Part shown: piece by piece, positions 1-64,000 of the stretch
Layout of the letters: each line of letters begins with the position of its first letter
How positions within the stretch are numbered: the stretch's first letter is position 1
Notes under the pieces: generated by a model
Database searches by the model: none
The model's input: the letters and a program-made list of their open reading frames with translations, nothing else
What the model was told of the DNA's origin: nothing
Position numbers and translations under genes: made by a program
Source: Bacillus multifaciens
GTDB lineage: Bacteria; Bacillota; Bacilli; Bacillales; Bacillaceae_G
Assembly: GCF_030756675.1 (NCBI RefSeq)
Contig: NZ_JAVBXD010000023.1
Coordinates: 1-64,000, forward strand
DNA: 64,000 nucleotides
Reading direction: 5' to 3'

Positions 1-92
1 GATCCCTGAAAGATGATCAGGTTGATAGGTTCGAGGTGGAAGCGTGGTGACACGTGGAGCTGACGAATACTAATAGATCGAGGACTTAACCA
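1..92 (+). rRNA. 23S rRNA, 3' end (partial)
   Basis: The first ~92 bases match the conserved 3' terminus of Bacillus 23S rRNA, ending in the typical GAGGACTTAACC. The gene starts outside the window. It is followed by a ~180-base spacer and a 5S gene, so this is the distal part of an rRNA operon. The exact mature 3' end is approximate. Confidence 0.93.
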
Positions 93-273
93 AACAAAAA
101 GCGTAAGCGACTCGCTCAGAATTGCAGGGCGTTGGAGCTCCTGACGTAGAGGCGTTATTTGCCTCGCAGAAAGGTGCGAAACGACCGGAAATTCTAGTCG
201 CTGGAGCTGGATTAAATCCAATATGCATACTACATGAATGTTATCTAGTTTTGAAGGAATATACCTTCATAAG

Positions 274-389
274 TCTGGTAATGATGGCAGAGAGGTCACA
301 CCCGTTCCCATACCGAACACGGAAGTTAAGCTCTCTAGCGCCGATGGTAGTTGGGACTTTGTCCCTGTGAGAGTAGGACGTTGCCAGGC
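274..389 (+). rRNA. rrf: 5S rRNA
   Basis: This is a Bacillus-type 5S rRNA of about 116 nt. It begins TCTGGTAATGATGGCAGAGA, contains the conserved CCCATACCGAACACGGAAGT segment, and ends GTTGCCAGGC, which pairs with the 5' end. The spacer from 93 to 273 between 23S and 5S holds no gene. Confidence 0.96.
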
Positions 390-398
390 TTTTATTAT

Positions 399-473
399 TC
401 CGCAGTAGCTCAGTGGTAGAGCTATCGGCTGTTAACCGATCGGTCGTAGGTTCGAGTCCTACCTGCGGAGCCA
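399..473 (+). tRNA. tRNA-Asn (GTT)
   Basis: A 75-nt cloverleaf with anticodon GTT at 431-433, a T-arm GGTTCGAGTCC and an encoded CCA end. It is the first of nine tRNAs behind the 5S gene. Confidence 0.96.
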
Positions 474-476
474 TAT

Positions 477-549
477 GCTTCCATAGCTCAGCTGGTAGAG
501 CACTTCCATGGTAAGGAAGAGGTCACCGGTTCAAGCCCGGTTGGAAGCT
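477..549 (+). tRNA. tRNA-Thr (GGT)
   Basis: The acceptor stem GCTTCCA pairs with TGGAAGC. The anticodon loop ATGGTAA carries GGT. The discriminator is T at 549 and no CCA is encoded, unlike most of its neighbours. Confidence 0.94.
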
Positions 550-572
550 TGCGAGAAGTATCAAAACTTTTT

Positions 573-647
573 GGCCCGTTGGTCAAGTGGTTAAGACACC
601 GCCCTTTCACGGCGGTAACACGGGTTCGAATCCCGTACGGGTCACCA
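573..647 (+). tRNA. tRNA-Glu (TTC)
   Basis: A cloverleaf with acceptor GGCCCGT/ACGGGTC, anticodon loop CTTTCAC (TTC) and an encoded CCA. Confidence 0.95.
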
Positions 648-652
648 CTTTT

Positions 653-728
653 GGAGGATTAGCTCAGCTGGGAGAGCACCTGCCTTACAAGCAGGGGGTC
701 GGCGGTTCGATCCCGTCATCCTCCACCA
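653..728 (+). tRNA. tRNA-Val (TAC)
   Basis: Acceptor GGAGGAT/ATCCTCC, anticodon loop CTTACAA (TAC), T-arm GGTTCGATCCC and an encoded CCA. Confidence 0.95.
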
Positions 729-744
729 TATATATTTAAATGTC

Positions 745-828
745 GGAGGGGTAGCGAAGTGGCTAAACGCGGCGGACTGTAAATCCGCTCCTTCGGGTTC
801 GGCAGTTCGAATCTGCCCCCCTCCACCA
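745..828 (+). tRNA. tRNA-Tyr (GTA)
   Basis: An 84-nt class II tRNA with a long variable arm (CTCCTTCGGG region). The anticodon is GTA in ACTGTAAAT and CCA is encoded. The long variable arm together with GTA identifies tyrosine. Confidence 0.95.
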
Positions 829-892
829 TTTTTAAAAACAACCTTACAAAGGTTTATTTTTTTGGTGAGACGACTATACTAATAAGTATTAA

Positions 893-967
893 TGGGCTAT
901 AGCCAAGCGGTAAGGCAACGGACTTTGACTCCGTCATGCGCTGGTTCGAATCCAGCTAGCCCAGCCA
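893..967 (+). tRNA. tRNA-Gln (TTG)
   Basis: Acceptor TGGGCTA/TAGCCCA, anticodon loop CTTTGAC (TTG) and an encoded CCA. Confidence 0.95.
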
Positions 968-972
968 TTTAA

Positions 973-1048
973 GAGCCATTAGCTCAGTTGGTAGAGCATC
1001 TGACTTTTAATCAGAGGGTCGAAGGTTCGAGTCCTTCATGGCTCACCA
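973..1048 (+). tRNA. tRNA-Lys (TTT)
   Basis: Acceptor GAGCCAT/ATGGCTC, anticodon loop CTTTTAA (TTT) and an encoded CCA. Confidence 0.95.
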
Positions 1049-1053
1049 TTTTT

Positions 1054-1128
1054 GCGGAAGTAGTTCAGTGGTAGAATACAACCTTGCCAAGGTTGGGGTC
1101 GCGGGTTCGAATCCCGTCTTCCGCTCCA
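1054..1128 (+). tRNA. tRNA-Gly (GCC)
   Basis: Acceptor GCGGAAG/CTTCCGC, anticodon loop TTGCCAA (GCC) and an encoded CCA. Confidence 0.95.
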
Positions 1129-1132
1129 ACTT

Positions 1133-1205
1133 GGGGCCTTAGCTCAGCTGGGAGAGCGCCTGCCTTGCACGCAGGAGGTCAGCGGTTCGATCCCGCTAGG
1201 CTCCA
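1133..1205 (+). tRNA. tRNA-Ala (TGC)
   Basis: Acceptor GGGGCCT/AGGCTCC with discriminator A and no encoded CCA. The anticodon loop CTTGCAC carries TGC. It is the last tRNA and is followed at once by the operon terminator. Confidence 0.95.
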
Positions 1206-1212
1206 TACAGTT

Positions 1213-1253
1213 AAAAAAGCTTGAAGTCGAATAATAGACTTCAAGCTTTTTTG
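1213..1253 (+). terminator. rRNA/tRNA operon terminator
   Basis: A near-perfect inverted repeat, AAAAAAGCTTGAAGTC / GACTTCAAGCTTTTTT, lies 8 bp after tRNA-Ala and ends in a T-run. Confidence 0.93.
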
Positions 1254-1254
1254 T

Positions 1255-1484
1255 TTATCCCACTATTCGTGGGCAGTAAGACCCCCATCTCAAAATTCCG
1301 AGAAAGTCGTTGTCCAGCTCCAGTGGCTAGAATGTTCGGTGGCTTCGCTTCTTCCTACGAGGTAAAAAACACCTCTACGTCAGAAGCTCCATCCCCCTCA
1401 CATTATGAACGAGCTACTTCCAGTTTTCTAAAGAAGATAGATGGGAGATGAAAACATCCCCCGCTGATTGAAGTTTCACTTTAT
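1255..1484 (+). repeat. Dispersed palindromic element ending in the AGTTTCACTTTAT motif
   Basis: This gene-free stretch has structured, repetitive DNA. It starts with a small CCCAC/GTGGG hairpin at 1259-1273. A GTCCAGCTCCAGTGGCTAG segment follows, then a stem-loop around GAGGT/ACCTC at about 1360-1376. It ends with CTGATTGAAGTTTCACTTTAT at 1464-1484. The same terminal motif recurs at 10.75, 14.30, 22.15, 25.10, 26.87 and 63.12 kb, so the stretch is a dispersed non-coding element rather than a gene. Confidence 0.6.
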
Positions 1485-1489
1485 GTAAA

Positions 1490-1675
1490 TCCATTTTGAT
1501 ATATAAGTTGTTGCTATGCAGAATACAACATGACCACTACTTGCTTTCTCCTTTTGCTTAAAACCTTGCATGTGGCAGAAAAAGGCCCTCGCCGCTTCTA
1601 TGCATGGCCAGATGCTCTCGCCTTTCAAAGAAAGGTTTTTAAATTTCAATTTATATATTTTTGGTGACTTCAACT
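1490..1675 (-). repeat. bcr1-like dispersed repeat, copy 1
   Basis: Read on the minus strand, it contains GAGAGCATCTGGCCATGCAT, AGAAGCGGCGAGGGCC, TTTTTCTGCCACATGCAAGG, a purine-rich AAAGGAGAAAGCAAGTAG segment and TGTATTCTGCATAGCA. The same ordered blocks occur at about 42.35, 43.1, 44.1 and 56.2 kb. Size (~160-200 bp), spread and host fit the bcr1 repeat described for the B. cereus group. The name is from memory, but the repetition is seen directly. The short ORF it contains is not considered coding. Confidence 0.75.
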
Positions 1676-1706
1676 TTAATATTGAAGATCAAGGGAGTTG
1701 TTTCAT

Positions 1707-2858
1707 GTGAAGATTATTATTGCGTCTGATTCATATAAAGAAAGTTTAACGGCTTTAGAAGTATGTGAAGCAGTAGAAAAAGGGTTTCGCTCTATATACC
1801 CGGAGGCAGAGTATATCAGAATTCCTATTGCAGATGGCGGAGAAGGGACAGTACAGGCACTTGTTGATGCAACGCAAGGGAAAATCGTGAAGGTTCCTGT
1901 GACAGGTCCATTAGGAAATGTAGTAGAAGGATTTTACGGCCTTTCTTCGGATAAACAGACTGCTTTTATTGAAATGGCAGCTGCTTCTGGTTTACATCAT
2001 GTTCCACTTGAGAAAAGGAATCCATTTGTAACGACAACAAGAGGGACGGGAGAACTTATTTTACACGCGTTAGAACAAGGAGTTCATCGTATTATTTTAG
2101 GGCTTGGGGGAAGTGCTACAAACGATGGGGGAGCAGGAATGTTATCCGCGTTAGGTGTCCGTTTTTTTGATAGTAATAATTGTGCTATAGAGCCAAATGG
2201 AGGAAATTTAGATAGTATTACATATTTTGATATATCACAGTTAGATTCCCGTTTAGCACGGATTAAAATTGAGGCAGCTTGTGACGTTGCGAATCCCTTA
2301 ACAGGGGTGACAGGGGCATCGTTTATATTTGGGAGACAAAAAGGGGCTACAGACGAGATGATAGAGCGGTTAGATTGTAATTTAAGACATTACGCTCGAT
2401 TAATTAAACAAACTCTTCATGTTGATATCGAATTTGTTCCAGGAGCAGGTGCTGCGGGAGGACTTGGAGCGGCTATTGTTGCTTTTTTACATGGTACGCT
2501 TAGAAAAGGTATTGATATTGTACTTGATTACACGAATTTTAATGCTCATTTACAAGGTGCAGATTTAGTGATTACAGGAGAAGGAAGAATTGATGAACAG
2601 ACAGTCTATGGAAAAGCGCCTATAGGAGTAGCAAAACGTGCTAAAGAGCATAATCTTCCTGTTATTGCGATTGCCGGAGCTGTTCATCCGAATCATACTC
2701 CTATTTATGAAGAAGGCATTGATGCTGTATTTAGTATCGTTTCAGGAGCAATGACATTAGAAGAAGCTTATAAATTAGGAAAAGAAAATATTTTTACAAC
2801 AGCACGAAATATTGCGGCTGTATGGAAACTAGGATTACAAAAACGTCCCTACTCGTAA
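1707..2858 (+). CDS. Glycerate kinase (GlxK/GarK family)
   Basis: The 383-residue cytoplasmic kinase phosphorylates D-glycerate, linking glycerate/glyoxylate metabolism to glycolysis. The N-terminus IIIASDSYKESLTALEV, the Gly-rich GLGGSATNDGGAGML near the middle, GAGAAGGLGAA and VITGEGRIDEQT are hallmarks of glycerate kinase type 1. Length is normal for the family. An in-frame TTG exists at 1698, but the ribosome site AAGGGAG (1691-1697) touches it, so GTG at 1707 with ~9 bp spacing is the likely start. The gene stands alone, with its own terminator overlapping the stop codon. Whether the product is the 2- or 3-phosphate cannot be read from the sequence. Confidence 0.9.
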   Translation: MKIIIASDSYKESLTALEVCEAVEKGFRSIYPEAEYIRIPIADGGEGTVQALVDATQGKIVKVPVTGPLGNVVEGFYGLSSDKQTAFIEMAAASGLHHVPLEKRNPFVTTTRGTGELILHALEQGVHRIILGLGGSATNDGGAGMLSALGVRFFDSNNCAIEPNGGNLDSITYFDISQLDSRLARIKIEAACDVANPLTGVTGASFIFGRQKGATDEMIERLDCNLRHYARLIKQTLHVDIEFVPGAGAAGGLGAAIVAFLHGTLRKGIDIVLDYTNFNAHLQGADLVITGEGRIDEQTVYGKAPIGVAKRAKEHNLPVIAIAGAVHPNHTPIYEEGIDAVFSIVSGAMTLEEAYKLGKENIFTTARNIAAVWKLGLQKRPYS

Positions 2859-2873
2859 GGGGCGTTTTTTTTA
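2840..2873 (+). terminator. Terminator of the glycerate kinase gene
   Basis: The hairpin AAACGTCCC/GGGGCGTTT followed by a T-run overlaps the final codons and stop of the gene. Confidence 0.85.
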
Positions 2874-3015
2874 TGCATATTTTAGTGAAAAAGTCTTAAT
2901 TTATTGCTTCTTTCTATTGTATTAAGTGTATATAAATACAAAAAAATGTCGAGTTGAGTCAGATAATATAAAAGATTTAAAATATTTAGTGAAAGCATAA
3001 AAGGGGGAATCATCT

Positions 3016-3909
3016 ATGACGAAAGAAATTTCAATTGTGGGAGTACCAATGGACTTAGGACAAATGCGCCGTGGTGTTGATATGGGCGCGAGCGCGATTC
3101 GTTATGCTGGAGTTGTTGAAAGAATTGAAAATATAGGATATAACGTAGAAGACTTAGGGGATATATGTATTGAAAGAGAAGTTCAAATAAATGAAAATGA
3201 AAAATTACGAAATCTTGAACAAGTTGTAAACGTATGTCATGAGCTAGCAAGTAAAGTCGATAGCATTATTGAGAAGAAAAGCTTTCCACTTGTATTAGGC
3301 GGCGATCATAGTATTGCGATTGGAACGCTTGCTGGTATTGCGAAACATTATAAAAATCTTGGTGTGATTTGGTACGATGCACATGGAGATTTAAATACAG
3401 AGGAAACATCTCCATCTGGAAACATTCATGGTATGTCATTAGCTGCAAGTTTAGGACATGGTCATCCATCACTTGTTAATTTATACGGTGAGTATCCGAA
3501 AGTGAAAAAAGAAAATGTAGTTATTATCGGTGCTCGTTCTTTAGATGACGGAGAGAAGGAGTTTATTCGTAAAGAAGGTATTAAAGTCTTCACTATGCAT
3601 GAAATTGATCGCATGGGAATGACAGCGGTTATGGAAGAAACAATGGCGTACTTATCACATACAGATGGCGTACATTTATCTTTAGATTTAGATGGCCTTG
3701 ATCCGCATGATGCACCTGGTGTAGGTACACCGGTTGCTGGTGGTTTATCGTACCGTGAAAGTCATTTAGCGATGGAAATGTTAGCGGAGTCTGGTATGAT
3801 TACATCTGCTGAATTTGTGGAAGTGAATCCCATTTTAGATGAAAAAAATAAAACTGCAATTACAGCTGTAGCGTTAATGGGTTCTTTATTTGGTGAAAAG
3901 TTGAAATAA
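3016..3909 (+). CDS. rocF: Arginase
   Basis: The 297-residue manganese enzyme hydrolyses arginine to ornithine and urea. It opens with [20 protein letters not shown], typical of Bacillus RocF. The metal-binding motifs of the ureohydrolase fold are present in order: LGGDHS near residue 96, WYDAHGDLN, and [12 protein letters not shown]. Length matches RocF. A strong ribosome site AAGGGGG (3001-3007) fixes the start. The gene is monocistronic with its own terminator. In Bacillus this enzyme starts arginine use as a nitrogen source; no rocD or rocA is present in this window. Confidence 0.97.
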
Positions 3910-3918
3910 TTTTAAAAA

Positions 3919-3955
3919 AGCGAAAAAGCAGCTGAAAAGCTGTTTTTTTTGCTTT
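3919..3955 (+). terminator. rocF terminator
   Basis: The CAGCT-GAAA-AGCTG hairpin, extended by A and T tracts, ends in eight T residues. Confidence 0.85.
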
Positions 3956-4121
3956 AAAATAAAGATACAGCGACACATTATGTTTAGAATCATTTCCAGA
4001 GGTCTGACATCTAACGATTTCATGTCAGGTTTAGAAATGTGGTTTGAAATTGTGGTTCGTATAATGTATGTTATAATTAATTTGTTGTTGTAAATTACAT
4101 ATAGATGGAGGAAGGGTCAGA

Positions 4122-4946
4122 ATGCCTTTTGGAGATATAAATGTGATTTTTAAATATCTCAGCACTATAGTAGATATCGCCCTTGTGTGGTTTGTTATAT
4201 ATAAATTGATTCTTGTAATCCGTGGTACAAAAGCTGTTCAGCTTTTAAAAGGAATTACAGTGATCATTATTGTTCGTATTTTAAGTAATTTCTTTGAGTT
4301 GCATACATTGCAATGGCTTATGGATCAGGCGTTAACTTGGGGATTTTTAGCGATTATTATCATTTTCCAACCAGAGTTAAGACGTGCTCTTGAGCAGCTT
4401 GGACGGGGAAGTTTATTTTCACGTGGAGGCAATCAAGAGGAAAATGAACATGAGTCAGTTGTAAATGCTGTTGTAAAGGCAACAGAATATATGGGGAAAC
4501 GTCGTATTGGTGCGCTTATTACAATGGCGAGAGAAACTGGTATGGGGGATTATGTTGAAACAGGAATCCCGTTAAACGCAAACATTTCATCAGAGTTATT
4601 AATTAATATTTTTATACCAAATACTCCGCTGCATGACGGGGCTGTAATTATGCAAGGAAATATTATTAGAGCAGCTGCTTGTTATCTACCATTATCAGAA
4701 AGCCCGTTCATTTCTAAAGAATTGGGAACACGTCATCGTGCGGCAATGGGTGTAAGTGAGGTAACAGATAGCTTAACAATTGTTGTATCAGAAGAAACGG
4801 GACACATTTCTTTAACAAAAAACGGCGAGTTACATCGTGATTTAAAAAGTGAACAATTAAAAGAACTGCTTATGAAAGAGTTAGGCGGAAACGTAAAACA
4901 GTCTTCTTCGTCTTTATGGAATTGGAGGAGAAAACGTCATGGATAA
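4122..4946 (+). CDS. cdaA: Diadenylate cyclase CdaA (DacA/YbbP)
   Basis: The 274-residue membrane enzyme condenses two ATP to c-di-AMP, an essential signal for potassium and cell-wall homeostasis. Three hydrophobic segments fill the first ~90 residues. The DAC domain follows, with the catalytic DGA (in PLHDGAVIM) and RHR (in GTRHRAAMG) motifs. The ribosome site TGGAGGAAGG precedes the ATG. The gene overlaps cdaR by 8 bp and heads the cdaA-cdaR-glmM order conserved in Firmicutes. That order couples c-di-AMP synthesis to peptidoglycan precursor supply. Confidence 0.97.
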   Translation: MPFGDINVIFKYLSTIVDIALVWFVIYKLILVIRGTKAVQLLKGITVIIIVRILSNFFELHTLQWLMDQALTWGFLAIIIIFQPELRRALEQLGRGSLFSRGGNQEENEHESVVNAVVKATEYMGKRRIGALITMARETGMGDYVETGIPLNANISSELLINIFIPNTPLHDGAVIMQGNIIRAAACYLPLSESPFISKELGTRHRAAMGVSEVTDSLTIVVSEETGHISLTKNGELHRDLKSEQLKELLMKELGGNVKQSSSSLWNWRRKRHG

Positions 4947-6252
4947 GTTAATGGATAACCATTGGTTTCTAAGAGGAATTGCATTGTTATTAGCAATTAT
5001 GCTCTACATGTCAACAAACATAGATAAAAATGTATCAGATAATTTTAATCCATCGCCATTTCCAGTAGGAGATACAACAGAAACAATATCTGGTGTTCCG
5101 GTATCTGCATATTATGATGAAGATAAGTATATTGTAAGTGGAATTCCTGAAAAAGTAAGCGTCACTCTTGAAGGGCAAAATAACGTTGTGGCAGCAGCTA
5201 AAGTGAAACGACAGTTTGAGGTATTTGTTAATTTGCGTGGTTATACACCGGGAACATATGAAATTCCTTTAAAATATAGCGGAGTTCCGAATAATTTACA
5301 TTTAAAAGTTCAGCCAGCGAAAATACAGGTTACCATTCAAAAGAAAGAAGTAAAATCTTTTCCTGTAGAAGTGAAATATTTAAATGAGAATCAAGTGCAA
5401 AAAGGAACAGTTATAGATAAACCGATTGTGAAACCGGGCACTGTAGAAGTAGCTGGTACAACAGAGCAACTTTCACAAATTGCTCTTGTGCGGGCGTATG
5501 TTGACTTGAAAGGTGTTAACAAAACCGTGACAAAAGAAGCAAAAGTTGTATTGTATGATAAAGACGGGAATCAGTTAGATTTGAAAACAGGTTCTTCTAC
5601 TGTTAATGTCACTGTACCAGTTTCATCACCTGAAAAAACGGTTTCCCTAGGTGTCACGAAAAAGGGAAGTTTACAAGAAGGTATAACTGTAACGAGTATA
5701 AAAGTTGAACCGAGTGAAGTAGAGATTTATGGTTCGAAAGACGTACTTGATAATATTACATCTCTTGAGGGCATCGAAGTCGACTTAAGTAAAATTACAG
5801 AGTCAACTACCTTCGATGCCTCTGTTTCTTTGCCTAAAGGTGTCACAAAGTCGGATCCTGGCCAAGTAAAGGTAACAGTTGAAGTACAAAAGCAACAGCG
5901 AAAAACAATAACTGACATTCCTTTACAGGTGAATGGGTTATCAGATTTATTAACAATGAAATTTTCCGATCCACAAAATGGAAAAATTAGTATTGATGTT
6001 TCTGGGGATGCAGGTATTATAGAAAAGATAAGTGCGGATCAGATTAAAGCATCAATTAATGTAGGAAATATGAGTGCAGGAACACATGACGTTCCGATTC
6101 AAATTAGTGGTCTAAGTAATGTCACATTAGAATTAAAACAAAAGAATGCGAAAGTAGAGCTTGCAAAGAAGCAAGATACAGGACATGAAGTACAAGGGCA
6201 GCCAGAGCAGCCAACGAATAAAGGAAATGAGCAAGAAAAAAGGAGCGAATAG
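4939..6252 (+). CDS. cdaR: CdaA regulatory protein CdaR (YbbR)
   Basis: The 437-residue protein is membrane-anchored, with one N-terminal hydrophobic segment (residues ~10-25). Several YbbR-type beta repeats outside the membrane follow, recognisable by recurring blocks such as [30 protein letters not shown] and [12 protein letters not shown]. The family binds and modulates CdaA. The C-terminus is a hydrophilic Gln/Glu/Lys-rich tail. The start overlaps the end of cdaA (translational coupling), and the stop lies 2 bp before the glmM start, with the glmM ribosome site inside the cdaR end. Confidence 0.95.
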
Positions 6253-6254
6253 CA

Positions 6255-7601
6255 ATGGGAAAATATTTTGGTACTGACGGCGTACGAGGTGTTGCTAATG
6301 AAGAATTAACGCCGGAATTAGCATTTAAGATTGGTCGATTTGGTGGTTATGTATTAACGAAAAATACAGAGCGTCCAAAAGTCATTATTGGCCGTGATAC
6401 ACGTGTGTCTGGACATATGTTAGAAGGTGCTTTAGTAGCTGGACTATTATCAATTGGGGCAGAAGTAATGCGCCTTGGTGTTATTTCTACTCCTGGGGTT
6501 GCTTATTTAACGAAAGCGTTAGATGCACAAGCTGGTGTGATGATTTCTGCATCTCATAACCCTGTACAAGATAATGGAATTAAGTTTTTTGGTCCAGACG
6601 GTTTTAAATTAACAGACGAGCAAGAGGCAGAAATTGAAGCGTTATTAGATAAAGAAGTAGATGAACTTCCACGTCCTGTTGGTACAGCTTTAGGTCAAGT
6701 AAATGACTATTTTGAAGGCGGACAAAAATACTTACAATACATTAAACAAACTGTAGATGAAGATTTCTCTGGCCTACATATTGCGTTAGATTGTGCACAC
6801 GGTGCAACATCTTCTCTAGCACCGTATTTGTTTGCTGATTTAGAAGCTGACATTTCAACAATGGGAACATCGCCAAACGGTATGAACATTAACGATGGTG
6901 TAGGTTCTACGCACCCTGAGGTATTAGCTGCGTTTGTGAAAGAAAAAGGTGCTGATGTTGGTTTAGCATTTGACGGAGATGGTGACCGTTTAATTGCTGT
7001 TGATGAAAAAGGAAATGTTGTAGATGGCGATCAAATTATGTACATTTGCGCGAAATATATGAGCGAATCTGGAAAGTTAAAACATAATACAGTTGTTTCA
7101 ACAGTTATGAGTAATTTAGGCTTTTATAAAGCGGTAGAAGCGAATGGCATTACAAGTAATCAAACAGCTGTTGGTGACCGTTACGTAATGGAAGAAATGA
7201 AACGTGGTGGCTATAACCTTGGCGGAGAACAATCTGGTCATATTATCTTCTTAGATTACATCACAACTGGGGATGGTATGTTAAGTGCACTTCAACTTGT
7301 AAACATTATGAAAATGACGAAAAAATCATTATCTGAGCTTGCAAGTGAAATGAAACAGTTCCCTCAATTACTTGTGAATGTTCGTGTAACAGATAAAAAA
7401 CAAGCGTTAGAAAATGAAAAAATTAAAGAAATCATTCGTGTTGTAGAAGAAGAGATGAATGGAGATGGTCGTATTCTCGTTCGTCCTTCTGGTACAGAGC
7501 CATTAATTCGTGTTATGGCGGAGGCGCCAACACAAGATCTTTGTGATCAATACGTAAGCCGTATTGTAGAGGTTGTAAAAGCGGAAGTTGGAGCTGAATA
7601 A
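6255..7601 (+). CDS. glmM: Phosphoglucosamine mutase
   Basis: The 448-residue cytoplasmic enzyme converts glucosamine-6-phosphate to glucosamine-1-phosphate for UDP-GlcNAc synthesis. The start [20 protein letters not shown], the phosphoserine loop [11 protein letters not shown], the metal loop [12 protein letters not shown] and the phosphate-binding [12 protein letters not shown] all appear in order. Length is standard. It is the last gene of the cdaA operon, and a terminator follows 20 bp after the stop. Confidence 0.98.
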
Positions 7602-7619
7602 TAGCCGAATGTTATTACA

Positions 7620-7648
7620 AAAAAGGAGCACATTTTGTGCTCCTTTTG
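7620..7648 (+). terminator. Terminator after glmM
   Basis: The perfect inverted repeat AAAAGGAGCACA/TGTGCTCCTTTT lies between glmM and the glmS leader. It separates the cdaA operon from glmS, at least in part. Confidence 0.85.
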
Positions 7649-7739
7649 CATATACTTGTTATCTACAATGGAAAAATCTCATTGACGATTTATTCCATTT
7701 GTTATAAGATAATTTTGTTCTTTTTCTCAGCAAAATAGA

Positions 7740-7985
7740 TTGAAGTAAGAAGCGCCAGAACTACTTGTGATGTAGTTGACGAGGAGGAGTTTATCGAGAT
7801 TTCGGCGGATGGCTCCCGGTTGTTCATCACAACCGAAAGCTTTTACTTAAAGCATTGAGGTGACTCAATAGACAAAGGTGAAAGTGTGATGAGAGAAAAA
7901 GAACGGATTACACTAGCAGTATGAAGTATACAGGCTGAAACCAAAATGAGAGGAAGGTGAAAGCCGTTATAAGCTTACAAAGCTA
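7740..7985 (+). ncRNA. glmS self-cleaving ribozyme/riboswitch
   Basis: The 5' leader of glmS carries the ribozyme core. The cleavage-site signature AAGAAGCGCCAGAACTAC lies at 7748-7765, and cleavage is expected between A7751 and G7752. Conserved blocks follow: GACGAGGAGGAGTTTATCGA, TTCGGCGGATGGCTCCCGG, the CGGTTGTTCATCACAACCG hairpin, and GACAAAGGTGAAAGTGTGATGA. GlcN6P serves as the cofactor for cleavage in this class, after which the glmS mRNA is degraded. The 5' core is certain; the 3' boundary is approximate. Confidence 0.93.
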
Positions 7986-8084
7986 GCGATATGTAAATCC
8001 GTTTTTTTGTATGCAAAAATAAGATCGGGCTATGTCGTTATATGTTTATGAAAGAGCATAAGCATATTGTAACGGCGACTAATT

Positions 8085-9887
8085 ATGTGTGGAATCGTAG
8101 GATTTATTGGGGAACAAGATGCAAAGGAAATTTTATTAAAAGGGTTAGAGAAGCTAGAATACCGCGGATATGATTCAGCTGGTATTGCAGTGCAAGCAGC
8201 TAACGGTGTTGTTGTATTTAAAGAAAAAGGCCGTATTGCAAAACTTCGTGAAATCGTGGATGAAAATGTAGCAGCTAACGTGGGAATCGGTCATACACGT
8301 TGGGCAACTCATGGCGTTCCAAGTCAGGTGAACGCACATCCGCACCGAAGCACTACAGAGCGCTTTACCCTTGTGCATAACGGTGTAATTGAAAACTACG
8401 AGTTATTAAAGAATGAATATCTTCAAGATGTAAACTTTGTAAGTGAAACAGATACAGAAGTAATCGTTCAGCTTGTAGAAAAACAAGTGAAAATAGGTTT
8501 GACGGTAGAAGAAGCATTCCGTAAAACATTAACACTATTACACGGTTCATATGCATTAGCATTACTTGATGCAGATAACCCAGACATGATTTATGTTGCT
8601 AAAAATAAAAGCCCGCTATTAGTGGGTACTGGAGATAACTTTAATGTTGTTGCAAGTGATGCAATGGCAATGCTACAAGTTACAGACCAATTTATTGAAC
8701 TAATGGATAAAGAAATGGTTCTTGTAACAAAAGAAAAGATTACAATTCAAAATTTACAAGGTGAAACGATTGATCGTGCACCATTTACAGCAGAATTAGA
8801 TGCAAGTGACATTGAAAAAGGAACATATCCTCATTTCATGCTAAAAGAAATTGATGAGCAACCACTTGTTATTCGTAATATTATTCAAAAGTATCAAAAT
8901 GAAGATGGCGAAATTGAACTTGATGCAGAAATTCGCAATGCAATTTTAGAAAGCGATCGTGTGTATATCATCGCATGTGGAACAAGTTATCATGCAGGTC
9001 TTGTTGGAAAACAATTCATGGAACGTTTTGCAAAAGTACCAGTAGAAGTACATGTAGCAAGTGAATTCTCTTACAACATGCCATTATTAACAGAAAAACC
9101 ATTCTTCATTTACATTTCACAAAGTGGTGAAACTGCTGATAGCCGCGCAGTACTTGTGCAAACAAATGAAATGGGATATAAAGCATTAACAATTACAAAC
9201 GTACCAGGCTCTACACTATCTCGTGAAGCCAATTATACATTGCCATTACATGCTGGTCCGGAAATCGCTGTAGCTTCTACAAAAGCATATACAGCACAGC
9301 TTGCAGTACTTGCAATCTTAGCAGCTGACATTGCAAAAGCAAAAGGTTTAGCAATTGGCTTTGATTTAATCAAAGAACTAGGTCTTGTTGCAAACGCAAT
9401 GGAAGTACTTTGCAATCAAAAAGAAGAAATGGATGCAATTGCGAAAGAATACTTAGCAACAACACGTAACTGTTTCTTCATTGGCCGTAGCGTTGACTTC
9501 TACGTTGGTTTAGAAGGTGCATTAAAGCTAAAAGAAATCTCTTACATCCAAGCGGAAGGCTTTGCTGGAGGAGAGTTAAAACACGGTACAATCGCGTTAA
9601 TTGAACAAGGTACACCAGTTATCGCAATTGCGACGCAAGAGCACGTAAACCTTGGAATTCGCGGTAATGTAAAAGAAGTAGCAGCCCGCGGAGCAAACCC
9701 TTGCATCATCGCAATGAAAGGCTTAGAAATGGAAGGCGACCGCTTCATCGTACCAGCTGTACACGAAGCACTAGCACCGCTTGCAGTAATTATTCCATTA
9801 CAATTAATCTCATACTATGCAGCACTTCACCGTGAGTGTGACGTTGATAAACCACGTAACTTGGCTAAGTCGGTTACTGTTGAGTAA
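8085..9887 (+). CDS. glmS: Glutamine-fructose-6-phosphate aminotransferase
   Basis: The 600-residue cytoplasmic enzyme makes glucosamine-6-phosphate from fructose-6-phosphate and glutamine. The start MCGIVGFIG exposes the catalytic N-terminal Cys of the class II glutaminase domain. Two SIS sugar-isomerase domains follow ([28 protein letters not shown]). The C-terminus [13 protein letters not shown] is the conserved end used as a Tn7 target in many bacteria. The gene sits behind its ribozyme leader, and a Tn7-like end begins 24 bp after the stop. Confidence 0.98.
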
Positions 9888-9911
9888 GAGGGTTGTAGGT
9901 TTGGTATAAAG

Positions 9912-9978
9912 TGTAGATTTAAAATAAAGTTGCACTGTTTCTCCCCCTTTAGATATGATTATCTAAAGGGGTGTTTTT
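9912..9978 (+). mobile_element. Tn7-like transposon end next to glmS (attTn7)
   Basis: The segment starts with TGT, the terminal triplet of Tn7-family ends, 24 bp after the glmS stop, the distance known for Tn7 insertion. It runs TGTAGATTTAAAATAAAGT and then forms a hairpin, CCCCTTTAGATA (9944-9955) with TATCTAAAGGGG (9960-9971), followed by five T. The hairpin ends at the tnsA ATG and contains its ribosome site. A diverged copy lies at 19960. The hairpin could also act as the glmS terminator. The opposite transposon end and a target-site duplication were not found. Confidence 0.65.
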
Positions 9979-10655
9979 ATGTCGAAAAGAAAAAGAACAT
10001 CTGAGATCGAACAGTGGATTAAACAAGGTCGAGGGACCGGTATTGGAGTAGATTATAAACCTTGGCTGAAATTCAAGATGTTTCCTCATTAGGGCGGTCA
10101 ACAAGATTAAAGGGTATAAAGACCGCCAGACAACATGAGTTTTTATCGGATTTGGAACGGAACTACTTTTATTTAACTGAACATTCGGATTTTGTTATTG
10201 ATATTCGTGAGCAATTTCCGTTACTGCCGTCGGAAGAAACAATTGTTATTGCAGATGAGTTAGGTATTGAGCATCCTACTAATCCTAAAACTGGTGAAAC
10301 AATTGTTATGACAACGGACTTTTTATTAACAGTTGATAAAGGACAAGGTGTATTTGAAGTCGCTCACACTATCAAAATGAAAGATAAGCTATTAGAAGAA
10401 TGTGTGTTAGAGAAGTTTGAAATTGAACGGGAAAATCGCTCTTTGTCGATGTTAATATTATCATCATTTGAAATTCGTGAATGGAAAACTATTCATGATC
10501 GACTGCTTATAAATCTTGTGAATGATAGTAGAACTTGGACAAGTAAGTTATTGAAAAGCATTGAAGGCCAATGTATTACAGTGGTGAAAGCTAAACGCAG
10601 TTCTAAATGGATTCAGCATAGGATGGGGGTTTTATCCCGCATTAACGGGCTGTAA
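9979..10655 (+). pseudogene. tnsA: TnsA-type transposon endonuclease, frameshifted
   Basis: TnsA makes the 5'-end cuts in Tn7-type transposition. The first frame starts at ATG 9979 (MSKRKRTSEIEQWIKQG) and reaches VDYKPWLK. The second continues QDVSSLGRSTRLKGIKT to the end at 10655. Joining them needs one extra base in the A-run at 10069-10071 and restores the family signature YKPWL-x-QDVSSLGR. The nuclease core is visible as SDLERNYFYL, TTDFLLTVD and AHTIKMKD, followed by the C-terminal helical part. The joined length is ~225 residues, somewhat short of the ~270 of Tn7 TnsA. No tnsB, tnsC or tnsD follows. The downstream part alone could start at TTG 10062. A sequencing error at the A-run is possible. 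Confidence 0.8.
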
Positions 10656-10659
10656 GACT

Positions 10660-10757
10660 CTCACCTCGAGATTCGGCGAATGTGAGGAAGTTAGGTGGGA
10701 GATCGACTATCCGTAAAAGACCGATTGGTGAGGGCTGATTAAAGTTTCACTTTATTG
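10660..10757 (+). repeat. Dispersed element (GTAAAAGnCCGATTGGTGAGGG ... AGTTTCACTTTAT), copy 2
   Basis: Behind the tnsA remnant lies CCGTAAAAGACCGATTGGTG followed by AGGGCTGATTAAAGTTTCAC. Both blocks recur at 26.8 and 63.15 kb. The first 40 bp (CTCACCTCGAGATTCGGCGA) form further inverted repeats. The element is non-coding and lies directly before the next gene. Confidence 0.6.
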
Positions 10758-10796
10758 AACAAATTAGATTACTAGACATTACGAGGGGGTTTATTA

Positions 10797-12770
10797 ATGA
10801 AAATGAATGAAAAAACATATCTAAGTATAGAAGAGATTATTTCATTACCAACCTTATCAGGTACAAACATAAGTGATGATGGCAAAAACGTAGCATTTGT
10901 CAAGAAGACAGCTAACTGGAAAGACAATAAATATAGGAATCATGTATGGATATATGAAAAAGATAAGGGGCAGAGTTACCCATTAACAACTAGGGATATA
11001 GATAGTACATACCCATTATGGTCTCCAGATTCTAGGAATATCGCATACCTTAGCCCAGTTGGTGACGGGGATAATAAGAAAAATCAGATCTTTGTTAATT
11101 CAATAGATGGTTATAGTGGGGTTCAAATTACTGATGAGAAAGAAGGGGTCAGTAAATTCAAGTGGGAGCCTACTGGCAAGGGTTTTTATTATGTTGCACA
11201 GTCAAAAGAATCTGAGGCGATAAAGAAACGTAAGGAACAATATGGAGATTTCCATCATATAGGTAAGGAATACCAGAATCATTGTTTATATTACATTGAA
11301 ATAGAAAAAGTGATAGAAAATGATAAATATGAACACGAAAATAGCGTTGTTTATCAACTAACTGATGGGAAGGATTTTCATATCCATGAATTTGATATTT
11401 CAAATGATGGGAAAAAGGTTGTATTAATGGCTACACCAAGCCCAAATATGGGAGATTATATTAATGGAGATCTATACATACTAGATATTAAAGCTAGAGA
11501 GCTACAAAAGATGAATATAGATAAGTTGTTGGGAGGGAGCGTTTGCTTTTCTCCTGATGGCAGCAAAATATGTTACTCAGCAAGCATAAGGGAGAAGGAT
11601 TACTATAAGACCCATATACAAGACAGTACATTAGAGATATATGATATTAATAATGAAGAGCTAATTCAACCTTTAACAGATTTTGATAGTACGGTAATTC
11701 CATTACGGTGGACAGCTAAAGGAATTTTAATTAGATGGCAGAATAAAACGAATTATCTTATTGGGTTGCTATCTGAGGATGGCACTGTGGAAATATTAAG
11801 TGAAAAAGTAGATGGCTTTATAATGGATGCTTCTATAACAAGGGATGGAAATCATATATCCTATAATAAGGCTATAACAAATGAAACCTTTGAAATCCAT
11901 TTAGACGATAAAAAAATAACGAATGAAAATAGCTTTTTCAAAGGAAAGCTTAAAAGTAACAGGGAAATAATCTCATGGCAAAGTAGTGATGGTCTTGAAA
12001 TAGAGGGTGTTTTATCAACCCCAGTAGATTTTGATGCAAATAAAAAATATCCCTTATTAGTGGTAATCCATGGTGGTCCGGCTTGGGCATCCTTTCCAAT
12101 ATTTTCAGACTGTTTTAATGAGAAATATCCTATTGAACAGTTTATCGAAAAAGGCTTTATAGTTTTAGAACCAAACTACAGGGGAAGTTCTGGTTATGGT
12201 AATGAATTCTTAAAAGCAAACTATAGAAAACTGGGAATTGCTGACTACGATGATGTTATATCTGGAGTGGATAAACTAGTTGACAAAGGGATGGCAGATA
12301 AAGATAGAGTAGGGGTTATGGGATGGAGCAACGGGGGATATATATCAGCTTTCTGTTCTACGTTTAGTAGTAGATTTAAAGCTATTTCAGTTGGAGGTGG
12401 AATTACGAATTGGAGTACCCATTATGTAAATACAGATATACCTTACTTTATTAGGATGTATTTAGGAAATAATCCATGGAATGATCCAGAGATATATACG
12501 AAAACATCACCAATGACATATATTAAATCAGCCTGTACTCCCACTTTAATCCAACATGGCGAAAAGGATGCAAGAATTCCAACTCCAAATGCATATGATC
12601 TATATCAAGGATTAAAGGATATGGAAGTTGATACAGAATTAATTATATTTAAAGGAATGGCATATAGTTCTGACCAGCCAGGAATTCATGTGGCTATTAT
12701 GAAGCAGAATTTGATGTGGTTTTCCCACTATATTCTTGGAGAAAGTATGAAAGATTTTAGGGTTTTATAA
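10797..12770 (+). CDS. S9 family (prolyl oligopeptidase/acylaminoacyl peptidase) serine peptidase
   Basis: The 657-residue protein has an N-terminal beta-propeller of TolB/WD-like repeats (YPLWSPDSRNIAYLS, FKWEPTGKGFYYV, VCFSPDGSKICYS) over residues ~40-380. An alpha/beta-hydrolase domain follows. The catalytic triad is readable: Ser511 in GWSNGGY, Asp in HGEKDARIP near 591, and His631 in GIHVAI. The oxyanion-region motif VIHGGPAWAS is also present. No signal peptide is seen, so a cytoplasmic peptidase acting on short peptides is likely. Its substrate is unknown. The ribosome site GAGGGGG supports ATG 10797; ATG 10803 is an alternative. It is probably cargo of the glmS-linked accessory region. 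Confidence 0.9.
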   Translation: MKMNEKTYLSIEEIISLPTLSGTNISDDGKNVAFVKKTANWKDNKYRNHVWIYEKDKGQSYPLTTRDIDSTYPLWSPDSRNIAYLSPVGDGDNKKNQIFVNSIDGYSGVQITDEKEGVSKFKWEPTGKGFYYVAQSKESEAIKKRKEQYGDFHHIGKEYQNHCLYYIEIEKVIENDKYEHENSVVYQLTDGKDFHIHEFDISNDGKKVVLMATPSPNMGDYINGDLYILDIKARELQKMNIDKLLGGSVCFSPDGSKICYSASIREKDYYKTHIQDSTLEIYDINNEELIQPLTDFDSTVIPLRWTAKGILIRWQNKTNYLIGLLSEDGTVEILSEKVDGFIMDASITRDGNHISYNKAITNETFEIHLDDKKITNENSFFKGKLKSNREIISWQSSDGLEIEGVLSTPVDFDANKKYPLLVVIHGGPAWASFPIFSDCFNEKYPIEQFIEKGFIVLEPNYRGSSGYGNEFLKANYRKLGIADYDDVISGVDKLVDKGMADKDRVGVMGWSNGGYISAFCSTFSSRFKAISVGGGITNWSTHYVNTDIPYFIRMYLGNNPWNDPEIYTKTSPMTYIKSACTPTLIQHGEKDARIPTPNAYDLYQGLKDMEVDTELIIFKGMAYSSDQPGIHVAIMKQNLMWFSHYILGESMKDFRVL

Positions 12771-13301
12771 TGGATATCCTCACAGGATACATAAGGATGA
12801 AACAGTCTTCATAAGGAAGCTTTTTTTTTCATATTTAGCCTGTGATTGTAGCTCTATGATTTCCATGTGAATCTCCACTGTATAATACTCTAGCAACTAC
12901 ATTGACTTACAATTGTATAGCAACGTTATGGCATTAAGCTCCCTGTACCTTTGTAGGGTACGGAAACGATTCGTGTAAAAACTGCAATAGGATAAAAACG
13001 TGGCTCAGATATGGAAAATTACATATTTGCCACGTTTTCTACTTATAAAAGATTAATTAGACCTAGAAGGCAAAGTAGATATAAGAAATGGATATTTCAG
13101 TACAACTGGTTTATCTACGGGACAAAAAAAGATATATTAAGTAGAATAATCAAGCTTTTCCGGAATTTAGCTCTTGTTTTTTGCTGAAAAAACAATACTT
13201 CACACAAGGTTTTGATCAAACTTTTTTTAACACCTACAGGGATTAGGTTTTAAAGTTCATTCTCTTTTCATTGAGTACATTCCGGTTTAAGTTGTAATTA
13301 T
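12771..13301. other. Intergenic region without recognisable gene
   Basis: The region starts with a weak terminator-like hairpin (CTTC-ATAAG-GAAG then nine T, about 12808-12829). Another hairpin, AAAACGTGGC (12996-13005) with GCCACGTTTT (13028-13037), could be a transcription terminator. The DNA between these is AT-rich, and no ORF above ~30 codons has a convincing start. It may hold debris of an earlier gene that ended at the second hairpin. Confidence 0.5.
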
Positions 13302-14213
13302 TCAGTAAAGGACACGCCATAAATAAAAGGTAGCGTATGATTCCCAATTTTTCCATGGAAACGATATTTCTAAGATTTCATATTTCGTAGGCTTTCGGTC
13401 CATATTACGTAATATTTTTATCGAATTAATAAGACCCACATCATCGATTGGAAAAGCTGTCTGGAACCTGAGGCAGCGCATTAGAACATAATTGGCTGTC
13501 CAAGGACCGATGCCTCGTATTTTAATTAAGTTTTTTTCAGCATCTTTAAAGTTCATTTTCATTAATTTCTCCTTCGATAATTCTCCACTTGCCATTAACC
13601 TGGCAATTCCAATGATATATTCACTTTTTTTAACCGTCATTTTAATATCTGCTAGGTCAGTAGGTGTTAACAGTGCAATTCGTTCGTACGGTGGGAACAC
13701 CCAATACTTTTTACCATTCCATTCGATGTAATCGCCAAATCCTTCTACAAATTGCTTCTTTAAGGAGTACGCGAACGCTAAGTTAATTTGTTGCCCTAAA
13801 ACTCCCCAACATAAAGCTTCAAATAAGTCGGGAATGCCGACGACTCGCAATCCATAGAATTTTCGGACAGGCATTTTAAGTAATGGATCTGCTTTTGCCA
13901 TTTCATAAAATGGGGTTAAATCGTTATCAAGATCAAACCATTCACGAATATATTTTACAATCTCTTCCCGTTGCCACTCTTCAATAGGCCTAGAATCATT
14001 TAAGAACTGAATAATCATTTGTTTATTATCGATTACTCTTACCTGTACCAAGGACCGAATTCCCCCAATGGTTATGACTCTTGTAATGATACCGTTCTCG
14101 ATTTCATACATGCATTCATTTTTTTCCCTTGTTAGATAGCCAAGGTTAGCATTCATGTCAAACTCTTCAGGTAATGTAATAATAATATCATCATTGACTT
14201 CATGCCATTTCAC
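13302..14213 (-). CDS. alkA: DNA-3-methyladenine glycosylase II (AlkA family)
   Basis: The 303-residue base-excision enzyme removes alkylated purines. The helix-hairpin-helix IRGIGPWTANYVLMRC is near residue 230. It is followed by the GPD-type catalytic loop FPIDDVGL, whose Asp is the expected nucleophile-activating residue. An AlkA-type N-terminal beta domain precedes it. The gene is divergent from adaA, and the 190-bp gap probably holds both promoters plus a repeat remnant. In B. subtilis alkA lies beside adaA and belongs to the same adaptive response. The neighbourhood strongly supports the call. Confidence 0.92.
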   Translation of the reverse strand: MKWHEVNDDIIITLPEEFDMNANLGYLTREKNECMYEIENGIITRVITIGGIRSLVQVRVIDNKQMIIQFLNDSRPIEEWQREEIVKYIREWFDLDNDLTPFYEMAKADPLLKMPVRKFYGLRVVGIPDLFEALCWGVLGQQINLAFAYSLKKQFVEGFGDYIEWNGKKYWVFPPYERIALLTPTDLADIKMTVKKSEYIIGIARLMASGELSKEKLMKMNFKDAEKNLIKIRGIGPWTANYVLMRCLRFQTAFPIDDVGLINSIKILRNMDRKPTKYEILEISFPWKNWESYATFYLWRVLY

Positions 14214-14281
14214 TTTTTCATTCTCCTCATCTTAATACTATCTCCTATAATATTCACAAAATAATTAGAAGGAAAACTCAC

Positions 14282-14303
14282 ACTGATTGAAGTTTTACTT
14301 TAT
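14282..14303 (+). repeat. Terminal motif of the AGTTTCACTTTAT element, copy 3
   Basis: ACTGATTGAAGTTTTACTTT lies alone between alkA and adaA and matches the ends at 1.48, 22.15 and 26.87 kb. It appears to be a solo remnant. Confidence 0.5.
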
Positions 14304-14403
14304 CACATAATAATCTTGATTAATTTCGTTATCTTGCTATTTCATTCCTAGAATTGTACATTCTGAATTTATAGGGAGTATATTGTAAGGAGAGGTGAGA
14401 TAA

Positions 14404-15024
14404 ATGCTGGATAGCATCAATAATGAATTCCAAGAGAGTCATGATCATAGAATTTTGAATGACGTGGACATGATGACAAATGAGAAGTGGCAAGCAATTA
14501 TAGACAATGATGCTTCGTACAATAATCAATTTTTCTATGCTGTAAAGACCACGGGGATCTTCTGTAAACCGTCATGCAAATCTCGCGTTCCGAAAAAAGA
14601 AAATGTACGTATTTTTCCAAACGTAGAACAAGCTCTCCGTGCAAATTTTCGCCCTTGTAAACGTTGTAAGCCTACTAATGTGAGATTGCCTGATAGTGAA
14701 TGGGTGACACTTATCACAGAATACATTGATAAAAATTTTACAGAAAAATTAACTCTAGAAACGCTATCAGATATTGCTCACGGGAGTCCCTATCATTTGC
14801 ATCGAACGTTTAAAAAGATTAAAGGCATCACACCAGTTGAGTATATACAACAGGTTAGGTTAAACGCGGCTAAAGAGTATTTGATTCAGACAAATAAAGC
14901 AATTGCGGATATCGCTATATGTGTGGGTATGGCTAACACGCCCTATTTTATTACCTTATTTAAAAAGAAAACCGGACAGACACCAGCACAATTTCGTCAA
15001 ATGAGTAAAATGGAGGAAATGTAA
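14404..15024 (+). CDS. adaA: Ada regulator / methylphosphotriester-DNA methyltransferase AdaA
   Basis: The 206-residue protein combines the Ada zinc domain with an AraC-type DNA-binding domain. The four zinc Cys are visible in GIFCKPSCKSRVP and FRPCKRCKPT. The first takes a methyl group from DNA phosphotriesters, which turns the protein into an activator. The AraC module (residues ~105-200) shows LSDIAHGSPYHLHRTFK and AICVGMANTPYFITLFKK. The ATG follows AGGAGAGGTGAGATAA. The adaA stop and adaB start are 1 bp apart, so they form an operon as in B. subtilis. It presumably activates itself, adaB and the divergent alkA. Confidence 0.95.
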   Translation: MLDSINNEFQESHDHRILNDVDMMTNEKWQAIIDNDASYNNQFFYAVKTTGIFCKPSCKSRVPKKENVRIFPNVEQALRANFRPCKRCKPTNVRLPDSEWVTLITEYIDKNFTEKLTLETLSDIAHGSPYHLHRTFKKIKGITPVEYIQQVRLNAAKEYLIQTNKAIADIAICVGMANTPYFITLFKKKTGQTPAQFRQMSKMEEM

Positions 15025-15025
15025 A

Positions 15026-15559
15026 ATGGAAACAAAGAATAAACCAACCCTTTATTGGTCTTTACTAAAGTTTAAGGATTGGAAATTTTATATTGCTTCA
15101 ACCTCTAAGGGTTTATGCTACGTGGGTTCACAGAACAAACCATTCGAAGAATTGTGCGAATGGGCTAAGAAACGCTTTCCAGAAAGTCCTCTTATTGAAG
15201 ATGGTGAAAAGCTTGAACCCTATGCGGTTGAAATTACCCAGTATCTAGAAAGAAAAAGGAAAACCTTTACTGTTCCATTTGATTATAATGGGACAGCATT
15301 CCAGCTTGCAGTCTGGAACGCACTTTGTGAGATTCCATACGGACAGACGAAGTCCTATTCCGATATTGCAAATTATATAAATAAACCAGCAGCTGTTCGT
15401 GCTGTAGGGGCAGCCATCGGAGCTAATCCAGTATTAATTACCGTACCTTGTCATCGTGTAGTAGGAAAGAATGGATCATTAACTGGCTATCGTGGTGGAT
15501 TAGAAATGAAGACACTGCTTTTGAATCTGGAAAGACAAGCTTCTTCCAGCAATGAGTGA
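15026..15559 (+). CDS. adaB: O6-methylguanine-DNA methyltransferase AdaB
   Basis: The 177-residue suicide repair protein transfers the O6-methyl group to its active Cys in VPCHRVVG. The preceding helix-turn-helix region FQLAVWNALCEIPYGQTKSY and the GAAIGANP segment are standard. The N-terminal ~80 residues form the family's ribonuclease-like domain. It is the second gene of the adaA operon. The next gene begins 36 bp downstream, so three genes may be co-transcribed. Confidence 0.95.
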   Translation: METKNKPTLYWSLLKFKDWKFYIASTSKGLCYVGSQNKPFEELCEWAKKRFPESPLIEDGEKLEPYAVEITQYLERKRKTFTVPFDYNGTAFQLAVWNALCEIPYGQTKSYSDIANYINKPAAVRAVGAAIGANPVLITVPCHRVVGKNGSLTGYRGGLEMKTLLLNLERQASSSNE

Positions 15560-15595
15560 TTTTTGCCGTACAATGAAGGGAAAGGAGGTTCCGTC

Positions 15596-16414
15596 ATGAA
15601 AAGTGAATTGTTCTATAAAAACCCGAAAACCATCCTTAATAAAGGTACAGGCTTTCTTTCTGGATATACTCATTCACTAAATCCTTATACAGGCTGTTCA
15701 TTTGGGTGTTCATATTGTTATGTACGCCAAATGCCTGTATCCCTTTTTCGAGAAGGGGAATGGGGAAATTGGATCGATGTTAAAAATGGAGCTGCGAATT
15801 TACTAAGCAAGGAGCTTCATCGTGCCAAAGCCAAAGGGAATGTAACCATTTTTATGTCATCAAGCACAGACCCGTATCAACCAGTAGAGTATAAGGAAAA
15901 AGTAACGCAATCTCTACTAAAGGTTATAGTAGAAGATCCCCCTGACTTCTTATTAGTACAGACGAGGAGCCCACTTGTAAGTCGAGATATCGATTTGCTG
16001 CAGCATTTAAAAGATAGAGTCCGGGTAAGTATGACGATTGAAACGGATTCGGAAACGATACGTAAACATTTTACTCCAGAGGCACCTCCTATTCAGGCAC
16101 GCTTTAAGACATTGGAAAAATTAGTGGATGCGGGAATACCGACCCAAGTGGCGATAGCACCCATATTACCGAGTGGAGAATATTTTCCTGAGAAATTGAA
16201 GCCATTCGTCGATCGGATATGTATTGATGACTACTTTATGGGCGATGGCAGTGGAGGAAAGCGGACGAGAAAACTTGGAATTGAAAAAAAATACGCCCAA
16301 CTTGGTTTAGAAGAATGGTATGGACCGCAAGTTATTAAAAAAGTATATAACAGATTTATAGAAACCTTTCCGGAAAATCAGGTTTATGTGAGCCAGGCAG
16401 GGTTCGAACCGTAA
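15596..16414 (+). CDS. SplB-like radical SAM protein
   Basis: The 272-residue protein carries the radical SAM cluster motif C-x3-C-x2-C in GCSFGCSYCYVRQMP near residue 35. The body resembles the spore photoproduct lyase-related radical SAM family (STDPYQPVEYKEK, TIETDSETIRKHFTPEAP). It lacks an obvious C-terminal Cys of true SplB, so it is a relative of unknown substrate. The start at ATG 15596 is set by AAAGGAGG 9 bp upstream; an earlier in-frame start at 15563 has no ribosome site. Its position right after adaAB suggests a DNA- or nucleotide-related role, but this is inference. Confidence 0.8.
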   Translation: MKSELFYKNPKTILNKGTGFLSGYTHSLNPYTGCSFGCSYCYVRQMPVSLFREGEWGNWIDVKNGAANLLSKELHRAKAKGNVTIFMSSSTDPYQPVEYKEKVTQSLLKVIVEDPPDFLLVQTRSPLVSRDIDLLQHLKDRVRVSMTIETDSETIRKHFTPEAPPIQARFKTLEKLVDAGIPTQVAIAPILPSGEYFPEKLKPFVDRICIDDYFMGDGSGGKRTRKLGIEKKYAQLGLEEWYGPQVIKKVYNRFIETFPENQVYVSQAGFEP

Positions 16415-16477
16415 AAAAAAATAGGAAGTAATTGCATGCGATATTAATGAACATTCCTTAAATAATTTGAAATTTTA

Positions 16478-16640
16478 CCCGAAGAAGAGACAATGGTGCA
16501 TTTGTCGATGAAATCACCCAAGCTGGCTACAACGCTTTTTCACGTTTGTTCCGAATTCAATGGACTGAACCCGAGAATTGAATTTAATATCAAGGGTAAG
16601 GCTGAGAATTCGAAGTTTTGGCGGCAATGGCATAATATCC
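16478..16640 (+). pseudogene. Decayed partial duplicate of the downstream DUF1801 gene
   Basis: The segment repeats the 3' third of the next gene in diverged form. CCCGAAGAAG, GATGAAATC(A/G)CCCAAGCTGG, CTACA(A/G)CGCT, TTGTT(C/T)CGAATTC, GA(A/G)TTTAATAT and GTTTTGGCGG(C/A)AAT occur in the same order at 16839-17023. Reading frames are broken by indels. This is a relic of a tandem duplication or unequal recombination. Confidence 0.85.
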
Positions 16641-16652
16641 AAGGAGGAAGAC

Positions 16653-17024
16653 ATGGAAGTTTTTGTGAAATATTTAGCGGGTATCGATAACCCTGATCAC
16701 CGCGACCGAACAGAGGAAATTTTGGAGTGGGTTGCTAATAAATTTACAAATTTGGAACCGCAAATCAAGTGGAATACGCCAATGTTTACCGATCATGACA
16801 CATTTATCATCGGCTTTTCCACAGCGAAGCATCATTTGAGTGTTTCACCCGAAGAAGTAGGCATTGCGCACTTTGCCGATGAAATCGCCCAAGCTGGCTA
16901 CAGCGCTACGAAAGGCTTGTTTCGAATTCCGTGGAATGAGCCGGTAAATTACGAATTACTTGAGAAAATGATCGAGTTTAATATTTTGGATAAGACAGAC
17001 TGTTCAACTTTTTGGCGGAAATAA
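16653..17024 (+). CDS. DUF1801 / YdhG-type iron chaperone-like protein
   Basis: The 123-residue cytoplasmic protein belongs to the DUF1801 (YdhG/YfhH) fold. Typical blocks are [30 protein letters not shown] and [19 protein letters not shown]. Family members include an iron-donating frataxin-like protein in B. subtilis, but most are uncharacterised. The ribosome site AAGGAGGAAG fixes ATG 16653; the longer reading frame upstream runs into the duplicated debris. The gene is followed by a bidirectional terminator shared with the convergent GNAT gene. Confidence 0.8.
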
Positions 17025-17046
17025 AAAAATCTGATTATGAAGGGTG

Positions 17047-17100
17047 AACTGAACCCGAATAGGTCTACTTTTTTTAGTGTCCACTATTCGGGATTCAGTT
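17047..17100. terminator. Bidirectional terminator, DUF1801 gene / GNAT gene
   Basis: The inverted repeat AACTGAACCCGAATAG / CTATTCGGGATTCAGTT encloses a T-rich loop between the two convergent genes. Confidence 0.7.
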
Positions 17101-17121
17101 TATTAAATTCATGCTTTTTAA

Positions 17122-17682
17122 TTAATTGATTTGTAGGTCGTTCCAATCTTCTCTTAATAAGCCAAACAAATATACATCATGGAACTTGCCAAATCTAAAA
17201 ATTTCATTGCGTAAAGTACCTTCTTTTACAAAGTGACATTTTTCGTATGAACGAATGGCGTTCTTATTGAAACTAAACACTTGCAGTTTAATTTTATTAA
17301 TGTGAATGTAATTAAAAATGAACGATATTAAAGTGTTCATAGCGTCTGTACCAATGCCTTTATTTTGCCATTGTGCTCCGATAGAGATACCGACAAAACA
17401 AGTGCTATTTTTCCAATTGATTGCGAAAACACCACATGATCCAATCAATTCGTTTGATCTCTTATCAAAAATACCAAAAATAAATTCTTCCTTTTTGCTA
17501 CTAATACCATTGAAAAAAGTTGTGTTGTCTTCGAGCGTCCCTGGAAATGGGATGTCATCATTTGCAAGTAATAGCGCACCTTTTTCATTTTCCATTTGAG
17601 CAAAGCGCTCAAGGTGGTTTTGTTCCATTTGTTTTAATATAACAGCTTGACCTGTCAAAAAGTGATTAAAAAACTGTTCCAT
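17122..17682 (-). CDS. GNAT family N-acetyltransferase (RimJ/RimL type)
   Basis: The 186-residue acetyltransferase has the acetyl-CoA loop QNKGIGTDAMNTLISFIF near residue 120. It continues with the RimJ/L-type INKIKLQVFSFNKNAIRSYE and CHFVKEGTLRNEIF. The acceptor is unknown; relatives acetylate ribosomal proteins, amino acids or antibiotics. The gene is preceded on the minus strand by a 16-codon leader ORF and two hairpins, an arrangement known from inducible antibiotic-resistance genes. A drug substrate is possible but not shown. Confidence 0.85.
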   Translation of the reverse strand: MEQFFNHFLTGQAVILKQMEQNHLERFAQMENEKGALLLANDDIPFPGTLEDNTTFFNGISSKKEEFIFGIFDKRSNELIGSCGVFAINWKNSTCFVGISIGAQWQNKGIGTDAMNTLISFIFNYIHINKIKLQVFSFNKNAIRSYEKCHFVKEGTLRNEIFRFGKFHDVYLFGLLREDWNDLQIN

Positions 17683-17726
17683 GTTATTCTCCCTTTATTA
17701 AGGGGCGCAGCCGGAGGTACAACCCC

Positions 17727-17777
17727 TTAGATGTTTTGTTGATTAAACAAAACATCTACTGCAATTTTCGCAAACAT
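17727..17777 (-). CDS. Leader peptide (16 residues) before the GNAT gene
   Basis: On the minus strand AAAAGGAGTTGTGAAT precedes ATG and the 16-residue peptide MFAKIAVDVLFNQQNI. The last codons and stop lie inside a perfect 12-bp inverted repeat, AGATGTTTTGTT/AACAAAACATCT (17730-17757). A second stem, AAGGGG/CCCCTT (17700-17728), then reaches almost to the ribosome site of the GNAT gene. This is the layout of translational attenuation leaders. Expression is inferred. Confidence 0.55.
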   Translation of the reverse strand: MFAKIAVDVLFNQQNI

Positions 17778-18407
17778 ATTCACAACTCCTTTTAGTTAAT
17801 ACTTCCATTATATCTGATGTAAAAATATTTGAAAATTATGTTTTTAATAATTAGGGGCACTTTCTGACATAGTACAAAGATAGCTCTAATTTCATCAAAT
17901 TGTATGTTCAATCTGAGTAGACTCTATCTGAATACAAAGGAATGTAGTAAAATTAAGGTATCTAATTGTTTATTATAGGTTGTTTATTAATAGGAGGAGG
18001 GCGAGAATCGATAATTTTCGGTTATGCAAGAAGATTGATACTGAAAAGTAGTCAGCGGCTATATGAGGTATTTTTAATCAAACTTTATTCCGAACTATTC
18101 CGCGCGGAGCACCATATTACAAGTAACAGCAAAGCAAGGCTTTAACTCTTGCAAGAAGCTGGGTAAAGGGCGTGGTTTTGTATGTTCCGAGGGCCTTGTG
18201 AATGGACTTCTTACTTTCTTACTATTTCTAAATAGTTTATAATTATCAGATAATAGTAGATATTTTACTATGTAAATCATTATAATAGATTATGATACGG
18301 TTATAATTGAGACAAAAAAGATGTGTTCCTAGGTGGGGGTCTAGGTGGCGCCTTACTTTTTATAACATTTAAGTAGGAGGGCCAGCTCTTTTTTGTAAAT
18401 ATAGGGG
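17778..18407. other. Intergenic region before mqo, gene debris
   Basis: The 630-bp AT-rich region has no intact gene. At 17993-18140 a ribosome-site-like AGGAGGAG is followed by a frame reading IIFGYARRLILKSS, faintly like the start of a serine recombinase (FGYAR) without a valid start codon. A short stem, CTAGGTGGGGGTCTAGG, lies at 18331-18347. The mqo promoter must lie within the last ~150 bp but is not obvious. Confidence 0.4.
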
Positions 18408-18422
18408 ATGAGGATGGTTATA

Positions 18423-19925
18423 ATGAGCAGCATACAGAAAAAAACAGACATTATTTTAATTGGTGCTGGAGTCATGAGCGCGACTTTGGGATCATTGCTG
18501 AAAGAGTTAGCACCTGAGTGGGAAATCAAAGTCTTTGAAAAACTTGCAGATGCAGGAGAAGAAAGTTCTAACGAATGGAATAATGCAGGTACGGGCCATG
18601 CTGCACTATGCGAGCTTAACTATACATCTGAAAAATCTGACGGATCTATAGATATCAGCAAAGCTATAAAAATTAATGAACAGTTTCAGCTTTCAAGACA
18701 GTTTTGGTCTTATCTTGTAAACAGCAATCTGATTCGTAATCCGCAGGACTTTATCATGCCAATACCTCATATGAGTTTAGTACAAGGAGAAAAAAATGTA
18801 ACGTTTTTGAAAAAACGTTTTGAAGCGCTTTCAAATAATCCGCTGTTTCAAGGGATGGAATTTTCCGATGATCTTGAAAAGCTGAAGAAATGGATTCCGC
18901 TTATCATGGAAGGTCGTACATCGAATGAACCGATAGCGGCAACCAAAATTGACTCTGGAACAGATGTCAACTTTGGGGCTTTAACACGCATGTTATTTGA
19001 TCACTTACGGAGTAAAAACGTCGAGATAAACTACAAACATAGTGTTAAGGATATTAAACGTACTAGCGGTGGCTTGTGGGAAGTAAAAGTGCATGATATC
19101 GATAGCGGTAAAATCGAACATCATACTGCAAAATTCGTCTTTATCGGCGGTGGGGGCGGAAGTCTGCCTTTACTACAAAAAACCGGTATCCCTGAGTCAA
19201 AACATATTGGAGGATTCCCGGTAAGTGGATTATTTATGGTATGTAACAATCCGGAAGTTGCAGCGCAGCATCATGCAAAAGTATACGGTAAAGCTAAGGT
19301 TGGTGCTCCGCCAATGTCCGTTCCGCATCTTGATACAAGATATATCGACAACAAAAAAACGTTGTTGTTTGGACCGTTTGCCGGCTTTTCACCAAAGTTC
19401 TTGAAAACGGGTTCAAATTTTGATTTGATAGGTTCCGTAAAACCGAATAATGTCTTCACGATGTTGGCAGCAGGCGTAAAAGAGATGGCATTGACAAAAT
19501 ACTTAATCCAGCAAGTTATGTTATCGAATGAAAAGCGAATGGAAGAATTACGAGAGTTTATTCCGAACGCTAAAAGTGAGGACTGGGATGTAGTGGTAGC
19601 TGGCCAACGTGTGCAAGTTATTAAAGATACTGATGCCGGGGGGAAAGGAACGCTTCAATTTGGTACGGAAGTTGTCAGTTCTTCTGATGGCTCAGTAGCT
19701 GCATTGCTCGGAGCTTCTCCGGGGGCTTCTACTGCCGTTCATGTTATGCTGGAGGTATTAGAAAAATGCTTCCCACAACGTATGAAAGAGTGGGAACCGA
19801 AAATAAAAGAAATGATTCCTTCTTATGGCGTGTCACTAGTGGAAAACCCTGAGATTTTCAAAGAAATTCATAATTCAACAGCGAAGACGCTTGGTCTAAG
19901 CAAAAAAGAAATGGCTTGTTGTTAA
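18423..19925 (+). CDS. mqo: Malate:quinone oxidoreductase
   Basis: The 500-residue FAD-dependent peripheral membrane enzyme oxidises malate to oxaloacetate and passes electrons to quinone. The N-terminal dinucleotide fold [20 protein letters not shown], the motif [18 protein letters not shown] and the C-terminal [20 protein letters not shown] are diagnostic of Mqo. Length is normal. ATG 18423 (MSSIQKKTD) has GAGG 7 bp upstream and fits the family start better than the in-frame ATG at 18408. It lies in the accessory region; it is unknown whether the strain has another copy. Confidence 0.95.
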
Positions 19926-19959
19926 TTTTTGGATGTGAAACAGTTTAAGTAATATAGTC

Positions 19960-20050
19960 TGTGGATTTGGAATAAAGTCACGATGTCGCCCCCCTTTTAG
20001 ATAATTAGATTTAAAGGGGGGCTTTTTATCGTAAAAAGGAAAAGAATATG
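19960..20050 (+). mobile_element. Second, decayed Tn7-like end with the start of tnsA
   Basis: TGTGGATTTGGAATAAAGT matches the glmS-proximal end (TGTAGATTTAAAATAAAGT at 9912). The hairpin GCCCCCC(TTT...AAA)GGGGGGC and the T-run follow in the same order. Next comes GTAAAAAGGAAAAGAAT, matching the tnsA codons for KRKR. The ATG has become ATC and the frame is soon lost. It begins 34 bp after the mqo stop. It appears to be a remnant of a second related insertion or of an island rearrangement. Confidence 0.6.
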
Positions 20051-20093
20051 TGCTATAAGTATTGTTAAGTTGAGATGTTCTAAAGCTTGTTTA

Positions 20094-20118
20094 GATCCTG
20101 TGTTACAGGATCTTTTTT
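20094..20118 (+). terminator. Terminator-like hairpin
   Basis: GATCCTG-TGTTA-CAGGATC followed by six T. No intact gene precedes it, so it is probably the end of a lost gene. Confidence 0.65.
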
Positions 20119-20203
20119 CATTAACTAAAAGGGCAGTCTGGTAGCAGAAGGGTTTCACTATAATGATATCGAATTTGGCATTATGATAAATTATTTTAAG
20201 GGG

Positions 20204-20529
20204 AGAAAATAATTGAACCTAGGATATGTCATGGAGACTTTCATCCATTTAACTTAATCATGAGCAATGATAACGTGAAAATTATTGATTGGGTGGATGC
20301 TAGCTCGGGAGATATTCGTGCAGATGTATATCGAACATATCTGTTGTATTCGCAATCTTCAGTAGAATTAGCTGAAATGTATTTGCATATATATTGCCAA
20401 AATACTGGTTTAGCAAAGGATGAAGTTTTTGAATGGGCTCCTATTATTGCTGGGGCAAGGTTATCGGAAAATGTATCTTCAGAAAACGTGGAGCATCTAA
20501 ATCAGTTGGTAGATCAGTATTGGAATTAA
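20204..20529 (+). pseudogene. 5'-truncated aminoglycoside phosphotransferase/choline kinase-type gene
   Basis: The open frame from 20204 reads ICHGDFHPFNLIMSNDNVKI and IDWVDASSGDIRADVYRT, the catalytic HGDxHxxN and metal-binding IDW-D motifs of APH-type kinases. It then runs to the normal C-terminal end. The N-terminal ~two thirds, with the nucleotide-binding lobe, is missing and a stop lies just upstream. The first ATG (20260) is after the catalytic loop, so no active enzyme can be made. Deletion by the rearrangement that left the Tn7-like end nearby is plausible. Confidence 0.8.
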
Positions 20530-20670
20530 GGAATATCATAGAGGGGACTATGAAAAAATTGCTTAGCCTTATATTTGATATAGTCACTAAGCGGTTATAT
20601 GATATAAATACCAAAGTATAATGAAATGCTTAAGTGAAAAAATAATAACCGGAAGAAAGTGGGGATTTAA

Positions 20671-21051
20671 ATGATTAATAAAGTCGGTCAAATTATGTTA
20701 TATGTAAATAACCAAGATGAGGCAGTGCAATTTTGGAAAGAAAAAGTAGGGTTCTGTGTAGTTTCTGAAGAAGATAATGGCCAAGGGTTTAGATGGATTG
20801 AAATTTCTCCAACAAAGGAAGCAGGGACGAGTATTATTCTTCATAATAAGGAGCTAATTGGTAAAATGCAGCCTGAATTAAATCTGGGTACACCTTCGCT
20901 GATGTTTTTTACGGAAAATCTCGATCAGTTATATAAAGACTTATCAGATAAAAAAGTCACAGTCGGAGAAATTGTAAGCATGCCTTCTGGTAGAGTATTT
21001 AATTTTGCTGATCATGAAAATAATTATTTTGCAGTAATGGAAAAAAAGTAA
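20671..21051 (+). CDS. VOC (glyoxalase/bleomycin-resistance-like) family protein
   Basis: The 126-residue cytoplasmic protein has a vicinal-oxygen-chelate fold with two beta-alpha-beta modules. The start INKVGQIMLYVNNQDEAVQF and WKEKVGFCVV, and the end PSGRVFNFADHENNYFAVME, are typical. The substrate cannot be assigned; the family includes thiol transferases, dioxygenases and drug-binding proteins. The ribosome site GGAAGAAAGTGGGG precedes the ATG, and a strong terminator follows. Confidence 0.8.
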   Translation: MINKVGQIMLYVNNQDEAVQFWKEKVGFCVVSEEDNGQGFRWIEISPTKEAGTSIILHNKELIGKMQPELNLGTPSLMFFTENLDQLYKDLSDKKVTVGEIVSMPSGRVFNFADHENNYFAVMEKK

Positions 21052-21055
21052 ATTA

Positions 21056-21109
21056 AAAACACACTAAAAGAGAGAGCATGATGACATCTCTTTTGGTGTG
21101 TTTTTTTGT
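21056..21109 (+). terminator. Terminator of the VOC gene
   Basis: AAAACACACTAAAAGAGA pairs with TCTCTTTTGGTGTGTTTTTT and ends in a T-run. Confidence 0.85.
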
Positions 21110-21228
21110 AAAGTGTAATAAGAAATATTTGGGCTCTAACTGTCATATGAAAATAAAGGGTTAACTGAACTGCAATGTAATTCACTAAGCTAACGAATAG
21201 ATTGTGAAGATGAGTGGGAGGGGAACAT

Positions 21229-22071
21229 ATGGATTCAAGGAAAGCATCTTTGAGCTTCGAGAAAGCTAAATGTGGTGGTCTTTATGAAGGTGCCATGTAT
21301 ACAATCATCGTCAATAGGCTTAGGACGGCTGGTTGTGTTTTCGCCGAAGATGAGGCACGGCTGCTTATTTCTGCGGCCATGACGCCGGCTGAACTTGCCG
21401 CCATGGTGGACCGGCGAGTAACTGGTTTTCCTCTCGAACACATCATCGGATGGACGGAGTTTTGTGGTCTACGGATAGCGGTGGGACCGGGAGTCTTCGT
21501 ACCCCGCTATCGCACAGAGTTTCTCGTCCGCCAGGCTGCCGCCCTCACTCGGCCAGGAGCTGTCGTAGTTGACCTGTGTTGTGGTTCGGGTGCATTGGGC
21601 GCTGTACTGGCTGCAATGCAGGAACGGATTGAGTTATACGCCTCCGACATTGACCCAGCTGCGGTGCAGTGTGCTTTGCAAAACGTCGCTGCAATCGGTG
21701 GTCGTGTGTACGAAGGTGATCTCTATGAAGCATTGCCCACCATACTGCGCTGCCGCGTCGATGTCCTAGTTGCGAACACACCCTATGTACCTACCGAGGC
21801 GATCAGGCTGCTCCCTTCAGAGGCTCGCATACACGAGGCGCGTGTGGCGCTTGACGGGGGAACGGATGGGCTTGATATACAGCGACGAGTGGCGGCTGAG
21901 GCATCGCTTTGGCTGGCACCTGGTGGCCATCTGCTTGTTGAGACGAGTGAGTGGCAGGCATCGTATACCGCCGAGATATTCACTCGGAATGGGTTGATAC
22001 CGCGTTTGGCCAGGTCTGAAGAGCTGGATGCCACCGTGGTCATCGGAGCGAAGAAAATCAGTAGGGGATAA
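21229..22071 (+). CDS. HemK/PrmC-family class I methyltransferase (putative protein N5-glutamine methyltransferase)
   Basis: The 280-residue SAM-dependent methyltransferase has motif I VVDLCCGSGALGAVLA near residue 120, an acidic loop YASDIDPAAVQCA and the catalytic-type motif VLVANTPYVPTEAI. Here NTPY replaces the usual NPPY of HemK/PrmC. The N-terminal ~90 residues form the helical substrate domain. Base composition is strikingly G+C-rich compared with the AT-rich neighbours, so recent transfer from a high-G+C donor is likely. ATG 21229 follows GGGAGGGG; the GTG at 21214 lies inside that ribosome site. A perfect hairpin follows the stop. Confidence 0.85.
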   Translation: MDSRKASLSFEKAKCGGLYEGAMYTIIVNRLRTAGCVFAEDEARLLISAAMTPAELAAMVDRRVTGFPLEHIIGWTEFCGLRIAVGPGVFVPRYRTEFLVRQAAALTRPGAVVVDLCCGSGALGAVLAAMQERIELYASDIDPAAVQCALQNVAAIGGRVYEGDLYEALPTILRCRVDVLVANTPYVPTEAIRLLPSEARIHEARVALDGGTDGLDIQRRVAAEASLWLAPGGHLLVETSEWQASYTAEIFTRNGLIPRLARSEELDATVVIGAKKISRG

Positions 22072-22108
22072 CTGGCTGTAAAAGCCCAATTGGGCTTTTA
22101 CAGCCAGT
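22071..22108 (+). terminator. Perfect 17-bp hairpin after the methyltransferase gene
   Basis: ACTGGCTGTAAAAGCCC and its exact complement flank an AATT loop, starting at the last base of the stop codon. There is no T-run, so it may act as an mRNA 3' stabiliser or be a half of the adjacent dispersed element. Confidence 0.65.
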
Positions 22109-22109
22109 G

Positions 22110-22151
22110 AGGAGATGAAGAAGGCCTACTGATGGAAGTTTTACTTTATTT
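22110..22151 (+). repeat. AGTTTCACTTTAT element end, copy 4
   Basis: CTACTGATGGAAGTTTTACT at 22127-22146 matches the ends at 14.30 and 26.87 kb. It abuts the 3' end of mug. Confidence 0.5.
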
Positions 22152-22652
22152 GAATACTAACTTTGCAAGCTGCTTATAAATCTCTACAATTTCTTCAAGT
22201 CTCATTCTTACTAACCCGCTTGAGGATGGAGCAACAAAATCAATTGTTCCAGGTATGATTGGTTCAGGCTGCTGTCCCCACGGCGCTACTTTTTGTCCGC
22301 TATATTCTTGATAAACACCTTTTCCAACAAAACAAACCACTTTTGGTTTTAACCGTATAATTTTTTGTTTTAAAATTTCTTTTCCTTCCTTATACTCTTC
22401 TTTTGTAATTTCATTCGCCGCCTTAGTTGGTCTTGTTACTATGTTTGTAAGACCCATATCGAGATCCAACAGTTTATAATCTTCCGAAGCATCATATTTC
22501 TTAGGGGTTAATCCCGCTTCATAGAGAATTTTCCAAAAGCGATTATTGGGATTGGCGAAGTGATGTCCTGTCTCACTTGAGCGAATACTTGGATTAAAGC
22601 CGACGAATAAAATGTTTAAATCTTCTTTAACATGATCATTAATTGAGTTCAA
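22146..22652 (-). CDS. mug: G/U mismatch-specific uracil-DNA glycosylase
   Basis: The 168-residue member of the Mug/TDG family excises uracil or damaged cytosine derivatives opposite guanine. The pyrimidine-binding motif LFVGFNPSIRSSETGHHFAN, followed by PNNRFWKILYEAG near the start, is diagnostic. VCFVGKGVY and PSSSGLVRM form the second active-site half. The ribosome site GAGGAGG precedes the start. With alkA, adaA and adaB it makes this accessory region rich in DNA-repair genes. Confidence 0.9.
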   Translation of the reverse strand: MNSINDHVKEDLNILFVGFNPSIRSSETGHHFANPNNRFWKILYEAGLTPKKYDASEDYKLLDLDMGLTNIVTRPTKAANEITKEEYKEGKEILKQKIIRLKPKVVCFVGKGVYQEYSGQKVAPWGQQPEPIIPGTIDFVAPSSSGLVRMRLEEIVEIYKQLAKLVFK

Positions 22653-22857
22653 GGTTAAACCTCCTCTTTTATGGAATTTAAACGTATAAAGTTTTTTTAT
22701 TTTACCACAAGTTCTGGATTACATTTCCTATTCAAAAGATGTAAGGGGCAGTTCAAATTATTCATGATGCTCTGGTTGTTATGTTAATGGTGTTTTCGCA
22801 CGAGGGAAAAGTACTTTTCCTCGTATTTTGTATTTCCTGTGAAGAAATGAGTTTTTG

Positions 22858-22899
22858 CAACTACTTCTTAATTAAGAAATAGTTAAGAAGTAGTTAAGT
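22858..22899 (+). promoter_or_regulatory. Inverted repeat upstream of bcrC
   Basis: AACTACTTCTTAA and TTAAGAAGTAGTT form a perfect 13-bp inverted repeat ~95 bp before the bcrC start, with an internal second copy of TTAAGAA. It is probably an operator or a promoter-proximal hairpin. The cognate regulator is unknown. Confidence 0.5.
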
Positions 22900-22994
22900 C
22901 CCATTTAAACCTTTTTTCCGATAATAAAATGAGAAGCATACAAAAAGGTATATGGCAATCAGTCAATCACCTTACGATAAAGGAGGATTTGAAA

Positions 22995-23594
22995 ATGTCT
23001 CTTTCACAATTCAATATTGATGTCTTTCGAGCAATCAATGATTTAGGTAAACAATATTCGTTCTTAAACTCGGCCATGGTATTCTTGGCGGAATATATGG
23101 TATATATTTTAGGCTTAATTATTATCGCTTATTGGTTTACCGGGTCCAGAAAAGGTAGGATGATGGTTATTCAGGCGATGATTGCTTTTGTAATTGCTGA
23201 GGTGGTTGGAAAAATAGCAGGGAAATTCCATTTCAATTATCAACCGTTTGCAGTGTTGCCTGATGTGAATAAACTTGTCAATCATGCGGTAGATAATTCA
23301 TTTCCTAGTGACCATACGATTCTATTTTTCTCAATTTGTTTTTCGTTTTGGCTTGTTCATAAAAAGACTTGGTGGTTATGGCTTATACTTGCATTTTGCG
23401 TAGCGATCTCTCGTATTTGGGTAGGAGTTCATTATCCTTTCGATGTTGTAATAGGAGCTTTAATAGGATGTGTTTCAGCGGTATTTTCGTATTGGTTAGT
23501 ACCTAGATTTTCTTTTATCACACAATTGCTTACTCTATATGAAAGAGTAGAACAACATGTTTTACCATCCAAAAACAAATCAAAGGGATTTTGA
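22995..23594 (+). CDS. bcrC: Undecaprenyl-diphosphatase (BcrC/PAP2 type)
   Basis: The 199-residue integral membrane phosphatase has five to six hydrophobic segments. It recycles undecaprenyl diphosphate for peptidoglycan synthesis and gives bacitracin resistance. The PAP2 signature is complete in BcrC style: GKFHFNYQPFA, then PSDHTILFF (catalytic His) and SRIWVGVHYPFDVVIG. The ribosome site AAAGGAGGATT fixes ATG 22995, and the 22-codon in-frame extension upstream has none. It converges on the SCIFF maturase gene across a shared terminator. Confidence 0.92.
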   Translation: MSLSQFNIDVFRAINDLGKQYSFLNSAMVFLAEYMVYILGLIIIAYWFTGSRKGRMMVIQAMIAFVIAEVVGKIAGKFHFNYQPFAVLPDVNKLVNHAVDNSFPSDHTILFFSICFSFWLVHKKTWWLWLILAFCVAISRIWVGVHYPFDVVIGALIGCVSAVFSYWLVPRFSFITQLLTLYERVEQHVLPSKNKSKGF

Positions 23595-23619
23595 GTATAC
23601 AAGTATAAAAATCTTTAAA

Positions 23620-23662
23620 GAGGCTGAGCATAAGTCAAACATTGACTTATGCTCAGCCTCTT
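23620..23662. terminator. Bidirectional terminator bcrC / SCIFF maturase
   Basis: A perfect 20-bp inverted repeat starting AGAGGCTGAGCATAAGTC with a 3-base loop, A-rich before and T-rich after. Confidence 0.92.
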
Positions 23663-23677
23663 ATTATATCTTTGTAC

Positions 23678-25069
23678 TTATTCAGCTTTTTCAATAGCTC
23701 TCATGGATTCAACCACTTTAACCATCATGGAACATTCGACCCTCTTACGGAAGATGTCACAACTGAAATCGTAGATTCCATTGATGGAGCCAGTTGCGTG
23801 CAGCGCATTGGCAGGGCAGCCGCCGCTGCAGTAAAGCTTCGCCCAACATTCCTGACATTCTGGCTTAGAATAACAGTTGCTTTCTTTAAATTGGCACGCT
23901 GTTTCTTGTTTTGTAATTCCATCCCAGATATTTCCCATGCTGTATTCTTGATCTCCAACAAATTGGTGGCAAGGGAAGAGCTCGCCCCATGGTGTGACAG
24001 CGAGATATTCGGTTCCTGAGCCGCAACCTGAAATTCTCTTTTGGATGCAAGGGCCTTCAGAGAGATCAAGCATGTAATGGTAGAAGGTGAAGCCATTGCC
24101 TTCTTCCTCACGCTTTAGCATTTCCTGGGCGAGAATTTCGTACTGGTTGTAAATCTCAGGTAGGTCTTCTTCGGTAAGTGCATATGGTTCCCGAGGATCA
24201 CAGATGACTGGTTCCATCGAGAGTTTGTCGAAACCAAGATCTGCGATATGAAAAATGTCATTAGTAAAGTCGACGTTGTTGTGAGTGTAGGTTCCACGCA
24301 CATAGTATTCTTTATCTCCACGCTTTTCGATGAATTCCTGGAACTTCGGAACGATATAATCGTAGCTGCCCTTTCCAGTTACTGTTTTACGCAGGTGATC
24401 GTGGACTTCTTTTCTTCCATCAAGACTTAATACGACGTTGTACATTTCCTTGTTTAAGAACTCCGTGACCTCATCGTTTAAGAGCATCCCATTTGTAGTG
24501 AAGGTGAAGCGAAAAGTTTTTTTGTATTCTTTTTCTTTGCTTCTTGCGTAAGTGACAATTTGTTTAACAACTTTCCAGGCCATAAGCGGTTCTCCGCCGA
24601 AGAAGTCGATGTCGAGGTTTCGGTGGTGACCGGAGTTTTCTAGTAGATAATCGATCGCTCTTTTACCAACCTCATAGCTCATAATCGCCCTATTTCCGTT
24701 GTATTTTCCTTGGCTGGCGAAGCAGTATTCGCATGACAGATTGCATGTATGTGCGACGTTGAGGCAGAGGGCCTTTACATAAGTTTGGCGATTTCTTAAA
24801 TCAATTGAGAGATTCTTAAATTCATCCGCAGTAAAGAGTTGCCCATCATTTTTCAGCTCTTCAATATCTACGATTGTTTCTTGAATGTCCTTCTCAGAGA
24901 TGCCTGCATCATGTGCGTATTTTTCCAGCATCATTGTTACGATTGCTTCCGCAGGAGTAGTCTCATAAAGCGCGATAATTTCATAGGCGAGATCGTCGAC
25001 AACATGTACCGATCCACTATAGGTATCGAGCACGATGTTGTAGCCGTTTAGTTTATATTGATGAATCAT
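23678..25069 (-). CDS. SCIFF peptide maturase, radical SAM/SPASM thioether-forming enzyme (ScfB-like)
   Basis: The 463-residue enzyme has an N-terminal peptide-recognition (RRE-like) region (residues 1-90). The radical SAM cluster C109-x3-C113-x2-C116 lies in HTCNLSCEYCF. A SPASM domain rich in auxiliary-cluster Cys ends the protein: ISGCGSGTEYLAVTPWGELF-PCHQF, CYSKPECQECWAKLYCSGGC and CDIFRKRVEC. FFGGEPLM is the Gly-rich SAM-binding block. The family installs Cys-to-Thr thioether links in the SCIFF precursor. The precursor gene lies 114 bp upstream on the same strand, separated by a hairpin. The system is known mainly from Clostridia, so transfer is likely. Confidence 0.93.
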   Translation of the reverse strand: MIHQYKLNGYNIVLDTYSGSVHVVDDLAYEIIALYETTPAEAIVTMMLEKYAHDAGISEKDIQETIVDIEELKNDGQLFTADEFKNLSIDLRNRQTYVKALCLNVAHTCNLSCEYCFASQGKYNGNRAIMSYEVGKRAIDYLLENSGHHRNLDIDFFGGEPLMAWKVVKQIVTYARSKEKEYKKTFRFTFTTNGMLLNDEVTEFLNKEMYNVVLSLDGRKEVHDHLRKTVTGKGSYDYIVPKFQEFIEKRGDKEYYVRGTYTHNNVDFTNDIFHIADLGFDKLSMEPVICDPREPYALTEEDLPEIYNQYEILAQEMLKREEEGNGFTFYHYMLDLSEGPCIQKRISGCGSGTEYLAVTPWGELFPCHQFVGDQEYSMGNIWDGITKQETACQFKESNCYSKPECQECWAKLYCSGGCPANALHATGSINGIYDFSCDIFRKRVECSMMVKVVESMRAIEKAE

Positions 25070-25095
25070 ACTTGATAATCAAGCTCCTTTTATTT

Positions 25096-25113
25096 ATAAA
25101 GTGAAACTTCCAT
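25096..25113 (-). repeat. AGTTTCACTTTAT element end, copy 5
   Basis: On the minus strand ATGGAAGTTTCACTTTAT lies between the SCIFF precursor and maturase genes, just before the maturase ribosome site. Confidence 0.5.
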
Positions 25114-25141
25114 TATACCTGTTCATACGGGATAAAAATGG

Positions 25142-25168
25142 CCGCCCATCTGGGAAGCAGCTGGGCGG
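25142..25168 (-). terminator. Hairpin between SCIFF precursor and maturase genes (partial terminator)
   Basis: On the minus strand CCGCCCA / TGGGCGG is followed by CCATTTTTATC. A weak terminator here would make more precursor than enzyme mRNA, which is common in RiPP operons. Confidence 0.65.
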
Positions 25169-25183
25169 TACGTGTCTTGTTTC

Positions 25184-25333
25184 CTATCTGTTCATTGTGT
25201 TTTCACACTTTTGATTTGCAACTCCGCAAGACGTTTTGCAAGCTGATTGGCAAGATGTTTGGCATGCGCCACATCCACCATGTTTTACCGTATCCATTAG
25301 TTTACGAGTGCTAAGTGTTACGATTCTTTTCAT
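25184..25333 (-). CDS. SCIFF ribosomal peptide precursor (six cysteines in ~45 residues)
   Basis: A 49-residue peptide that begins MKRIVTLSTRKLMDTVKHGG and continues CGACQTSCQSACKTSCG-VANQKCEN. The six Cys (residues 21, 24, 28, 32, 36, 43) and the QTSCQSACKTSC core match the SCIFF family of Clostridia. The ribosome site AAAAGGAGTT precedes ATG 25333 by 7 bp. It is the natural substrate of the adjacent radical SAM maturase, which would link Cys to Thr by thioethers. The mature product's role is unknown even in Clostridia. Three Fnr-type sites lie upstream. Confidence 0.92.
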   Translation of the reverse strand: MKRIVTLSTRKLMDTVKHGGCGACQTSCQSACKTSCGVANQKCENTMNR

Positions 25334-25354
25334 GACGTATAACTCCTTTTAAAA

Positions 25355-25461
25355 AGTATTTTTTAAGTAACAAGCTCCATGTTTGTGAATTACTTCACAT
25401 TAAAAGTTATAATTTGTGAATCGTTTCACATTTACAACTGCAATTTGTGATTGCTTTCACA
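25355..25461 (-). promoter_or_regulatory. SCIFF promoter with three phased Fnr/Crp-type sites
   Basis: Three copies of TGTGA-N6-TCACA lie at 25384-25399 (TGTGAATTACTTCACA), 25415-25430 (TGTGAATCGTTTCACA) and 25446-25461 (TGTGATTGCTTTCACA). Their starts are exactly 31 bp apart, about three helical turns. On the minus strand a possible -10 AATACT (25355-25360) puts the nearest site about 42 bp upstream of the expected start point, the class II activator position. TGTGA-N6-TCACA is the Bacillus Fnr consensus. The sites are seen directly; the regulator is inferred. Confidence 0.8.
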
Positions 25462-25701
25462 TTAATTTCAGTAATTATTTTAACAATACCTTCGATTTAC
25501 GTCAATTACTCGTGTTGTTTTGATACTGCGGAAATGCCACTTGATTGTGGGTCTTCTTTTTTTCATCGCGATGTGAAGGGTATTGAGAGTTTAAAACTTT
25601 CTCATATAATTATGATTTGGGATTTCCTATTATATAATAGGGAATCCGTCCGTTCTTAAGATCATAAACGGACGGAGATTTTTATTTTACGAGTTTTGCG
25701 A
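25462..25701. other. Intergenic region with a rightward terminator
   Basis: No convincing gene. CCGTCCGTT (25646-25654) and AACGGACGG (25668-25676) form a hairpin followed by AGATTTTTATTTT, a terminator for rightward transcripts although no intact rightward gene precedes it. The 70-codon rightward frame at 25447 overlaps the Fnr sites and lacks a ribosome site. Confidence 0.45.
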
Positions 25702-26769
25702 TTATGACCCCTGCGCGCGATATTTTCGCTGCAATTCTTTTAATTCTTCTACCAAATCCTCTCCAATCGTAGGAGCAAGTTTATCATATATGGGTGATAG
25801 CGTTTTTTTCCACTCCTGTTGCTCTTTGTTAGTTAGTTCGTGAATTTGAATCGATGAGTTTTGTTTAATCAGTTCAAGTTGTTCTTTATTTATTTGAGCG
25901 GCTTGTTGGTTATTCCAATCAGTAGTTTCTTTCATTGCTTCTGTTAATATTTGCTTCGTTTTTTGGGTTTGCTTGTTCCAAGTTTTTTGATCCATCATGA
26001 CAACATATCCTAAATATCCGTGGTTACTAATTGTCAAATAGTTTTGAACGTTATAGAATTTTTTAGAGTAGATATTTGAAATGGTATTTTCTTCACCGTC
26101 AACTTTTCCTGATTCAATTAATTGATATGTAGAATTGAATGAATCTTGATGCGACTTAACCTTTAATAAATCGAATTGGGATTGGATAACATTGCTTTGC
26201 ATAATGCGAAAAGATTGTCCTTGTATATCTTTTGGTGTATAAATAGGTCCTTTGTTTGAAGTGATTTGCTTAAAGCCGTTGGACCAGTGGGCAAGCCCTT
26301 TTATTCCATCTTTTTGTAAGGATTGAAGTAATTGTTCCCCAATTTTTCCGTTTAAGCCTTCTTGCAAGGCTTCATAATTTGAAAAAGCAAATGGTAAATC
26401 AAGTACACCCCATTCAGGGGAGAACGTTCCAAGCTTTGATGTGGAGGGCGCAATCATTTGTACTTGTCCAGATTTTAAAGCGTGAAATTCTTCTATATCA
26501 GAATATAGGCTTCCGTTAGGGAAGACCTCTATTTTTATTTTACCATTTGATTTTTCATTCACGAGTTCCGCAAATTTGTTAGCAGCAAGCCCTTTCGGTG
26601 TATTTTCTGCGACAACATGGCTAAATTTGAAGACGATCTGGTCTTTTAGCCCGTCTTGGTCATCGTCATATGAGAGTTCATTTTGAGGAGAGTGCCCCTG
26701 ATGAATAAAAAATAAAGCGCTTGCAATAAAAGTGATAAAAAGGAGTGTAAAAATAGCTGCTTTTTTCAT
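25702..26769 (-). CDS. dctB: TRAP-type C4-dicarboxylate-binding protein (DctB/DctP family)
   Basis: The 355-residue extracytoplasmic solute-binding protein starts with an uncleaved-looking signal anchor (AIFTLLFITFIASALFFI). Typical TRAP-binding motifs follow: FKFSHVVAENTPKGLAANKF, IEVFPNGSLYSDIEEFHALK, GQSFRIMQSNVI and KVDGEENTISNIYSKKFY. No TRAP membrane subunits are nearby. In B. subtilis the homologous DctB works with the DctS sensor, and here the gene is divergent from dctS. It probably presents C4-dicarboxylates to the sensor rather than to a TRAP permease. Confidence 0.9.
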   Translation of the reverse strand: MKKAAIFTLLFITFIASALFFIHQGHSPQNELSYDDDQDGLKDQIVFKFSHVVAENTPKGLAANKFAELVNEKSNGKIKIEVFPNGSLYSDIEEFHALKSGQVQMIAPSTSKLGTFSPEWGVLDLPFAFSNYEALQEGLNGKIGEQLLQSLQKDGIKGLAHWSNGFKQITSNKGPIYTPKDIQGQSFRIMQSNVIQSQFDLLKVKSHQDSFNSTYQLIESGKVDGEENTISNIYSKKFYNVQNYLTISNHGYLGYVVMMDQKTWNKQTQKTKQILTEAMKETTDWNNQQAAQINKEQLELIKQNSSIQIHELTNKEQQEWKKTLSPIYDKLAPTIGEDLVEELKELQRKYRAQGS

Positions 26770-26790
26770 CGTCGTTCTCCTTTTGAAGTA

Positions 26791-26868
26791 GTTATCCCGT
26801 AAAAGCCCGATTGGTGAGGGCTTTCCATCAGTGAGAAATGCGTCACTGATGGAAGTTTCACTTTATTG
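26791..26868 (+). repeat. Two-hairpin dispersed element, copy 6 (best preserved)
   Basis: The element runs ATCCCGTAAAAGCCCGATTG, then GTGAGGGCTTTCCATCAGTG, then a second hairpin CCATCAGTGA/TCACTGATGG, ending GGAAGTTTCACTTTATT. It lies between dctB and dctS. The first hairpin and the terminal motif recur near 10.75, 22.1 and 63.15 kb. It is a small non-autonomous, structured repeat. Confidence 0.75.
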
Positions 26869-26928
26869 TAAGCATACCGAGAAGATTTCTATTCGTAAAG
26901 ATGCTTTTAGGAGAAAGGAGGTCCAAGT

Positions 26929-28530
26929 GTGAGGAATTTACCAATCCGTTGGAAGATTACGATTCTTTCTTATGCAGTTGTTATCGTTTCACTCATGATT
27001 GGTGGAGGGATTATCGTCGCGAATATTCAACAAAAAGAAGAGAAAGAATTAAGAATTAGATCTATGAATACAGCACGAACAGTAGCAGAAATGTCAGATG
27101 TAAAGAAGTCTCTTCAAGAAAAAAATGGGTGGGTAACGTTAAATTCTGTTATTGAAAATATTAGAGTTATTAATGAAACAGATTATATTGTTGTTATGAA
27201 TATGGAGCGAGTTCGCTATTCACATCCTGTGAAAGAAATGATAGGAAAAGTTTCAAAAGGAGCAGATGAAGAAGCGGCATTTGCAGAGCATATTTATTTT
27301 TCAAAAGCAAAGGGAGAAATAGGTACTGTCATTCGTGCTTTTATGCCTATTAAAGATCAAAACTTAAACCAAATCGGCGTTGTTGTGGTAGGAAATAAAA
27401 TACCAAACTTCTTTGAGATTATGAGTGAATTAAGGGGAGAAATTCTTTTTATAGTCATCTTAACTTTAATACTTGGATTGATAGGTTCGTTAATGCTTGC
27501 TAATCATATAAAAAAACAGATGTTTCAGTTGGAGCCATATGAGATTAAAAGAATACTTGAAGAAAGGACAGCAACCTTTCATTCCATGAATGAAGGGGTG
27601 ATTGCAATTGATAATCAAGAAATGATTACGGTTTTTAATGAGAAAGCGAAACAAGTTTTTCATGTAAATGGAGACGTTGTCGGACAGCCTATTCGAAAAA
27701 TATTACAGGATACAAGGCTTCCGGAAATCGTGGAGAAGAATCAAGCGGTATACAATGAAGAGATAAAAGTAAGTGGCAAAGTCATTTTAAGCAATCGCAT
27801 ACCTATTAAGAAGGATAATGAATTAATCGGAGCTGTGGCAATTTTTCAAGATCGTACGGAAGTAACGAAGCTTGCGGAAGAATTAACTGGGGTAAAGAAC
27901 TTTGTTGAGGCCCTGCGTGTGCAAAGTCATGAGCATATGAATAAACTTCATACAATTGCAGGTCTAATTCAGCTCGGTAAAGCTGATAAGGCCTTGCAAC
28001 TTGCCTACAACACTTCAGAAGAACAGGAGAACGTAGCAAACTTTTTAAATGAGACAATTAAAAATGATGCCGTTGCAGGGCTTCTTTTAAGTAAAATAAG
28101 TAGAGGAAAAGAGCTCGGAATTCAAGTGAATATTGATCAAAATAGTTATTTAGAAGCTTTTCCGTACCAATTAGATCAACATGATTTCGTTGTTTTATTA
28201 GGGAATTTAATAGAAAATGCATTTGGGTCATTTGAACAAATTGAGGCAGCAGATAAAAGAATTGATATTAGTATTGAGCAGTCAGAGGATGTGTGTGCGA
28301 TCTTAATAGAAGATAATGGATGCGGAATAAAAGAAGAACATTTACCAAGGTTATATGAAAAAGGATTTACTGTGAATAAACGTGACGGGACAGGTTATGG
28401 TCTTTTTCTAGTAAAACAAATTGTTGAAAAAGGAAGAGGAGAAATTAAAATTTCATCTTTTGAAGGTGAAGGAACTAGCTTTATCATTACTTTTCCAATG
28501 GGGATGGAGGCGGAATTGTATGGCGTATAA
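26929..28530 (+). CDS. dctS: Sensor histidine kinase of the CitA/DcuS type (DctS)
   Basis: The 533-residue membrane kinase has a TM segment (~12-31), an extracytoplasmic PAS-like sensing domain (~35-165), a second TM segment (~170-192) and a cytoplasmic PAS domain (~210-320). The H-box is QSHEHMNKLHTIAGLIQLG, and the ATPase domain has VLLGNLIENA, IEDNGCGI and GTGYGLFLVKQIVE. This is the DcuS/CitA class, which senses di- or tricarboxylates. GTG 26929 follows AAAGGAGG. The end overlaps dctR by 11 bp. It should respond to C4-dicarboxylates and activate dctP through DctR. Confidence 0.93.
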   Translation: MRNLPIRWKITILSYAVVIVSLMIGGGIIVANIQQKEEKELRIRSMNTARTVAEMSDVKKSLQEKNGWVTLNSVIENIRVINETDYIVVMNMERVRYSHPVKEMIGKVSKGADEEAAFAEHIYFSKAKGEIGTVIRAFMPIKDQNLNQIGVVVVGNKIPNFFEIMSELRGEILFIVILTLILGLIGSLMLANHIKKQMFQLEPYEIKRILEERTATFHSMNEGVIAIDNQEMITVFNEKAKQVFHVNGDVVGQPIRKILQDTRLPEIVEKNQAVYNEEIKVSGKVILSNRIPIKKDNELIGAVAIFQDRTEVTKLAEELTGVKNFVEALRVQSHEHMNKLHTIAGLIQLGKADKALQLAYNTSEEQENVANFLNETIKNDAVAGLLLSKISRGKELGIQVNIDQNSYLEAFPYQLDQHDFVVLLGNLIENAFGSFEQIEAADKRIDISIEQSEDVCAILIEDNGCGIKEEHLPRLYEKGFTVNKRDGTGYGLFLVKQIVEKGRGEIKISSFEGEGTSFIITFPMGMEAELYGV

Positions 28531-29218
28531 AGAGGAATTTAAAGTAGTGCTAATCGAAGATGATCCAATGGTTCAGGAAGTAAATAAAGAGTTTATAAAA
28601 AGTGTAAAAGGGTTTCAAGTAATTGCTATCGCCAGCAATGGCGAGGAGGGGATTAGCTTTGTAAAAAAAATGAATCCAGATCTTGTTATTTTGGATATCT
28701 TTATGCCTAAAAAAGATGGTATTCAAGTATTGCAGGAATTTCGAAAACAACAATTAGAAACGGATGTAATTGTTGTTTCTGCTGCGAAAGATAGGGAAAC
28801 AATTAAACTCATGCTGCAAAATGGAGCAATAGATTATATTATTAAACCTTTTAAGTTGCATCGCATCCAGCAAGCGTTAGAGAAGTATCGCCAATATAGA
28901 ATAAGTTTGAGAGATTCTGGATCTATTTCGCAGGAACAGCTCGATTTATTATTATATTCTGGGCGCTCTGAGAGAACGATGAACAATTTACCAAAAGGTT
29001 TAAATGAGTTTACATTAAATGAAATTGTAACGTATGTAAAACAGCAGGAAGAACCTCGTTCTGCTGAAGATGTGGCGCGTGCCATTGGCATAGCTAGAGT
29101 GACGGCTCGTCGTTACTTAGATTATTTAGAAAAAAAGGGTGTTATTCATTTGGCAGTTCAGTATGGGGGAGTTGGAAGACCGATTAATCGTTATGTGTTT
29201 CGAGCAATGAAAAGTTAA
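28520..29218 (+). CDS. dctR: Response regulator DctR (CitB family)
   Basis: The 232-residue regulator has an N-terminal receiver domain: VVLIEDDPMVQEVNKEFIKS, the phospho-acceptor Asp in LVILDIFMPKKDG and a Lys in IIKPFKLH. The C-terminal helix-turn-helix contains EDVARAIGIARVTARRYLDY. ATG 28520 (MAYKEEFKV) follows GGATGGAGG inside the dctS end; the longer upstream frame overlaps dctS extensively and is not used. Its likely target is the dctP gene 120 bp downstream. Confidence 0.93.
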   Translation: MAYKEEFKVVLIEDDPMVQEVNKEFIKSVKGFQVIAIASNGEEGISFVKKMNPDLVILDIFMPKKDGIQVLQEFRKQQLETDVIVVSAAKDRETIKLMLQNGAIDYIIKPFKLHRIQQALEKYRQYRISLRDSGSISQEQLDLLLYSGRSERTMNNLPKGLNEFTLNEIVTYVKQQEEPRSAEDVARAIGIARVTARRYLDYLEKKGVIHLAVQYGGVGRPINRYVFRAMKS

Positions 29219-29338
29219 GACCAAAATGAACAAAATATTCGTTATGACCATAAACTTCTCTCTTTTTAATGTAAACGCTATCATTATGTTAGAAACGAAC
29301 AGATAGAAAATTTAGAAAAATCAAAGGGGAGAAGAAAG

Positions 29339-30616
29339 GTGAAACGACTCTTTAAAAATTTAACCTTTCAAGTATTAACGGCTATTGTACTTGGGGTGTT
29401 AGTTGGATTACTTTGGCCAAGTGTTGGTAAAGAAATGAAGCCGATAGGCGACACATTTATCAATGCTGTAAAAATGGTAATTGCACCAATTATTTTCTTA
29501 ACAATTGTACTCGGTATTGCCAAAATGGGGGATATGAAAAAGGTTGGTAAAGTCGGCGGAAAAGCTCTTATTTATTTTGAGGTGGTAACGACATTTGCCC
29601 TTATTGTTGGTTTAATTGTTGTAAATGTTATGAAGCCAGGAGAAGGCCTTAACTTTAATGAGCTTGCAAAAGGGGATGTATCAAAATATACCCAAAACGG
29701 TGGAAACGGCATTAACTGGATTGAGTTTGTTACCCATATCGTTCCGTCTAATATGGTTGATGCGTTTGCGAAAGGTGATATTTTACAAGTATTATTCTTT
29801 TCGATTTTATTTGGTGTAGGATTAGCGGCTCTTGGGGAAAAAGGAAACTCAGTCATTGATTTCTTAGACAAACTTTCACATGTATTCTTTAAAATTATTG
29901 GTTATGTAATGAAAGCTGCACCGATCGGGGCATTTGGTGCTATGGCATATACAATCGGTAACTTTGGACTTGCTTCGCTTGTACCACTTGGTAAATTAAT
30001 GATGTCAGTATATATAACGATGTTCTTATTCGTTTTTGTAGTTTTAAATATTATTTGTAAGATATATGGATTTAGTTTATGGAATTATTTAAAATTTATT
30101 CGAGATGAGATATTAATTGTATTAGGAACAAGTTCTTCTGAATCTGTATTGCCAAGAATGATGAATAAGATGGAGCGATATGGATGTTCAAAATCTGTTG
30201 TTGGTCTCGTTATTCCAACAGGTTATTCCTTTAATCTTGATGGTACGTCTATCTATTTATCCATGGCAGTTGTCTTTTTAGCACAAGTATTTGGTATCGA
30301 TCTAACAATTGGACAGCAAGTTACCATTATTTTAGTACTTATGTTAACGTCTAAAGGTGCTGCAGGTGTGACAGGAAGTGGATTTATTGTATTAGCTTCT
30401 ACGTTAGCTGCGTTAAAGGTTATTCCTTTAGAAGGATTAGCGTTACTTCTTGGGGTCGATCGCTTCATGAGTGAAGGAAGAGCCATCGTAAACTTAATTG
30501 GAAACGGGATTGCAACAATCGTTGTCGCGAAGAGTGAAAATGAATTTGATGAAGCAAAGCACGCAGAAGCCGTTTCTGGTATAAAAGGATTAGCAGAGGC
30601 GAAGGAAGCTGTATAA
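29339..30616 (+). CDS. dctP: C4-dicarboxylate:proton/sodium symporter (DctP of B. subtilis, DctA family)
   Basis: The 425-residue integral membrane carrier of the DAACS family takes up succinate, fumarate and malate. The serine-rich motif LGTSSSESVLPRMMNKMERY and the signature PTGYSFNLDGTSIYLSMAVVF are diagnostic, with about eight hydrophobic segments and the hairpin TSKGAAGVTGSGFIVLASTL. The gene starts at GTG after GGGGAGAAG. Its place behind dctSR indicates substrate-induced expression. A terminator follows. Confidence 0.95.
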   Translation: MKRLFKNLTFQVLTAIVLGVLVGLLWPSVGKEMKPIGDTFINAVKMVIAPIIFLTIVLGIAKMGDMKKVGKVGGKALIYFEVVTTFALIVGLIVVNVMKPGEGLNFNELAKGDVSKYTQNGGNGINWIEFVTHIVPSNMVDAFAKGDILQVLFFSILFGVGLAALGEKGNSVIDFLDKLSHVFFKIIGYVMKAAPIGAFGAMAYTIGNFGLASLVPLGKLMMSVYITMFLFVFVVLNIICKIYGFSLWNYLKFIRDEILIVLGTSSSESVLPRMMNKMERYGCSKSVVGLVIPTGYSFNLDGTSIYLSMAVVFLAQVFGIDLTIGQQVTIILVLMLTSKGAAGVTGSGFIVLASTLAALKVIPLEGLALLLGVDRFMSEGRAIVNLIGNGIATIVVAKSENEFDEAKHAEAVSGIKGLAEAKEAV

Positions 30617-30630
30617 TGCATGAATAGAAG

Positions 30631-30664
30631 GAACTATCCACTAGAATAGGTGGATAGTTTTTTT
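30631..30664 (+). terminator. dctP terminator
   Basis: AACTATCCAC / GTGGATAGTT followed by a T-run. Confidence 0.9.
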
Positions 30665-30666
30665 GA

Positions 30667-30745
30667 AATTATATAAATACAAATTGAAAAACTGACATAA
30701 AAACCGCTTTCCTTTTAGGTGGGGGATGAAGCCCTTCACTGATGG
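30667..30745 (+). repeat. bcr1-like repeat fragment
   Basis: TATATAAATACAAATTGA and GACATAAAAACC, then CTTTTAGGTGGGGGA, match the left part of the copy at 43.09 kb. The GGAGCATCTGG and CTGCCACATGC blocks are absent, so this is a truncated copy. Confidence 0.5.
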
Positions 30746-31331
30746 AGGCATCATTTTGGTGTAAAAGGACCTCTCCCCCCGCAATATCATTACATGAAAT
30801 GCCAGATTGAATGGGGCTTTCATACTCAAATGTGCCGATAGCATAATTGTGATTAGTAACATCATTTGTTTTAAATTGAATATGGATTGCATTGGTTTTA
30901 TAAAATTCTACTAGGAGAGAATTCTTTGCTAACTGGGTAGGGCATGTAAGGAATGGATATTATCTGCAAACAGAACCGCAGTTTAAGTATTGAACTGTTA
31001 AAATTTATTTGGAAATTGCTTTATAATACCTTCTGTAAGTATATCGGCCATTTTAACAATATGGTCTTCACCTTCATCGAAAGCACGAATATCTGCATCC
31101 CAATCCTTTTTGATTTACATAAATGTTCTATTGTTAGTTTGTATTGCTTTGCTAGTTTTATTCCTCTTACCTACAAAAGGGGATTGTCATATAAGCAATG
31201 TGGATAAAGTGACGATATTGTGAACAGAATATCGCTGTAGGTAGAAATGAGAGCAGATACGTGTAAATTTTTACTTGTTATCGCTATAATAATGATAGAA
31301 GACATACAGTGAACAAAAGGAGCAGTTTAAA
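30746..31331. other. Gene debris and promoter region
   Basis: No intact gene. On the minus strand at 30998-31114 a 38-codon open end reads KKDWDADIRAFDEGEDHIVK and MADILTEGIIKQFPNKF before a stop, clearly the C-terminus of a lost protein that I cannot name. Further right, around 31285-31300, lie the promoter and ribosome site of the lipoprotein gene (TATAATAATG; AAAAGGAGCAG). Confidence 0.5.
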
Positions 31332-31856
31332 ATGAAGCAAAAAGCTTGGGGCGCGATTCTGCTTAGTAGTGCATTACTATTAACCGGATGTACTAGTAAT
31401 AAAGAAGCAAAACAAGAAACGAAGGAAAAAGTAGAGCAAACAAACCATAAAGAAGACAATCCTGAAGATTTGAAAGTGTATCAATCTGTACATAGTCAAT
31501 ATGAAGACAAAATTAATAATGAAGTAAATGAGGCTATGAAGCTTTGGAAAAAAGCGGAAGAAGAATCTGGAAAGGCAATGAAACTCCCGGAGTTTAAAGA
31601 AGACGTACAAAAGGTAACGGACAATACGTTAGCAGATATTGAGAATGTGCGTAAAGAAATTCGGGTTCCAAAATCAAAAGAAAGAGAAAATGAATTATAC
31701 GTAGGTTTTTTAAATGAAACAGAACAAGCGGTGAAAAAATTAGACCGATTAGTGAAAGAAGGAGATACTTCATTAATTCGCGATATTGAGGTGCACCTTT
31801 CTACAGCAGTTAATTATTATGACCGTTTTAAAAAAGAAGAGAAATCAGCGAAATAA
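31332..31856 (+). CDS. Lipoprotein of unknown function
   Basis: The 174-residue exported lipoprotein has a signal peptide ending in the lipobox LLTGC (Cys at residue ~20). The rest is charged and helical (Lys/Glu-rich, e.g. NNEVNEAMKLWKKAEEESGK and RLVKEGDTSLIRDIEVHLS), with no recognisable domain. It would be tethered to the outer face of the membrane. The ribosome site AAAAGGAGCAG precedes the ATG, and its own terminator follows. Such small helical lipoproteins are common in the B. cereus group. Confidence 0.8.
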   Translation: MKQKAWGAILLSSALLLTGCTSNKEAKQETKEKVEQTNHKEDNPEDLKVYQSVHSQYEDKINNEVNEAMKLWKKAEEESGKAMKLPEFKEDVQKVTDNTLADIENVRKEIRVPKSKERENELYVGFLNETEQAVKKLDRLVKEGDTSLIRDIEVHLSTAVNYYDRFKKEEKSAK

Positions 31857-31877
31857 CTTTGTTTTCAAACAAAGTGA

Positions 31878-31919
31878 GTAGCCCTTTTAGACGAAAGTTA
31901 AAAGGGCTACTTTATTTCT
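31878..31919 (+). terminator. Terminator after the lipoprotein gene
   Basis: GTAGCCCTTTT / AAAAGGGCTAC followed by a T-rich tract. Confidence 0.85.
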
Positions 31920-31970
31920 ATCTGTTCGGATCTTCATGATACATATAGGTGTACTTTTAGAGTTCACCTT

Positions 31971-32432
31971 TTACTTTGGCATTTTATATTCTTTTTTCGT
32001 TCCATCTGTAAAGACAACTTCTAAGTCGAATTTTTCATAGTCTTTGTCAAGTTGGAATACATCTACTACTTGATTAATGACATCTTCATCTTTTGTGTCT
32101 TTATCAAATTTTAGTTGCTGTAAGAGTGGAGTGAGCTTTGTTAATGCTTCATCTCCAGCTAGCTTTTCATTTGTTTTACGATCTTCTAATTTTACCTCAG
32201 GTTTGTCGCTTGCTGTTTTATGTTTGTAGTCAGCTTCGTAGTCTTTCTTTGTATCTTTGTAGTTTGCTTTTAAATCAAATTCATTAAAGCTTAATTTTAA
32301 ATCTTGGTTAGCTGCTTGTTTTCCACCTTCTGTCGTTTTCTTATCAGTAGTTGTATCCTGTTTCTTAGGTGTACAGCCTGTCATTGCAGGTAATAGCATG
32401 AATGCTAAAAGGATTGAAAATAAAATTCTCAT
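31971..32432 (-). CDS. YusW-like lipoprotein
   Basis: The 153-residue lipoprotein has signal peptide and lipobox MTGC (Cys ~20), a low-complexity Lys/Thr linker and a YusW-like domain: LSFNEFDLKANYKDTKKDYE, VDVFQLDKDYEKFDLEVVF and FTDGTKKEYKMPK. YusW proteins have no known biochemical role. The gene is convergent with the previous lipoprotein gene and preceded by AAGGAGG. Confidence 0.82.
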   Translation of the reverse strand: MRILFSILLAFMLLPAMTGCTPKKQDTTTDKKTTEGGKQAANQDLKLSFNEFDLKANYKDTKKDYEADYKHKTASDKPEVKLEDRKTNEKLAGDEALTKLTPLLQQLKFDKDTKDEDVINQVVDVFQLDKDYEKFDLEVVFTDGTKKEYKMPK

Positions 32433-32547
32433 TTTATAAAACCTCCTTAGTTGTTTTCAAATAAAGTTTTTCCAATATTTATCTTTTTATGTAAGAAAGA
32501 GCAATTATTTTTTCGAGTATCGCTCTTAAGGATTTCCAAAAAACGGA

Positions 32548-32598
32548 TTGACAATAATTAGAAAAGTTATATAATCTAAATGTAAGTGATCACTTGCA
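32548..32598 (+). promoter_or_regulatory. Promoter and TetR operator (autoregulation)
   Basis: TTGACA (32548-32553) and TATAAT (32570-32575) are 16 bp apart. Directly downstream lies the palindrome TGTAAGTGATCACTTGCA (32581-32598). A matching palindrome precedes the next gene (33217), so the TetR protein most likely represses both. Confidence 0.88.
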
Positions 32599-32616
32599 TT
32601 AGAAAGAGAGGATTAT

Positions 32617-33198
32617 ATGGCGCGCTCAAAGACAGCAGAGAAAATTATTCAAGCAGCAATTGAGTTAGTGAAAGAAAGAGGATATAAAGCGGCAACAACG
32701 AAAGAAATCGCAATGCGCGCTGGCGTCAATGAAGTAACCATATTTCGTAATTTTAAAAACAAAAAGGGTATCATTGAAGCAGCCGTTTATGAATTTTCAT
32801 ATGTGCCGCATTTAAAACAATTTTTACAAACAGAAATTGTGTGGGAATTAGAAACAGATTTGAAGAATTTAGCAAGGCATTACCATAAATTTTTAAATGA
32901 AGCGAAAGATATTATTTCTATTGGTATACGTGAAACAGGTGAATTTCCTGAATTAGATGATGAAATTGCTAAGATACCAAAAGGCTTAAAAGAAGAATTG
33001 ATGATTTATTTTGAAAAGATGCAGCAAAAAGGGAAAATTATTCATACAAATATTGAAGCACAAGTCATGAATTTTATATGGATTAATTTCGGTTATTTTC
33101 TATCCAAACTACGTTTTGACAATCGAATCATGGAAATCAATGATGAGAATTTTATTGAAAATAATATTACCTTATATGCTAGGGCGTTAAGACCCTAG
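32617..33198 (+). CDS. TetR/AcrR family transcriptional regulator
   Basis: The 193-residue repressor has a classic N-terminal TetR helix-turn-helix: IIQAAIELVKERGYKAATTK, EIAMRAGVNEVTIFRNFKNK. The C-terminal ligand domain is specific and gives no hint of the inducer. Its own promoter and that of the downstream permease-like gene carry the same 18-bp palindrome, so a two-gene, drug- or stress-inducible unit is likely. Confidence 0.93.
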   Translation: MARSKTAEKIIQAAIELVKERGYKAATTKEIAMRAGVNEVTIFRNFKNKKGIIEAAVYEFSYVPHLKQFLQTEIVWELETDLKNLARHYHKFLNEAKDIISIGIRETGEFPELDDEIAKIPKGLKEELMIYFEKMQQKGKIIHTNIEAQVMNFIWINFGYFLSKLRFDNRIMEINDENFIENNITLYARALRP

Positions 33199-33216
33199 TA
33201 TTTATTTGAAAATAAA

Positions 33217-33234
33217 TGCAAGTATGTACTTGCA
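33217..33234 (+). promoter_or_regulatory. Second TetR operator, before the YhgE/Pip-like gene
   Basis: TGCAAGTATGTACTTGCA is a perfect palindrome sharing TGNAAGT...ACTTGCA with the operator at 32581. It overlaps the short leader just before the ribosome site CGGGAGGG. Confidence 0.85.
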
Positions 33235-33250
33235 TGCGGGAGGGTGAAAG

Positions 33251-34396
33251 ATGAATACATTAAAACAGTTTTTTAAAATACCAGGTACGTATGTAGGGAT
33301 TGTAGTAGCATTGGCATTCCAACTTATTTTCTTTTGTGTTTGGCTAACAGCATATGATGGAGTATATGAAAGAGCGAATGAGATGCGTATTGCTATTGTG
33401 AATCAAGATGCGAACATGGGAAGTAAAATCGCACAAGGTTTACAGAACAACTTGCCTTTTCAAGTGAAGAATGAGAAGTCTATGGAAAAAGCAAAAGAGG
33501 AAATGGATAAACATGTATACGATATGATTATTGAAATTCCAGCTTCTTTTTCAAAAGATATAAGTGAAAAAAGAAAGGCGGATTTAAATTTCCATATTAA
33601 CCAGGCAAGCGCTATGATGGCAAAGCAGATGATGGAAGGAGCTGCGAAGCAAGTTCGTGACAATGTAAATAAAGAGGTATCAAGTTATAAACAGCAAGCA
33701 GCTGCTGGGAAGTTGCAAGCTATGGAACCAGGCAGCGCAGAAGCAATAAAAGGATTAACGGAAGACTCAGTTGGATTTGCGATTCATAAAGTAAATGATG
33801 CGAAGGGATTTTCCATCAATATGGTACCGCTTATGATCGTATTAGCTTCATTTGTAGGAGCGATGATTATGAGTATGGAATTATATAAAGCATCGCAACT
33901 TGTTGAACGAGGTTTGGGGAATTTCTTTTCAAGGCAACTTATTAATATGGTTGTTGCTGTGATATTAGCAACTATTACAGTTATTTTGATGAAGTTCTTT
34001 CATATTCAAATACAGGAATCGATATTTACGGTTTGGTTGTTTCAAACCATTGTCTTCTTTGCTTTTCTTTCTTTAACGCAAATGTTTCTTAATTTGTTTG
34101 GAAATGCAGGGATGCTATTTAATATTCTTTCGTTATCTTTACAGCTTGTGAGTGCTGGTGTGATGGTACCGCATGTAATGCTATCACATACGTATCAAAC
34201 AATTGGAACATTACTCCCTGCCACATACGCAGCGGATGGATATTACACAATTATATTTGGAGGAGAGAGTTTAACAAAAAATATCATGTATTTATGCATG
34301 ATTATTGTAGTAACTCAAATCATTGCTGTAATCGGATATAAAATATCTATCTTACTCAAGAGAAATCAAGCTGCAATAAAAGGGAATGAGGCATAA
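33251..34396 (+). CDS. YhgE/Pip-like ABC-2-type membrane protein
   Basis: The 381-residue protein has one N-terminal TM segment (~15-35) and a long extracytoplasmic domain (~40-190; RIAIVNQDANMGSKIAQGLQ, YDMIIEIPASFSKDISEKRK). Five more TM segments complete an ABC-2-type permease fold. This matches the YhgE/Pip phage-infection-protein or ABC-2 permease group. No ATPase gene is adjacent. Control by the upstream TetR suggests a role in export or in resistance to a toxic compound. Confidence 0.8.
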   Translation: MNTLKQFFKIPGTYVGIVVALAFQLIFFCVWLTAYDGVYERANEMRIAIVNQDANMGSKIAQGLQNNLPFQVKNEKSMEKAKEEMDKHVYDMIIEIPASFSKDISEKRKADLNFHINQASAMMAKQMMEGAAKQVRDNVNKEVSSYKQQAAAGKLQAMEPGSAEAIKGLTEDSVGFAIHKVNDAKGFSINMVPLMIVLASFVGAMIMSMELYKASQLVERGLGNFFSRQLINMVVAVILATITVILMKFFHIQIQESIFTVWLFQTIVFFAFLSLTQMFLNLFGNAGMLFNILSLSLQLVSAGVMVPHVMLSHTYQTIGTLLPATYAADGYYTIIFGGESLTKNIMYLCMIIVVTQIIAVIGYKISILLKRNQAAIKGNEA

Positions 34397-34397
34397 A

Positions 34398-34429
34398 GAA
34401 AAAGGTATCCTTTTTGGGGATACCTTTTG
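34398..34429 (+). terminator. Terminator after the YhgE/Pip-like gene
   Basis: AAAAGGTATCC / GGATACCTTTT with a T-rich tail. Confidence 0.88.
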
Positions 34430-34433
34430 TATA

Positions 34434-34591
34434 TTACTTTTCAATTTTTGCCCATTTAAAGTTTAATGGACCCGCAAAATCAACTTCAACGACATCTTTT
34501 ACATAAGAGCGCTGTAAATAAGATTTTCCGTTTTGATATAGAGGTGAGATTACAGCATCTTTAAATAAGATTTTTTCTGCTTGTTTTAAAA
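34434..34591 (-). pseudogene. 3' remnant of an oligopeptide-binding protein gene (OppA type)
   Basis: The minus-strand frame ends with AEKILFKDAVISPLYQNGKS, YLQRSYVKDVVEVDF and GPLNFKWAKIEK before a stop, the usual C-terminus of peptide ABC transporter binding proteins. Only ~52 codons remain, abutting the proC stop. The rest of the gene is gone. Confidence 0.8.
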
Positions 34592-35401
34592 TTAAATTGT
34601 TTTTCCACTAGCCTTTTTGTTTGTTGCTTCAATTGCTTCTTGCATCATGTTCATAAAATTATTTTCATATAGTACTTTTAAACCTGCTGCAGTTGCGCCG
34701 CCTGGTGTTGTCACTTGTTCACGAAGCATAGCAGGATTATTTTCACTTTCCAGCATAGAAGCAGACCCGGTAATCATTTTGATTACGAGATGCTTTGCAG
34801 TTATTTCATCGATACCATACTGTTTTGTTGCTTCAATTAAGCTCTCAGCAAAGTAGTAGAGAAAGGCAGGGGCGCTTCCTGTGACAGCTGTTAGTTGATG
34901 AATTTCTTCTTCTGTACATAATTGTGCGTCTCCAATACCTTTTACGAGCATTTGCAAAATTTCAAGATGTTCTTTGCTTACAAAAGAGCCTGCTGTGTAT
35001 AAAGAAATGGATTTCCCGATTGTAGCAGCTGTATTTGGCATAATCCAAGCAACGGCAGTACCTTTAGGAAGCTTTGATTCTAAATAAGAAGGTCCAATAC
35101 CAGCTGCAACTGTTACAATAAACTGATTGCTGACAAGTGGAGAGAGTTCAGTTAACAGTTGTTCATGCGCTTCTGGAGGCATTGCTAAGACGATAACATC
35201 AACATCTGCCGCATATTGTTTCCAATCTGTTGTTGTAGAAACAGCATACTTTTCACGCAACTCTGTAAGCCTTTCTTGATTTCGTTGATTGGATACGACA
35301 ATCTCAGCAATGTGTTCTTTACTTGTATGAAGAAGCCCAGCAAAAAGGGCTTCAGCCATACGACCTGCACCAATAAATAGCACTCTTTGTTTCTTTGGCA
35401 T
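34592..35401 (-). CDS. proC: Pyrroline-5-carboxylate reductase
   Basis: The 269-residue NAD(P)H enzyme catalyses the last step of proline synthesis. The Rossmann start VLFIGAGRMAEALFAGLL, the motif WIMPNTAATIGKSISLY and the C-terminal signature AVTGSAPAFLYYFAESLIEA, with REQVTTPGGATAAGLKVL, are diagnostic. ATG 35401 follows AGGAAGGATC; the 38-codon upstream extension in frame covers the glcU terminator and is not coding. The short reading frame in the other direction is its shadow. Confidence 0.95.
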   Translation of the reverse strand: MPKKQRVLFIGAGRMAEALFAGLLHTSKEHIAEIVVSNQRNQERLTELREKYAVSTTTDWKQYAADVDVIVLAMPPEAHEQLLTELSPLVSNQFIVTVAAGIGPSYLESKLPKGTAVAWIMPNTAATIGKSISLYTAGSFVSKEHLEILQMLVKGIGDAQLCTEEEIHQLTAVTGSAPAFLYYFAESLIEATKQYGIDEITAKHLVIKMITGSASMLESENNPAMLREQVTTPGGATAAGLKVLYENNFMNMMQEAIEATNKKASGKTI

Positions 35402-35484
35402 ATTTTTTGATCCTTCCTGTAGGAAATGTATTGCTAAAACGATACCATTGATAAAAGAGAATTGTAAAAAGAAAAGGCTTGTAT

Positions 35485-35530
35485 ACAAAAAAATCCTAGT
35501 TTCAGAAAGTAGCATTTCCGAAACTAGGAT
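35485..35530 (-). terminator. glcU terminator
   Basis: On the minus strand ATCCTAGTTTC / GAAACTAGGAT is followed by seven T. Confidence 0.92.
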
Positions 35531-35536
35531 ATATCA

Positions 35537-36388
35537 TTAAGCTTTTGCCAAACCAAGTAGAACAGCCCCGCCAATAATTAAAGCACTGCCAAGCGCGATA
35601 AATACCATTTGACGTTTTGTTTTCTTTTCACCTAAGAAGACAATTGCACCAAACGTTGAGATGACAATCCCTGTTTGGGATAATGAGAAGCTCGTTGCAA
35701 CGCCAACCCGTGGTAAGGAAAGAAGTAAGAATAAGTTTCCTGTTCCCCAAAGTAGACCAGATAAGATATTGCGAATTGCATATTTGTTAAATGGTTTATG
35801 CTTAAATGTCAGTACAAATGCTCCAACGAACATACCAACTGCTTGCGGTAAAATAGCAGCCCAGCCATCGATGTTGTACCAACGAATAATAATTACATAT
35901 CCAAAATAACCGAAAGTCGAAATAATGAGAGTAAGTAACCCTTTTTTCAATTGTCCTGGTGGTTGTGCATTTTCTTTATCATCTAAAGAAGTAAACACAA
36001 CACCGATTACGATTAAGATAATTGCAATCGTTCCCATGATAATTGTAGTAGTAGTTGTCCACTCATGAAAGGCAATAACTCCAAAGATAGAAGTAGCTAC
36101 AAGCTGCATACCTGTTGAAATGGTAACAGTTGTTGAAACGCCTATTGTTTGAACGGTTTTTAATTGATTGACTTGTCCTAAAGCCCAAAATAAGCCTGAA
36201 ACAAAGCCGACAATTAATATAGATAAAGATAGTGCCGGTGTTGTAAATGCATACATAATTGTTGCGAAGAATAGGGCACCAATTGTCATACCTACCGTTT
36301 GGCTATATGCACCACCACCCATTTTTACACTTACTAATAAAACGTTTCCCCATGCTAATGCAGGAAGAAGTGCTAATAAAATGTCCAT
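35537..36388 (-). CDS. glcU: Glucose uptake protein GlcU
   Basis: The 283-residue integral membrane protein has ten hydrophobic segments and is of the GRP/RhaT-like drug/metabolite superfamily. The start LLALLPALAWGNVLLVSVKM, LSGLLWGTGNLFLLLSLPRV and LSQTGIVISTFGAIVFLGEK are typical of GlcU, a proton-coupled glucose importer in Bacillus. In spore-formers glcU is often paired with glucose dehydrogenase, but gdh is not adjacent here. A long inverted repeat lies upstream. Confidence 0.92.
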   Translation of the reverse strand: MDILLALLPALAWGNVLLVSVKMGGGAYSQTVGMTIGALFFATIMYAFTTPALSLSILIVGFVSGLFWALGQVNQLKTVQTIGVSTTVTISTGMQLVATSIFGVIAFHEWTTTTTIIMGTIAIILIVIGVVFTSLDDKENAQPPGQLKKGLLTLIISTFGYFGYVIIIRWYNIDGWAAILPQAVGMFVGAFVLTFKHKPFNKYAIRNILSGLLWGTGNLFLLLSLPRVGVATSFSLSQTGIVISTFGAIVFLGEKKTKRQMVFIALGSALIIGGAVLLGLAKA

Positions 36389-36420
36389 TACAAGACTCCC
36401 TTCTTGTTATATCAGAGTTC

Positions 36421-36469
36421 TAACGATTGGTAATTTTCCACTTAAGAAGTAGAGGATTACCGATCGTTA
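36421..36469 (-). promoter_or_regulatory. Inverted repeat upstream of glcU
   Basis: TAACGATTGGTAAT and ATTACCGATCGTTA (one mismatch) are separated by 21 bp, ~30 bp before the glcU start. No T-run follows, so a bipartite operator is more likely than a terminator. The rest of 36470-36727 contains only AT-rich promoter DNA. Confidence 0.6.
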
Positions 36470-36727
36470 AAACGATAAAGTAGTGAGGTTTATAAGGAGA
36501 ATACTGTCATTATATAAATGTGTTTTCATTTCTCCCTTTTTTGGCACCCCCATATAATAACAGGAAAGAGTCTCTTTTAGAAAGTAAATTCAAATAGAAT
36601 GTATATTTCTATGAATATGAAAATTGTAATAGTTTATGTGGAAATTAGAAGATATAATAATTTGGATTTTTTATCCATTTAAATTGGTATAGTAGAGGGA
36701 AAATAGCATATAAAGGGGATGTAGAGT

Positions 36728-37270
36728 GTGAAAGATTATGTAGTGCAAGAACAGAAAACAAATAAGATTCAAGTGGTAAGAGCAGATATAAGTCATGTCG
36801 AAGGGATTGCCAAGGTTTGTACAGATGGATGGCTAGCGACATATGAAGGTTTGCATAGCCAGGAATATATCGATCGTGTCATTGAAGAATACTATAATCA
36901 CGAGCGTATTCATAAGGAAGTACTGACGAATGACGAAAATTGGTATGGTTGGTTCGTCGCATTGGAAAACGGACAAGTTGTTGGAGCGATTGGTGGAGGC
37001 ACAACGGGTGAAAAATGTGGAGAAATTTTTGTCCTATATTTAGATCCGAATCGAAGAAGAGAAGGAATCGGGACATTGTTAGTAGATTATTTTACAGAAA
37101 TTCAAAAAGAAAAAGGGATCATAGAGCAGTGGGTGTCGGTTGCCAAAGGGAATGAAAAAGGAATTCCCTTTTATGAAGCAAAAGGATTTGTAAAACAATC
37201 TGAACGTCCGAGTCAAGGAAGTACAGAAGAAGAATCGGCTGTATCTTGCAGGTACTGCCGAAATATATAG
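36728..37270 (+). CDS. GNAT family N-acetyltransferase
   Basis: The 180-residue acetyltransferase has the acetyl-CoA loop LDPNRRREGIGTLLVDYFTE near residue 105, preceded by EIFVLY. It continues with the GNAT C-terminal IPFYEAKGFVKQSERPS. The substrate is unknown. It starts at GTG 36728 after AAAGGGGATG, is monocistronic and converges on a Nudix gene. Confidence 0.85.
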   Translation: MKDYVVQEQKTNKIQVVRADISHVEGIAKVCTDGWLATYEGLHSQEYIDRVIEEYYNHERIHKEVLTNDENWYGWFVALENGQVVGAIGGGTTGEKCGEIFVLYLDPNRRREGIGTLLVDYFTEIQKEKGIIEQWVSVAKGNEKGIPFYEAKGFVKQSERPSQGSTEEESAVSCRYCRNI

Positions 37271-37272
37271 CG

Positions 37273-37300
37273 AAATAGCCTCCGCTAAAGAGGCTATTTT
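37273..37300. terminator. Bidirectional terminator GNAT / Nudix genes
   Basis: AAATAGCCT / AGGCTATTT between the convergent genes, with T-rich flanks. Confidence 0.85.
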
Positions 37301-37782
37301 ACATTTACATGTTCCTTTTGTTCGTAGTGCACAAGCTGATTATTGTGGAAGACAGAAGTATGGTCATATACGTCTTCTTCTTGTAAAACCGTAGGTAAAA
37401 AGTGCTTCGTTAAAGAGTTTATCCCTCTATTTTCGTTAGATAAAATCCAGGGAATGTGCTTCCAATCTAAAATACCTTCAGCTACTTTTTTCGGAGTGCG
37501 ATAAGAAATATGAGCTGGGAGATTAGCGATAAACAGGTATAATCCATCGGAATTTGTATTGTCGCTTGTCCATGATAATGTTCCTTTATAGGTGACTTCT
37601 TGCTCTGTTAAATGTAGTCCTGTCTCTTCTTCAATCTCACGTAGAATGCATGCCATTGGCGTTTCCGCTTCTATCATTTTTCCACCAACACCATTCCACA
37701 AGCCTTGCAGCGGTGCTTTTTCCCGGTTTAGCATTAATATTCCATCGTCGTTTCGGATAAAACAAAGTGTTTGGTTATACAT
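37294..37782 (-). CDS. Nudix hydrolase (MutT/8-oxo-dGTP diphosphatase-like)
   Basis: The 162-residue hydrolase has a complete Nudix box GGKMIEAETPMACILREIEE-ETGL at residues ~34-57 with the metal-binding Glu residues intact. The N-terminus NQTLCFIRNDDGILMLNREK-APLQGLWNGVGGK resembles the MutT-type 8-oxo-dGTPase/YtkD group. The natural substrate cannot be decided. It has AAGGGGGAA as ribosome site. Confidence 0.88.
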   Translation of the reverse strand: MYNQTLCFIRNDDGILMLNREKAPLQGLWNGVGGKMIEAETPMACILREIEEETGLHLTEQEVTYKGTLSWTSDNTNSDGLYLFIANLPAHISYRTPKKVAEGILDWKHIPWILSNENRGINSLTKHFLPTVLQEEDVYDHTSVFHNNQLVHYEQKEHVNVK

Positions 37783-37854
37783 ATAATTCCCCCTTATTTT
37801 CTATAATTCTACATAAACATCTAATTTCCATTTCATTTCGCGGGAAATAATATA

Positions 37855-37885
37855 AAAAACAGTAGCTTTGTCGAAAGCTACTGCT
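37855..37885 (-). terminator. modB terminator
   Basis: On the minus strand CAGTAGCTTT / AAAGCTACTG is followed by TTTTTTATA. Confidence 0.88.
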
Positions 37886-38558
37886 AGAAAGAAATTACCT
37901 TTTTATTGATAAATTGAATGAGCAATAAAAAGACAATTGACATACCGACAGTTGTAAGAACGAGCGCCCATGCAAGTGGCATGTTACTTGCATCAATTGC
38001 CATATAAATTGCGGTTGGAATTGTTTGTGTTTTACCGGGAATATTACCAGCGAACATAAGCGTCGCACCAAATTCTCCTAGGGCGCGGACGAAACTTAAA
38101 ATCATTCCGCCAAGTAGAGAAGGGAATGCGAGTGGTAATGTTACATGTAAGAACACTTGTAATTCATTTGCTCCAAGGTCTCTAGCTCCGTCTTCAATTT
38201 GTTCATTGGCAATCATAAAACCCGTTTTTGCTGATTGGTACATAAGCGGAAATGCAACTACAGTTGCAGCAATCACAGCGGCCCAAGATGTAAACATAAT
38301 CGATTGTTGAAACAAAGTTTCGATCCACTGACCGATGGGACTGTTTTTTCCAAAGATGATAATGAGAAAAAATCCAATTACAGTGGGCGGCAGTACCATA
38401 GGCAGTAGAAAAATAGTTTCTAATAAAATTTTATAGCGCTTCGAGGATCGAGCTAAAATACGGCCAATTACCGTTCCGAATACCATCACAATGATCGTAG
38501 AAAGTGCAGCAACTTTTAGTGAAAGAATGATAGGTGACCAAAATGTATCAAATATCAT
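37884..38558 (-). CDS. modB: Molybdate ABC transporter permease ModB
   Basis: The 224-residue permease has five to six TM segments and the permease loop EDGARDLGANELQVFLHVTL-PLAFP, the EAA motif that contacts the ATPase. LLPMVLPPTVIGFFLI and RALGEFGATLMFAGNIPGKT are ModB signatures. It lies 8 bp after modA in one operon. No modC ATPase gene is present here, as in B. subtilis, so an ATPase from elsewhere must be used. Confidence 0.93.
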   Translation of the reverse strand: MIFDTFWSPIILSLKVAALSTIIVMVFGTVIGRILARSSKRYKILLETIFLLPMVLPPTVIGFFLIIIFGKNSPIGQWIETLFQQSIMFTSWAAVIAATVVAFPLMYQSAKTGFMIANEQIEDGARDLGANELQVFLHVTLPLAFPSLLGGMILSFVRALGEFGATLMFAGNIPGKTQTIPTAIYMAIDASNMPLAWALVLTTVGMSIVFLLLIQFINKKVISF

Positions 38559-38566
38559 CGTTACGA

Positions 38567-39367
38567 TTACAGCACTGTAAAACCATATTTTTTAAAGATA
38601 GTTATAGCATCTTTAGATTGTAAATATCCATAAAAAGCAGTTGCCTCTTTTTTATGTTTCGTTGCTTTTACGATACCTAATGGATAGTGGATTGGTTCGT
38701 GTGAATTAGCCTGTGCTGTGTTAGCGATTTTTGCTTTCTTTGAAATGAGGGCGTCTGTTTTATAAACAATCCCTGCATTAACGTTTCCCGTTTCTACGTA
38801 TGTTAATACTTGACGCACATCTTTTGTGTATACGATTTTATTTTGAAGGTCGTTCCAAAGATTTAAATGAGTAAGCGCCTCTTTTGCGTATTTTCCAGCT
38901 GGAACAGATTCAGGTGTACCTAGTGCAATTTTTGTTACTTGCTCATCTTTTAACGATTGAAAATCTTTTAGATTACTATCTTTAGGAACAACTAATACTA
39001 GCTCATTGCCGAGTAGATTTTTCCCTTCTTTCTGATCAATAAGTCCTTTCGTTACGAGCGTTTGAAATTTATCTTCTGCGGCAGAGAAGAATAAATCAAC
39101 AGGAGCTCCTTGTTCAATTTGCTGTTGAAGCTTGCCAGAACCGTCGAAGTTAAATGAGAGCTTTATATTTGGTTCTTTCTTTTCATATTGTGTTTGAATC
39201 TCTTTTAGTGCATCTTGTAAACTAGCTGCTGCAGAAATGGTAAGTTCAACCTTTTCTTCTTTAGAAGTAGTTTTTTCTTGTTTATTTGTGCTTGTACATC
39301 CCGTACTTATTACGAGAAGTAGTGTGAGTAAAATACTGCAAGTAAAGCGAAATATGTACTTATTCAT
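38567..39367 (-). CDS. modA: Molybdate-binding lipoprotein ModA
   Basis: The 266-residue lipoprotein has a signal peptide with lipobox STGC. The binding-protein motifs are ELTISAAASLQDALKEIQTQ, KLSFNFDGSGKLQQQIEQGA, PVDLFFSAAEDKFQTLV and TGNVNAGIVYKTDA, which match ModA. It captures molybdate outside the membrane and delivers it to ModB. It is the first gene of modAB and divergent from a HTH regulator, with a palindromic site between. Confidence 0.93.
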   Translation of the reverse strand: MNKYIFRFTCSILLTLLLVISTGCTSTNKQEKTTSKEEKVELTISAAASLQDALKEIQTQYEKKEPNIKLSFNFDGSGKLQQQIEQGAPVDLFFSAAEDKFQTLVTKGLIDQKEGKNLLGNELVLVVPKDSNLKDFQSLKDEQVTKIALGTPESVPAGKYAKEALTHLNLWNDLQNKIVYTKDVRQVLTYVETGNVNAGIVYKTDALISKKAKIANTAQANSHEPIHYPLGIVKATKHKKEATAFYGYLQSKDAITIFKKYGFTVL

Positions 39368-39398
39368 TTTCGTTTCTCCCTTCTTTTATCCCCATTTT

Positions 39399-39438
39399 AA
39401 TTATAACTAAATATATTTAATTATAAATAGTTATAATT
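39399..39438. promoter_or_regulatory. Palindromic operator between modA and the HTH regulator
   Basis: AATTATAACTA (39399-39409) and TAGTTATAATT (39428-39438) form a perfect 11-bp inverted repeat, with internal TTTAATTATA repeats. It sits where both divergent promoters should lie and is a good candidate for molybdate-dependent control. Confidence 0.68.
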
Positions 39439-39532
39439 AGTTATGTTGTGATTTTTTTCACGATAATGAAAATAAATAGAAGAAAAACTGCTATTTTTGT
39501 TACAATGAAGGCAGAAAGCGAGGAATCGGTTT

Positions 39533-40459
39533 ATGGATCATCATTCCTACACAACAGAAGAAGTAGCGAAGCGGTTAAAAGTATCGAAATTAACAGTATA
39601 TGATTTGATTAAAAAAGGTGAATTGCCTTCTTATCGAGTGGGGAGGCAAATGCGTGTTGATGCAAGTGATTTAGAGCAATATATTACTGCGATGAAAACA
39701 GGAAAAGTACAGGCAGTTTCATCTATACAAGTAATAAACCCGACGAGTAAATCTGATTCTTGTATTATCAGTGGACAAGATTTATCTTTAGATATGTTAA
39801 CGAAACATATAGAAAGTCGTTTGGAAGTTTCTAATATGTTAAGGGCGTATCAAGGAAGTTTAACAAGTTTGATTCAGATGTATCAAGGAAAAGGAGACAT
39901 TGTGAGTCTTCATTTGTTCGATGGAGATACGGGAGAATACAACATTCCGTATGTAAAACGAATTTTAGTTGGACAGCCTTGTATTGTTATGAACTTATTA
40001 TCAAGAACATCAGGTTTTTATGTGCAAAAAGGAAATCCGAAACAGATAAAGACATGGAATGATTTATGTAATACATCCATTCAATTTGTAAATAGGGAAA
40101 GAGGATCTGGTATTCGAGTTCTTGTTGATGAACAATTGCGTATAAATGGAATATCAAAAATGGACATTTGTGGCTATGATTGGGAAGAATCAAATCATAT
40201 TGGCGTTGCTTCTCAAGTTGCAAATGGAAAAGCTGATGTAGGAGTAGGAACAGAAAAAGTAGCGCAAATTGTAAATGTAGATTTTGTTCGGCTTATACAA
40301 GAACGTTACGATTTAGTAATTTTAAAAACAGAAGAGAACATGGAGCTAATTGAAACAGTAAAGTTGGTATTACAGTCTCCTGAATTTCAAAATGAACTGC
40401 GTGCTATTGGTGGATATGATATAAGTAAAACAGGTCAAATTATATATGAAACAAATTAA
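39533..40459 (+). CDS. HTH regulator with periplasmic-binding-protein-like sensor domain
   Basis: The 308-residue protein fuses an excisionase/MerR-type DNA-binding helix (YTTEEVAKRLKVSKLTVYDL, GELPSYRVGRQMRVD) to a PBP-like domain. That domain has SGQDLSLDMLTKHIES, FVNRERGSGIRVLVDEQL and IGVASQVANGKADVGVGTEK. Members sit beside molybdate or tungstate transporters and are thought to sense the oxyanion or a cofactor. Divergence from modAB with a shared palindrome supports that role. Confidence 0.88.
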   Translation: MDHHSYTTEEVAKRLKVSKLTVYDLIKKGELPSYRVGRQMRVDASDLEQYITAMKTGKVQAVSSIQVINPTSKSDSCIISGQDLSLDMLTKHIESRLEVSNMLRAYQGSLTSLIQMYQGKGDIVSLHLFDGDTGEYNIPYVKRILVGQPCIVMNLLSRTSGFYVQKGNPKQIKTWNDLCNTSIQFVNRERGSGIRVLVDEQLRINGISKMDICGYDWEESNHIGVASQVANGKADVGVGTEKVAQIVNVDFVRLIQERYDLVILKTEENMELIETVKLVLQSPEFQNELRAIGGYDISKTGQIIYETN

Positions 40460-40495
40460 AAAGTGCTGCTTGTAGGATTACAAGCAGCACTTTTC
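40458..40495. terminator. Bidirectional terminator, HTH regulator / small peptide gene 1
   Basis: AAAAAGTGCTGCTTGTA / TACAAGCAGCACTTTT between the convergent genes. Confidence 0.9.
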
Positions 40496-40523
40496 ATTTA
40501 TATAAAGGGGGGGGAGTGCAGTG

Positions 40524-40625
40524 TCATACAAGGACATGTGCAAGTGCGTAAACAACTGCTGTAAGAAGAGCCGCACCGCTTACAAGTCCCATGTAATCAA
40601 ATTTGTTAAAAGTAATGTTGTTCAT
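40524..40625 (-). CDS. Small membrane peptide 1 (33 residues)
   Basis: A 33-residue peptide: MNNITFNKFDYMGLVSGAAL followed by LTAVVYALAHVLV. The C-terminal two thirds is one TM helix; the N-terminus FNKFDYxGL is polar/aromatic. It is a paralogue of peptide 2 (41634), sharing TFNKFDY-GL-SGAALLTA. The ribosome site AAGGAGAGATAACT precedes the ATG. The gene is driven by a promoter with a BceR-type element. It has no homology I can name. Membrane stress response, modulation of a transporter or a toxic peptide are possibilities. Confidence 0.75.
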   Translation of the reverse strand: MNNITFNKFDYMGLVSGAALLTAVVYALAHVLV

Positions 40626-40768
40626 AGTTATCTCTCCTTACTTATGTAATCAGTAGCGACAATTTTTGCATCGATAAGGGGGCTAACACGAGCCGCATTG
40701 TAGTTGCGATCCTTGTTTAGTATGTGAGTGCCTTTTCGATGTGTTTTTGTTGCCCTGTTTCTGTTTTA

Positions 40769-40833
40769 AGTATATGACAGGTGAAAGGGAGTAACTATCG
40801 AATTAGCTTACAGTAGGATTACAGTTTTGTAAG
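40769..40833 (-). promoter_or_regulatory. BceR-type promoter P1 (peptide 1)
   Basis: On the minus strand the 41-bp element at 40793-40833 reads CTTACAAAACTGTAAT, CCTAC, TGTAAGCTAATTCGATAGTT. The -10 TATACT (40769-40774) follows after exactly 18 bp. TTACA-AAAC-TGTAA fits TNACA-N4-TGTAA, the pattern of BceR/PsdR/YxdJ-type regulators. There is no consensus -35, as expected for activation. Confidence 0.8.
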
Positions 40834-40946
40834 GGAAAGATTTTAAAAATTGTCACTTAATTTTATTACCAACTATTAATACTTAGTGTTATAATCGAAG
40901 GTAAATACAGTTATAAAAAATTAAATTGTAGAAGGGAACAGGTCGA

Positions 40947-41555
40947 ATGTATACATTCATTGTAAGGCTGTTGAAATATATATTTAAAACATTTGGAAAA
41001 GTAGAAGTATATGGAAAAGAAAAATTACCGCAAAGCGGAGCATATGTGGTAGCTTGTACTCATACAAGTTGGATGGATGTTGTCATGTTAGCGACGGGAA
41101 TGTTACCAACGAAAATTTACTATATGGCCAAAAAGGAATTGTTTGAAAGTAAATTTGGGAATTGGTTTTTTAATGGAGTAAATGCATTTCCTGTTGATCG
41201 CGCAAATCCAGGACCAAGTACGCTGAAAATTCCATCTAGGTTATTAAAAGAAGGGAAAGTTGTGGGGATTTTTCCGAGCGGAACGAGATCAGCAGAAGCG
41301 ACTTCTCTGAAAGCTGGTGCTGTTACAATTGCCTTTCGTTCTAATGTTCCGTTAGTTCCAGCTGCATACGTTGGGCCTAACAGTTTAAAAGAATTGTTTC
41401 GTGGAAAAAGAGCGCAATTAATTTTTGGTGATCCGATTCAAGTGGAGCAGTCAGCGCAAATGGATCGTAAAGAAGTGATGCGATTGATGACAGAAAAATT
41501 AAATGAGACGTTTACACAGTTAAAAGAAACGTTGCAAGAAGATAAAACTGCATAA
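40947..41555 (+). CDS. plsC: 1-acyl-sn-glycerol-3-phosphate acyltransferase
   Basis: The 202-residue membrane-associated acyltransferase makes phosphatidic acid from lysophosphatidate. The catalytic HX4D motif is HTSWMDVV near residue 40. The substrate-binding motif appears as FPSGTRS (normally EGTR), FPVDR is motif II, and VPAAYVG is motif IV. Length fits small bacterial PlsC. It is divergent from peptide 1 and followed by a strong terminator. Confidence 0.92.
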   Translation: MYTFIVRLLKYIFKTFGKVEVYGKEKLPQSGAYVVACTHTSWMDVVMLATGMLPTKIYYMAKKELFESKFGNWFFNGVNAFPVDRANPGPSTLKIPSRLLKEGKVVGIFPSGTRSAEATSLKAGAVTIAFRSNVPLVPAAYVGPNSLKELFRGKRAQLIFGDPIQVEQSAQMDRKEVMRLMTEKLNETFTQLKETLQEDKTA

Positions 41556-41565
41556 TAGTAATAGG

Positions 41566-41598
41566 AAAAGACGACCTGGCATAGAAGGTCGTCTTTTC
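41566..41598. terminator. Bidirectional terminator plsC / small peptide gene 2
   Basis: AAAAGACGACCT / AGGTCGTCTTTT between convergent genes. Confidence 0.9.
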
Positions 41599-41633
41599 AA
41601 ATTTATCTATATAAGGGGAAAGGGGACACAAAA

Positions 41634-41738
41634 TTATATAAGGATTACTGCGGCAACGTAAATGAATGCTGTAAGAAGAGCCGCACCGCTAGCAAGCCCA
41701 GCGTAATCAAATTTGTTAAAAGTCATTTGGTTTTCCAT
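41634..41738 (-). CDS. Small membrane peptide 2 (34 residues)
   Basis: A 34-residue peptide: MENQMTFNKFDYAGLASGAA followed by LLTAFIYVAAVILI, with one C-terminal TM helix. It is clearly paralogous to peptide 1. DNA identity extends through the 5' part (TTTTAACAAATTTGATTAC) and the ribosome site AAGGAGAGAT. Expression is from P2, which shares its palindrome with the divergent yxeA-like promoter P5. Confidence 0.75.
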   Translation of the reverse strand: MENQMTFNKFDYAGLASGAALLTAFIYVAAVILI

Positions 41739-41806
41739 TATAATCTCTCCTTACTTGTTTGATTTAGTAGAAACAGTTTTTTTTAATCTGCTCTGTTTCT
41801 GACTTT

Positions 41807-41871
41807 ATTGTACGAAATCAGGGGAGTTTGAACTATCGAATTAGCTTACAGGAAACTTACATTTTTGTAAG
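41807..41871 (-). promoter_or_regulatory. BceR-type promoter P2 (peptide 2)
   Basis: On the minus strand the element at 41831-41871 reads CTTACAAAAATGTAAG, TTTCC, TGTAAGCTAATTCGATAGTT. The -10 TACAAT (41807-41812) follows after 18 bp. It is almost identical to P1. Confidence 0.82.
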
Positions 41872-41920
41872 AGAAGTGTAAGGTAGTTCAATGGTATACG
41901 TTCCCTTTTTTTTCTAAACT
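41856..41920 (+). promoter_or_regulatory. BceR-type promoter P5 (yxeA-like gene), divergent from P2
   Basis: Read rightward, the same palindrome gives CTTACATTTTTGTAAG, AGAAG, TGTAAGGTAGTTCAATGGTA (41856-41896). A -10-like TAAACT (41915-41920) follows after 18 bp. One palindrome thus serves two divergent promoters. Confidence 0.7.
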
Positions 41921-41961
41921 AAAAGAAAGGTTACGTATAAAATGCAAGGGAGGAAACCAAA

Positions 41962-42327
41962 ATGGAAAAAATGCGGAGACGTGTATTTTTGGGGGTACTT
42001 GCTAGTATTGTTATCGTTGTCTTACTATTACCAACAAAGCTTGGTCCAGTAATTGATAAATATAATCCGTTTTATCAAACGAAAGCGTATTACACAGTCG
42101 TAAAAGGTATTGGTCAACATATTGGAGATGGCTGGTATGAATATGAGTTTGTTGGATATGATGAAGATGGACGGGAACAGAAGATTACAAAAACGATTCA
42201 GAAAATGTTAAAACAAAATGAACCGTTAGAAATCATTGCAAAAGGGCGTTATGCTGAGAGATTAGTTGAAATAGATAAAGAAGATATTCCGCTCAATGCG
42301 AGAGGGAAGCTTTTAACAATACAATAG
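41962..42327 (+). CDS. YxeA family (DUF1093) protein
   Basis: The 121-residue protein has an N-terminal TM/signal segment (VFLGVLASIVIVVLLLP) and a small beta domain: YYTVVKGIGQHIGDGWYEYE, FVGYDEDGREQKITKTIQK. In B. subtilis yxeA lies with yxdJKLM, a BceRS-BceAB-like system responding to cationic antimicrobial peptides. Here the yxdJKLM partners are absent, but a BceR-type element precedes the gene. The ribosome site AGGGAGGAAA fixes the start. Its function is unknown. Confidence 0.83.
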   Translation: MEKMRRRVFLGVLASIVIVVLLLPTKLGPVIDKYNPFYQTKAYYTVVKGIGQHIGDGWYEYEFVGYDEDGREQKITKTIQKMLKQNEPLEIIAKGRYAERLVEIDKEDIPLNARGKLLTIQ

Positions 42328-42345
42328 AAAGAAAGACATAGTGTA

Positions 42346-42546
42346 ACTACTCACTCACTCTATGAAAAACCGACAGAAAAGCATTTTTTTAAATGGTCGA
42401 GAGGGACTGGCTATGTATAGGAGCGGTCAGGGCCTTTTCCTGCCACGCGCAAAGTTTTAAAACAAAGAAAGGTAGCAAGGTGTAGGTCCATTTTTATCTT
42501 CATGGCAGCAACCTATATGCTGAAAAATGAAAATAACATTCTATAG
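42346..42546 (+). repeat. bcr1-like dispersed repeat, copy 2
   Basis: Blocks GGTCGAGAGGGACTGGCTAT, GAGCGGTCAGGGCCTTTTCC, TGCCACGCGCAAAGTTTTAA and AGGTAGCAAGGTGTAGGTCC occur in the order seen in the copies at 43.1, 44.1 and 56.2 kb. It lies between the yxeA-like gene and P3. Confidence 0.75.
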
Positions 42547-42627
42547 GTAATAAGGGGCGTATTTTCACTGGAATAATACCCCTTGCCAAACTTCTAAATG
42601 AAATTTATAGCTGAGTGATTACGACAT

Positions 42628-42692
42628 ATTACAATACTGTAAGGTACGTGTAATGTAATTCGATAGTTGTGATCGCAAGTATGACCTATAAT
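42628..42692 (+). promoter_or_regulatory. BceR-type promoter P3
   Basis: The element at 42628-42668 reads ATTACAATACTGTAAG, GTACG, TGTAATGTAATTCGATAGTT. The -10 TATAAT (42687-42692) follows after 18 bp, the best -10 of the set. Confidence 0.8.
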
Positions 42693-42699
42693 AAAAGCA

Positions 42700-42803
42700 G
42701 AAAGAATGAAATACATCTTTCTGTCTGAATCAATAATGTGATGAAAAGGATTAACAACCAACTACATGTGGGTCTCATCTCAAAAGAGGTGGGACTATTT
42801 TTC
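42700..42803 (+). ncRNA. Predicted short transcript from P3 (about 100 nt)
   Basis: Between P3 and the hairpin GGTCTCATCTC/GAGGTGGGACT plus ATTTTT (42771-42803) lies only ~100 bp with no credible peptide gene (the best frame is 11 codons, MKYIFLSESIM). It is either a small regulatory RNA or the decayed locus of another small peptide. This is a prediction from promoter and terminator only. Confidence 0.45.
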
Positions 42804-42806
42804 TAT

Positions 42807-42871
42807 CTTACAAAAATGTAAGGTTTACGTAAGCAAATTCAATGGCTCTTTTGTCATATTTCTCTCATAAT
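42807..42871 (+). promoter_or_regulatory. BceR-type promoter P4 (peptide 3)
   Basis: The element at 42807-42847 reads CTTACAAAAATGTAAG, GTTTA, CGTAAGCAAATTCAATGGCT. The -10 CATAAT (42866-42871) follows after 18 bp. Confidence 0.8.
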
Positions 42872-42919
42872 AGAAATAGATATAAAAGTTAGGGAGATTA
42901 TAGAAGGGAGACAAGTGAG

Positions 42920-43030
42920 ATGCAAAAAGAAGAAGTAGTTAAGTTTCCGTTAGTAGAGTGTTTTAGCTACTTTGGTGTTGCGATTGTATGTATTGGGATT
43001 TTTGATATAATTACAAACTTTATTGTTTAA
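42920..43030 (+). CDS. Small membrane peptide 3 (36 residues)
   Basis: A 36-residue peptide: MQKEEVVKFPLVECFSYFGV followed by AIVCIGIFDIITNFIV. It has a charged N-terminus and one TM helix with two Cys. It is not obviously homologous to peptides 1 and 2 but has the same size, layout and promoter type. The ribosome site AAGGGAGACAAGTGAG precedes the ATG, and its own terminator follows (43041). Function unknown. Confidence 0.72.
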   Translation: MQKEEVVKFPLVECFSYFGVAIVCIGIFDIITNFIV

Positions 43031-43040
43031 TAAATAAATG

Positions 43041-43072
43041 AACAAGAAGGCGAGCCTTCTTGTTTTTTTTAT
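43041..43072 (+). terminator. Terminator of small peptide gene 3
   Basis: AACAAGAAGGC / GCCTTCTTGTT followed by eight T. Confidence 0.9.
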
Positions 43073-43084
43073 TTTATATACATT

Positions 43085-43290
43085 TTAGAAAGTTGTACTA
43101 TATAAATACAAGTTGATGACATAAAAACCTCTTTTTTAAGGAGGGGAGAGAGCATCTGGCCGTGCATAGAAGCGGTTAGGGCCTTTTTCTGCCACATGCA
43201 AGATTTAAAACAAAGGGAGAAAGCAAGTAGCGGTCATGTTGTATTCTGCATAACGGCGGCTTATATGTTGAAAAATGAAAATGGATCGAT
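43085..43290 (+). repeat. bcr1-like dispersed repeat, copy 3
   Basis: TATATAAATACAAGTTGATG, GACATAAAAACC, GGAGAGAGCATCTGGCCGTG, AGAAGCGGTTAGGGCCTTTT, TCTGCCACATGCAAG and TTGTATTCTGCATAACGGCG occur in order. It lies just before the TatD-family gene, so that gene's promoter must lie within or before the repeat. Confidence 0.8.
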
Positions 43291-43317
43291 ATACAATGCC
43301 AAGAAAAGGTGATAGAA

Positions 43318-44076
43318 ATGAAATGGATTGATAGTCATATACATTTGGATCAATATAAAAGAGAAGAGCAATTCCAGTTAATTGAAGATATACAGAAGAC
43401 GAAGGAAATAGCAGGACTGATTGCGGTGTCGATGAATTATCATTCTTGTCAGCAAACATTGGAGTTAGCGAAGGATTATTCATTTATCTATCCAGCTCTT
43501 GGGTATCATCCTGAGCAAGATGTTGATTCCAAACAATGCGGAAAAATTTGTAAATTAATTGATAAAGAAGCACATCGTATTGCGGCGATTGGAGAAGTTG
43601 GTTTGCCTTATTATTTACGCCAAGAAAATCCGACATTGTTGTTAGAGCCATATATTGAAATGCTAGAAAGATTTGTACATATGGCTCAAAAGTATAATTT
43701 ACCAATCATATTACACGCTGTATACGATGATGCGGAAGTTGTTTGTGATTTACTTGAATCTTATCGAATACGCCATGCTCATTTTCATTGGTTTAAGGGA
43801 AGTGAACAAACGATGGAGAGAATGATAGGGAATGGGTATTATATTTCGGTTACCCCTGATATTGTATATAAAGAAAAAATTAAAGATATTGCTGCTTTTT
43901 ATCCGTTATCACATCTTATGGTGGAAACAGATGGACCGTGGAGATTTAATAATGAAATGACGCATCCAAGTATGATTTTGCAAGTGTTAAAGAGTGTAAG
44001 TGAAATAAAAGGAATATCGCTTGAAGATGCTGCGGAAACAATCTATAAAAATACAGTTCAATTTTATAATATATAA
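43318..44076 (+). CDS. TatD family metal-dependent hydrolase
   Basis: The 252-residue TIM-barrel hydrolase shows the metal ligands of the family: IDSHIHLDQY near the start, AIGEVGLPYY, LPIILHAVYDDAE, HFHWFKGSEQ and LMVETDGPWRF. TatD-like proteins are usually deoxyribonucleases, and this is a divergent member common in the B. cereus group. ATG 43318 follows AAAAGGTG; the in-frame GTG at 43309 lies within the ribosome site. A bcr1-like repeat lies on each side. Confidence 0.87.
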   Translation: MKWIDSHIHLDQYKREEQFQLIEDIQKTKEIAGLIAVSMNYHSCQQTLELAKDYSFIYPALGYHPEQDVDSKQCGKICKLIDKEAHRIAAIGEVGLPYYLRQENPTLLLEPYIEMLERFVHMAQKYNLPIILHAVYDDAEVVCDLLESYRIRHAHFHWFKGSEQTMERMIGNGYYISVTPDIVYKEKIKDIAAFYPLSHLMVETDGPWRFNNEMTHPSMILQVLKSVSEIKGISLEDAAETIYKNTVQFYNI

Positions 44077-44245
44077 ATTTAAGTTAAAAAAGGGCATAAA
44101 AACCCTTTTCTTTTAGGCGGACGAGAGTGCCTGGTCATGCGTAGAAGCGGTCAGGGCCTTTTCCTGCCACGTGCGAAGAGAGCAAGTAAGTGCAGGTCAT
44201 GATGTATTCTGCATAGCAGCGAATTATATGTTGAAACATTAAACT
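44070..44245 (+). repeat. bcr1-like dispersed repeat, copy 4
   Basis: GGGCATAAAAACCC, GACGAGAGTGCCTGGTCATG, GTAGAAGCGGTCAGGGCCTT, TTCCTGCCACGTGCGAAG and GTATTCTGCATAGCAGC occur in order. It overlaps the end of the TatD-family gene and is the third copy within 2 kb. Confidence 0.8.
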
Positions 44246-44285
44246 AGTTTCAATGATTGATAGAAAAATATTACATTTTTATATT

Positions 44286-44316
44286 TGTTTTGTATCTTTT
44301 GTATCTTTTGTATCGC
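44286..44316 (+). repeat. Short tandem repeat TTTTGTATC x3
   Basis: Three consecutive 9-bp units TTTTGTATC (TTTTGTATCTTTTGTATC plus TTTTGTATCG). It lies in the leader of the transglycosylase gene, about 120 bp before its start. Confidence 0.7.
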
Positions 44317-44431
44317 AAAATCAGACTTAAGAAGGATGTTGGAGCTGTATATTCTTGGTATGATAGATAAAGAGTTGTATATACGTAATGCTGAAAGGGG
44401 ACAAATTTCAGCGAAAGAAGAGGTAATATAC

Positions 44432-44965
44432 ATGAAGAAATTTTTTATAGGATTCTTAGTTGTTTTTGGAGTATATATGTTTTTTCGAGGCGAATCAGAA
44501 GGTGCGGGAAAACCTGTAAGCCAAACGAGTTATGTTGATTCAGAAGAAGCAAAACAGATAAAACAAATTATTAGCGAAGAGGCTAAGAAATATAATCTCC
44601 CAGAATGGATACCTCTTACAATTGCCGAGCACGAGAGTCGTTTTAATCCAAGAGCTGTTGGAGATCATGGAACATCGTTTGGGTTGTTTCAACTGCATCG
44701 CGGTGGTGGACTTGCTCCTGAAAATGTAACAGATGAGGAGTTAAAAGATCCGCGCAAAAATGCTGAAATTGCTATGCCTCATTTGGCAAAAGGATATAAA
44801 AGAGGTATGGAAAAAGGGTTAACAGAATTTGAGTTACTTAAATATGTAGCGAACACATCCGGTTGGCCCGGTACTCTCGGAACAGAGTGGACTGATAAAA
44901 ATATGAAATATAATATTGGTCTAGAGAATGTGTATTATCAAAATAAAGGTGTTATGAAAGAGTAG
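44432..44965 (+). CDS. Lytic transglycosylase-like (SLT domain) exported protein
   Basis: The 177-residue protein has an N-terminal signal/anchor (FFIGFLVVFGVYMFF) and a transglycosylase SLT-like domain: WIPLTIAEHESRFNPRAVGD contains the catalytic Glu (IAEHESRF), followed by HGTSFGLFQLHRGGG. It would cleave peptidoglycan at the cell surface. ATG 44432 follows AGAAGAGG; the 49-codon upstream extension in frame crosses repeat DNA and lacks a ribosome site. A terminator follows the stop. Confidence 0.85.
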   Translation: MKKFFIGFLVVFGVYMFFRGESEGAGKPVSQTSYVDSEEAKQIKQIISEEAKKYNLPEWIPLTIAEHESRFNPRAVGDHGTSFGLFQLHRGGGLAPENVTDEELKDPRKNAEIAMPHLAKGYKRGMEKGLTEFELLKYVANTSGWPGTLGTEWTDKNMKYNIGLENVYYQNKGVMKE

Positions 44966-44992
44966 GTTCTGTGATGACCTACTCTATTTTTC
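44959..44992 (+). terminator. Terminator of the transglycosylase gene
   Basis: AGAGTAGGT / ACCTACTCT followed by ATTTTTC, overlapping the stop codon. Confidence 0.85.
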
Positions 44993-45751
44993 TATAAAAT
45001 ATGTCTCTAACTGTTCTTTTACTGTTTGTAATTGCATAGAAACTTGAGGGATGTTATAGCCAACATATAGTGGTGAAACGACAAACCGGGGAACAATTTT
45101 ACATATCATTTTTCCCTCTAAGTTATAAAAAAACATGTTATAACTATTACATCGTTTATGAAAGTCTTGTAATACGTAGCGTACGGTTTTTTGAATATAA
45201 TCAGCCATTAGGTCAATTTGATTTGTATTTTCTATTATAATGTTAAACTCTGTGAAGCCGATAATTGGATGAGTAGAAATATTTAGTTCAATTCCGTGTT
45301 CTTTGCTTACAACGATTCCTTTGAAGTGTTCGGTTCTTATATTTTGTCGATAGTCGACTTGTTCCATGCCGATAATTTGCATATGTGCATGGTGAATTGT
45401 TCCCCCTGATAGAGGTCCATGGTTTTTATATAAAATAACAGATTGGAATTTTTCGCTTTGCTCTAACGATAACCAGTGCCCAACTGAAAATCGGATAAGC
45501 TTTCGCATATGCTCTTGGGTATAGGTTGCAATATGATCATGACAATTATTAGTTTCGATAATGACTGTTTGTAATGTATTTTGTAATGTCGGATATTTAT
45601 TTTTTAGCCAAATAATTGTTTCGTCCGTTTCTAAAATATCGCTTAGTTGTGTGTGATCGCAAAATGGGCAAGTTGTTTTTTTATTTTGCATGCTGTTTGG
45701 TTTTTGTTGACTAATCTGATTTACAAAGTATAACTGTTGTTGTGTCTCCAT
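44984..45751 (-). CDS. DUF4931 protein (HIT/GalT-like nucleotidyl hydrolase or transferase fold)
   Basis: The 255-residue protein has a zinc-type CPFCDH motif near the start. The HIT-like catalytic motif HHAHMQIIG (H-x-H-x-Q) lies in GPLSGGTIHHAHMQIIGME, as in galactose-1-phosphate uridylyltransferases. The fold is thus nucleotide-binding, but the substrate is unknown. ATG 45751 (METQQQLYF) has AGGGGGA just upstream and is preferred over the in-frame ATG at 45772. It converges on the transglycosylase gene. Confidence 0.83.
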   Translation of the reverse strand: METQQQLYFVNQISQQKPNSMQNKKTTCPFCDHTQLSDILETDETIIWLKNKYPTLQNTLQTVIIETNNCHDHIATYTQEHMRKLIRFSVGHWLSLEQSEKFQSVILYKNHGPLSGGTIHHAHMQIIGMEQVDYRQNIRTEHFKGIVVSKEHGIELNISTHPIIGFTEFNIIIENTNQIDLMADYIQKTVRYVLQDFHKRCNSYNMFFYNLEGKMICKIVPRFVVSPLYVGYNIPQVSMQLQTVKEQLETYFIEK

Positions 45752-45824
45752 ATTTCTCCCCCTATTTGTCATATTCCAACTAGTACATATTCGTGAAAAG
45801 TCATTTTAAATCCTTTATAGTGGA

Positions 45825-45959
45825 ATTAGGAAAAACGGGAATATTACAGATGTAGGTACGCATGAGGAACTGATGGAGAATCATACATATTATAAAAAAA
45901 TTGTACAACAGCAATTTGCTATGGAAAAAAGTAAAGACGAGCTATCCTGCTTGAGTTAG
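45825..45959 (+). pseudogene. 3' remnant of an ABC exporter gene
   Basis: The frame reads NGNITDVGTHEELMENHTYY, then KKIVQQQFAMEKSKDE to a stop. This is the typical end of MsbA/LmrA-type exporter ATPases (G-x-I-x-x-x-GTHEEL). Only ~44 codons remain and no start is present. The terminator after it is intact. Confidence 0.82.
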
Positions 45960-45981
45960 GATAGCTCGTCTTTACTTTTTT
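45925..45981. terminator. Bidirectional terminator (ABC remnant / PSM-like peptide)
   Basis: AAAGTAAAGACGAGCTATCC / GGATAGCTCGTCTTTACTTT with A and T tracts. Confidence 0.9.
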
Positions 45982-45991
45982 CGTCATCTTT

Positions 45992-46069
45992 TCATACGTT
46001 GTTAATTTCATCAACAATTGGTTTTGCATCAACTAAAATGTGAATAACGGTTTTTACAATATCTATCAT
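45992..46069 (-). CDS. PSM-like amphipathic peptide (25 residues)
   Basis: The 25-residue peptide MIDIVKTVIHILVDAKPIVD-EINNV has no signal sequence. Its heptad-like spacing of Ile/Val against Asp/Lys/Glu would form an amphipathic helix. Size and style resemble staphylococcal phenol-soluble modulins (M-x-x-IV-x-x-I-x-x-IVD). A very strong ribosome site AAAGGAGGAATAACAC precedes the ATG, and a terminator follows 10 bp after the stop. A membrane-active or signalling peptide is suspected. Confidence 0.62.
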   Translation of the reverse strand: MIDIVKTVIHILVDAKPIVDEINNV

Positions 46070-46223
46070 GTGTTATTCCTCCTTTTATTTTTGAGTCACA
46101 GCTGTCTTTTATGTATGAATATGTCTATTTACATTATTTTCAGAAAAATGACTATTCAAACCTATTTTAGGAGAGTATAATGAAAAGGTAAGTATAAAAT
46201 TCCGTACGAAAGAGGTGAAAGAG

Positions 46224-46358
46224 ATGAATCGTTCTATAGTTATGCGCACGCAATTTCTAGATTTTATCTACATTTGTCGTGCAATTTTTCATCGTGTAGT
46301 TGCTAACGGGATACGTATGCCTTTTTTTAGCAATTTCATACTAACTATTGAACGATAG
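46224..46358 (+). CDS. Leader peptide of the ABC-F gene (44 residues)
   Basis: A 44-codon ORF starts MNRSIVMRTQFLDFIYICRA behind the ribosome site AGAGGTGAAAGAG and ends 33 bp before a terminator hairpin that precedes the ABC-F gene. Its Arg/Phe/Ile-rich sequence has no domain. Leader ORF plus terminator is the layout of ribosome-mediated attenuation known for vmlR/msr-type genes, where drug-stalled ribosomes prevent termination. Confidence 0.65.
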   Translation: MNRSIVMRTQFLDFIYICRAIFHRVVANGIRMPFFSNFILTIER

Positions 46359-46390
46359 AAGTCTCTTCACCCATTTTATAGAAACGTGTG

Positions 46391-46469
46391 AGAAGGGAAC
46401 TATGGTGGTTCCCTTTTCTATTTTGAAATAAAAGCCGTGGGTAAGGTTCTTTACTCATGGCTTTTTTAC
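46391..46469 (+). promoter_or_regulatory. Tandem attenuator terminators before the ABC-F gene
   Basis: The first hairpin, AGAAGGGAAC / GTTCCCTTTTCT with TATTTT (46391-46425), is followed by AAAAGCCGTGGGTAA / TTACTCATGGCTTTTTT (46430-46467). Both lie between the leader ORF and the ABC-F ribosome site, so default transcription should stop here. Confidence 0.8.
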
Positions 46470-46490
46470 GTTGAAAGGAGTACGGAAAAG

Positions 46491-48356
46491 ATGATGATTT
46501 GTAGTGTAAATAATATAGCGAAGACGTTTGGTGGAAATATCATATTTGAGAATATATCACTTGAAATAAAGAAAGGCGAACGTATTGGTTTAGTTGGCCG
46601 AAACGGCAGTGGGAAAACAACAATTTTTCAACTGTTAACGGGGATTGAACATGTGGATGGCGGTGCGATTCATATGAAGAAAGGTACGCGTATTGGTCAT
46701 GTTGCTCAAATTCCGAGGTTTGCGGAAGGAATGACTGTATATGATGTATTACGTTCTGCATTTGTGAAAGAGCAAGCATTAGAAAGAAAGATGCGGGAAC
46801 TTGAAGAGAAGATGGCTGTAGACGTTACGGAAAAAATAATGGCGGAGTACGGAGAAATACAGGAGCAGTTTTCGTTTTTAGGTGGTTATGAAATAGAAGC
46901 GAATATGATGAAAGTGGCTAATGGTCTGCAAGTGACAGAATTATTTTCGCGCAACTTTATAGAACTAAGCGGCGGTGAACAGACGAAAGTGAGTCTTGCA
47001 TATATGCTTCTTAAAAAACCGGACTTATTGCTCCTAGATGAACCGACAAACCATTTAGATTTATTTGCAGTAGAATGGCTTGAGCAATTTTTAAAGGAAT
47101 ATGATGGGACAGTCGTTGTCATTTCACATGATCGTTATTTCTTGGATGAAGTCGTAACGAAGATTTTTGATTTAGAAGATGGGGAAATACATGTTTACCA
47201 TACGAACTATTCACAGTTTGTAAAGGAGAAAGAAGAAAGATTATTGCAAGAGTTTCAAGCGTATCAAGAGCAGCAAAAGAAAATCAAGAAAATGAAGGAA
47301 GCTATTAAAAGGCTTAGGGAATGGGCCAATCAAGCAAATCCGCCAAACGAGGGATTGCATAAACGTGCTCGCAATATGGAACGCGCTCTAGAGAGAATGG
47401 AAAAATTGAAGAAACCAACTTTAGAGCATAAGCAAATGGGTCTTCAGTTTGAAGGACAAGAACGAAGCGGGAAAGACGTTGTGATCATGAAAGAAGTGGG
47501 AAAGAATTTTGATGAATATGTGTTATTTCAAAATGTAGAATTACATGTTCGTTTTCAAGAGCGCGTTGCGATTGTTGGACGGAACGGTACAGGAAAGACA
47601 ACGCTATTGAAATTATTATTACAAGAAATGAATCCAGATACAGGTGAAATTCGCATTGGTAGCGGAGTAAAGCTTGGCTATTTGTCTCAACATATGCAAT
47701 TGAACAGTAAACAAACGGTATTAGAAATGTTCAGGGAGCAGGTAGCGGTAACGGAAGGCGAAGCACGTCATATACTTGCTCGCTTTCTATTCTACGGACC
47801 AGCTGTATTTAAAAAGGTGAATCAATTAAGCGGGGGCGAGCGAATGCGTTTGCGGTTAGCGCAGCTCATGCATCAAGATATTAATTTTCTTGTACTTGAT
47901 GAACCGACAAATCACCTTGATATTGAATCAAGAGAAGTATTAGAAGAAGCGCTTGAACAGTATAATGGAACGATTTTAGCTGTATCTCATGATCGTTATT
48001 TCTTAAATAAATTGTTCCCTAAAACGTATTGGATTGATAATCAAACGGCGTATGGGTTTGCTGGAAATTATGCTTGGGCACGTGAAAAGTGGGAAGAAAA
48101 AAGAGAAACAGAACAACGAAGCGTTGAGAAAAAGGAACGAGTAGCAGCTGCGCCAAAGCCTATAAATAAGAGCATTATTCATCTGGAAGAACAGCTTATG
48201 AATGTGGAGAAAAGTATATACGAGATAGACTGTCAAATGGCGAAAACGAAAAGTGTTGAAGAGCTGGAGAAGTTGCATCATGAAAAAGAGGAAAAAGAGT
48301 TGTTAAGAACAAAATTATATGAGGATTTGGAGAGTAGTATAGATATGAAAGAGTAA
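46491..48356 (+). CDS. ABC-F family ribosomal protection protein (VmlR/Msr-like)
   Basis: The 621-residue cytoplasmic protein has two ATPase domains and no TM segment. Walker A motifs are GRNGSGKTT and GRNGTGKTT. Signatures are LSGGEQTKVSLAY and LSGGERMRLRLAQ. Walker B motifs are LLLLDEPTNHLD and FLVLDEPTNHLD. The charged linker between them (AIKRLREWANQANPPNEGLH) is the ribosome-contacting antibiotic-resistance domain region, and a Lys/Glu coiled coil ends the protein. Such proteins displace lincosamides, streptogramins A or pleuromutilins. ATG 46491 follows AAAGGAG. The leader ORF and attenuator support drug-inducible expression. Confidence 0.9.
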   Translation: MMICSVNNIAKTFGGNIIFENISLEIKKGERIGLVGRNGSGKTTIFQLLTGIEHVDGGAIHMKKGTRIGHVAQIPRFAEGMTVYDVLRSAFVKEQALERKMRELEEKMAVDVTEKIMAEYGEIQEQFSFLGGYEIEANMMKVANGLQVTELFSRNFIELSGGEQTKVSLAYMLLKKPDLLLLDEPTNHLDLFAVEWLEQFLKEYDGTVVVISHDRYFLDEVVTKIFDLEDGEIHVYHTNYSQFVKEKEERLLQEFQAYQEQQKKIKKMKEAIKRLREWANQANPPNEGLHKRARNMERALERMEKLKKPTLEHKQMGLQFEGQERSGKDVVIMKEVGKNFDEYVLFQNVELHVRFQERVAIVGRNGTGKTTLLKLLLQEMNPDTGEIRIGSGVKLGYLSQHMQLNSKQTVLEMFREQVAVTEGEARHILARFLFYGPAVFKKVNQLSGGERMRLRLAQLMHQDINFLVLDEPTNHLDIESREVLEEALEQYNGTILAVSHDRYFLNKLFPKTYWIDNQTAYGFAGNYAWAREKWEEKRETEQRSVEKKERVAAAPKPINKSIIHLEEQLMNVEKSIYEIDCQMAKTKSVEELEKLHHEKEEKELLRTKLYEDLESSIDMKE

Positions 48357-48379
48357 AAGCTGGTGTATGCCAGCTTTTT
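48355..48379 (+). terminator. ABC-F gene terminator
   Basis: AAAAGCTGG / CCAGCTTTTT overlapping the stop codon. Confidence 0.88.
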
Positions 48380-48441
48380 AAATTTCTTATATATAAATTT
48401 ATTTAAGTCATCGCTTTGTTGTTGTATTGCACGTAATCTGT

Positions 48442-48633
48442 TTAATTTTTAGAGGTTGATTCTTTTTTTGTAGAAAATAACCACATGAGAAATTCATAAA
48501 ATACCACTAAAAATAATGACTGTATAATATTTTCGATCCATTTAAATTGGTTATAATTGTTATAATCAAATAAAACGAGAATAATATATAAGGAAATCAA
48601 TAAAATTAAAGGTCTTTTAAGTTTTAGATTCAT
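48442..48633 (-). CDS. Small two-TM membrane protein
   Basis: The 63-residue protein starts MNLKLKRPLILLISLYIILV. It has two hydrophobic segments separated by a polar loop (FDYNNYNQFKWIEN) and a Ser/Lys-rich tail, with no recognised family. ATG 48633 has AAAGGAG 10 bp upstream; the in-frame ATG at 48642 would be too close. It stands alone. Confidence 0.6.
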   Translation of the reverse strand: MNLKLKRPLILLISLYIILVLFDYNNYNQFKWIENIIQSLFLVVFYEFLMWLFSTKKESTSKN

Positions 48634-48801
48634 AAGTATCATTCTCCTTTACATATTAGCCACAATGCCACTTTAACATAAAACACTTGTGGTTTCTATA
48701 TATTGGAATTTTGTTGCGACATTCCTATTTTTAAAAGGAGGGGATAAAGAGGGTAAGAATATGGATTCTATATATTTTGTTTGAATACGAGGTGAAACTG
48801 T

Positions 48802-49995
48802 ATGCTAGGATATGCCCGGCTACTTACGATTGTGCTCATTTGTGTTATATATGCACTGCAGATTCCACATGGGGAACTAGGTTTGCAATTATTTGTTGGT
48901 GCTGCCTGTTTGATTTATGTTGTGAATCATTGTTTGCTTATGACATCACATAGCGGAGAGCGACGAATATGTTTTATATTGTTATCGAATGGGATTGTAA
49001 CGGCTATATTGGGATTCTTATTTCCAAAAGTAGATTTGTATTTAGTTTTGTTCGGTGTAGATGCGATAACTTTATTTATTAATATTCAATCGAAAGTGAT
49101 AGCCCGTTTTTTTATTGGATTTTTCTTTATCTGTTGGTTTGCTATTTTAATATATTCATATCAATATTTTGGAGAACTTGAAATTTGGGGGAATCTTATT
49201 TCGTTTATGTTCGTTGTATTTAGTGCTCTTACTGGAGGGTTAATTAAAAAACTAACATTAGCTCGCCAAACGGTAGATGAACAGTATGAAAAATTGACTT
49301 CATCACATGAAGCGCTACAAGAAGCGCATGAGCAATTGCAGCTATATGCAAAAGAGGTGGAAGAATTAGCGGCAGTGAAAGAACGAAATGAGATTGCGCG
49401 TGAAATTCATGATACGGTTGGTCATAATATGACGGCGTTGCTTGTTCAACTGCAGCTTGCTGAGGAGTTATTGAAACAGAAATCAGATGAGACTGGGGCG
49501 GTTTTGCAAACATGTCATGAGTTAGCAAAACGGTCGTTACAAGAGGTGAGAGCGTCTGTTCGAACTTTGAAAGAAGAAGAGAATGCAGGAGATTTAGTCG
49601 GTAATATTAGGCAGATGTTACATGAATTTTCGCATGCAACAAATGTGAGAACGACATTTAAATTGCATGGTGATCCAGTCACCATTCCGTTGTCATTACA
49701 CCCAACTATATTGCGTATTATGCAGGAATCGTTAACAAATGCAAAGCGTCATGGTAAGGCGAATACATGTGAAATGAAACTTTCTTGCTTGGATGGAAAG
49801 GTACACATATTCATTTCTGATGATGGAGCAGGCGTAAATGAAGTGCATCCTGGTTTTGGACTTATTAATATGAAAGAACGTGTAGAAGAACGCGGAGGAA
49901 TGATTCGGTTTGAAAGTGAAAAAGATAAAGGATTTCAACTAAACGTAGAGTTCCCACTAAGGGAAAAGACGTGGGTAATAGGGGGAGCGGTATGA
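48802..49995 (+). CDS. LnrJ-like sensor histidine kinase (NarL-type)
   Basis: The 397-residue kinase has five to six N-terminal TM segments (residues 1-145), a short coiled coil (~155-195; EALQEAHEQLQLYAKEVEEL) and a HisKA_3 domain with the phospho-acceptor His in EIAREIHDTVGHNM. The compact ATPase domain has RIMQESLTNAKRHG and GFGLINMKERVEERGG. This architecture and the gene order HK-RR-ATPase-permease-permease match B. subtilis lnrJKLMN (yfiJKLMN). That system senses polyene linear antibiotics such as linearmycin and exports them. The end overlaps the regulator gene by 4 bp. Confidence 0.88.
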   Translation: MLGYARLLTIVLICVIYALQIPHGELGLQLFVGAACLIYVVNHCLLMTSHSGERRICFILLSNGIVTAILGFLFPKVDLYLVLFGVDAITLFINIQSKVIARFFIGFFFICWFAILIYSYQYFGELEIWGNLISFMFVVFSALTGGLIKKLTLARQTVDEQYEKLTSSHEALQEAHEQLQLYAKEVEELAAVKERNEIAREIHDTVGHNMTALLVQLQLAEELLKQKSDETGAVLQTCHELAKRSLQEVRASVRTLKEEENAGDLVGNIRQMLHEFSHATNVRTTFKLHGDPVTIPLSLHPTILRIMQESLTNAKRHGKANTCEMKLSCLDGKVHIFISDDGAGVNEVHPGFGLINMKERVEERGGMIRFESEKDKGFQLNVEFPLREKTWVIGGAV

Positions 49996-50654
49996 TTCGA
50001 ATTATGATTGTTGACGATCAGTCGTTAGTTCGTGATGGATTAGCGATGTTATTAAATTTACGTCCAGAACTTGAAGTAGTTGGAACTGCAAGTGATGGAG
50101 AAGAGGCCGCGCAAAATGCCGAACGATTTCAGCCTGAAATCATTTTAATGGATATCCGTATGCCGCGTGCAAACGGTGTAGAAGGAACGCGTTTAATAAG
50201 GGAGCAATTTCCTCATATAAAAGTACTGATGTTGACGACGTTTAATGATAGTGAACTTATTTTTGAAGCGCTTGAACAAGGGGCAAGCGGCTATTTATTA
50301 AAAGATATGGCCACAGATACAATTGTGCAAGCAATCTTGACTGTACATGCAGGGGGAGTTGTACTCCCGCAAGATATGACCGCTGAAATTGTGAAAGAAT
50401 TGAAGAGAACAAAAGTAGATAGTATTACTGAGCAACATGCTCCAAAACAAATAGAGCAGTTAACAGAACGGGAAGTGGAAGTGTTGCGGGAATTAGGATA
50501 TGGATTAAATAATAAAGAAATTGCCGAGAAGCTATTTATTACAGAAGGAACGGTAAAAAATCACGTCTCTAATATTATTAGTAAATTGGAGCTTCGCGAC
50601 CGAACACAAGCAGCTATTTTTGCGGTGCGGTACGGTGTGACAGCTTACATATGA
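49992..50654 (+). CDS. LnrK-like response regulator (NarL/FixJ family)
   Basis: The 220-residue regulator has receiver residues in IMIVDDQSLVRDGLAMLLNL, the phospho-acceptor Asp in IILMDIRMPRANG and Lys in YLLKDM. The LuxR-type helix-turn-helix is LTEREVEVLRELGYGLNNKE with KLFITEGTVKNHVSNI. ATG 49992 (MIRIMIVDD) overlaps the kinase stop as ATGA, so translation is coupled. It should activate the ABC genes downstream. Confidence 0.92.
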   Translation: MIRIMIVDDQSLVRDGLAMLLNLRPELEVVGTASDGEEAAQNAERFQPEIILMDIRMPRANGVEGTRLIREQFPHIKVLMLTTFNDSELIFEALEQGASGYLLKDMATDTIVQAILTVHAGGVVLPQDMTAEIVKELKRTKVDSITEQHAPKQIEQLTEREVEVLRELGYGLNNKEIAEKLFITEGTVKNHVSNIISKLELRDRTQAAIFAVRYGVTAYI

Positions 50655-50675
50655 CTTTTGGCATAGATAAGTATG

Positions 50676-50704
50676 AAAAAGCAGCAGATAATGCTGCTTT
50701 TTTG
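50676..50704 (+). terminator. Terminator between the two-component and ABC genes
   Basis: AAAAAGCAGC / GCTGCTTTTTTG. It splits the locus into two transcription units, with the ABC promoter in 50705-50790. Confidence 0.85.
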
Positions 50705-50792
50705 TTATGCATTTTCTATCTAAAGAGAGATGGAAAGATGAGGAAATCCTTTTACAATCATAGTGAGATTACATTAAAGGGGCTGAATCGAC

Positions 50793-51725
50793 ATGCTAGT
50801 CGTAGATCATATTACAAAATCTTTCGGGAAAAAAGAAGTCGTGAGAGGCGTATCATTTTCGATTGAGAAAGGGGAAACATTCGGACTGCTTGGTCCAAAT
50901 GGAGCAGGAAAATCAACAACCATTTCCATGATTTGTGGTCTCTTTCCGTACGATAGCGGGGATATACGTGTTGGCGGGAAGTCTGTGAAAGAATATCCAA
51001 TGGATACGAAGCAGAAAATTGGGGTTGTCCCGCAAGACATTGCGTTATATCCGACGCTTTCAGCGAAGGAGAATTTAATTTTCTGGGGGAAAATGTACGG
51101 CCTGAGCGGAGCGGCAGCAAAGAAACGCGCAGATGAGGTGTTAGCATATGTTGGTTTAGAAGACCGCGCTAAAGATAAGATTGAAACATTTTCAGGCGGT
51201 ATGAAGCGCCGTGTAAATATTGGGGTAGCACTTATGCATGAACCTGAGTTATTAATTATGGATGAACCGACAGTTGGAATTGATCCGCAATCAAGAAATC
51301 ATATTTTAGAAACAGTGAAAAAGTTAAATGAAAAGGGAATGACAGTTATTTATACGAGTCATTACATGGAGGAAGTTGAGTATTTATGTGAGCGCATTGC
51401 AATTGTAGATCACGGCAAGGTCATTGCACTTGGAACGAAAAGCGAACTATGTAATCGTCTTGCAGATGGTTTTATGGTGAAGCTACAAGTCAATCGTTAC
51501 GATCAACAATTATTGCAGAAATTACAAGCACTTCCTGTTGTAGAGCGTATTGTAGCGGATGAGGATTCGAATACCATTGATATTGCGCTAACACATAGTG
51601 ATGCAGTTGGGATGGTCGTTTCAGAGGTTGTTGGAAATCGTGTGCAAATTGCAAAACTTGAAGTACAAGAGCCGAATTTAGAAGCACTCTTTTTACAACT
51701 AACAGGTCGTTCACTTCGTGATTAA
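50793..51725 (+). CDS. LnrL-like ABC transporter ATPase
   Basis: The 310-residue ATPase has Walker A GPNGAGKST, Q-loop VVPQDIALYPTLSAKEN, signature FSGGMKRRVNIGVAL, Walker B LLIMDEPTVGIDPQ and switch His in YTSHYMEEVEYLC. The C-terminal ~70 residues are the accessory domain of the ABC-2 drug-export type. It precedes two ABC-2 permeases with 12-bp gaps in one operon. Substrates are probably lipophilic antibiotics, by analogy with LnrLMN. Confidence 0.93.
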   Translation: MLVVDHITKSFGKKEVVRGVSFSIEKGETFGLLGPNGAGKSTTISMICGLFPYDSGDIRVGGKSVKEYPMDTKQKIGVVPQDIALYPTLSAKENLIFWGKMYGLSGAAAKKRADEVLAYVGLEDRAKDKIETFSGGMKRRVNIGVALMHEPELLIMDEPTVGIDPQSRNHILETVKKLNEKGMTVIYTSHYMEEVEYLCERIAIVDHGKVIALGTKSELCNRLADGFMVKLQVNRYDQQLLQKLQALPVVERIVADEDSNTIDIALTHSDAVGMVVSEVVGNRVQIAKLEVQEPNLEALFLQLTGRSLRD

Positions 51726-51737
51726 GGGGGAGAGAGT

Positions 51738-52934
51738 ATGAAGAGCTTTATTATCGCATGGAAAGATTTTAAGATACGTTTTACGGATCGGCGTGGTTTC
51801 ATGATGATGTTGCTTATGCCGCTTTTATTAACAGCTATTTTAGGATCAGCTTTAAGTGCGGTCCTAGATGAAGGCGGATTACCGAAAACGGTAATTGGAT
51901 ACTATCAAGAAGATGAAGATACGTTTGCTACTATGTTTCGAACAGACGTATTAGAGGCAAAAGAAATAAAAGATGATGTGAAAGCCTGGAAAGTTTCTTC
52001 GCGAACCGACTTAGAAAAGATGTTGAAGGAGAAGAAGATTGATGTGGGGATTGTTATTCCGAAACAGTGGGGTGAACACATACAGGAGGGGAAACTGAAA
52101 GAAGTTGTATTACTCACTGATCCTGCAAAAGACATACAAGCGAAAATTGCAGATTCATTGATTCTTTCTTTTACTGAACGAGCGCAAACGGTAGCATTTG
52201 CTACAAAAAGTGTGGTAACGGATTTAGCGCAATCTCAACAAGGAAATGTGCAAGAAGTAGCAAAGAATATGGGAAGCGATCTGTCGGCTATTGCAACTTC
52301 ACGTGAAAATGGAATTAAAACAGGTACAATTGGTAAGAAGACGGTTGTTGCCATGCAATATTATGCTGCGGCCATGTTGGTTATGTTTCTTCTATATAAC
52401 GTAACAGTTGGTGCAAAATCAATTGTAGGAGAACAAAGAACAGAAACGTTAGCAAGGTTGTTAACGACACCGACAAGTTCTTATTCTGTTTTGTTAGGTA
52501 AATTTTTTGGAACATTATTATTCGCGTGTATTCAATTTGGTGTATTCGTCATTGCAACCCATTATGCATTCGGTGTGAATTGGGGGGATGACAGTGCACA
52601 GCTTATTGCAGTGGGAGTTTCCTATGCAATTTGTGTGTCGGGATTATCAATGCTGATTGCTGCATTTATTCGAGATGAAAAAACAGCAGATGTTATGGGC
52701 GGGATTGGTATCCAACTGTTAGCAGTATTAGGCGGTTCTATGTTACCGATTTATGCATTCCCAGAAGCGTTGCAAAAGTTTGCTAATATTGCACCAAATA
52801 AATGGGCACTTACGAGTTTTCTAGACATTATGTCAGGAACGTCTTGGAATACGTTATTACCGATTATTTTAAGTTTATCTAGTGCTGGCATCCTTTCCGT
52901 TATTATTGGAACATTACGGTTACGTACTAGATAG
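51738..52934 (+). CDS. LnrM-like ABC-2 permease
   Basis: The 398-residue permease has TM1 (~20-40), a large extracytoplasmic domain (~45-200; VIGYYQEDEDTFATMFRTDV) and five C-terminal TM segments. Motifs such as GEQRTETLARLLTTPTSSYS and FANIAPNKWALTSFLDIM are typical of ABC-2 drug exporters. It pairs with the next permease to form the channel with the LnrL-like ATPase. Confidence 0.9.
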   Translation: MKSFIIAWKDFKIRFTDRRGFMMMLLMPLLLTAILGSALSAVLDEGGLPKTVIGYYQEDEDTFATMFRTDVLEAKEIKDDVKAWKVSSRTDLEKMLKEKKIDVGIVIPKQWGEHIQEGKLKEVVLLTDPAKDIQAKIADSLILSFTERAQTVAFATKSVVTDLAQSQQGNVQEVAKNMGSDLSAIATSRENGIKTGTIGKKTVVAMQYYAAAMLVMFLLYNVTVGAKSIVGEQRTETLARLLTTPTSSYSVLLGKFFGTLLFACIQFGVFVIATHYAFGVNWGDDSAQLIAVGVSYAICVSGLSMLIAAFIRDEKTADVMGGIGIQLLAVLGGSMLPIYAFPEALQKFANIAPNKWALTSFLDIMSGTSWNTLLPIILSLSSAGILSVIIGTLRLRTR

Positions 52935-52946
52935 GAGGAGAGAGCA

Positions 52947-54092
52947 GTGAAAAAAATTTGGGCGATTTGTTCACTAGAGTTAAAGCAAATATTGATGAAG
53001 CCGCAAAGTTATTTTCTTATGTTAGGTATGCCAATTCTTTTCACATTAATTTTTGGTGGGCTTCTAGGTGGAAGTGGTAATGATAAGGTGAAAATTATTT
53101 TGGTTGATGAAGATCAAACAAAATTATCAGCTTCCTATTATGAATCATTAACGCATAGCAATCTTGTAAGTGTGGAAAAAGGATCATATGAAGAGGCAAA
53201 GAAGAAAATTGAAAATAAAAAAGCCTCTGGTATTGTAACGATTGGGAAAGACTTTCAACAACAAATGTTAGATGGGAAAAGTGATAAAGTTATCTTCCAA
53301 TCTAGTGTTGATTTTACAGGCGGCGCTTCTGTAGAGCATGTGTTACAAAATACACTGAAGAAAATGGAAGTGGAAGTAAAAGGAGCAAGTGTATGGAGCC
53401 AAAATAGCGGGAAGTCTTGGGAGACAATGTACGAAACCGTCCATACGAAGGCTGAACCTGTTCAAATTCACAAAGAATCTATTGTAACAGGAAAGAAAAC
53501 AATTAATGGTGTATCGGCTAGAGCAGCAGGATTTTCGATTTTATTTGTAATGATTGTTATGCTGAGTAGCACAGGAACGATTTTAAAAGCGAAGCAAATG
53601 GGCGTATGGCATCGCTTGCTGGAAACATCTGTTACAAGAGCCCAAGTATTAGCTGGATATATTCTCTCATTCTTCTTAGTCGGTTGGGTTCAATTTGGAG
53701 CACTTATGATATTAACAAATCTATTATTTGATGTACAGTGGGGAGATATGTTGGGGATTATTGCGCTTGTCTCAGTGCTATTATTTGCTGTCATTGGGTT
53801 AGCTTTATTGTTAGCCAGTGTTGTGAAAACGACAGAGCAACAATCGGCATTAGGAAATATCGTCATTATTTCAACTTGTATGATTAGTGGACTGTATTGG
53901 CCGATTGAAATAGAACCGGAGTTTATGCAAAAGATTGCTAACTTTGTCCCGCAAACGTGGGCAATGCGCGGTTTTACAGAATTAATTGCGAGAGGAGGAG
54001 GACTGGCAGATATAACGGGATATATTGGAGTGTTACTTCTATTTGCTGGTATCTTCTTTGCCATCGGTTTAACAAGAATACGTTATGATTGA
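52947..54092 (+). CDS. LnrN-like ABC-2 permease
   Basis: The 381-residue permease is homologous in layout to its upstream partner: TM1 (~20-40), an extracytoplasmic domain to ~185, then five TM segments. Motifs are KQMGVWHRLLETSVTRAQVL and MISGLYWPIEIEPEFMQKIA with NFVPQTWAMRGF. It is the last gene of the operon and its terminator begins at the stop codon. Confidence 0.9.
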   Translation: MKKIWAICSLELKQILMKPQSYFLMLGMPILFTLIFGGLLGGSGNDKVKIILVDEDQTKLSASYYESLTHSNLVSVEKGSYEEAKKKIENKKASGIVTIGKDFQQQMLDGKSDKVIFQSSVDFTGGASVEHVLQNTLKKMEVEVKGASVWSQNSGKSWETMYETVHTKAEPVQIHKESIVTGKKTINGVSARAAGFSILFVMIVMLSSTGTILKAKQMGVWHRLLETSVTRAQVLAGYILSFFLVGWVQFGALMILTNLLFDVQWGDMLGIIALVSVLLFAVIGLALLLASVVKTTEQQSALGNIVIISTCMISGLYWPIEIEPEFMQKIANFVPQTWAMRGFTELIARGGGLADITGYIGVLLLFAGIFFAIGLTRIRYD

Positions 54093-54144
54093 AAAAAGAA
54101 AGCAGAATTTACAGCTCGGCACGCTGAATTCTGCTTTCTTTTTC
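54092..54144. terminator. Bidirectional terminator, LnrN-like gene / small membrane protein
   Basis: AAAAGAAAGCAGAATT / AATTCTGCTTTCTTTTTC. It overlaps the last codons of the minus-strand gene. Confidence 0.88.
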
Positions 54145-54309
54145 TTGTTTTTCCATTGGTCTAAGTGAAATGATAATCGCAATCCCGAACATGAAGATAA
54201 GCACTAAAAAGAGGACGAGCGTCGGGAAGAACGGGAATAAGAGTAATGCTCCTAATATAACGAGCATTAAACAAATATAGTTCAAGACGTGTAGGAATAA
54301 CTTGTCCAT
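54109..54309 (-). CDS. Small two-TM membrane protein
   Basis: The 66-residue protein starts MDKLFLHVLNYICLMLVILG and has two TM helices around FPFFPTLVL and a basic/acidic tail (RPMEKQEKESRIQRAEL). The ribosome site AAAGGGGAGAAA precedes the ATG. No family is recognised. The gene converges on the LnrN-like gene, and its end lies within the shared terminator. Confidence 0.7.
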   Translation of the reverse strand: MDKLFLHVLNYICLMLVILGALLLFPFFPTLVLFLVLIFMFGIAIIISLRPMEKQEKESRIQRAEL

Positions 54310-54444
54310 GTTTTCTCCCCTTTATTAAGAATCTGCTATTATCATATGCTCGTCTTACAAAAAATAGAATAGATTTCCAAGTTAAGCATTTTCATACACA
54401 TGACTATTTGTCAGAAAGAAGTATTGGAAATTCTAGCAATGTCC

Positions 54445-54494
54445 AAAAAAAGAAGATAACCCTACTATATAGTAGGTGATTATCTTCTTTTTCT
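54445..54494 (-). terminator. HAD gene terminator
   Basis: AAAAGAAGATAA / TTATCTTCTTTTTC with an inner CCTACTATATAGTAGG stem. It is symmetric and works in either direction. Confidence 0.88.
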
Positions 54495-54502
54495 ATGTTT
54501 CA

Positions 54503-55372
54503 TTACCCTTGTATTGTTTTAAGTAAAATATGTTGCCGGATGGCGTAAGCTACACCATTCTCATCATTTGTCACTGTTACGATATCGCAGAGCTGTTTGA
54601 CAGCGTCCTCTGCATTTCCCATCGCAATCGACAAACCTGCTACTTCTAACATCGGTACATCATTAAAATTATCTCCAATGGCAATTGTATCTTGTAAAGG
54701 GATATGAAAATATTTTGCCATTTCTTGCAATCCGTTGCCTTTATGCCCGTGTTTGTCCATAATTTCTAAGTTTGTTGGAGCGGATGCTGTCACCATTACT
54801 GCTGCATCTTTTTCTAATGATTGTAGTAATTGTGTACGATTATCTTTATTGAATGTAAGAATGAAGAATTTAGAAATTTCAATAGTTGAATCGGATATTA
54901 CATCTTCGATACTTTGGAATGTTGTAATTAAGTTAGCCTTTAGTTGTTTTTCAGTAATTCGCTCAATTTCTTCAATTGTAATGTCAAGAGACTCCTTATT
55001 TAGTTGAAAAGATTTCGTAACTTGTTCTTTCCAATTGTATGGTGCATACACACCCTTGTTTGTATAGAGTTTATACGGAAACTCTTCCGCTTCGAGCTGC
55101 TTGGCAATTTCATATACTTTTTCTTTTTTCAAAGTACGTGAGTGAATGACCTTTCCATCAGCGTATACTACTGCTCCATTACTAGCCCCAAGTGGAAGGG
55201 ATAATTGGTATTGCTCAAGTAGTTTTAAAATATCTTCTTTGGCTCTACCAGAACAAATCATAACGATGTGTCCTGCTTCTTCAGCGTTTCTGATTGCTTC
55301 TAAATTTTCATTGGAGATTTCTAGATCGGATGATAACAGTGTGCCATCCATATCAAGTGCGATTAATTTCAA
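54503..55372 (-). CDS. Cof-type HAD-IIB hydrolase
   Basis: The 289-residue phosphatase has the HAD motifs LIALDMDGTLLSS (nucleophile Asp), VMICSGRAKEDILKLL, Lys in KGNGLQEMAKYF and IAIGDNFNDVPML, with a type IIB cap domain in the middle. Cof-type enzymes hydrolyse sugar phosphates or FMN/PLP-like compounds. AGAGGTGATCAC suits a TTG start at 55372 (MKLIALDMDG). The GTG nine bases upstream is inside that ribosome site. Confidence 0.9.
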   Translation of the reverse strand: MKLIALDMDGTLLSSDLEISNENLEAIRNAEEAGHIVMICSGRAKEDILKLLEQYQLSLPLGASNGAVVYADGKVIHSRTLKKEKVYEIAKQLEAEEFPYKLYTNKGVYAPYNWKEQVTKSFQLNKESLDITIEEIERITEKQLKANLITTFQSIEDVISDSTIEISKFFILTFNKDNRTQLLQSLEKDAAVMVTASAPTNLEIMDKHGHKGNGLQEMAKYFHIPLQDTIAIGDNFNDVPMLEVAGLSIAMGNAEDAVKQLCDIVTVTNDENGVAYAIRQHILLKTIQG

Positions 55373-55657
55373 AGTGATCACCTCTTCGTTTCCATCATAC
55401 TAAATTGCGCGGTATATCGAAACTGTTACACATATATTGGAAAGAAATAATAGCATTATAGATTCCTAAAAAAAATTTGTAATAAATTCATAGAGCTATT
55501 GCTTAAATAAAATAGTTATGTTACATTAATGTTACAAACGTTACAGTTATTACTTAAATGTGACATTAAGTTGAAAACTATGAATAAACTATTTCTTGAA
55601 GATGACATAAAATTTTAATTACATATAAATATTTATAAAAAAAGGAGAATGAGAGCA
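55373..55657 (+). promoter_or_regulatory. Promoter region of the peptide triplet with GTTACA repeats
   Basis: The AT-rich 285-bp gap contains three GTTACA copies at 55520-55545. The first pair forms TTACA-TTAA-TGTTA, one base off the TNACA-N4-TGTAA core (exact on the opposite strand). TATGAA at 55579-55584 stands at the spacing seen in P1-P5. The match is weaker and lacks AATTCGATAG, so control by the same regulator is uncertain. Confidence 0.4.
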
Positions 55658-55768
55658 ATGGAAAATAAAGAAGTATTACAACTAACAAAAATGGACTTAT
55701 TAGGATCAGCAGGAGCAGCAGCGACATTAACGGCATTAATCGTATTTCTATCAAGTGTTTTAGTGTAA
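55658..55768 (+). CDS. Small hydrophobic peptide A of a tandem triplet (36 residues)
   Basis: The peptide starts MENKEVLQLTKMDLLGSAGA, followed by AATLTALIVFLSSVLV. It has a charged N-terminus with one TM helix. The ribosome site AAAGGAGAATGAGAGCA precedes the ATG. Two near-identical copies follow, each with its own ribosome site. No known family. The high gene dosage suggests an abundant membrane-associated peptide. Confidence 0.75.
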   Translation: MENKEVLQLTKMDLLGSAGAAATLTALIVFLSSVLV

Positions 55769-55820
55769 TTTGTAAAAACTGAGCGGAATATATACATCTT
55801 ATAAAAGGAGAATGAGGATA

Positions 55821-55931
55821 ATGGAAAACAAAGAAGTATTACAATTAACAAAAACGGACTTATTAGGATCAGCAGGAGTAGCAACAGCGTTAACAGCATT
55901 AATCGTATTTCTTGCAAGTGCGTTAGTATAA
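55821..55931 (+). CDS. Small hydrophobic peptide B of the triplet (36 residues)
   Basis: MENKEVLQLTKTDLLGSAGV, followed by ATALTALIVFLASALV. It differs from copy A at a few positions only. The ribosome site AAAAGGAGAATGAGGATA is almost identical among the copies, so whole units (about 163-200 bp) were duplicated. Confidence 0.75.
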   Translation: MENKEVLQLTKTDLLGSAGVATALTALIVFLASALV

Positions 55932-56021
55932 TTCAAAGCAATTTTGTATAGGAAGTAGAGCGGAAAACTATTACAAAATGAAAATTACATATAGAAATCT
56001 ATGAAAAGGAGAATGAGGATA

Positions 56022-56132
56022 ATGGAAAACAAAGAAGTATTACAATTAACAAAAACGGACTTATTAGGATCAGCTGGAGTAGCAATGGGTTTAACAGCAC
56101 TAATTATGTTTTTATCAAGTGCTTTAGTATAA
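56022..56132 (+). CDS. Small hydrophobic peptide C of the triplet (36 residues)
   Basis: MENKEVLQLTKTDLLGSAGV, followed by AMGLTALIMFLSSALV. It is the third copy, with the same leader GAAAAGGAGAATGAGGATA. A terminator follows 30 bp after the stop, closing the three-gene unit. Confidence 0.75.
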   Translation: MENKEVLQLTKTDLLGSAGVAMGLTALIMFLSSALV

Positions 56133-56163
56133 TTTAAGTAGATAAATTTGAACGTGAAAGACA

Positions 56164-56198
56164 AGAGGGGCTTCGAAAAACGAAGTTCCTTTTTTTAT
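56164..56198 (+). terminator. Terminator of the peptide triplet
   Basis: AGGGGCTTCG / CGAAGTTCCT followed by seven T. Confidence 0.85.
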
Positions 56199-56204
56199 TG
56201 GGCT

Positions 56205-56420
56205 ATTATTTAAATGCAAATTTAAAAATGGTATAGACCCCTCCTTCTTTTTAGGTGAACGAGAGCATCTGGCTATGTATAGAAGCGGTCAGGGCCTTTT
56301 TCTGCCACATGCGAAGTTTAAACAAAGAGAGAAAGCGAGTGGAAGCGCCTTTTTTTCTGCATAGCAGCAATCTATATGTCGGAAAATTAAAATGGATTCA
56401 TATAGATGCTGAAAAAACAA
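56205..56420 (+). repeat. bcr1-like dispersed repeat, copy 5
   Basis: GGTGAACGAGAGCATCTGGC, ATGTATAGAAGCGGTCAGGG, CCTTTTTCTGCCACATGCGA and TTTTCTGCATAGCAGCAATC occur in the same order as in the other copies. The 69-codon frame within it is not coding. Confidence 0.8.
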
Positions 56421-56561
56421 AATGGGTTTATATGGTAAGGGAAACGCTATTTCGGATGGGATAGATAGAAAAAAGTCGAATTTTCTATGTGAAAAAAAGG
56501 AAGGTATTTGACAGAAAAAATAGAAAATTTAAAATTGACAAAATAAATTGTGGTGCAATTT

Positions 56562-56601
56562 GTTTTTTTGTTTTTTTGTTTTTTTGTTTTTTTGTTTTTT
56601 T
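56562..56601 (+). repeat. Microsatellite (GTTTTTTT)x5
   Basis: Five exact 8-bp units of G followed by seven T, starting 21 bp after TTGACA (56535-56540) and 113 bp before hppD. Such a tract can change length by slippage and could alter promoter geometry. Confidence 0.9.
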
Positions 56602-56610
56602 GTTTGCGAT

Positions 56611-56624
56611 TGGAAGCGTTTACG
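56611..56624 (+). promoter_or_regulatory. CcpA cre-like site upstream of hppD
   Basis: TGGAAGCGTTTACG fits the catabolite-responsive element TGWAANCGNTNWCA with two mismatches. It lies 50 bp before the hppD start, where binding would block transcription of the tyrosine-degradation operon in glucose. Confidence 0.6.
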
Positions 56625-56674
56625 ATTTTGGGAGAAGGTATTAGAAATTTATATTATAGGGGGATGAAGAAGTT

Positions 56675-57793
56675 ATGGAACAAAAGTCTATGGATACTTT
56701 AGCGGCACAGATGGAGGATTTTTTCCCAGTACGTGATGTTGATCATCTTGAATTTTATGTCGGTAATGCGAAACAAACAAGTTATTACCTTGCGAGAGCA
56801 TTTGGATTTAGCATAGCTGCATATTCTGGTTTAGAAACAGGAAATCGAGATAAAGTATCTTACGTCCTTATACAAAAAAATATGCGTTTTGTAGTGTCGG
56901 GTGCTTTAAATACAAATAGCCGCATTGCTGAATTTGTAAAACAGCACGGTGATGGTGTAAAAGATGTGGCACTTCTAGTAGAAGATGTAGAGAAAGCATA
57001 TGCAGAAGCTGTAAAGCGTGGTGCAGTTGCAATTGCTCCGCCAGAAGAGCTATCTGATGAACACGGAACGCTTAAAAAAGCGGTCATTGGCACATACGGT
57101 GATACAATTCATACACTTGTAGAAAGAAAAAATTATAAAGGTGCGTTTATGCCAGGATATGAACCACTTGAATCTATTGTTCCATTTGAAGAAACAGGTT
57201 TAGTTGCTGTTGATCATGTTGTTGGAAATGTGGAGAAAATGGAAGAATGGGTAAGTTATTATGAAAATGTAATGGGCTTTAAACAAATGATTCATTTTGA
57301 CGATGATGATATTAGTACAGAGTATTCTGCGTTAATGTCGAAAGTAATGACGAATGGAAGTCGTATTAAGTTTCCGATTAATGAACCAGCAGAAGGGAAA
57401 AGAAAATCACAAATTCAGGAGTATTTAGAGTTCTATAATGGAGCAGGTGTACAACACCTCGCATTATTAACGAATGATATTGTGAAAACTGTTTCCGCAC
57501 TGCGTGCAAATGGTGTCGAATTTTTAGATACGCCAGATACGTATTACGAAGAGTTAACAGCACGTGTTGGTCAAATTGATGAAGAGATTGAAAAATTAAA
57601 AGAGCTAAAAATTCTTGTAGATCGTGATGATGAAGGATACTTATTACAAATTTTCACGAAGCCAATTGTAGATCGTCCAACTTTATTTATTGAGATTATT
57701 CAGCGTAAAGGATCAAGAGGATTTGGTGAAGGTAATTTTAAAGCATTATTCGAATCGATTGAAAGAGAACAGGCGCGTCGCGGGAATCTGTAA
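56675..57793 (+). CDS. hppD: 4-hydroxyphenylpyruvate dioxygenase
   Basis: The 372-residue iron(II) enzyme converts 4-hydroxyphenylpyruvate to homogentisate. Two VOC modules are visible. The three iron ligands lie in AVDHVVGNV (His), VQHLALLTNDI (His) and LFIEIIQRKG (Glu). The C-terminal SRGFGEGNFKALFESIEREQ is the active-site gate region typical of HPPD. It is the first of three genes for tyrosine breakdown, behind a microsatellite and a cre-like site. Confidence 0.96.
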   Translation: MEQKSMDTLAAQMEDFFPVRDVDHLEFYVGNAKQTSYYLARAFGFSIAAYSGLETGNRDKVSYVLIQKNMRFVVSGALNTNSRIAEFVKQHGDGVKDVALLVEDVEKAYAEAVKRGAVAIAPPEELSDEHGTLKKAVIGTYGDTIHTLVERKNYKGAFMPGYEPLESIVPFEETGLVAVDHVVGNVEKMEEWVSYYENVMGFKQMIHFDDDDISTEYSALMSKVMTNGSRIKFPINEPAEGKRKSQIQEYLEFYNGAGVQHLALLTNDIVKTVSALRANGVEFLDTPDTYYEELTARVGQIDEEIEKLKELKILVDRDDEGYLLQIFTKPIVDRPTLFIEIIQRKGSRGFGEGNFKALFESIEREQARRGNL

Positions 57794-57886
57794 AGTAAAA
57801 ATTCTACTGCCTGTTAGAGCGGGATAATGGTTAGGAGAGATGCTCCTTCCTCCCGCGCCTTACTTTTTAAGCGAGGAGAGAAAATA

Positions 57887-58843
57887 ATGAAGTTTATTAC
57901 ATTTCGTCTTCCTTCACAAGAAATGCGAGCTGGCTGGCTTGAAGGTGACAAAGTTATTGATATGCATATAGCGAGCCATGGGGCACTTCCGTCCACAATG
58001 ATTTCTTTTTTAGAGAAATCCGATGAATATATGAAAATCATCAGTAAGATTGGTACGCCAGAAAAAGGGATTTATCATATTACGGATGTAGAGCTTTGTG
58101 CACCTTTACCAAACCCGGGAAGTATCCGTGATTTTTATGCGTTTGAACAGCATGTAAAGACAGCGCGCGGCCACCGCGGTTTGGATATTGTTCCAGAGTG
58201 GTATGATATTCCTGTTTTCTATTTTACGAATCATCGCGCTGTTATTGGACCGGAAGAAGCTATTGTTTGTCCAGGCGCAACGAAGAAACTTGACTATGAA
58301 TTAGAGATTGCTTGTGTCATTGGAAAAGAAGGTAAAAATATTTCGCGCGAGCAAGCGCATGAATATATTTTCGGATATTGTATTATGAATGATTGGAGCG
58401 CTAGAGATTTACAAGCGCATGAAATGAAGGTCGGACTTGGACCAGCAAAAGGAAAGGATTTTGCTACCTCGCTTGGGCCGTATATTGTGACGAAAGATGA
58501 GTTAGACGTATATCGAAATGAGGATCGTTACAATTTAGAAATGACAGCTCATATTAATGGTGAACAATGGTCAAAAGGAAATTTTCAAGATATTTATTAT
58601 ACGTTTGCTGAAATGATTGAACGAGCATCTCAAGGTGTTACGTTGTATCCAGGAGATGTACTTGGTTCTGGTACGGTTGGAAGCGGCTGTATTTTAGAAC
58701 TTGGAACAGAGAGATGGCTGAAATCTGGCGATGTGGTAGAGTTGAAAATTACTAGTTTGGGAACATTGCGTAATACGGTAAAAGCAGAAAAGGAAGCGGG
58801 GGATGAGCATGTATTATCGTCGCATGGGGGAACTTCCTCGTAA
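57887..58843 (+). CDS. Fumarylacetoacetate hydrolase family protein
   Basis: The 318-residue hydrolase has the FAH catalytic core in its C-terminal two thirds. KLDYELEIACVIGKEGKNIS contains metal-binding Glu residues, and GYCIMNDWSARDLQAHEMKV and GDVLGSGTVGSGCILELG are typical. Between hppD and hmgA it should cleave fumarylacetoacetate, or maleylacetoacetate directly, to fumarate and acetoacetate. ATG 57887 follows GCGAGGAGAG; the longer upstream frame has no ribosome site. It overlaps hmgA by 41 bp. Confidence 0.92.
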   Translation: MKFITFRLPSQEMRAGWLEGDKVIDMHIASHGALPSTMISFLEKSDEYMKIISKIGTPEKGIYHITDVELCAPLPNPGSIRDFYAFEQHVKTARGHRGLDIVPEWYDIPVFYFTNHRAVIGPEEAIVCPGATKKLDYELEIACVIGKEGKNISREQAHEYIFGYCIMNDWSARDLQAHEMKVGLGPAKGKDFATSLGPYIVTKDELDVYRNEDRYNLEMTAHINGEQWSKGNFQDIYYTFAEMIERASQGVTLYPGDVLGSGTVGSGCILELGTERWLKSGDVVELKITSLGTLRNTVKAEKEAGDEHVLSSHGGTSS

Positions 58844-59978
58844 ACGACATGTACAGTTTCGTAAACAAGACGGAACGCTTTATCGTGAGCAAGTTATGGG
58901 GACGAAAGGTTTTTCTGGTACGCAATCTATTTTGTATCACCACTACATGCCAACAGAAGTTGGGCATGCTTCTTTAGCACGGTCTTGTCGTGTGCAGTAC
59001 GAAGAAGATGTGGCGTTAGCGCATCGTCATTTTCGGACGAGAGAATATAGAAAAATAGGAGATGCCGTGAACGGAAGGAATTTTCTATTAGGAAATGAAG
59101 ACTTACTAATTGGAGTTGTAAACCCGGCAGAAAAGATGGATTATTTTTATCGCAATGGCGATGGAGATGAAATGCTATTTGTTCATTACGGATCTGGAAA
59201 AATTGAAACAATGTTTGGTACGATTCATTACCGAAAAGGAGATTATATTATCATTCCAATCGGTACGATTTACCGGGTAATCCCTGAAGCGGGAGAATCA
59301 AAACTTCTCGTTGTTGAAGCGAATAGTCAAATTACAACGCCTCGTAATTACCGCAATGAGTACGGACAATTGTTAGAACATAGTCCGTTTTGTGAGCGTG
59401 ATATTCGTGGTCCAGAGACGTTGGAAGCGTACGATGAAAAAGGTGAATTTGTTGTGATGACAAAATCTAGAGGATATATGCATAAACATGTTTTGCAGCA
59501 TCATCCTTTAGATGTTGTTGGATGGGATGGACATTTATATCCATGGGTATTTAATATTGAGGATTTTGAGCCAATTACAGGACGCATTCATCAGCCGCCA
59601 CCAGTGCACCAAACATTTGAGGGACATAACTTTGTTGTTTGCTCATTCGTTCCGCGTCTATATGATTATCATCCAGAAGCAATACCGGCACCGTATTATC
59701 ATAGCAATGTAAATAGTGATGAGGTGCTCTATTATGTAGAAGGTAATTTTATGAGCAGAAAAGGTGTAGAGGAAGGGTCTATTACGCTTCACCCAAGCGG
59801 TATTCCACATGGACCGCACCCTGGGAAAACAGAGGCTAGCCTTGGTAAAAAAGAAACAATCGAACTAGCGGTTATGATTGATACATTCCGTCCATTACGC
59901 GTTATAAAAGATGCGCATGATATGGAAGATGAGCAATACATGTATAGCTGGCTAGAACAAGGCACATATACCGTATAA
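58803..59978 (+). CDS. hmgA: Homogentisate 1,2-dioxygenase
   Basis: The 391-residue non-heme iron enzyme opens the ring of homogentisate to maleylacetoacetate. PRKRHVQFRKQDGTLYREQV at the start and the cupin metal region are present: IHQPPPVHQTFEGHNFVVCS with FVPRLYDYHPEAIPAPYYHS, then NSDEVLYYVEGNFMSRKG and HPSGIPHGPHPGKTE. ATG 58803 and ATG 58809 (MYYRRMGEL) are both possible; GCGGGGG favours the second. It completes tyrosine to fumarate and acetoacetate with its two upstream neighbours. Confidence 0.95.
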   Translation: MSMYYRRMGELPRKRHVQFRKQDGTLYREQVMGTKGFSGTQSILYHHYMPTEVGHASLARSCRVQYEEDVALAHRHFRTREYRKIGDAVNGRNFLLGNEDLLIGVVNPAEKMDYFYRNGDGDEMLFVHYGSGKIETMFGTIHYRKGDYIIIPIGTIYRVIPEAGESKLLVVEANSQITTPRNYRNEYGQLLEHSPFCERDIRGPETLEAYDEKGEFVVMTKSRGYMHKHVLQHHPLDVVGWDGHLYPWVFNIEDFEPITGRIHQPPPVHQTFEGHNFVVCSFVPRLYDYHPEAIPAPYYHSNVNSDEVLYYVEGNFMSRKGVEEGSITLHPSGIPHGPHPGKTEASLGKKETIELAVMIDTFRPLRVIKDAHDMEDEQYMYSWLEQGTYTV

Positions 59979-60281
59979 GATGTAAAGAACAACAAGCACA
60001 CTCATTTGATGGGTGTGCTTGTGCTCATAAAGGAATCGACTTATATAAAATACCAAAAATATTTGTAAAATGATATAAAAATATAGAAAAATAAACCATT
60101 ATTATGATTTTCATTTTACTTTAATTAGTAATACAATAACGAACCGCACTACTTTGGATCATTCAAAATAGTGGTGAAAGGACAAATTTCCCATTAAGTT
60201 ATTGACGAAAAAAGGTGAAATAAGTAAAATGAATGTAAATATTAAAATTTTCAGAAAATTATAAATGTTGAGGTGCTGAGT
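59979..60281. other. Intergenic region hmgA to amino acid permease
   Basis: AACAAGCACACTC / GGGTGTGCTTGT (59991-60021) is a hairpin that probably ends the tyrosine operon, although no strong T-run follows. The remaining AT-rich 260 bp hold the permease promoter. I see no T-box or other riboswitch signature. Confidence 0.6.
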
Positions 60282-61697
60282 ATGAAGCAAATTTTTCAAA
60301 AAAAGCCGATTACACAACTGTTGCAAGAGGGAAGTCAGAAGAAATTAGATCGAACATTAGGAGCGTTAGATTTAACGATGTTAGGGGTAGGGGCAATTGT
60401 TGGGACAGGTATTTTCGTCTTGACTGGGGTAGTTGCTGCGAAACATTCTGGACCTGCGATTATTTTATCTTTTGCGTTAGCCGCGCTAGCTTGTGCCTTT
60501 GCTGCCTTTTGCTATGCAGAATTTGCTTCTAGCGTACCGGTATCCGGTAGCGTATATACATATACATACGCAACGATGGGAGAAGTGTTTGCCTTTTTAA
60601 TTGGATGGGATTTAATGCTTGAGTACTTATTAGCAACGTCAGCTGTTGCTAATGGATGGTCCGCTTACTTTCAGTCTTTATTAAAGGGGTTTGGAATTCA
60701 AATTCCAACGATTTTAGCTTCTGCTCCTGGGGCAGGAAAAGGTGGAATTATTGATTTACCAGCTGTTTGTATTATTTTAATTATGACGATTCTTTTATCA
60801 CGAGGTGTTCGTGAAAGTGCCCGCGTAAATAATATTATGGTATTTATTAAATTAACCGTTGTACTATTGTTCATCTTTGCTGGGTTTAAGTATGTAAAAT
60901 CAGAAAACTGGACACCATTTATGCCGTTTGGTTTTGATGGCGTAATGGTAGGTGCAGCGACAGTATTCTTTGCTTTTATTGGTTTTGATGCTGTTTCAAC
61001 AGCGGCGGAAGAAGTAAAACGTCCGCAGCGTGATTTACCGATTGGTATTATAGCATCGTTATTAATTTGTACCGTTTTGTACATTGTTGTTTCGCTTATT
61101 TTGACAGGTATTGTACCGTATGGACAATTAAATATCTCAGATCCAGTAGCATTTGCACTTCAATTTATTGGACAAGATGGTTTAGCAGGCATTATTTCAG
61201 TAGGTGCTATTACAGGGATTACAACGGTTATGTTAGTTATGATGTATGGTCAAGTCCGAGTGTCGTATGCAATGAGTCGTGACGGTTTATTACCGAACCG
61301 TTTTGCGAAAGTACATCCGAAGTTTAAAACACCATTTTTAAATACATGGATAACAGGTATTGTAGCAGCGCTTATTTCAGGACTTGTTGACTTAAGTGTG
61401 TTAGCTCACCTTGTCAATATCGGAACTCTATCTGCGTTCGCACTTGTAGCAGTTGCGGTTATTGTAATGCGCAAAACACATCCGGATTTACCTCGTGCAT
61501 TTAAAGCGCCGCTTGTGCCAGTTTTACCAGCATTAACAGTGATCTTCTGTTTATATTTAATGCTTCAATTACCAGCAATTACATGGAAAAGCTTTGGGGT
61601 TTGGATGGTAATTGGAATAGGGGTTTACTTCCTATATAGCAGAAAGAATAGTAGGTTACACAAAGAATCTGTTGATAAAAAAACCGTAAATCTATAA
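60282..61697 (+). CDS. APC-family amino acid permease (cationic amino acid transporter type, YfnA-like)
   Basis: The 471-residue transporter has 12-13 TM helices. The CAT-type N-terminus is LDRTLGALDLTMLGVGAIVG-TGIFVLTG. SGSVYTYTYATMGEVFAFLI, FFAFIGFDAVSTAAEEVKRP and VSYAMSRDGLLPNRFAKVHP are family signatures. The substrate may be a branched-chain, aromatic or cationic amino acid. Its place behind the tyrosine genes makes tyrosine or phenylalanine uptake conceivable but unproven. ATG 60282 (MKQIF) follows GAGGTG; the GTG at 60273 is part of that site. Confidence 0.9.
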   Translation: MKQIFQKKPITQLLQEGSQKKLDRTLGALDLTMLGVGAIVGTGIFVLTGVVAAKHSGPAIILSFALAALACAFAAFCYAEFASSVPVSGSVYTYTYATMGEVFAFLIGWDLMLEYLLATSAVANGWSAYFQSLLKGFGIQIPTILASAPGAGKGGIIDLPAVCIILIMTILLSRGVRESARVNNIMVFIKLTVVLLFIFAGFKYVKSENWTPFMPFGFDGVMVGAATVFFAFIGFDAVSTAAEEVKRPQRDLPIGIIASLLICTVLYIVVSLILTGIVPYGQLNISDPVAFALQFIGQDGLAGIISVGAITGITTVMLVMMYGQVRVSYAMSRDGLLPNRFAKVHPKFKTPFLNTWITGIVAALISGLVDLSVLAHLVNIGTLSAFALVAVAVIVMRKTHPDLPRAFKAPLVPVLPALTVIFCLYLMLQLPAITWKSFGVWMVIGIGVYFLYSRKNSRLHKESVDKKTVNL

Positions 61698-61701
61698 AGT
61701 T

Positions 61702-61740
61702 AAAAGCCGTTCGTAGAAAAAGAACGGCTTTTTATTTTTG
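61702..61740 (+). terminator. Terminator after the amino acid permease gene
   Basis: AAAAGCCGTTC / GAACGGCTTTTT with a T-rich tail. Confidence 0.9.
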
Positions 61741-61844
61741 AAAATTTACATTTTTCTAAAAATGATATAAGATAAAAAATGGTCGCTAAAGTAAAATTTT
61801 GGGTGTTTGCTGGTTAAAAGTAGTGAGGGTAAAGGAGGGGGAAT

Positions 61845-63119
61845 ATGAAGAAAACATGGCAAGAATTAAAGCAGATGGATCGTAATGTTTGGATTCGATT
61901 TATTGGAGAAACGTTAAACGGAATCGCAATGATGATGTTAATGCCATTTTTTGCATTATATTTAAAAGATAAAGTAGATTCACTGCTACAAGTGGGAATT
62001 ATTATGGCGCTGTCTCCAATTGCGGCAAGTTTTGGTTCTCTTATAGGTGGCCGAATTGCCGATATTTATGGAAGAAAGCCAATTATGATATTTTCAATGG
62101 CTAGTAATGCGATTTTAATGCTGGGGTTCTTATTTATAGATGGGTTTATACCATATGCTGTTCTATCCGTTTGTTTAGGACTTAGTAATTCATTGTTCCA
62201 TCCAGCAGCTTCTGCGATGGTGGCTGATGTAACAGAACCTGAAAAGCGAACAGAAGCATACGGTTTGCTGCGAATGGGGCATAATATCGGAGCGGCAATT
62301 GGGCCGATTCTAGGTGCTTCAGTTGCATTGCTTTCTAAAACGGTTATTTTTATGATTGCGTCATCTTCTATGCTATTTTATGCATTACTCGTTTTACTAC
62401 TTATTCAAGAGACAATGCCAAAAGGTGCAATAACACAAACGAATAAGGAAGGGGAGACGAAACAATCTGTATGGAAAGTTGTGTTGCAAGATAAAATTTT
62501 ACTCATTTATTTGTTAGCGGGAATTGTTATTTCGATGGGGTTTTCCCAAACAGAGGGTATGCTTCCTCTTCATTTTGATAATGAATTGAAAGGGATATTT
62601 GGAATGAATAATCCATTTCCTTATTTAATGGCTATGAATGGGCTTTTGGTGGTTTTGTTTCAATTTCAAATTTCGAAATGGGCGACAGATAAACCGGTAG
62701 GAAAAACGATGCTATATGGCGCTTGGTTATTTGGGATCGGTCTTCTTGCAATCGGATGGCTTCCGAAATGGTTTGGCGGAATGGGAACAAATGCTACTGT
62801 AGTTCTTGTTACGCTATTAATTGTATATGCGATTTATACGTTAGGAGAAATGGTTATGTCTCCTGTCCAAATGACGTTTGTAGCAAATTTAGCACCAGAG
62901 CACTTGCGAGGGACGTATATGGGAGCGGCTAGCTTACAGTGGATTACAGGTAATGCGTTTGGTCCGCTACTTGGAGGTTTTTTACTTGATCGTTTGTTAG
63001 GTCACGTTTTGTTTACGATTTTAGGAATCGGATGTGTGATAGCAGGACTTGTTTACATATCATTAGATCGACTTGTAGAGCAAAGACAAAAAGACAACAT
63101 GGTAAAGCAAACGTCATAA
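61845..63119 (+). CDS. MFS transporter (multidrug efflux type)
   Basis: The 424-residue transporter has 12 TM helices and the MFS loop motif GGRIADIYGRKPIMIFSMAS between TM2 and TM3. The antiporter-type motif RMGHNIGAAIGPILGASVAL is in TM5. This favours drug/proton antiport (YttB/MdtH-like), and the substrate is unknown. It starts at ATG 61845 behind AGGAGGGGGA. A dispersed repeat begins at its stop codon. Confidence 0.9.
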   Translation: MKKTWQELKQMDRNVWIRFIGETLNGIAMMMLMPFFALYLKDKVDSLLQVGIIMALSPIAASFGSLIGGRIADIYGRKPIMIFSMASNAILMLGFLFIDGFIPYAVLSVCLGLSNSLFHPAASAMVADVTEPEKRTEAYGLLRMGHNIGAAIGPILGASVALLSKTVIFMIASSSMLFYALLVLLLIQETMPKGAITQTNKEGETKQSVWKVVLQDKILLIYLLAGIVISMGFSQTEGMLPLHFDNELKGIFGMNNPFPYLMAMNGLLVVLFQFQISKWATDKPVGKTMLYGAWLFGIGLLAIGWLPKWFGGMGTNATVVLVTLLIVYAIYTLGEMVMSPVQMTFVANLAPEHLRGTYMGAASLQWITGNAFGPLLGGFLLDRLLGHVLFTILGIGCVIAGLVYISLDRLVEQRQKDNMVKQTS

Positions 63120-63180
63120 AGTGAAACTTTACTCAATGGGGGCTGCATCCCTCACCAATCGGGCTTTTACGAGATAAGGT
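63119..63180 (-). repeat. AGTTTCACTTTAT element, copy 7
   Basis: On the minus strand CTCGTAAAAGCCCGATTGGT, GAGGGATGCAGCCCCCATTG and AGTAAAGTTTCACTTTA occur, matching the element at 26.8 kb in reverse orientation. It starts at the MFS stop codon. The rest up to 63366 holds the ddl promoter (TACAAT at 63325). Confidence 0.72.
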
Positions 63181-63366
63181 TTTCATTATACACAAATAGA
63201 TGCTTTTTCTCATATTATTAGGTATATAACTAGAGAAATTGTTGTGTTGACGCGGCTATCTTACTATTTGTGGACAGTTTCACCTTTTACGAAAATAGGA
63301 ACTATCTATTTTTGTAAAAAGTGCTACAATAGAAAAATGAAAACAAACGATTAGGGTGATTTCATT

Positions 63367-64000
63367 ATGAAAATTAAATTAGGTTTATTATATGGTGGAA
63401 AATCAGCGGAGCATCAAGTTTCTTTACAAACGGCTCTTGCTGTTAGTAAAGCGTTAGATCAAGAAAAATTTGAGGTTCATCCAATTTATATTACTGAACA
63501 AGGACAATGGGTTCGCGGTGAGCGTATTGAAGGTGAAGTAAACAGCGTTCAAGCGTTGCAACTGAACGGAGAAGAGAACGCAATTTCTCCTTTATCATTA
63601 AGTTCAGAGATTATCCCGATGTCAGCTTCTGATAAAGAGAATGCCATCGATGTAATTTTCCCGTTATTACATGGGCCAAATGGTGAAGATGGAACCGTAC
63701 AAGGTTTGTTAGAACTTATGAATATTCCATATGTAGGGAACGGTGTATTAGCATCGGCTGCTGGTATGGATAAAGTTGTTATGAAAAATATTTTTGCAGA
63801 AGCGGGCTTACCGCAAGCAAAATATGTTTCGTTCATTCGCAGTGTTTGGGAGAAAAATCGCACAGAAGCGTATGAAAAAGTGGAAGAAACATTAGGCTAT
63901 CCATGTTTCGTGAAACCAGCAAATCTTGGTTCGAGCGTTGGAATTAATAAGTGTAAAAATCGTGCTGAGTTAGAGAGTGCATTTGAAGAAGCGTTCCAAT
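63367..64000 (+). CDS. ddl: D-alanine--D-alanine ligase, 5' part (cut by window end)
   Basis: The first ~211 residues of an ATP-grasp ligase that makes the D-Ala-D-Ala dipeptide for peptidoglycan. [20 protein letters not shown] is the N-terminal signature. [40 protein letters not shown] and [20 protein letters not shown] follow, with the ATP-binding Lys. The ribosome site TAGGGTGATTTC precedes ATG 63367. The frame is open to the window edge; the C-terminal part lies beyond. Confidence 0.96.

Follow-up and report, generated by a model that had tools for sequence, protein, structure and literature searches.

SCIFF peptides are modified and occur typically in strict anaerobes; the closest described system is the ScfA-ScfB pair, represented by CteA-CteB of Clostridium thermocellum and captured by the profiles TIGR03973 and TIGR03974. 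Two further systems invite comparison: the PapB/freyrasin-type ranthipeptides of Paenibacillus (NF047865), which likewise have a radical SAM/SPASM thioether maturase, and the Rex regulon of Bacillus and Staphylococcus (ldh, adhE, lctP, ndh), controlled by a sensor of the NADH/NAD+ ratio. The locus described here lies in a stretch of 64,000 nucleotides of DNA that was analyzed as a whole (the window). It resembles CteA-CteB in that its precursor and maturase score above both family cut-offs, the maturase cysteines align with those of PDB 5wgg, Cys32 and Thr34 are in place, and a hairpin separates the genes; it differs in that it belongs to a Bacilli-type sublineage, whose loci have no neighbor common to most of them, and in that a putative redox-type operator array lies in front of it. 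With the Rex regulon, it shares a TGTGAA-N4-TTCACA palindrome near a predicted sigma-A promoter, the boxes being one to two mismatches away from TTGTGAA-N4-TTCACAA; here, however, the likely target is a RiPP operon preceded by three tandem putative operators at 31-bp spacing. This predicted operator array, together with its recurrence in Bacilli, is what is new. The features of the locus are as follows.

25477..25505, minus strand: predicted sigma-A promoter of the SCIFF cassette, TTGACG-N17-TAAAAT with an extended -10 region (pattern and recurrence)
25446..25461, unstranded: putative operator 1, TGTGAAAGCAATCACA, starting 15 bp past the -10 hexamer and differing from the Rex 18-mer at 2 positions
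25415..25430, unstranded: putative operator 2, TGTGAAACGATTCACA, spaced 31 bp from operator 1 and differing from the Rex 18-mer at 1 position
25384..25399, unstranded: putative operator 3, TGTGAAGTAATTCACA, spaced 31 bp from operator 2 and differing from the Rex 18-mer at 1 position
25184..25333, minus strand: scfA, SCIFF precursor of 49 amino acids with six cysteines and the core CGACQTSCQSACKTSCG (intact reading frame, family profiles)
25131..25168, minus strand: terminator-like hairpin with a T-run that separates scfA from scfB, a proposed attenuator (folding and recurrence)
23678..25069, minus strand: scfB, radical SAM/SPASM SCIFF maturase of 463 amino acids (intact reading frame, TIGR03974, alignment with PDB 5wgg)
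23618..23662, unstranded: strong inverted repeat of 20 pairs after scfB (repeat search and folding)

The window pair is a canonical SCIFF pair and extends a known family by one member. In profile searches, the scfA product reaches 78.6 bits with TIGR03973 (cut-off 50) and 80.8 bits with PF13165 (cut-off 27), and the scfB product 745 bits with TIGR03974 (cut-off 425). A preliminary description of this DNA had recognized an intact scfA of 49 residues with six cysteines, a full SCIFF pair, and a C109-x3-C113-x2-C116 motif in the maturase; both intact reading frames, as well as the motif, stand. Residues 1-454 of ScfB align with the solved maturase PDB 5wgg, which we take to be CteB (E 4.9e-161), and the radical SAM CxxxCxxC and SPASM/auxiliary-cluster cysteines are in register when the alignment is read by eye. 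Two other maturase families were considered and rejected: the ScfB-related orphan maturases (NF040492; 541.4 bits against a cut-off of 855) and the PapB ranthipeptide maturases (NF047865; 282.5 bits against 340), from whose system the window locus also differs in its SCIFF-type precursor. The gap between scfA and scfB amounts to 114 bases, within the distance of less than 500 bp between a TIGR03974 maturase and its precursor that a passage in PMC5300114 uses to define SCIFF pairs.

The core of the precursor follows the pattern CG[A/E]CQTSCQSACKTSCG, all positions of which except the A/E one are invariant in 86 of the 88 loci scanned; the two loci outside this count are L040, where the end of the contig cuts the precursor, and L081, where the first cysteine is replaced by a histidine (1158-1307 of that locus; GGHGECQTSC) in what is the earliest-branching Bacilli-type precursor. 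A distant Bacilli-class member (L089), whose maturase scores above the cut-off, has kept all six cysteines. The fifth cysteine is exchanged for Val, Met, Ile, Leu or Ala in all nine precursors from divergent Bacilli-class genomes (L090-L098), the partner maturases of which pass TIGR03974 despite the missing residue. These nine precursors retain the segment SCQSACK[T/S]S and thus Cys32 and Thr34 (Ser in L093), both of which are also present in the window precursor. It is these two residues that the gamma-thioether of CteA joins, according to a passage in a review that mentions an earlier assignment to Cys32-Thr37 as well (PMC8326336); provided that the CteA numbering carries over, position 37 is a glycine in the 86 core-matching loci. 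One Lachnospiraceae MAG (RGIG4203; L073) possesses two tandem SCIFF precursor modules in a single open frame, each with a full CGECQTSCQSACKTSCGVANQ core. Comparison of the window precursor with the PDB yielded no more than weak matches of the iron-sulphur type (E 0.029 for the best whole sequence, whose best domain has an E of 9.9).

A conserved role inside the cell or in signaling would fit the invariant core better than the function of an antibiotic. That the product is an antimicrobial or population-signaling ranthipeptide and not an intracellular peptide strikes us as unlikely, albeit as a proposal to be taken seriously: the review just cited gives the function of SCIFF as quorum sensing, with reference to Chen et al. 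2020 (PMC8326336), and a passage in another one reports that, in C. beijerinckii, sporulation genes went down and agr went up upon disruption of the pair (PMC8102284). A core frozen across classes is nevertheless unusual for an antimicrobial, and the surroundings of the pair speak in the same direction, as no constant neighbor was seen in 34 Bacilli-type loci, and hence no exporter, protease or immunity gene that regularly goes with the pair; no gene family occurs in more than nine of them, and the larger families are mostly from Trichococcus. A PAP2-family phosphatase gene is found near scfAB in three Bacillaceae loci (the window at 22929-23594, plus strand; L004; L016), in differing arrangements. 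On the other side of the pair (25702-30616), the window carries, side by side, genes for a TRAP solute-binding protein (DctP), a pair of the DcuS/DcuR type and a dicarboxylate symporter of the DctA type, and this group adjoins the predicted redox-type promoter.

Exact TGTGA-N6-TCACA palindromes occur three times in the 64-kb window, all of them at the scfA promoter, against an expectation of 0.07, and no shuffle reaches three. Measured against the Rex 18-mer consensus, TTGTGAA-N4-TTCACAA, all three boxes are near matches and none is exact. Operator 1 is positioned to block the promoter, given its start 15 bp after the -10 hexamer and a start site that is itself predicted. Promoter-like matches within the window are not above chance (4 found versus 5.6 expected), and the promoter call is supported not by the window statistics but by the recurrence of the pattern across Bacilli-type loci: TTGAC-N17-TANNAT is present in 17 of 39 upstream regions, with a mean of 0.09 and a maximum of 2 in shuffled sequences. 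The interval marked by the preliminary description ended at 25461, exactly where the outermost palindrome ends; the array itself is missing from that description.

The operator is by no means confined to the window. Of the 39 Bacilli-type loci, 19 carry the pattern GTGAA-N4-TTCAC, with at most one mismatch and within 200 bases of scfA (against a mean of 0.49 and a maximum of 3 in shuffles). None of 22 clostridial scfA upstream regions carries it, these 22 being the ones, among 47 clostridial loci, in which the stricter pattern picks up a precursor and sufficient sequence precedes it. The Bacilli-type set includes one clostridial-class record (L020, Sedimentibacter) and leaves out L087 and L088, which repeat L006 and L001, respectively, as well as L081, whose histidine-bearing precursor is missed by the precursor pattern and which, by eye, has no operator. 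Operator density is one per 355 bases upstream of scfA versus one per 33,692 bases elsewhere in the same Bacilli-type loci. Since related loci share ancestry, the shuffles overstate independence; counted by clusters of upstream sequence, the operator is present in 11 of 27. In eight loci (the window, L001, L002, L005, L006, L007, L011 and L086), all of which match the promoter pattern as well, the distance from the -10 hexamer to its start is 14-15 bp; in L082 it is 8 or 14 bp, depending on the choice between two overlapping promoter matches. L007 has a second operator site 103 bp upstream. In four of the 19, all from Trichococcus, the match runs into the -10 hexamer and may have nothing to do with the others. 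The layout of promoter and operator is common to the window, Neobacillus and Brevibacillus.

The remaining 20 of the 39 Bacilli-type loci lack the operator, among them the Paenibacillus alvei-type loci and Bacillus massilionigeriensis, a species with 17 Rex-like sites elsewhere in its genome and none at its SCIFF locus. When inspected by eye, L017 has a different, perfect inverted repeat, GATTGTGAG-N7-CTCACAATC, about 60 bases upstream of scfA in place of a Rex-type operator, and the operator-less Paenibacillus loci L015, L018, L022, L028, L029 and L031-L033 have in common, around the -35 region, a TGTGACCTTTTTGATTG-like stretch that may be the site of another regulator. The clostridial-type Rex site TTGTTAA-N4-TTAACAA, allowing up to three mismatches, gave no signal in the 22 clostridial regions (2 matches versus 1.12 by shuffles); the 11 matches among the 39 Bacilli-type regions (1.91 by shuffles) are taken to represent the GTGAA-N4-TTCAC operators again, picked up by a more permissive pattern.

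As to the protein that would bind these sites, we infer that Rex is the best candidate and that a protein of the Fnr/CRP type is its main rival. The Rex DNA-binding domain is encoded in all nine SCIFF genomes searched, which are relatives of the window. Within one mismatch of TTGTGAA-N4-TTCACAA, the Neobacillus genome G001 has 18 sites versus 2 for the reversed control, and the other eight genomes have 3-17 versus 0-4 (7 versus 2 in G402). Only in G001 and G402 is the SCIFF operator itself among these one-mismatch sites; in G005, G114, G403 and G404 it deviates by two mismatches and falls outside the respective sets, and among the rest of the nine it is either lacking or at least two mismatches away. 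The other 17 sites of G001 are located before or between genes in 12 cases and inside genes in five. Some of them precede adhE (1373 bits, cut-off 951), the lactate permease gene lctP (TIGR00795; 591.8 versus 341), and the gene for a Dcu C4-dicarboxylate transporter (633.9 versus 369); two of them adjoin a gene for a pyridine-nucleotide-disulphide oxidoreductase that, at 114 bits and below the cut-off of 310, can tentatively be read as NADH-dehydrogenase-like, and four scanned neighbors belonged to no family at the threshold used.

TGTGA-N6-TCACA is also the motif of Fnr/CRP-type regulators, proteins that read nearly the same sequence as Rex. The same redox or anaerobic control could thus be exerted by such a protein in place of Rex, an alternative that we regard as distinctly unlikely. 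It would accommodate the sites of G402 that precede an arginine deiminase gene and a fragment resembling formate dehydrogenase (below cut-off), both of which fit an anaerobic regulon. Set against it are adhE and lctP, Rex-type targets that adjoin the same motif in G001, and the position of the operator 14-15 bp after the -10 hexamer in eight loci, where an activator of the Fnr/CRP family is not expected to work; a location downstream of the promoter favors a repressor. At ldhA of B. cereus, motifs for ResD and Fnr overlap the Rex motif, which lends the alternative some weight, and passages of the same study report that B. cereus Rex shifts an ldhA fragment with a two-mismatch motif and that NADH impairs this binding (PMC4162614). 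A link between SCIFF and Rex was not found in the titles of the SCIFF/ranthipeptide literature among the matches listed, a search that covered few subscription journals.

Between the two genes, and exactly at the coordinates given in the preliminary description (25142-25168), lies a hairpin with the stem CCGCCCA/TGGGCGG that is followed by the T-run CCATTTTTATC. Its fold has a predicted energy of -16.9 kcal/mol (z -2.93), and 2 of 200 shuffles fold at least as well. Terminator-like hairpins are present between the genes in 36 of the 39 Bacilli-type loci (36 of the 37 intergenic regions tested; 6.4 expected) and in 45 of the 47 clostridial ones (45 of 45 tested; 16.0 expected), as judged with 20 mononucleotide shuffles per sequence, and their stems have many different sequences. 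They are missing from the Paenibacillus loci L007, L008 (with an intergenic region of 34 bases) and L010, and from the clostridial L057, loci whose genes overlap or nearly touch, L007 and L010 being the two Bacilli-type loci set apart from the 37 tested; L040, whose contig starts after the precursor, lies outside the judgement. The idea, put forward in the preliminary description, that the hairpin favors an excess of precursor consequently fits a feature that is widespread, and the recurrence suggests that it might serve as a general setter of the peptide-to-enzyme ratio. The inverted repeat after scfB probably serves as a common terminator for scfB and the PAP2 gene that converges on it. A search of 23500-25800 against Rfam returned ten weak matches, none of which attains the gathering score.

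The maturase places the window locus in a Bacilli-type clade. Among the best 80 of 455 relatives, identity to the window maturase is 90% in Neobacillus, 83-89% in other Bacillaceae, 80-88% in Paenibacillus, 87% in Brevibacillus, 80-82% in Trichococcus, 81% in one Sedimentibacter record, and at most 69% in the remaining, clostridial rows. In a tree of 59 maturases (39 Bacilli-type and 20 clostridial), the Bacilli-type rows form a single clade with 100/100 support, in which the Sedimentibacter record is nested in Trichococcus and Brevibacillus falls within the Neobacillus/Bacillus group; the place of the window among its Neobacillus, Bacillus and Brevibacillus surroundings is weakly supported (87/51), the set of 27 rows being better supported (96/85). 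The tree against Clostridia, which the preliminary description had called for, puts the window maturase in a Bacilli-type rather than a clostridial clade, and this, together with the closeness to Neobacillus, means that SCIFF in Bacilli is not unique to the window genome. The Sedimentibacter record (L020; Sedimentibacter sp. SX930) has a Trichococcus-type scfAB with Trichococcus-like neighbors and reflects either a recent transfer or a contaminated assembly.

The pair is nonetheless not a vertical trait of all Bacillus, in agreement with what had been supposed: 18 of the 398 Bacilli genomes drawn (G001, their center, included) pass TIGR03974, eight of them with at least 738 bits and thus with a Bacilli-type maturase, and the other ten with 469-635 bits. 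It is absent from 19 genomes of the family closest by glmM, where two 28-base matches are due to chance. The GC3 of scfB, 0.463, stands out from the 0.22-0.36 of 11 other window genes measured, which include scfA, at 0.320 not deviant; the PrmC-related gene is set apart from this comparison. The latter, a methyltransferase gene (21214-22071, plus strand; TIGR03704, 407 bits) with a GC3 of 0.524 in a low-GC genome, looks foreign in its own right. Because of the deviating GC3 of scfB and the absence of the pair from the 19 nearest-family genomes, it was probably acquired, and, in view of the tree and the identity values, from a SCIFF lineage already within Bacilli (Neobacillus, Brevibacillus, Paenibacillus, Trichococcus) and not directly from a clostridium. 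Of the transfer envisaged in the preliminary description, the acquisition thus holds, while a source straight in the Clostridia does not. The assignment of the host to the Bacillus cereus group is plausible without being proven: the window GlmM has 31 differences in 448 positions to PDB 3pdk (counted by hand), and the best glmM DNA matches are 77% among the 398 Bacilli genomes and 79% among 397 genomes of one order, so that close kin of the window probably lie outside the genomes sampled.

A direct arrival from a clostridium, with the operators arising later by chance, could invoke the foreign composition of scfB and the wide spread of SCIFF among Clostridia noted in a passage of PMC8326336. 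With an identity of 90% to Neobacillus and of no more than 69% to the clostridial rows (bar the Sedimentibacter record, in the best 80 of 455), a single Bacilli-type clade (100/100) in a tree containing 20 clostridial rows, and a promoter and operator layout shared with Neobacillus and Brevibacillus, this scenario appears largely refuted, and we rate it as the least probable of all those considered. Hardly more credible is a silent relic of transfer that has fallen out of use; the absence of the pair from the 19 nearest-family genomes would suit it, but both genes are open and canonical, and promoter, ribosome site, hairpin and terminator can all be predicted for them. Carriage by a plasmid was dismissed, the one weak match among plasmid records being in a chromosome-sized record, as was carriage by a phage: 103 records of the phage collection match, and the closest are unannotated contigs from human feces with at most 61.5% identity.

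Taken together, we consider it probable that the window carries a self-contained, redox-gated SCIFF cassette that combines Rex-type repression, derepression without oxygen, and attenuation at the hairpin. As long as NAD+ is plentiful, a repressor, most likely Rex, would sit on the operators just downstream of the transcription start and hold the sigma-A promoter off, and the in-phase arrangement of the three operators (31 bp, about three helical turns) should make for a tight block. Once oxygen or another electron acceptor is exhausted, NADH would rise, Rex would leave the DNA, and the operon would be transcribed. Many transcripts would then end at the hairpin after scfA, yielding an excess of precursor, and a minority would read through into scfB, whose product, one of the oxygen-sensitive radical SAM enzymes, would form the thioether of the core between Cys32 and Thr34, by analogy with CteA. 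Like the redox gating as a whole, Rex binding, derepression, attenuation and cross-link are steps that we infer from motifs, folds and alignments.

To our knowledge, strict anaerobes offer no obvious natural condition in which SCIFF is switched off. Bacilli whose SCIFF operon is preceded by a redox-type operator would supply such a condition, along with genetic access, a signal predicted to induce the operon, and naturally occurring variants, and the operator array and its recurrence would make the role of SCIFF directly testable in facultative hosts. As a wider reading, held tentatively and with more doubt than confidence, SCIFF may be a conserved peptide that belongs to cells in an anoxic or reduced state and not a secondary metabolite; facultative Bacilli would have placed the cassette under NADH/NAD+ control together with their fermentation genes, either several times or once with later loss, and the window lineage would have tripled the operator. 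If this is true, SCIFF would act inside or between cells in the adaptation to oxygen limitation, and its function could be found in facultative hosts, where it would be both switchable and deletable.
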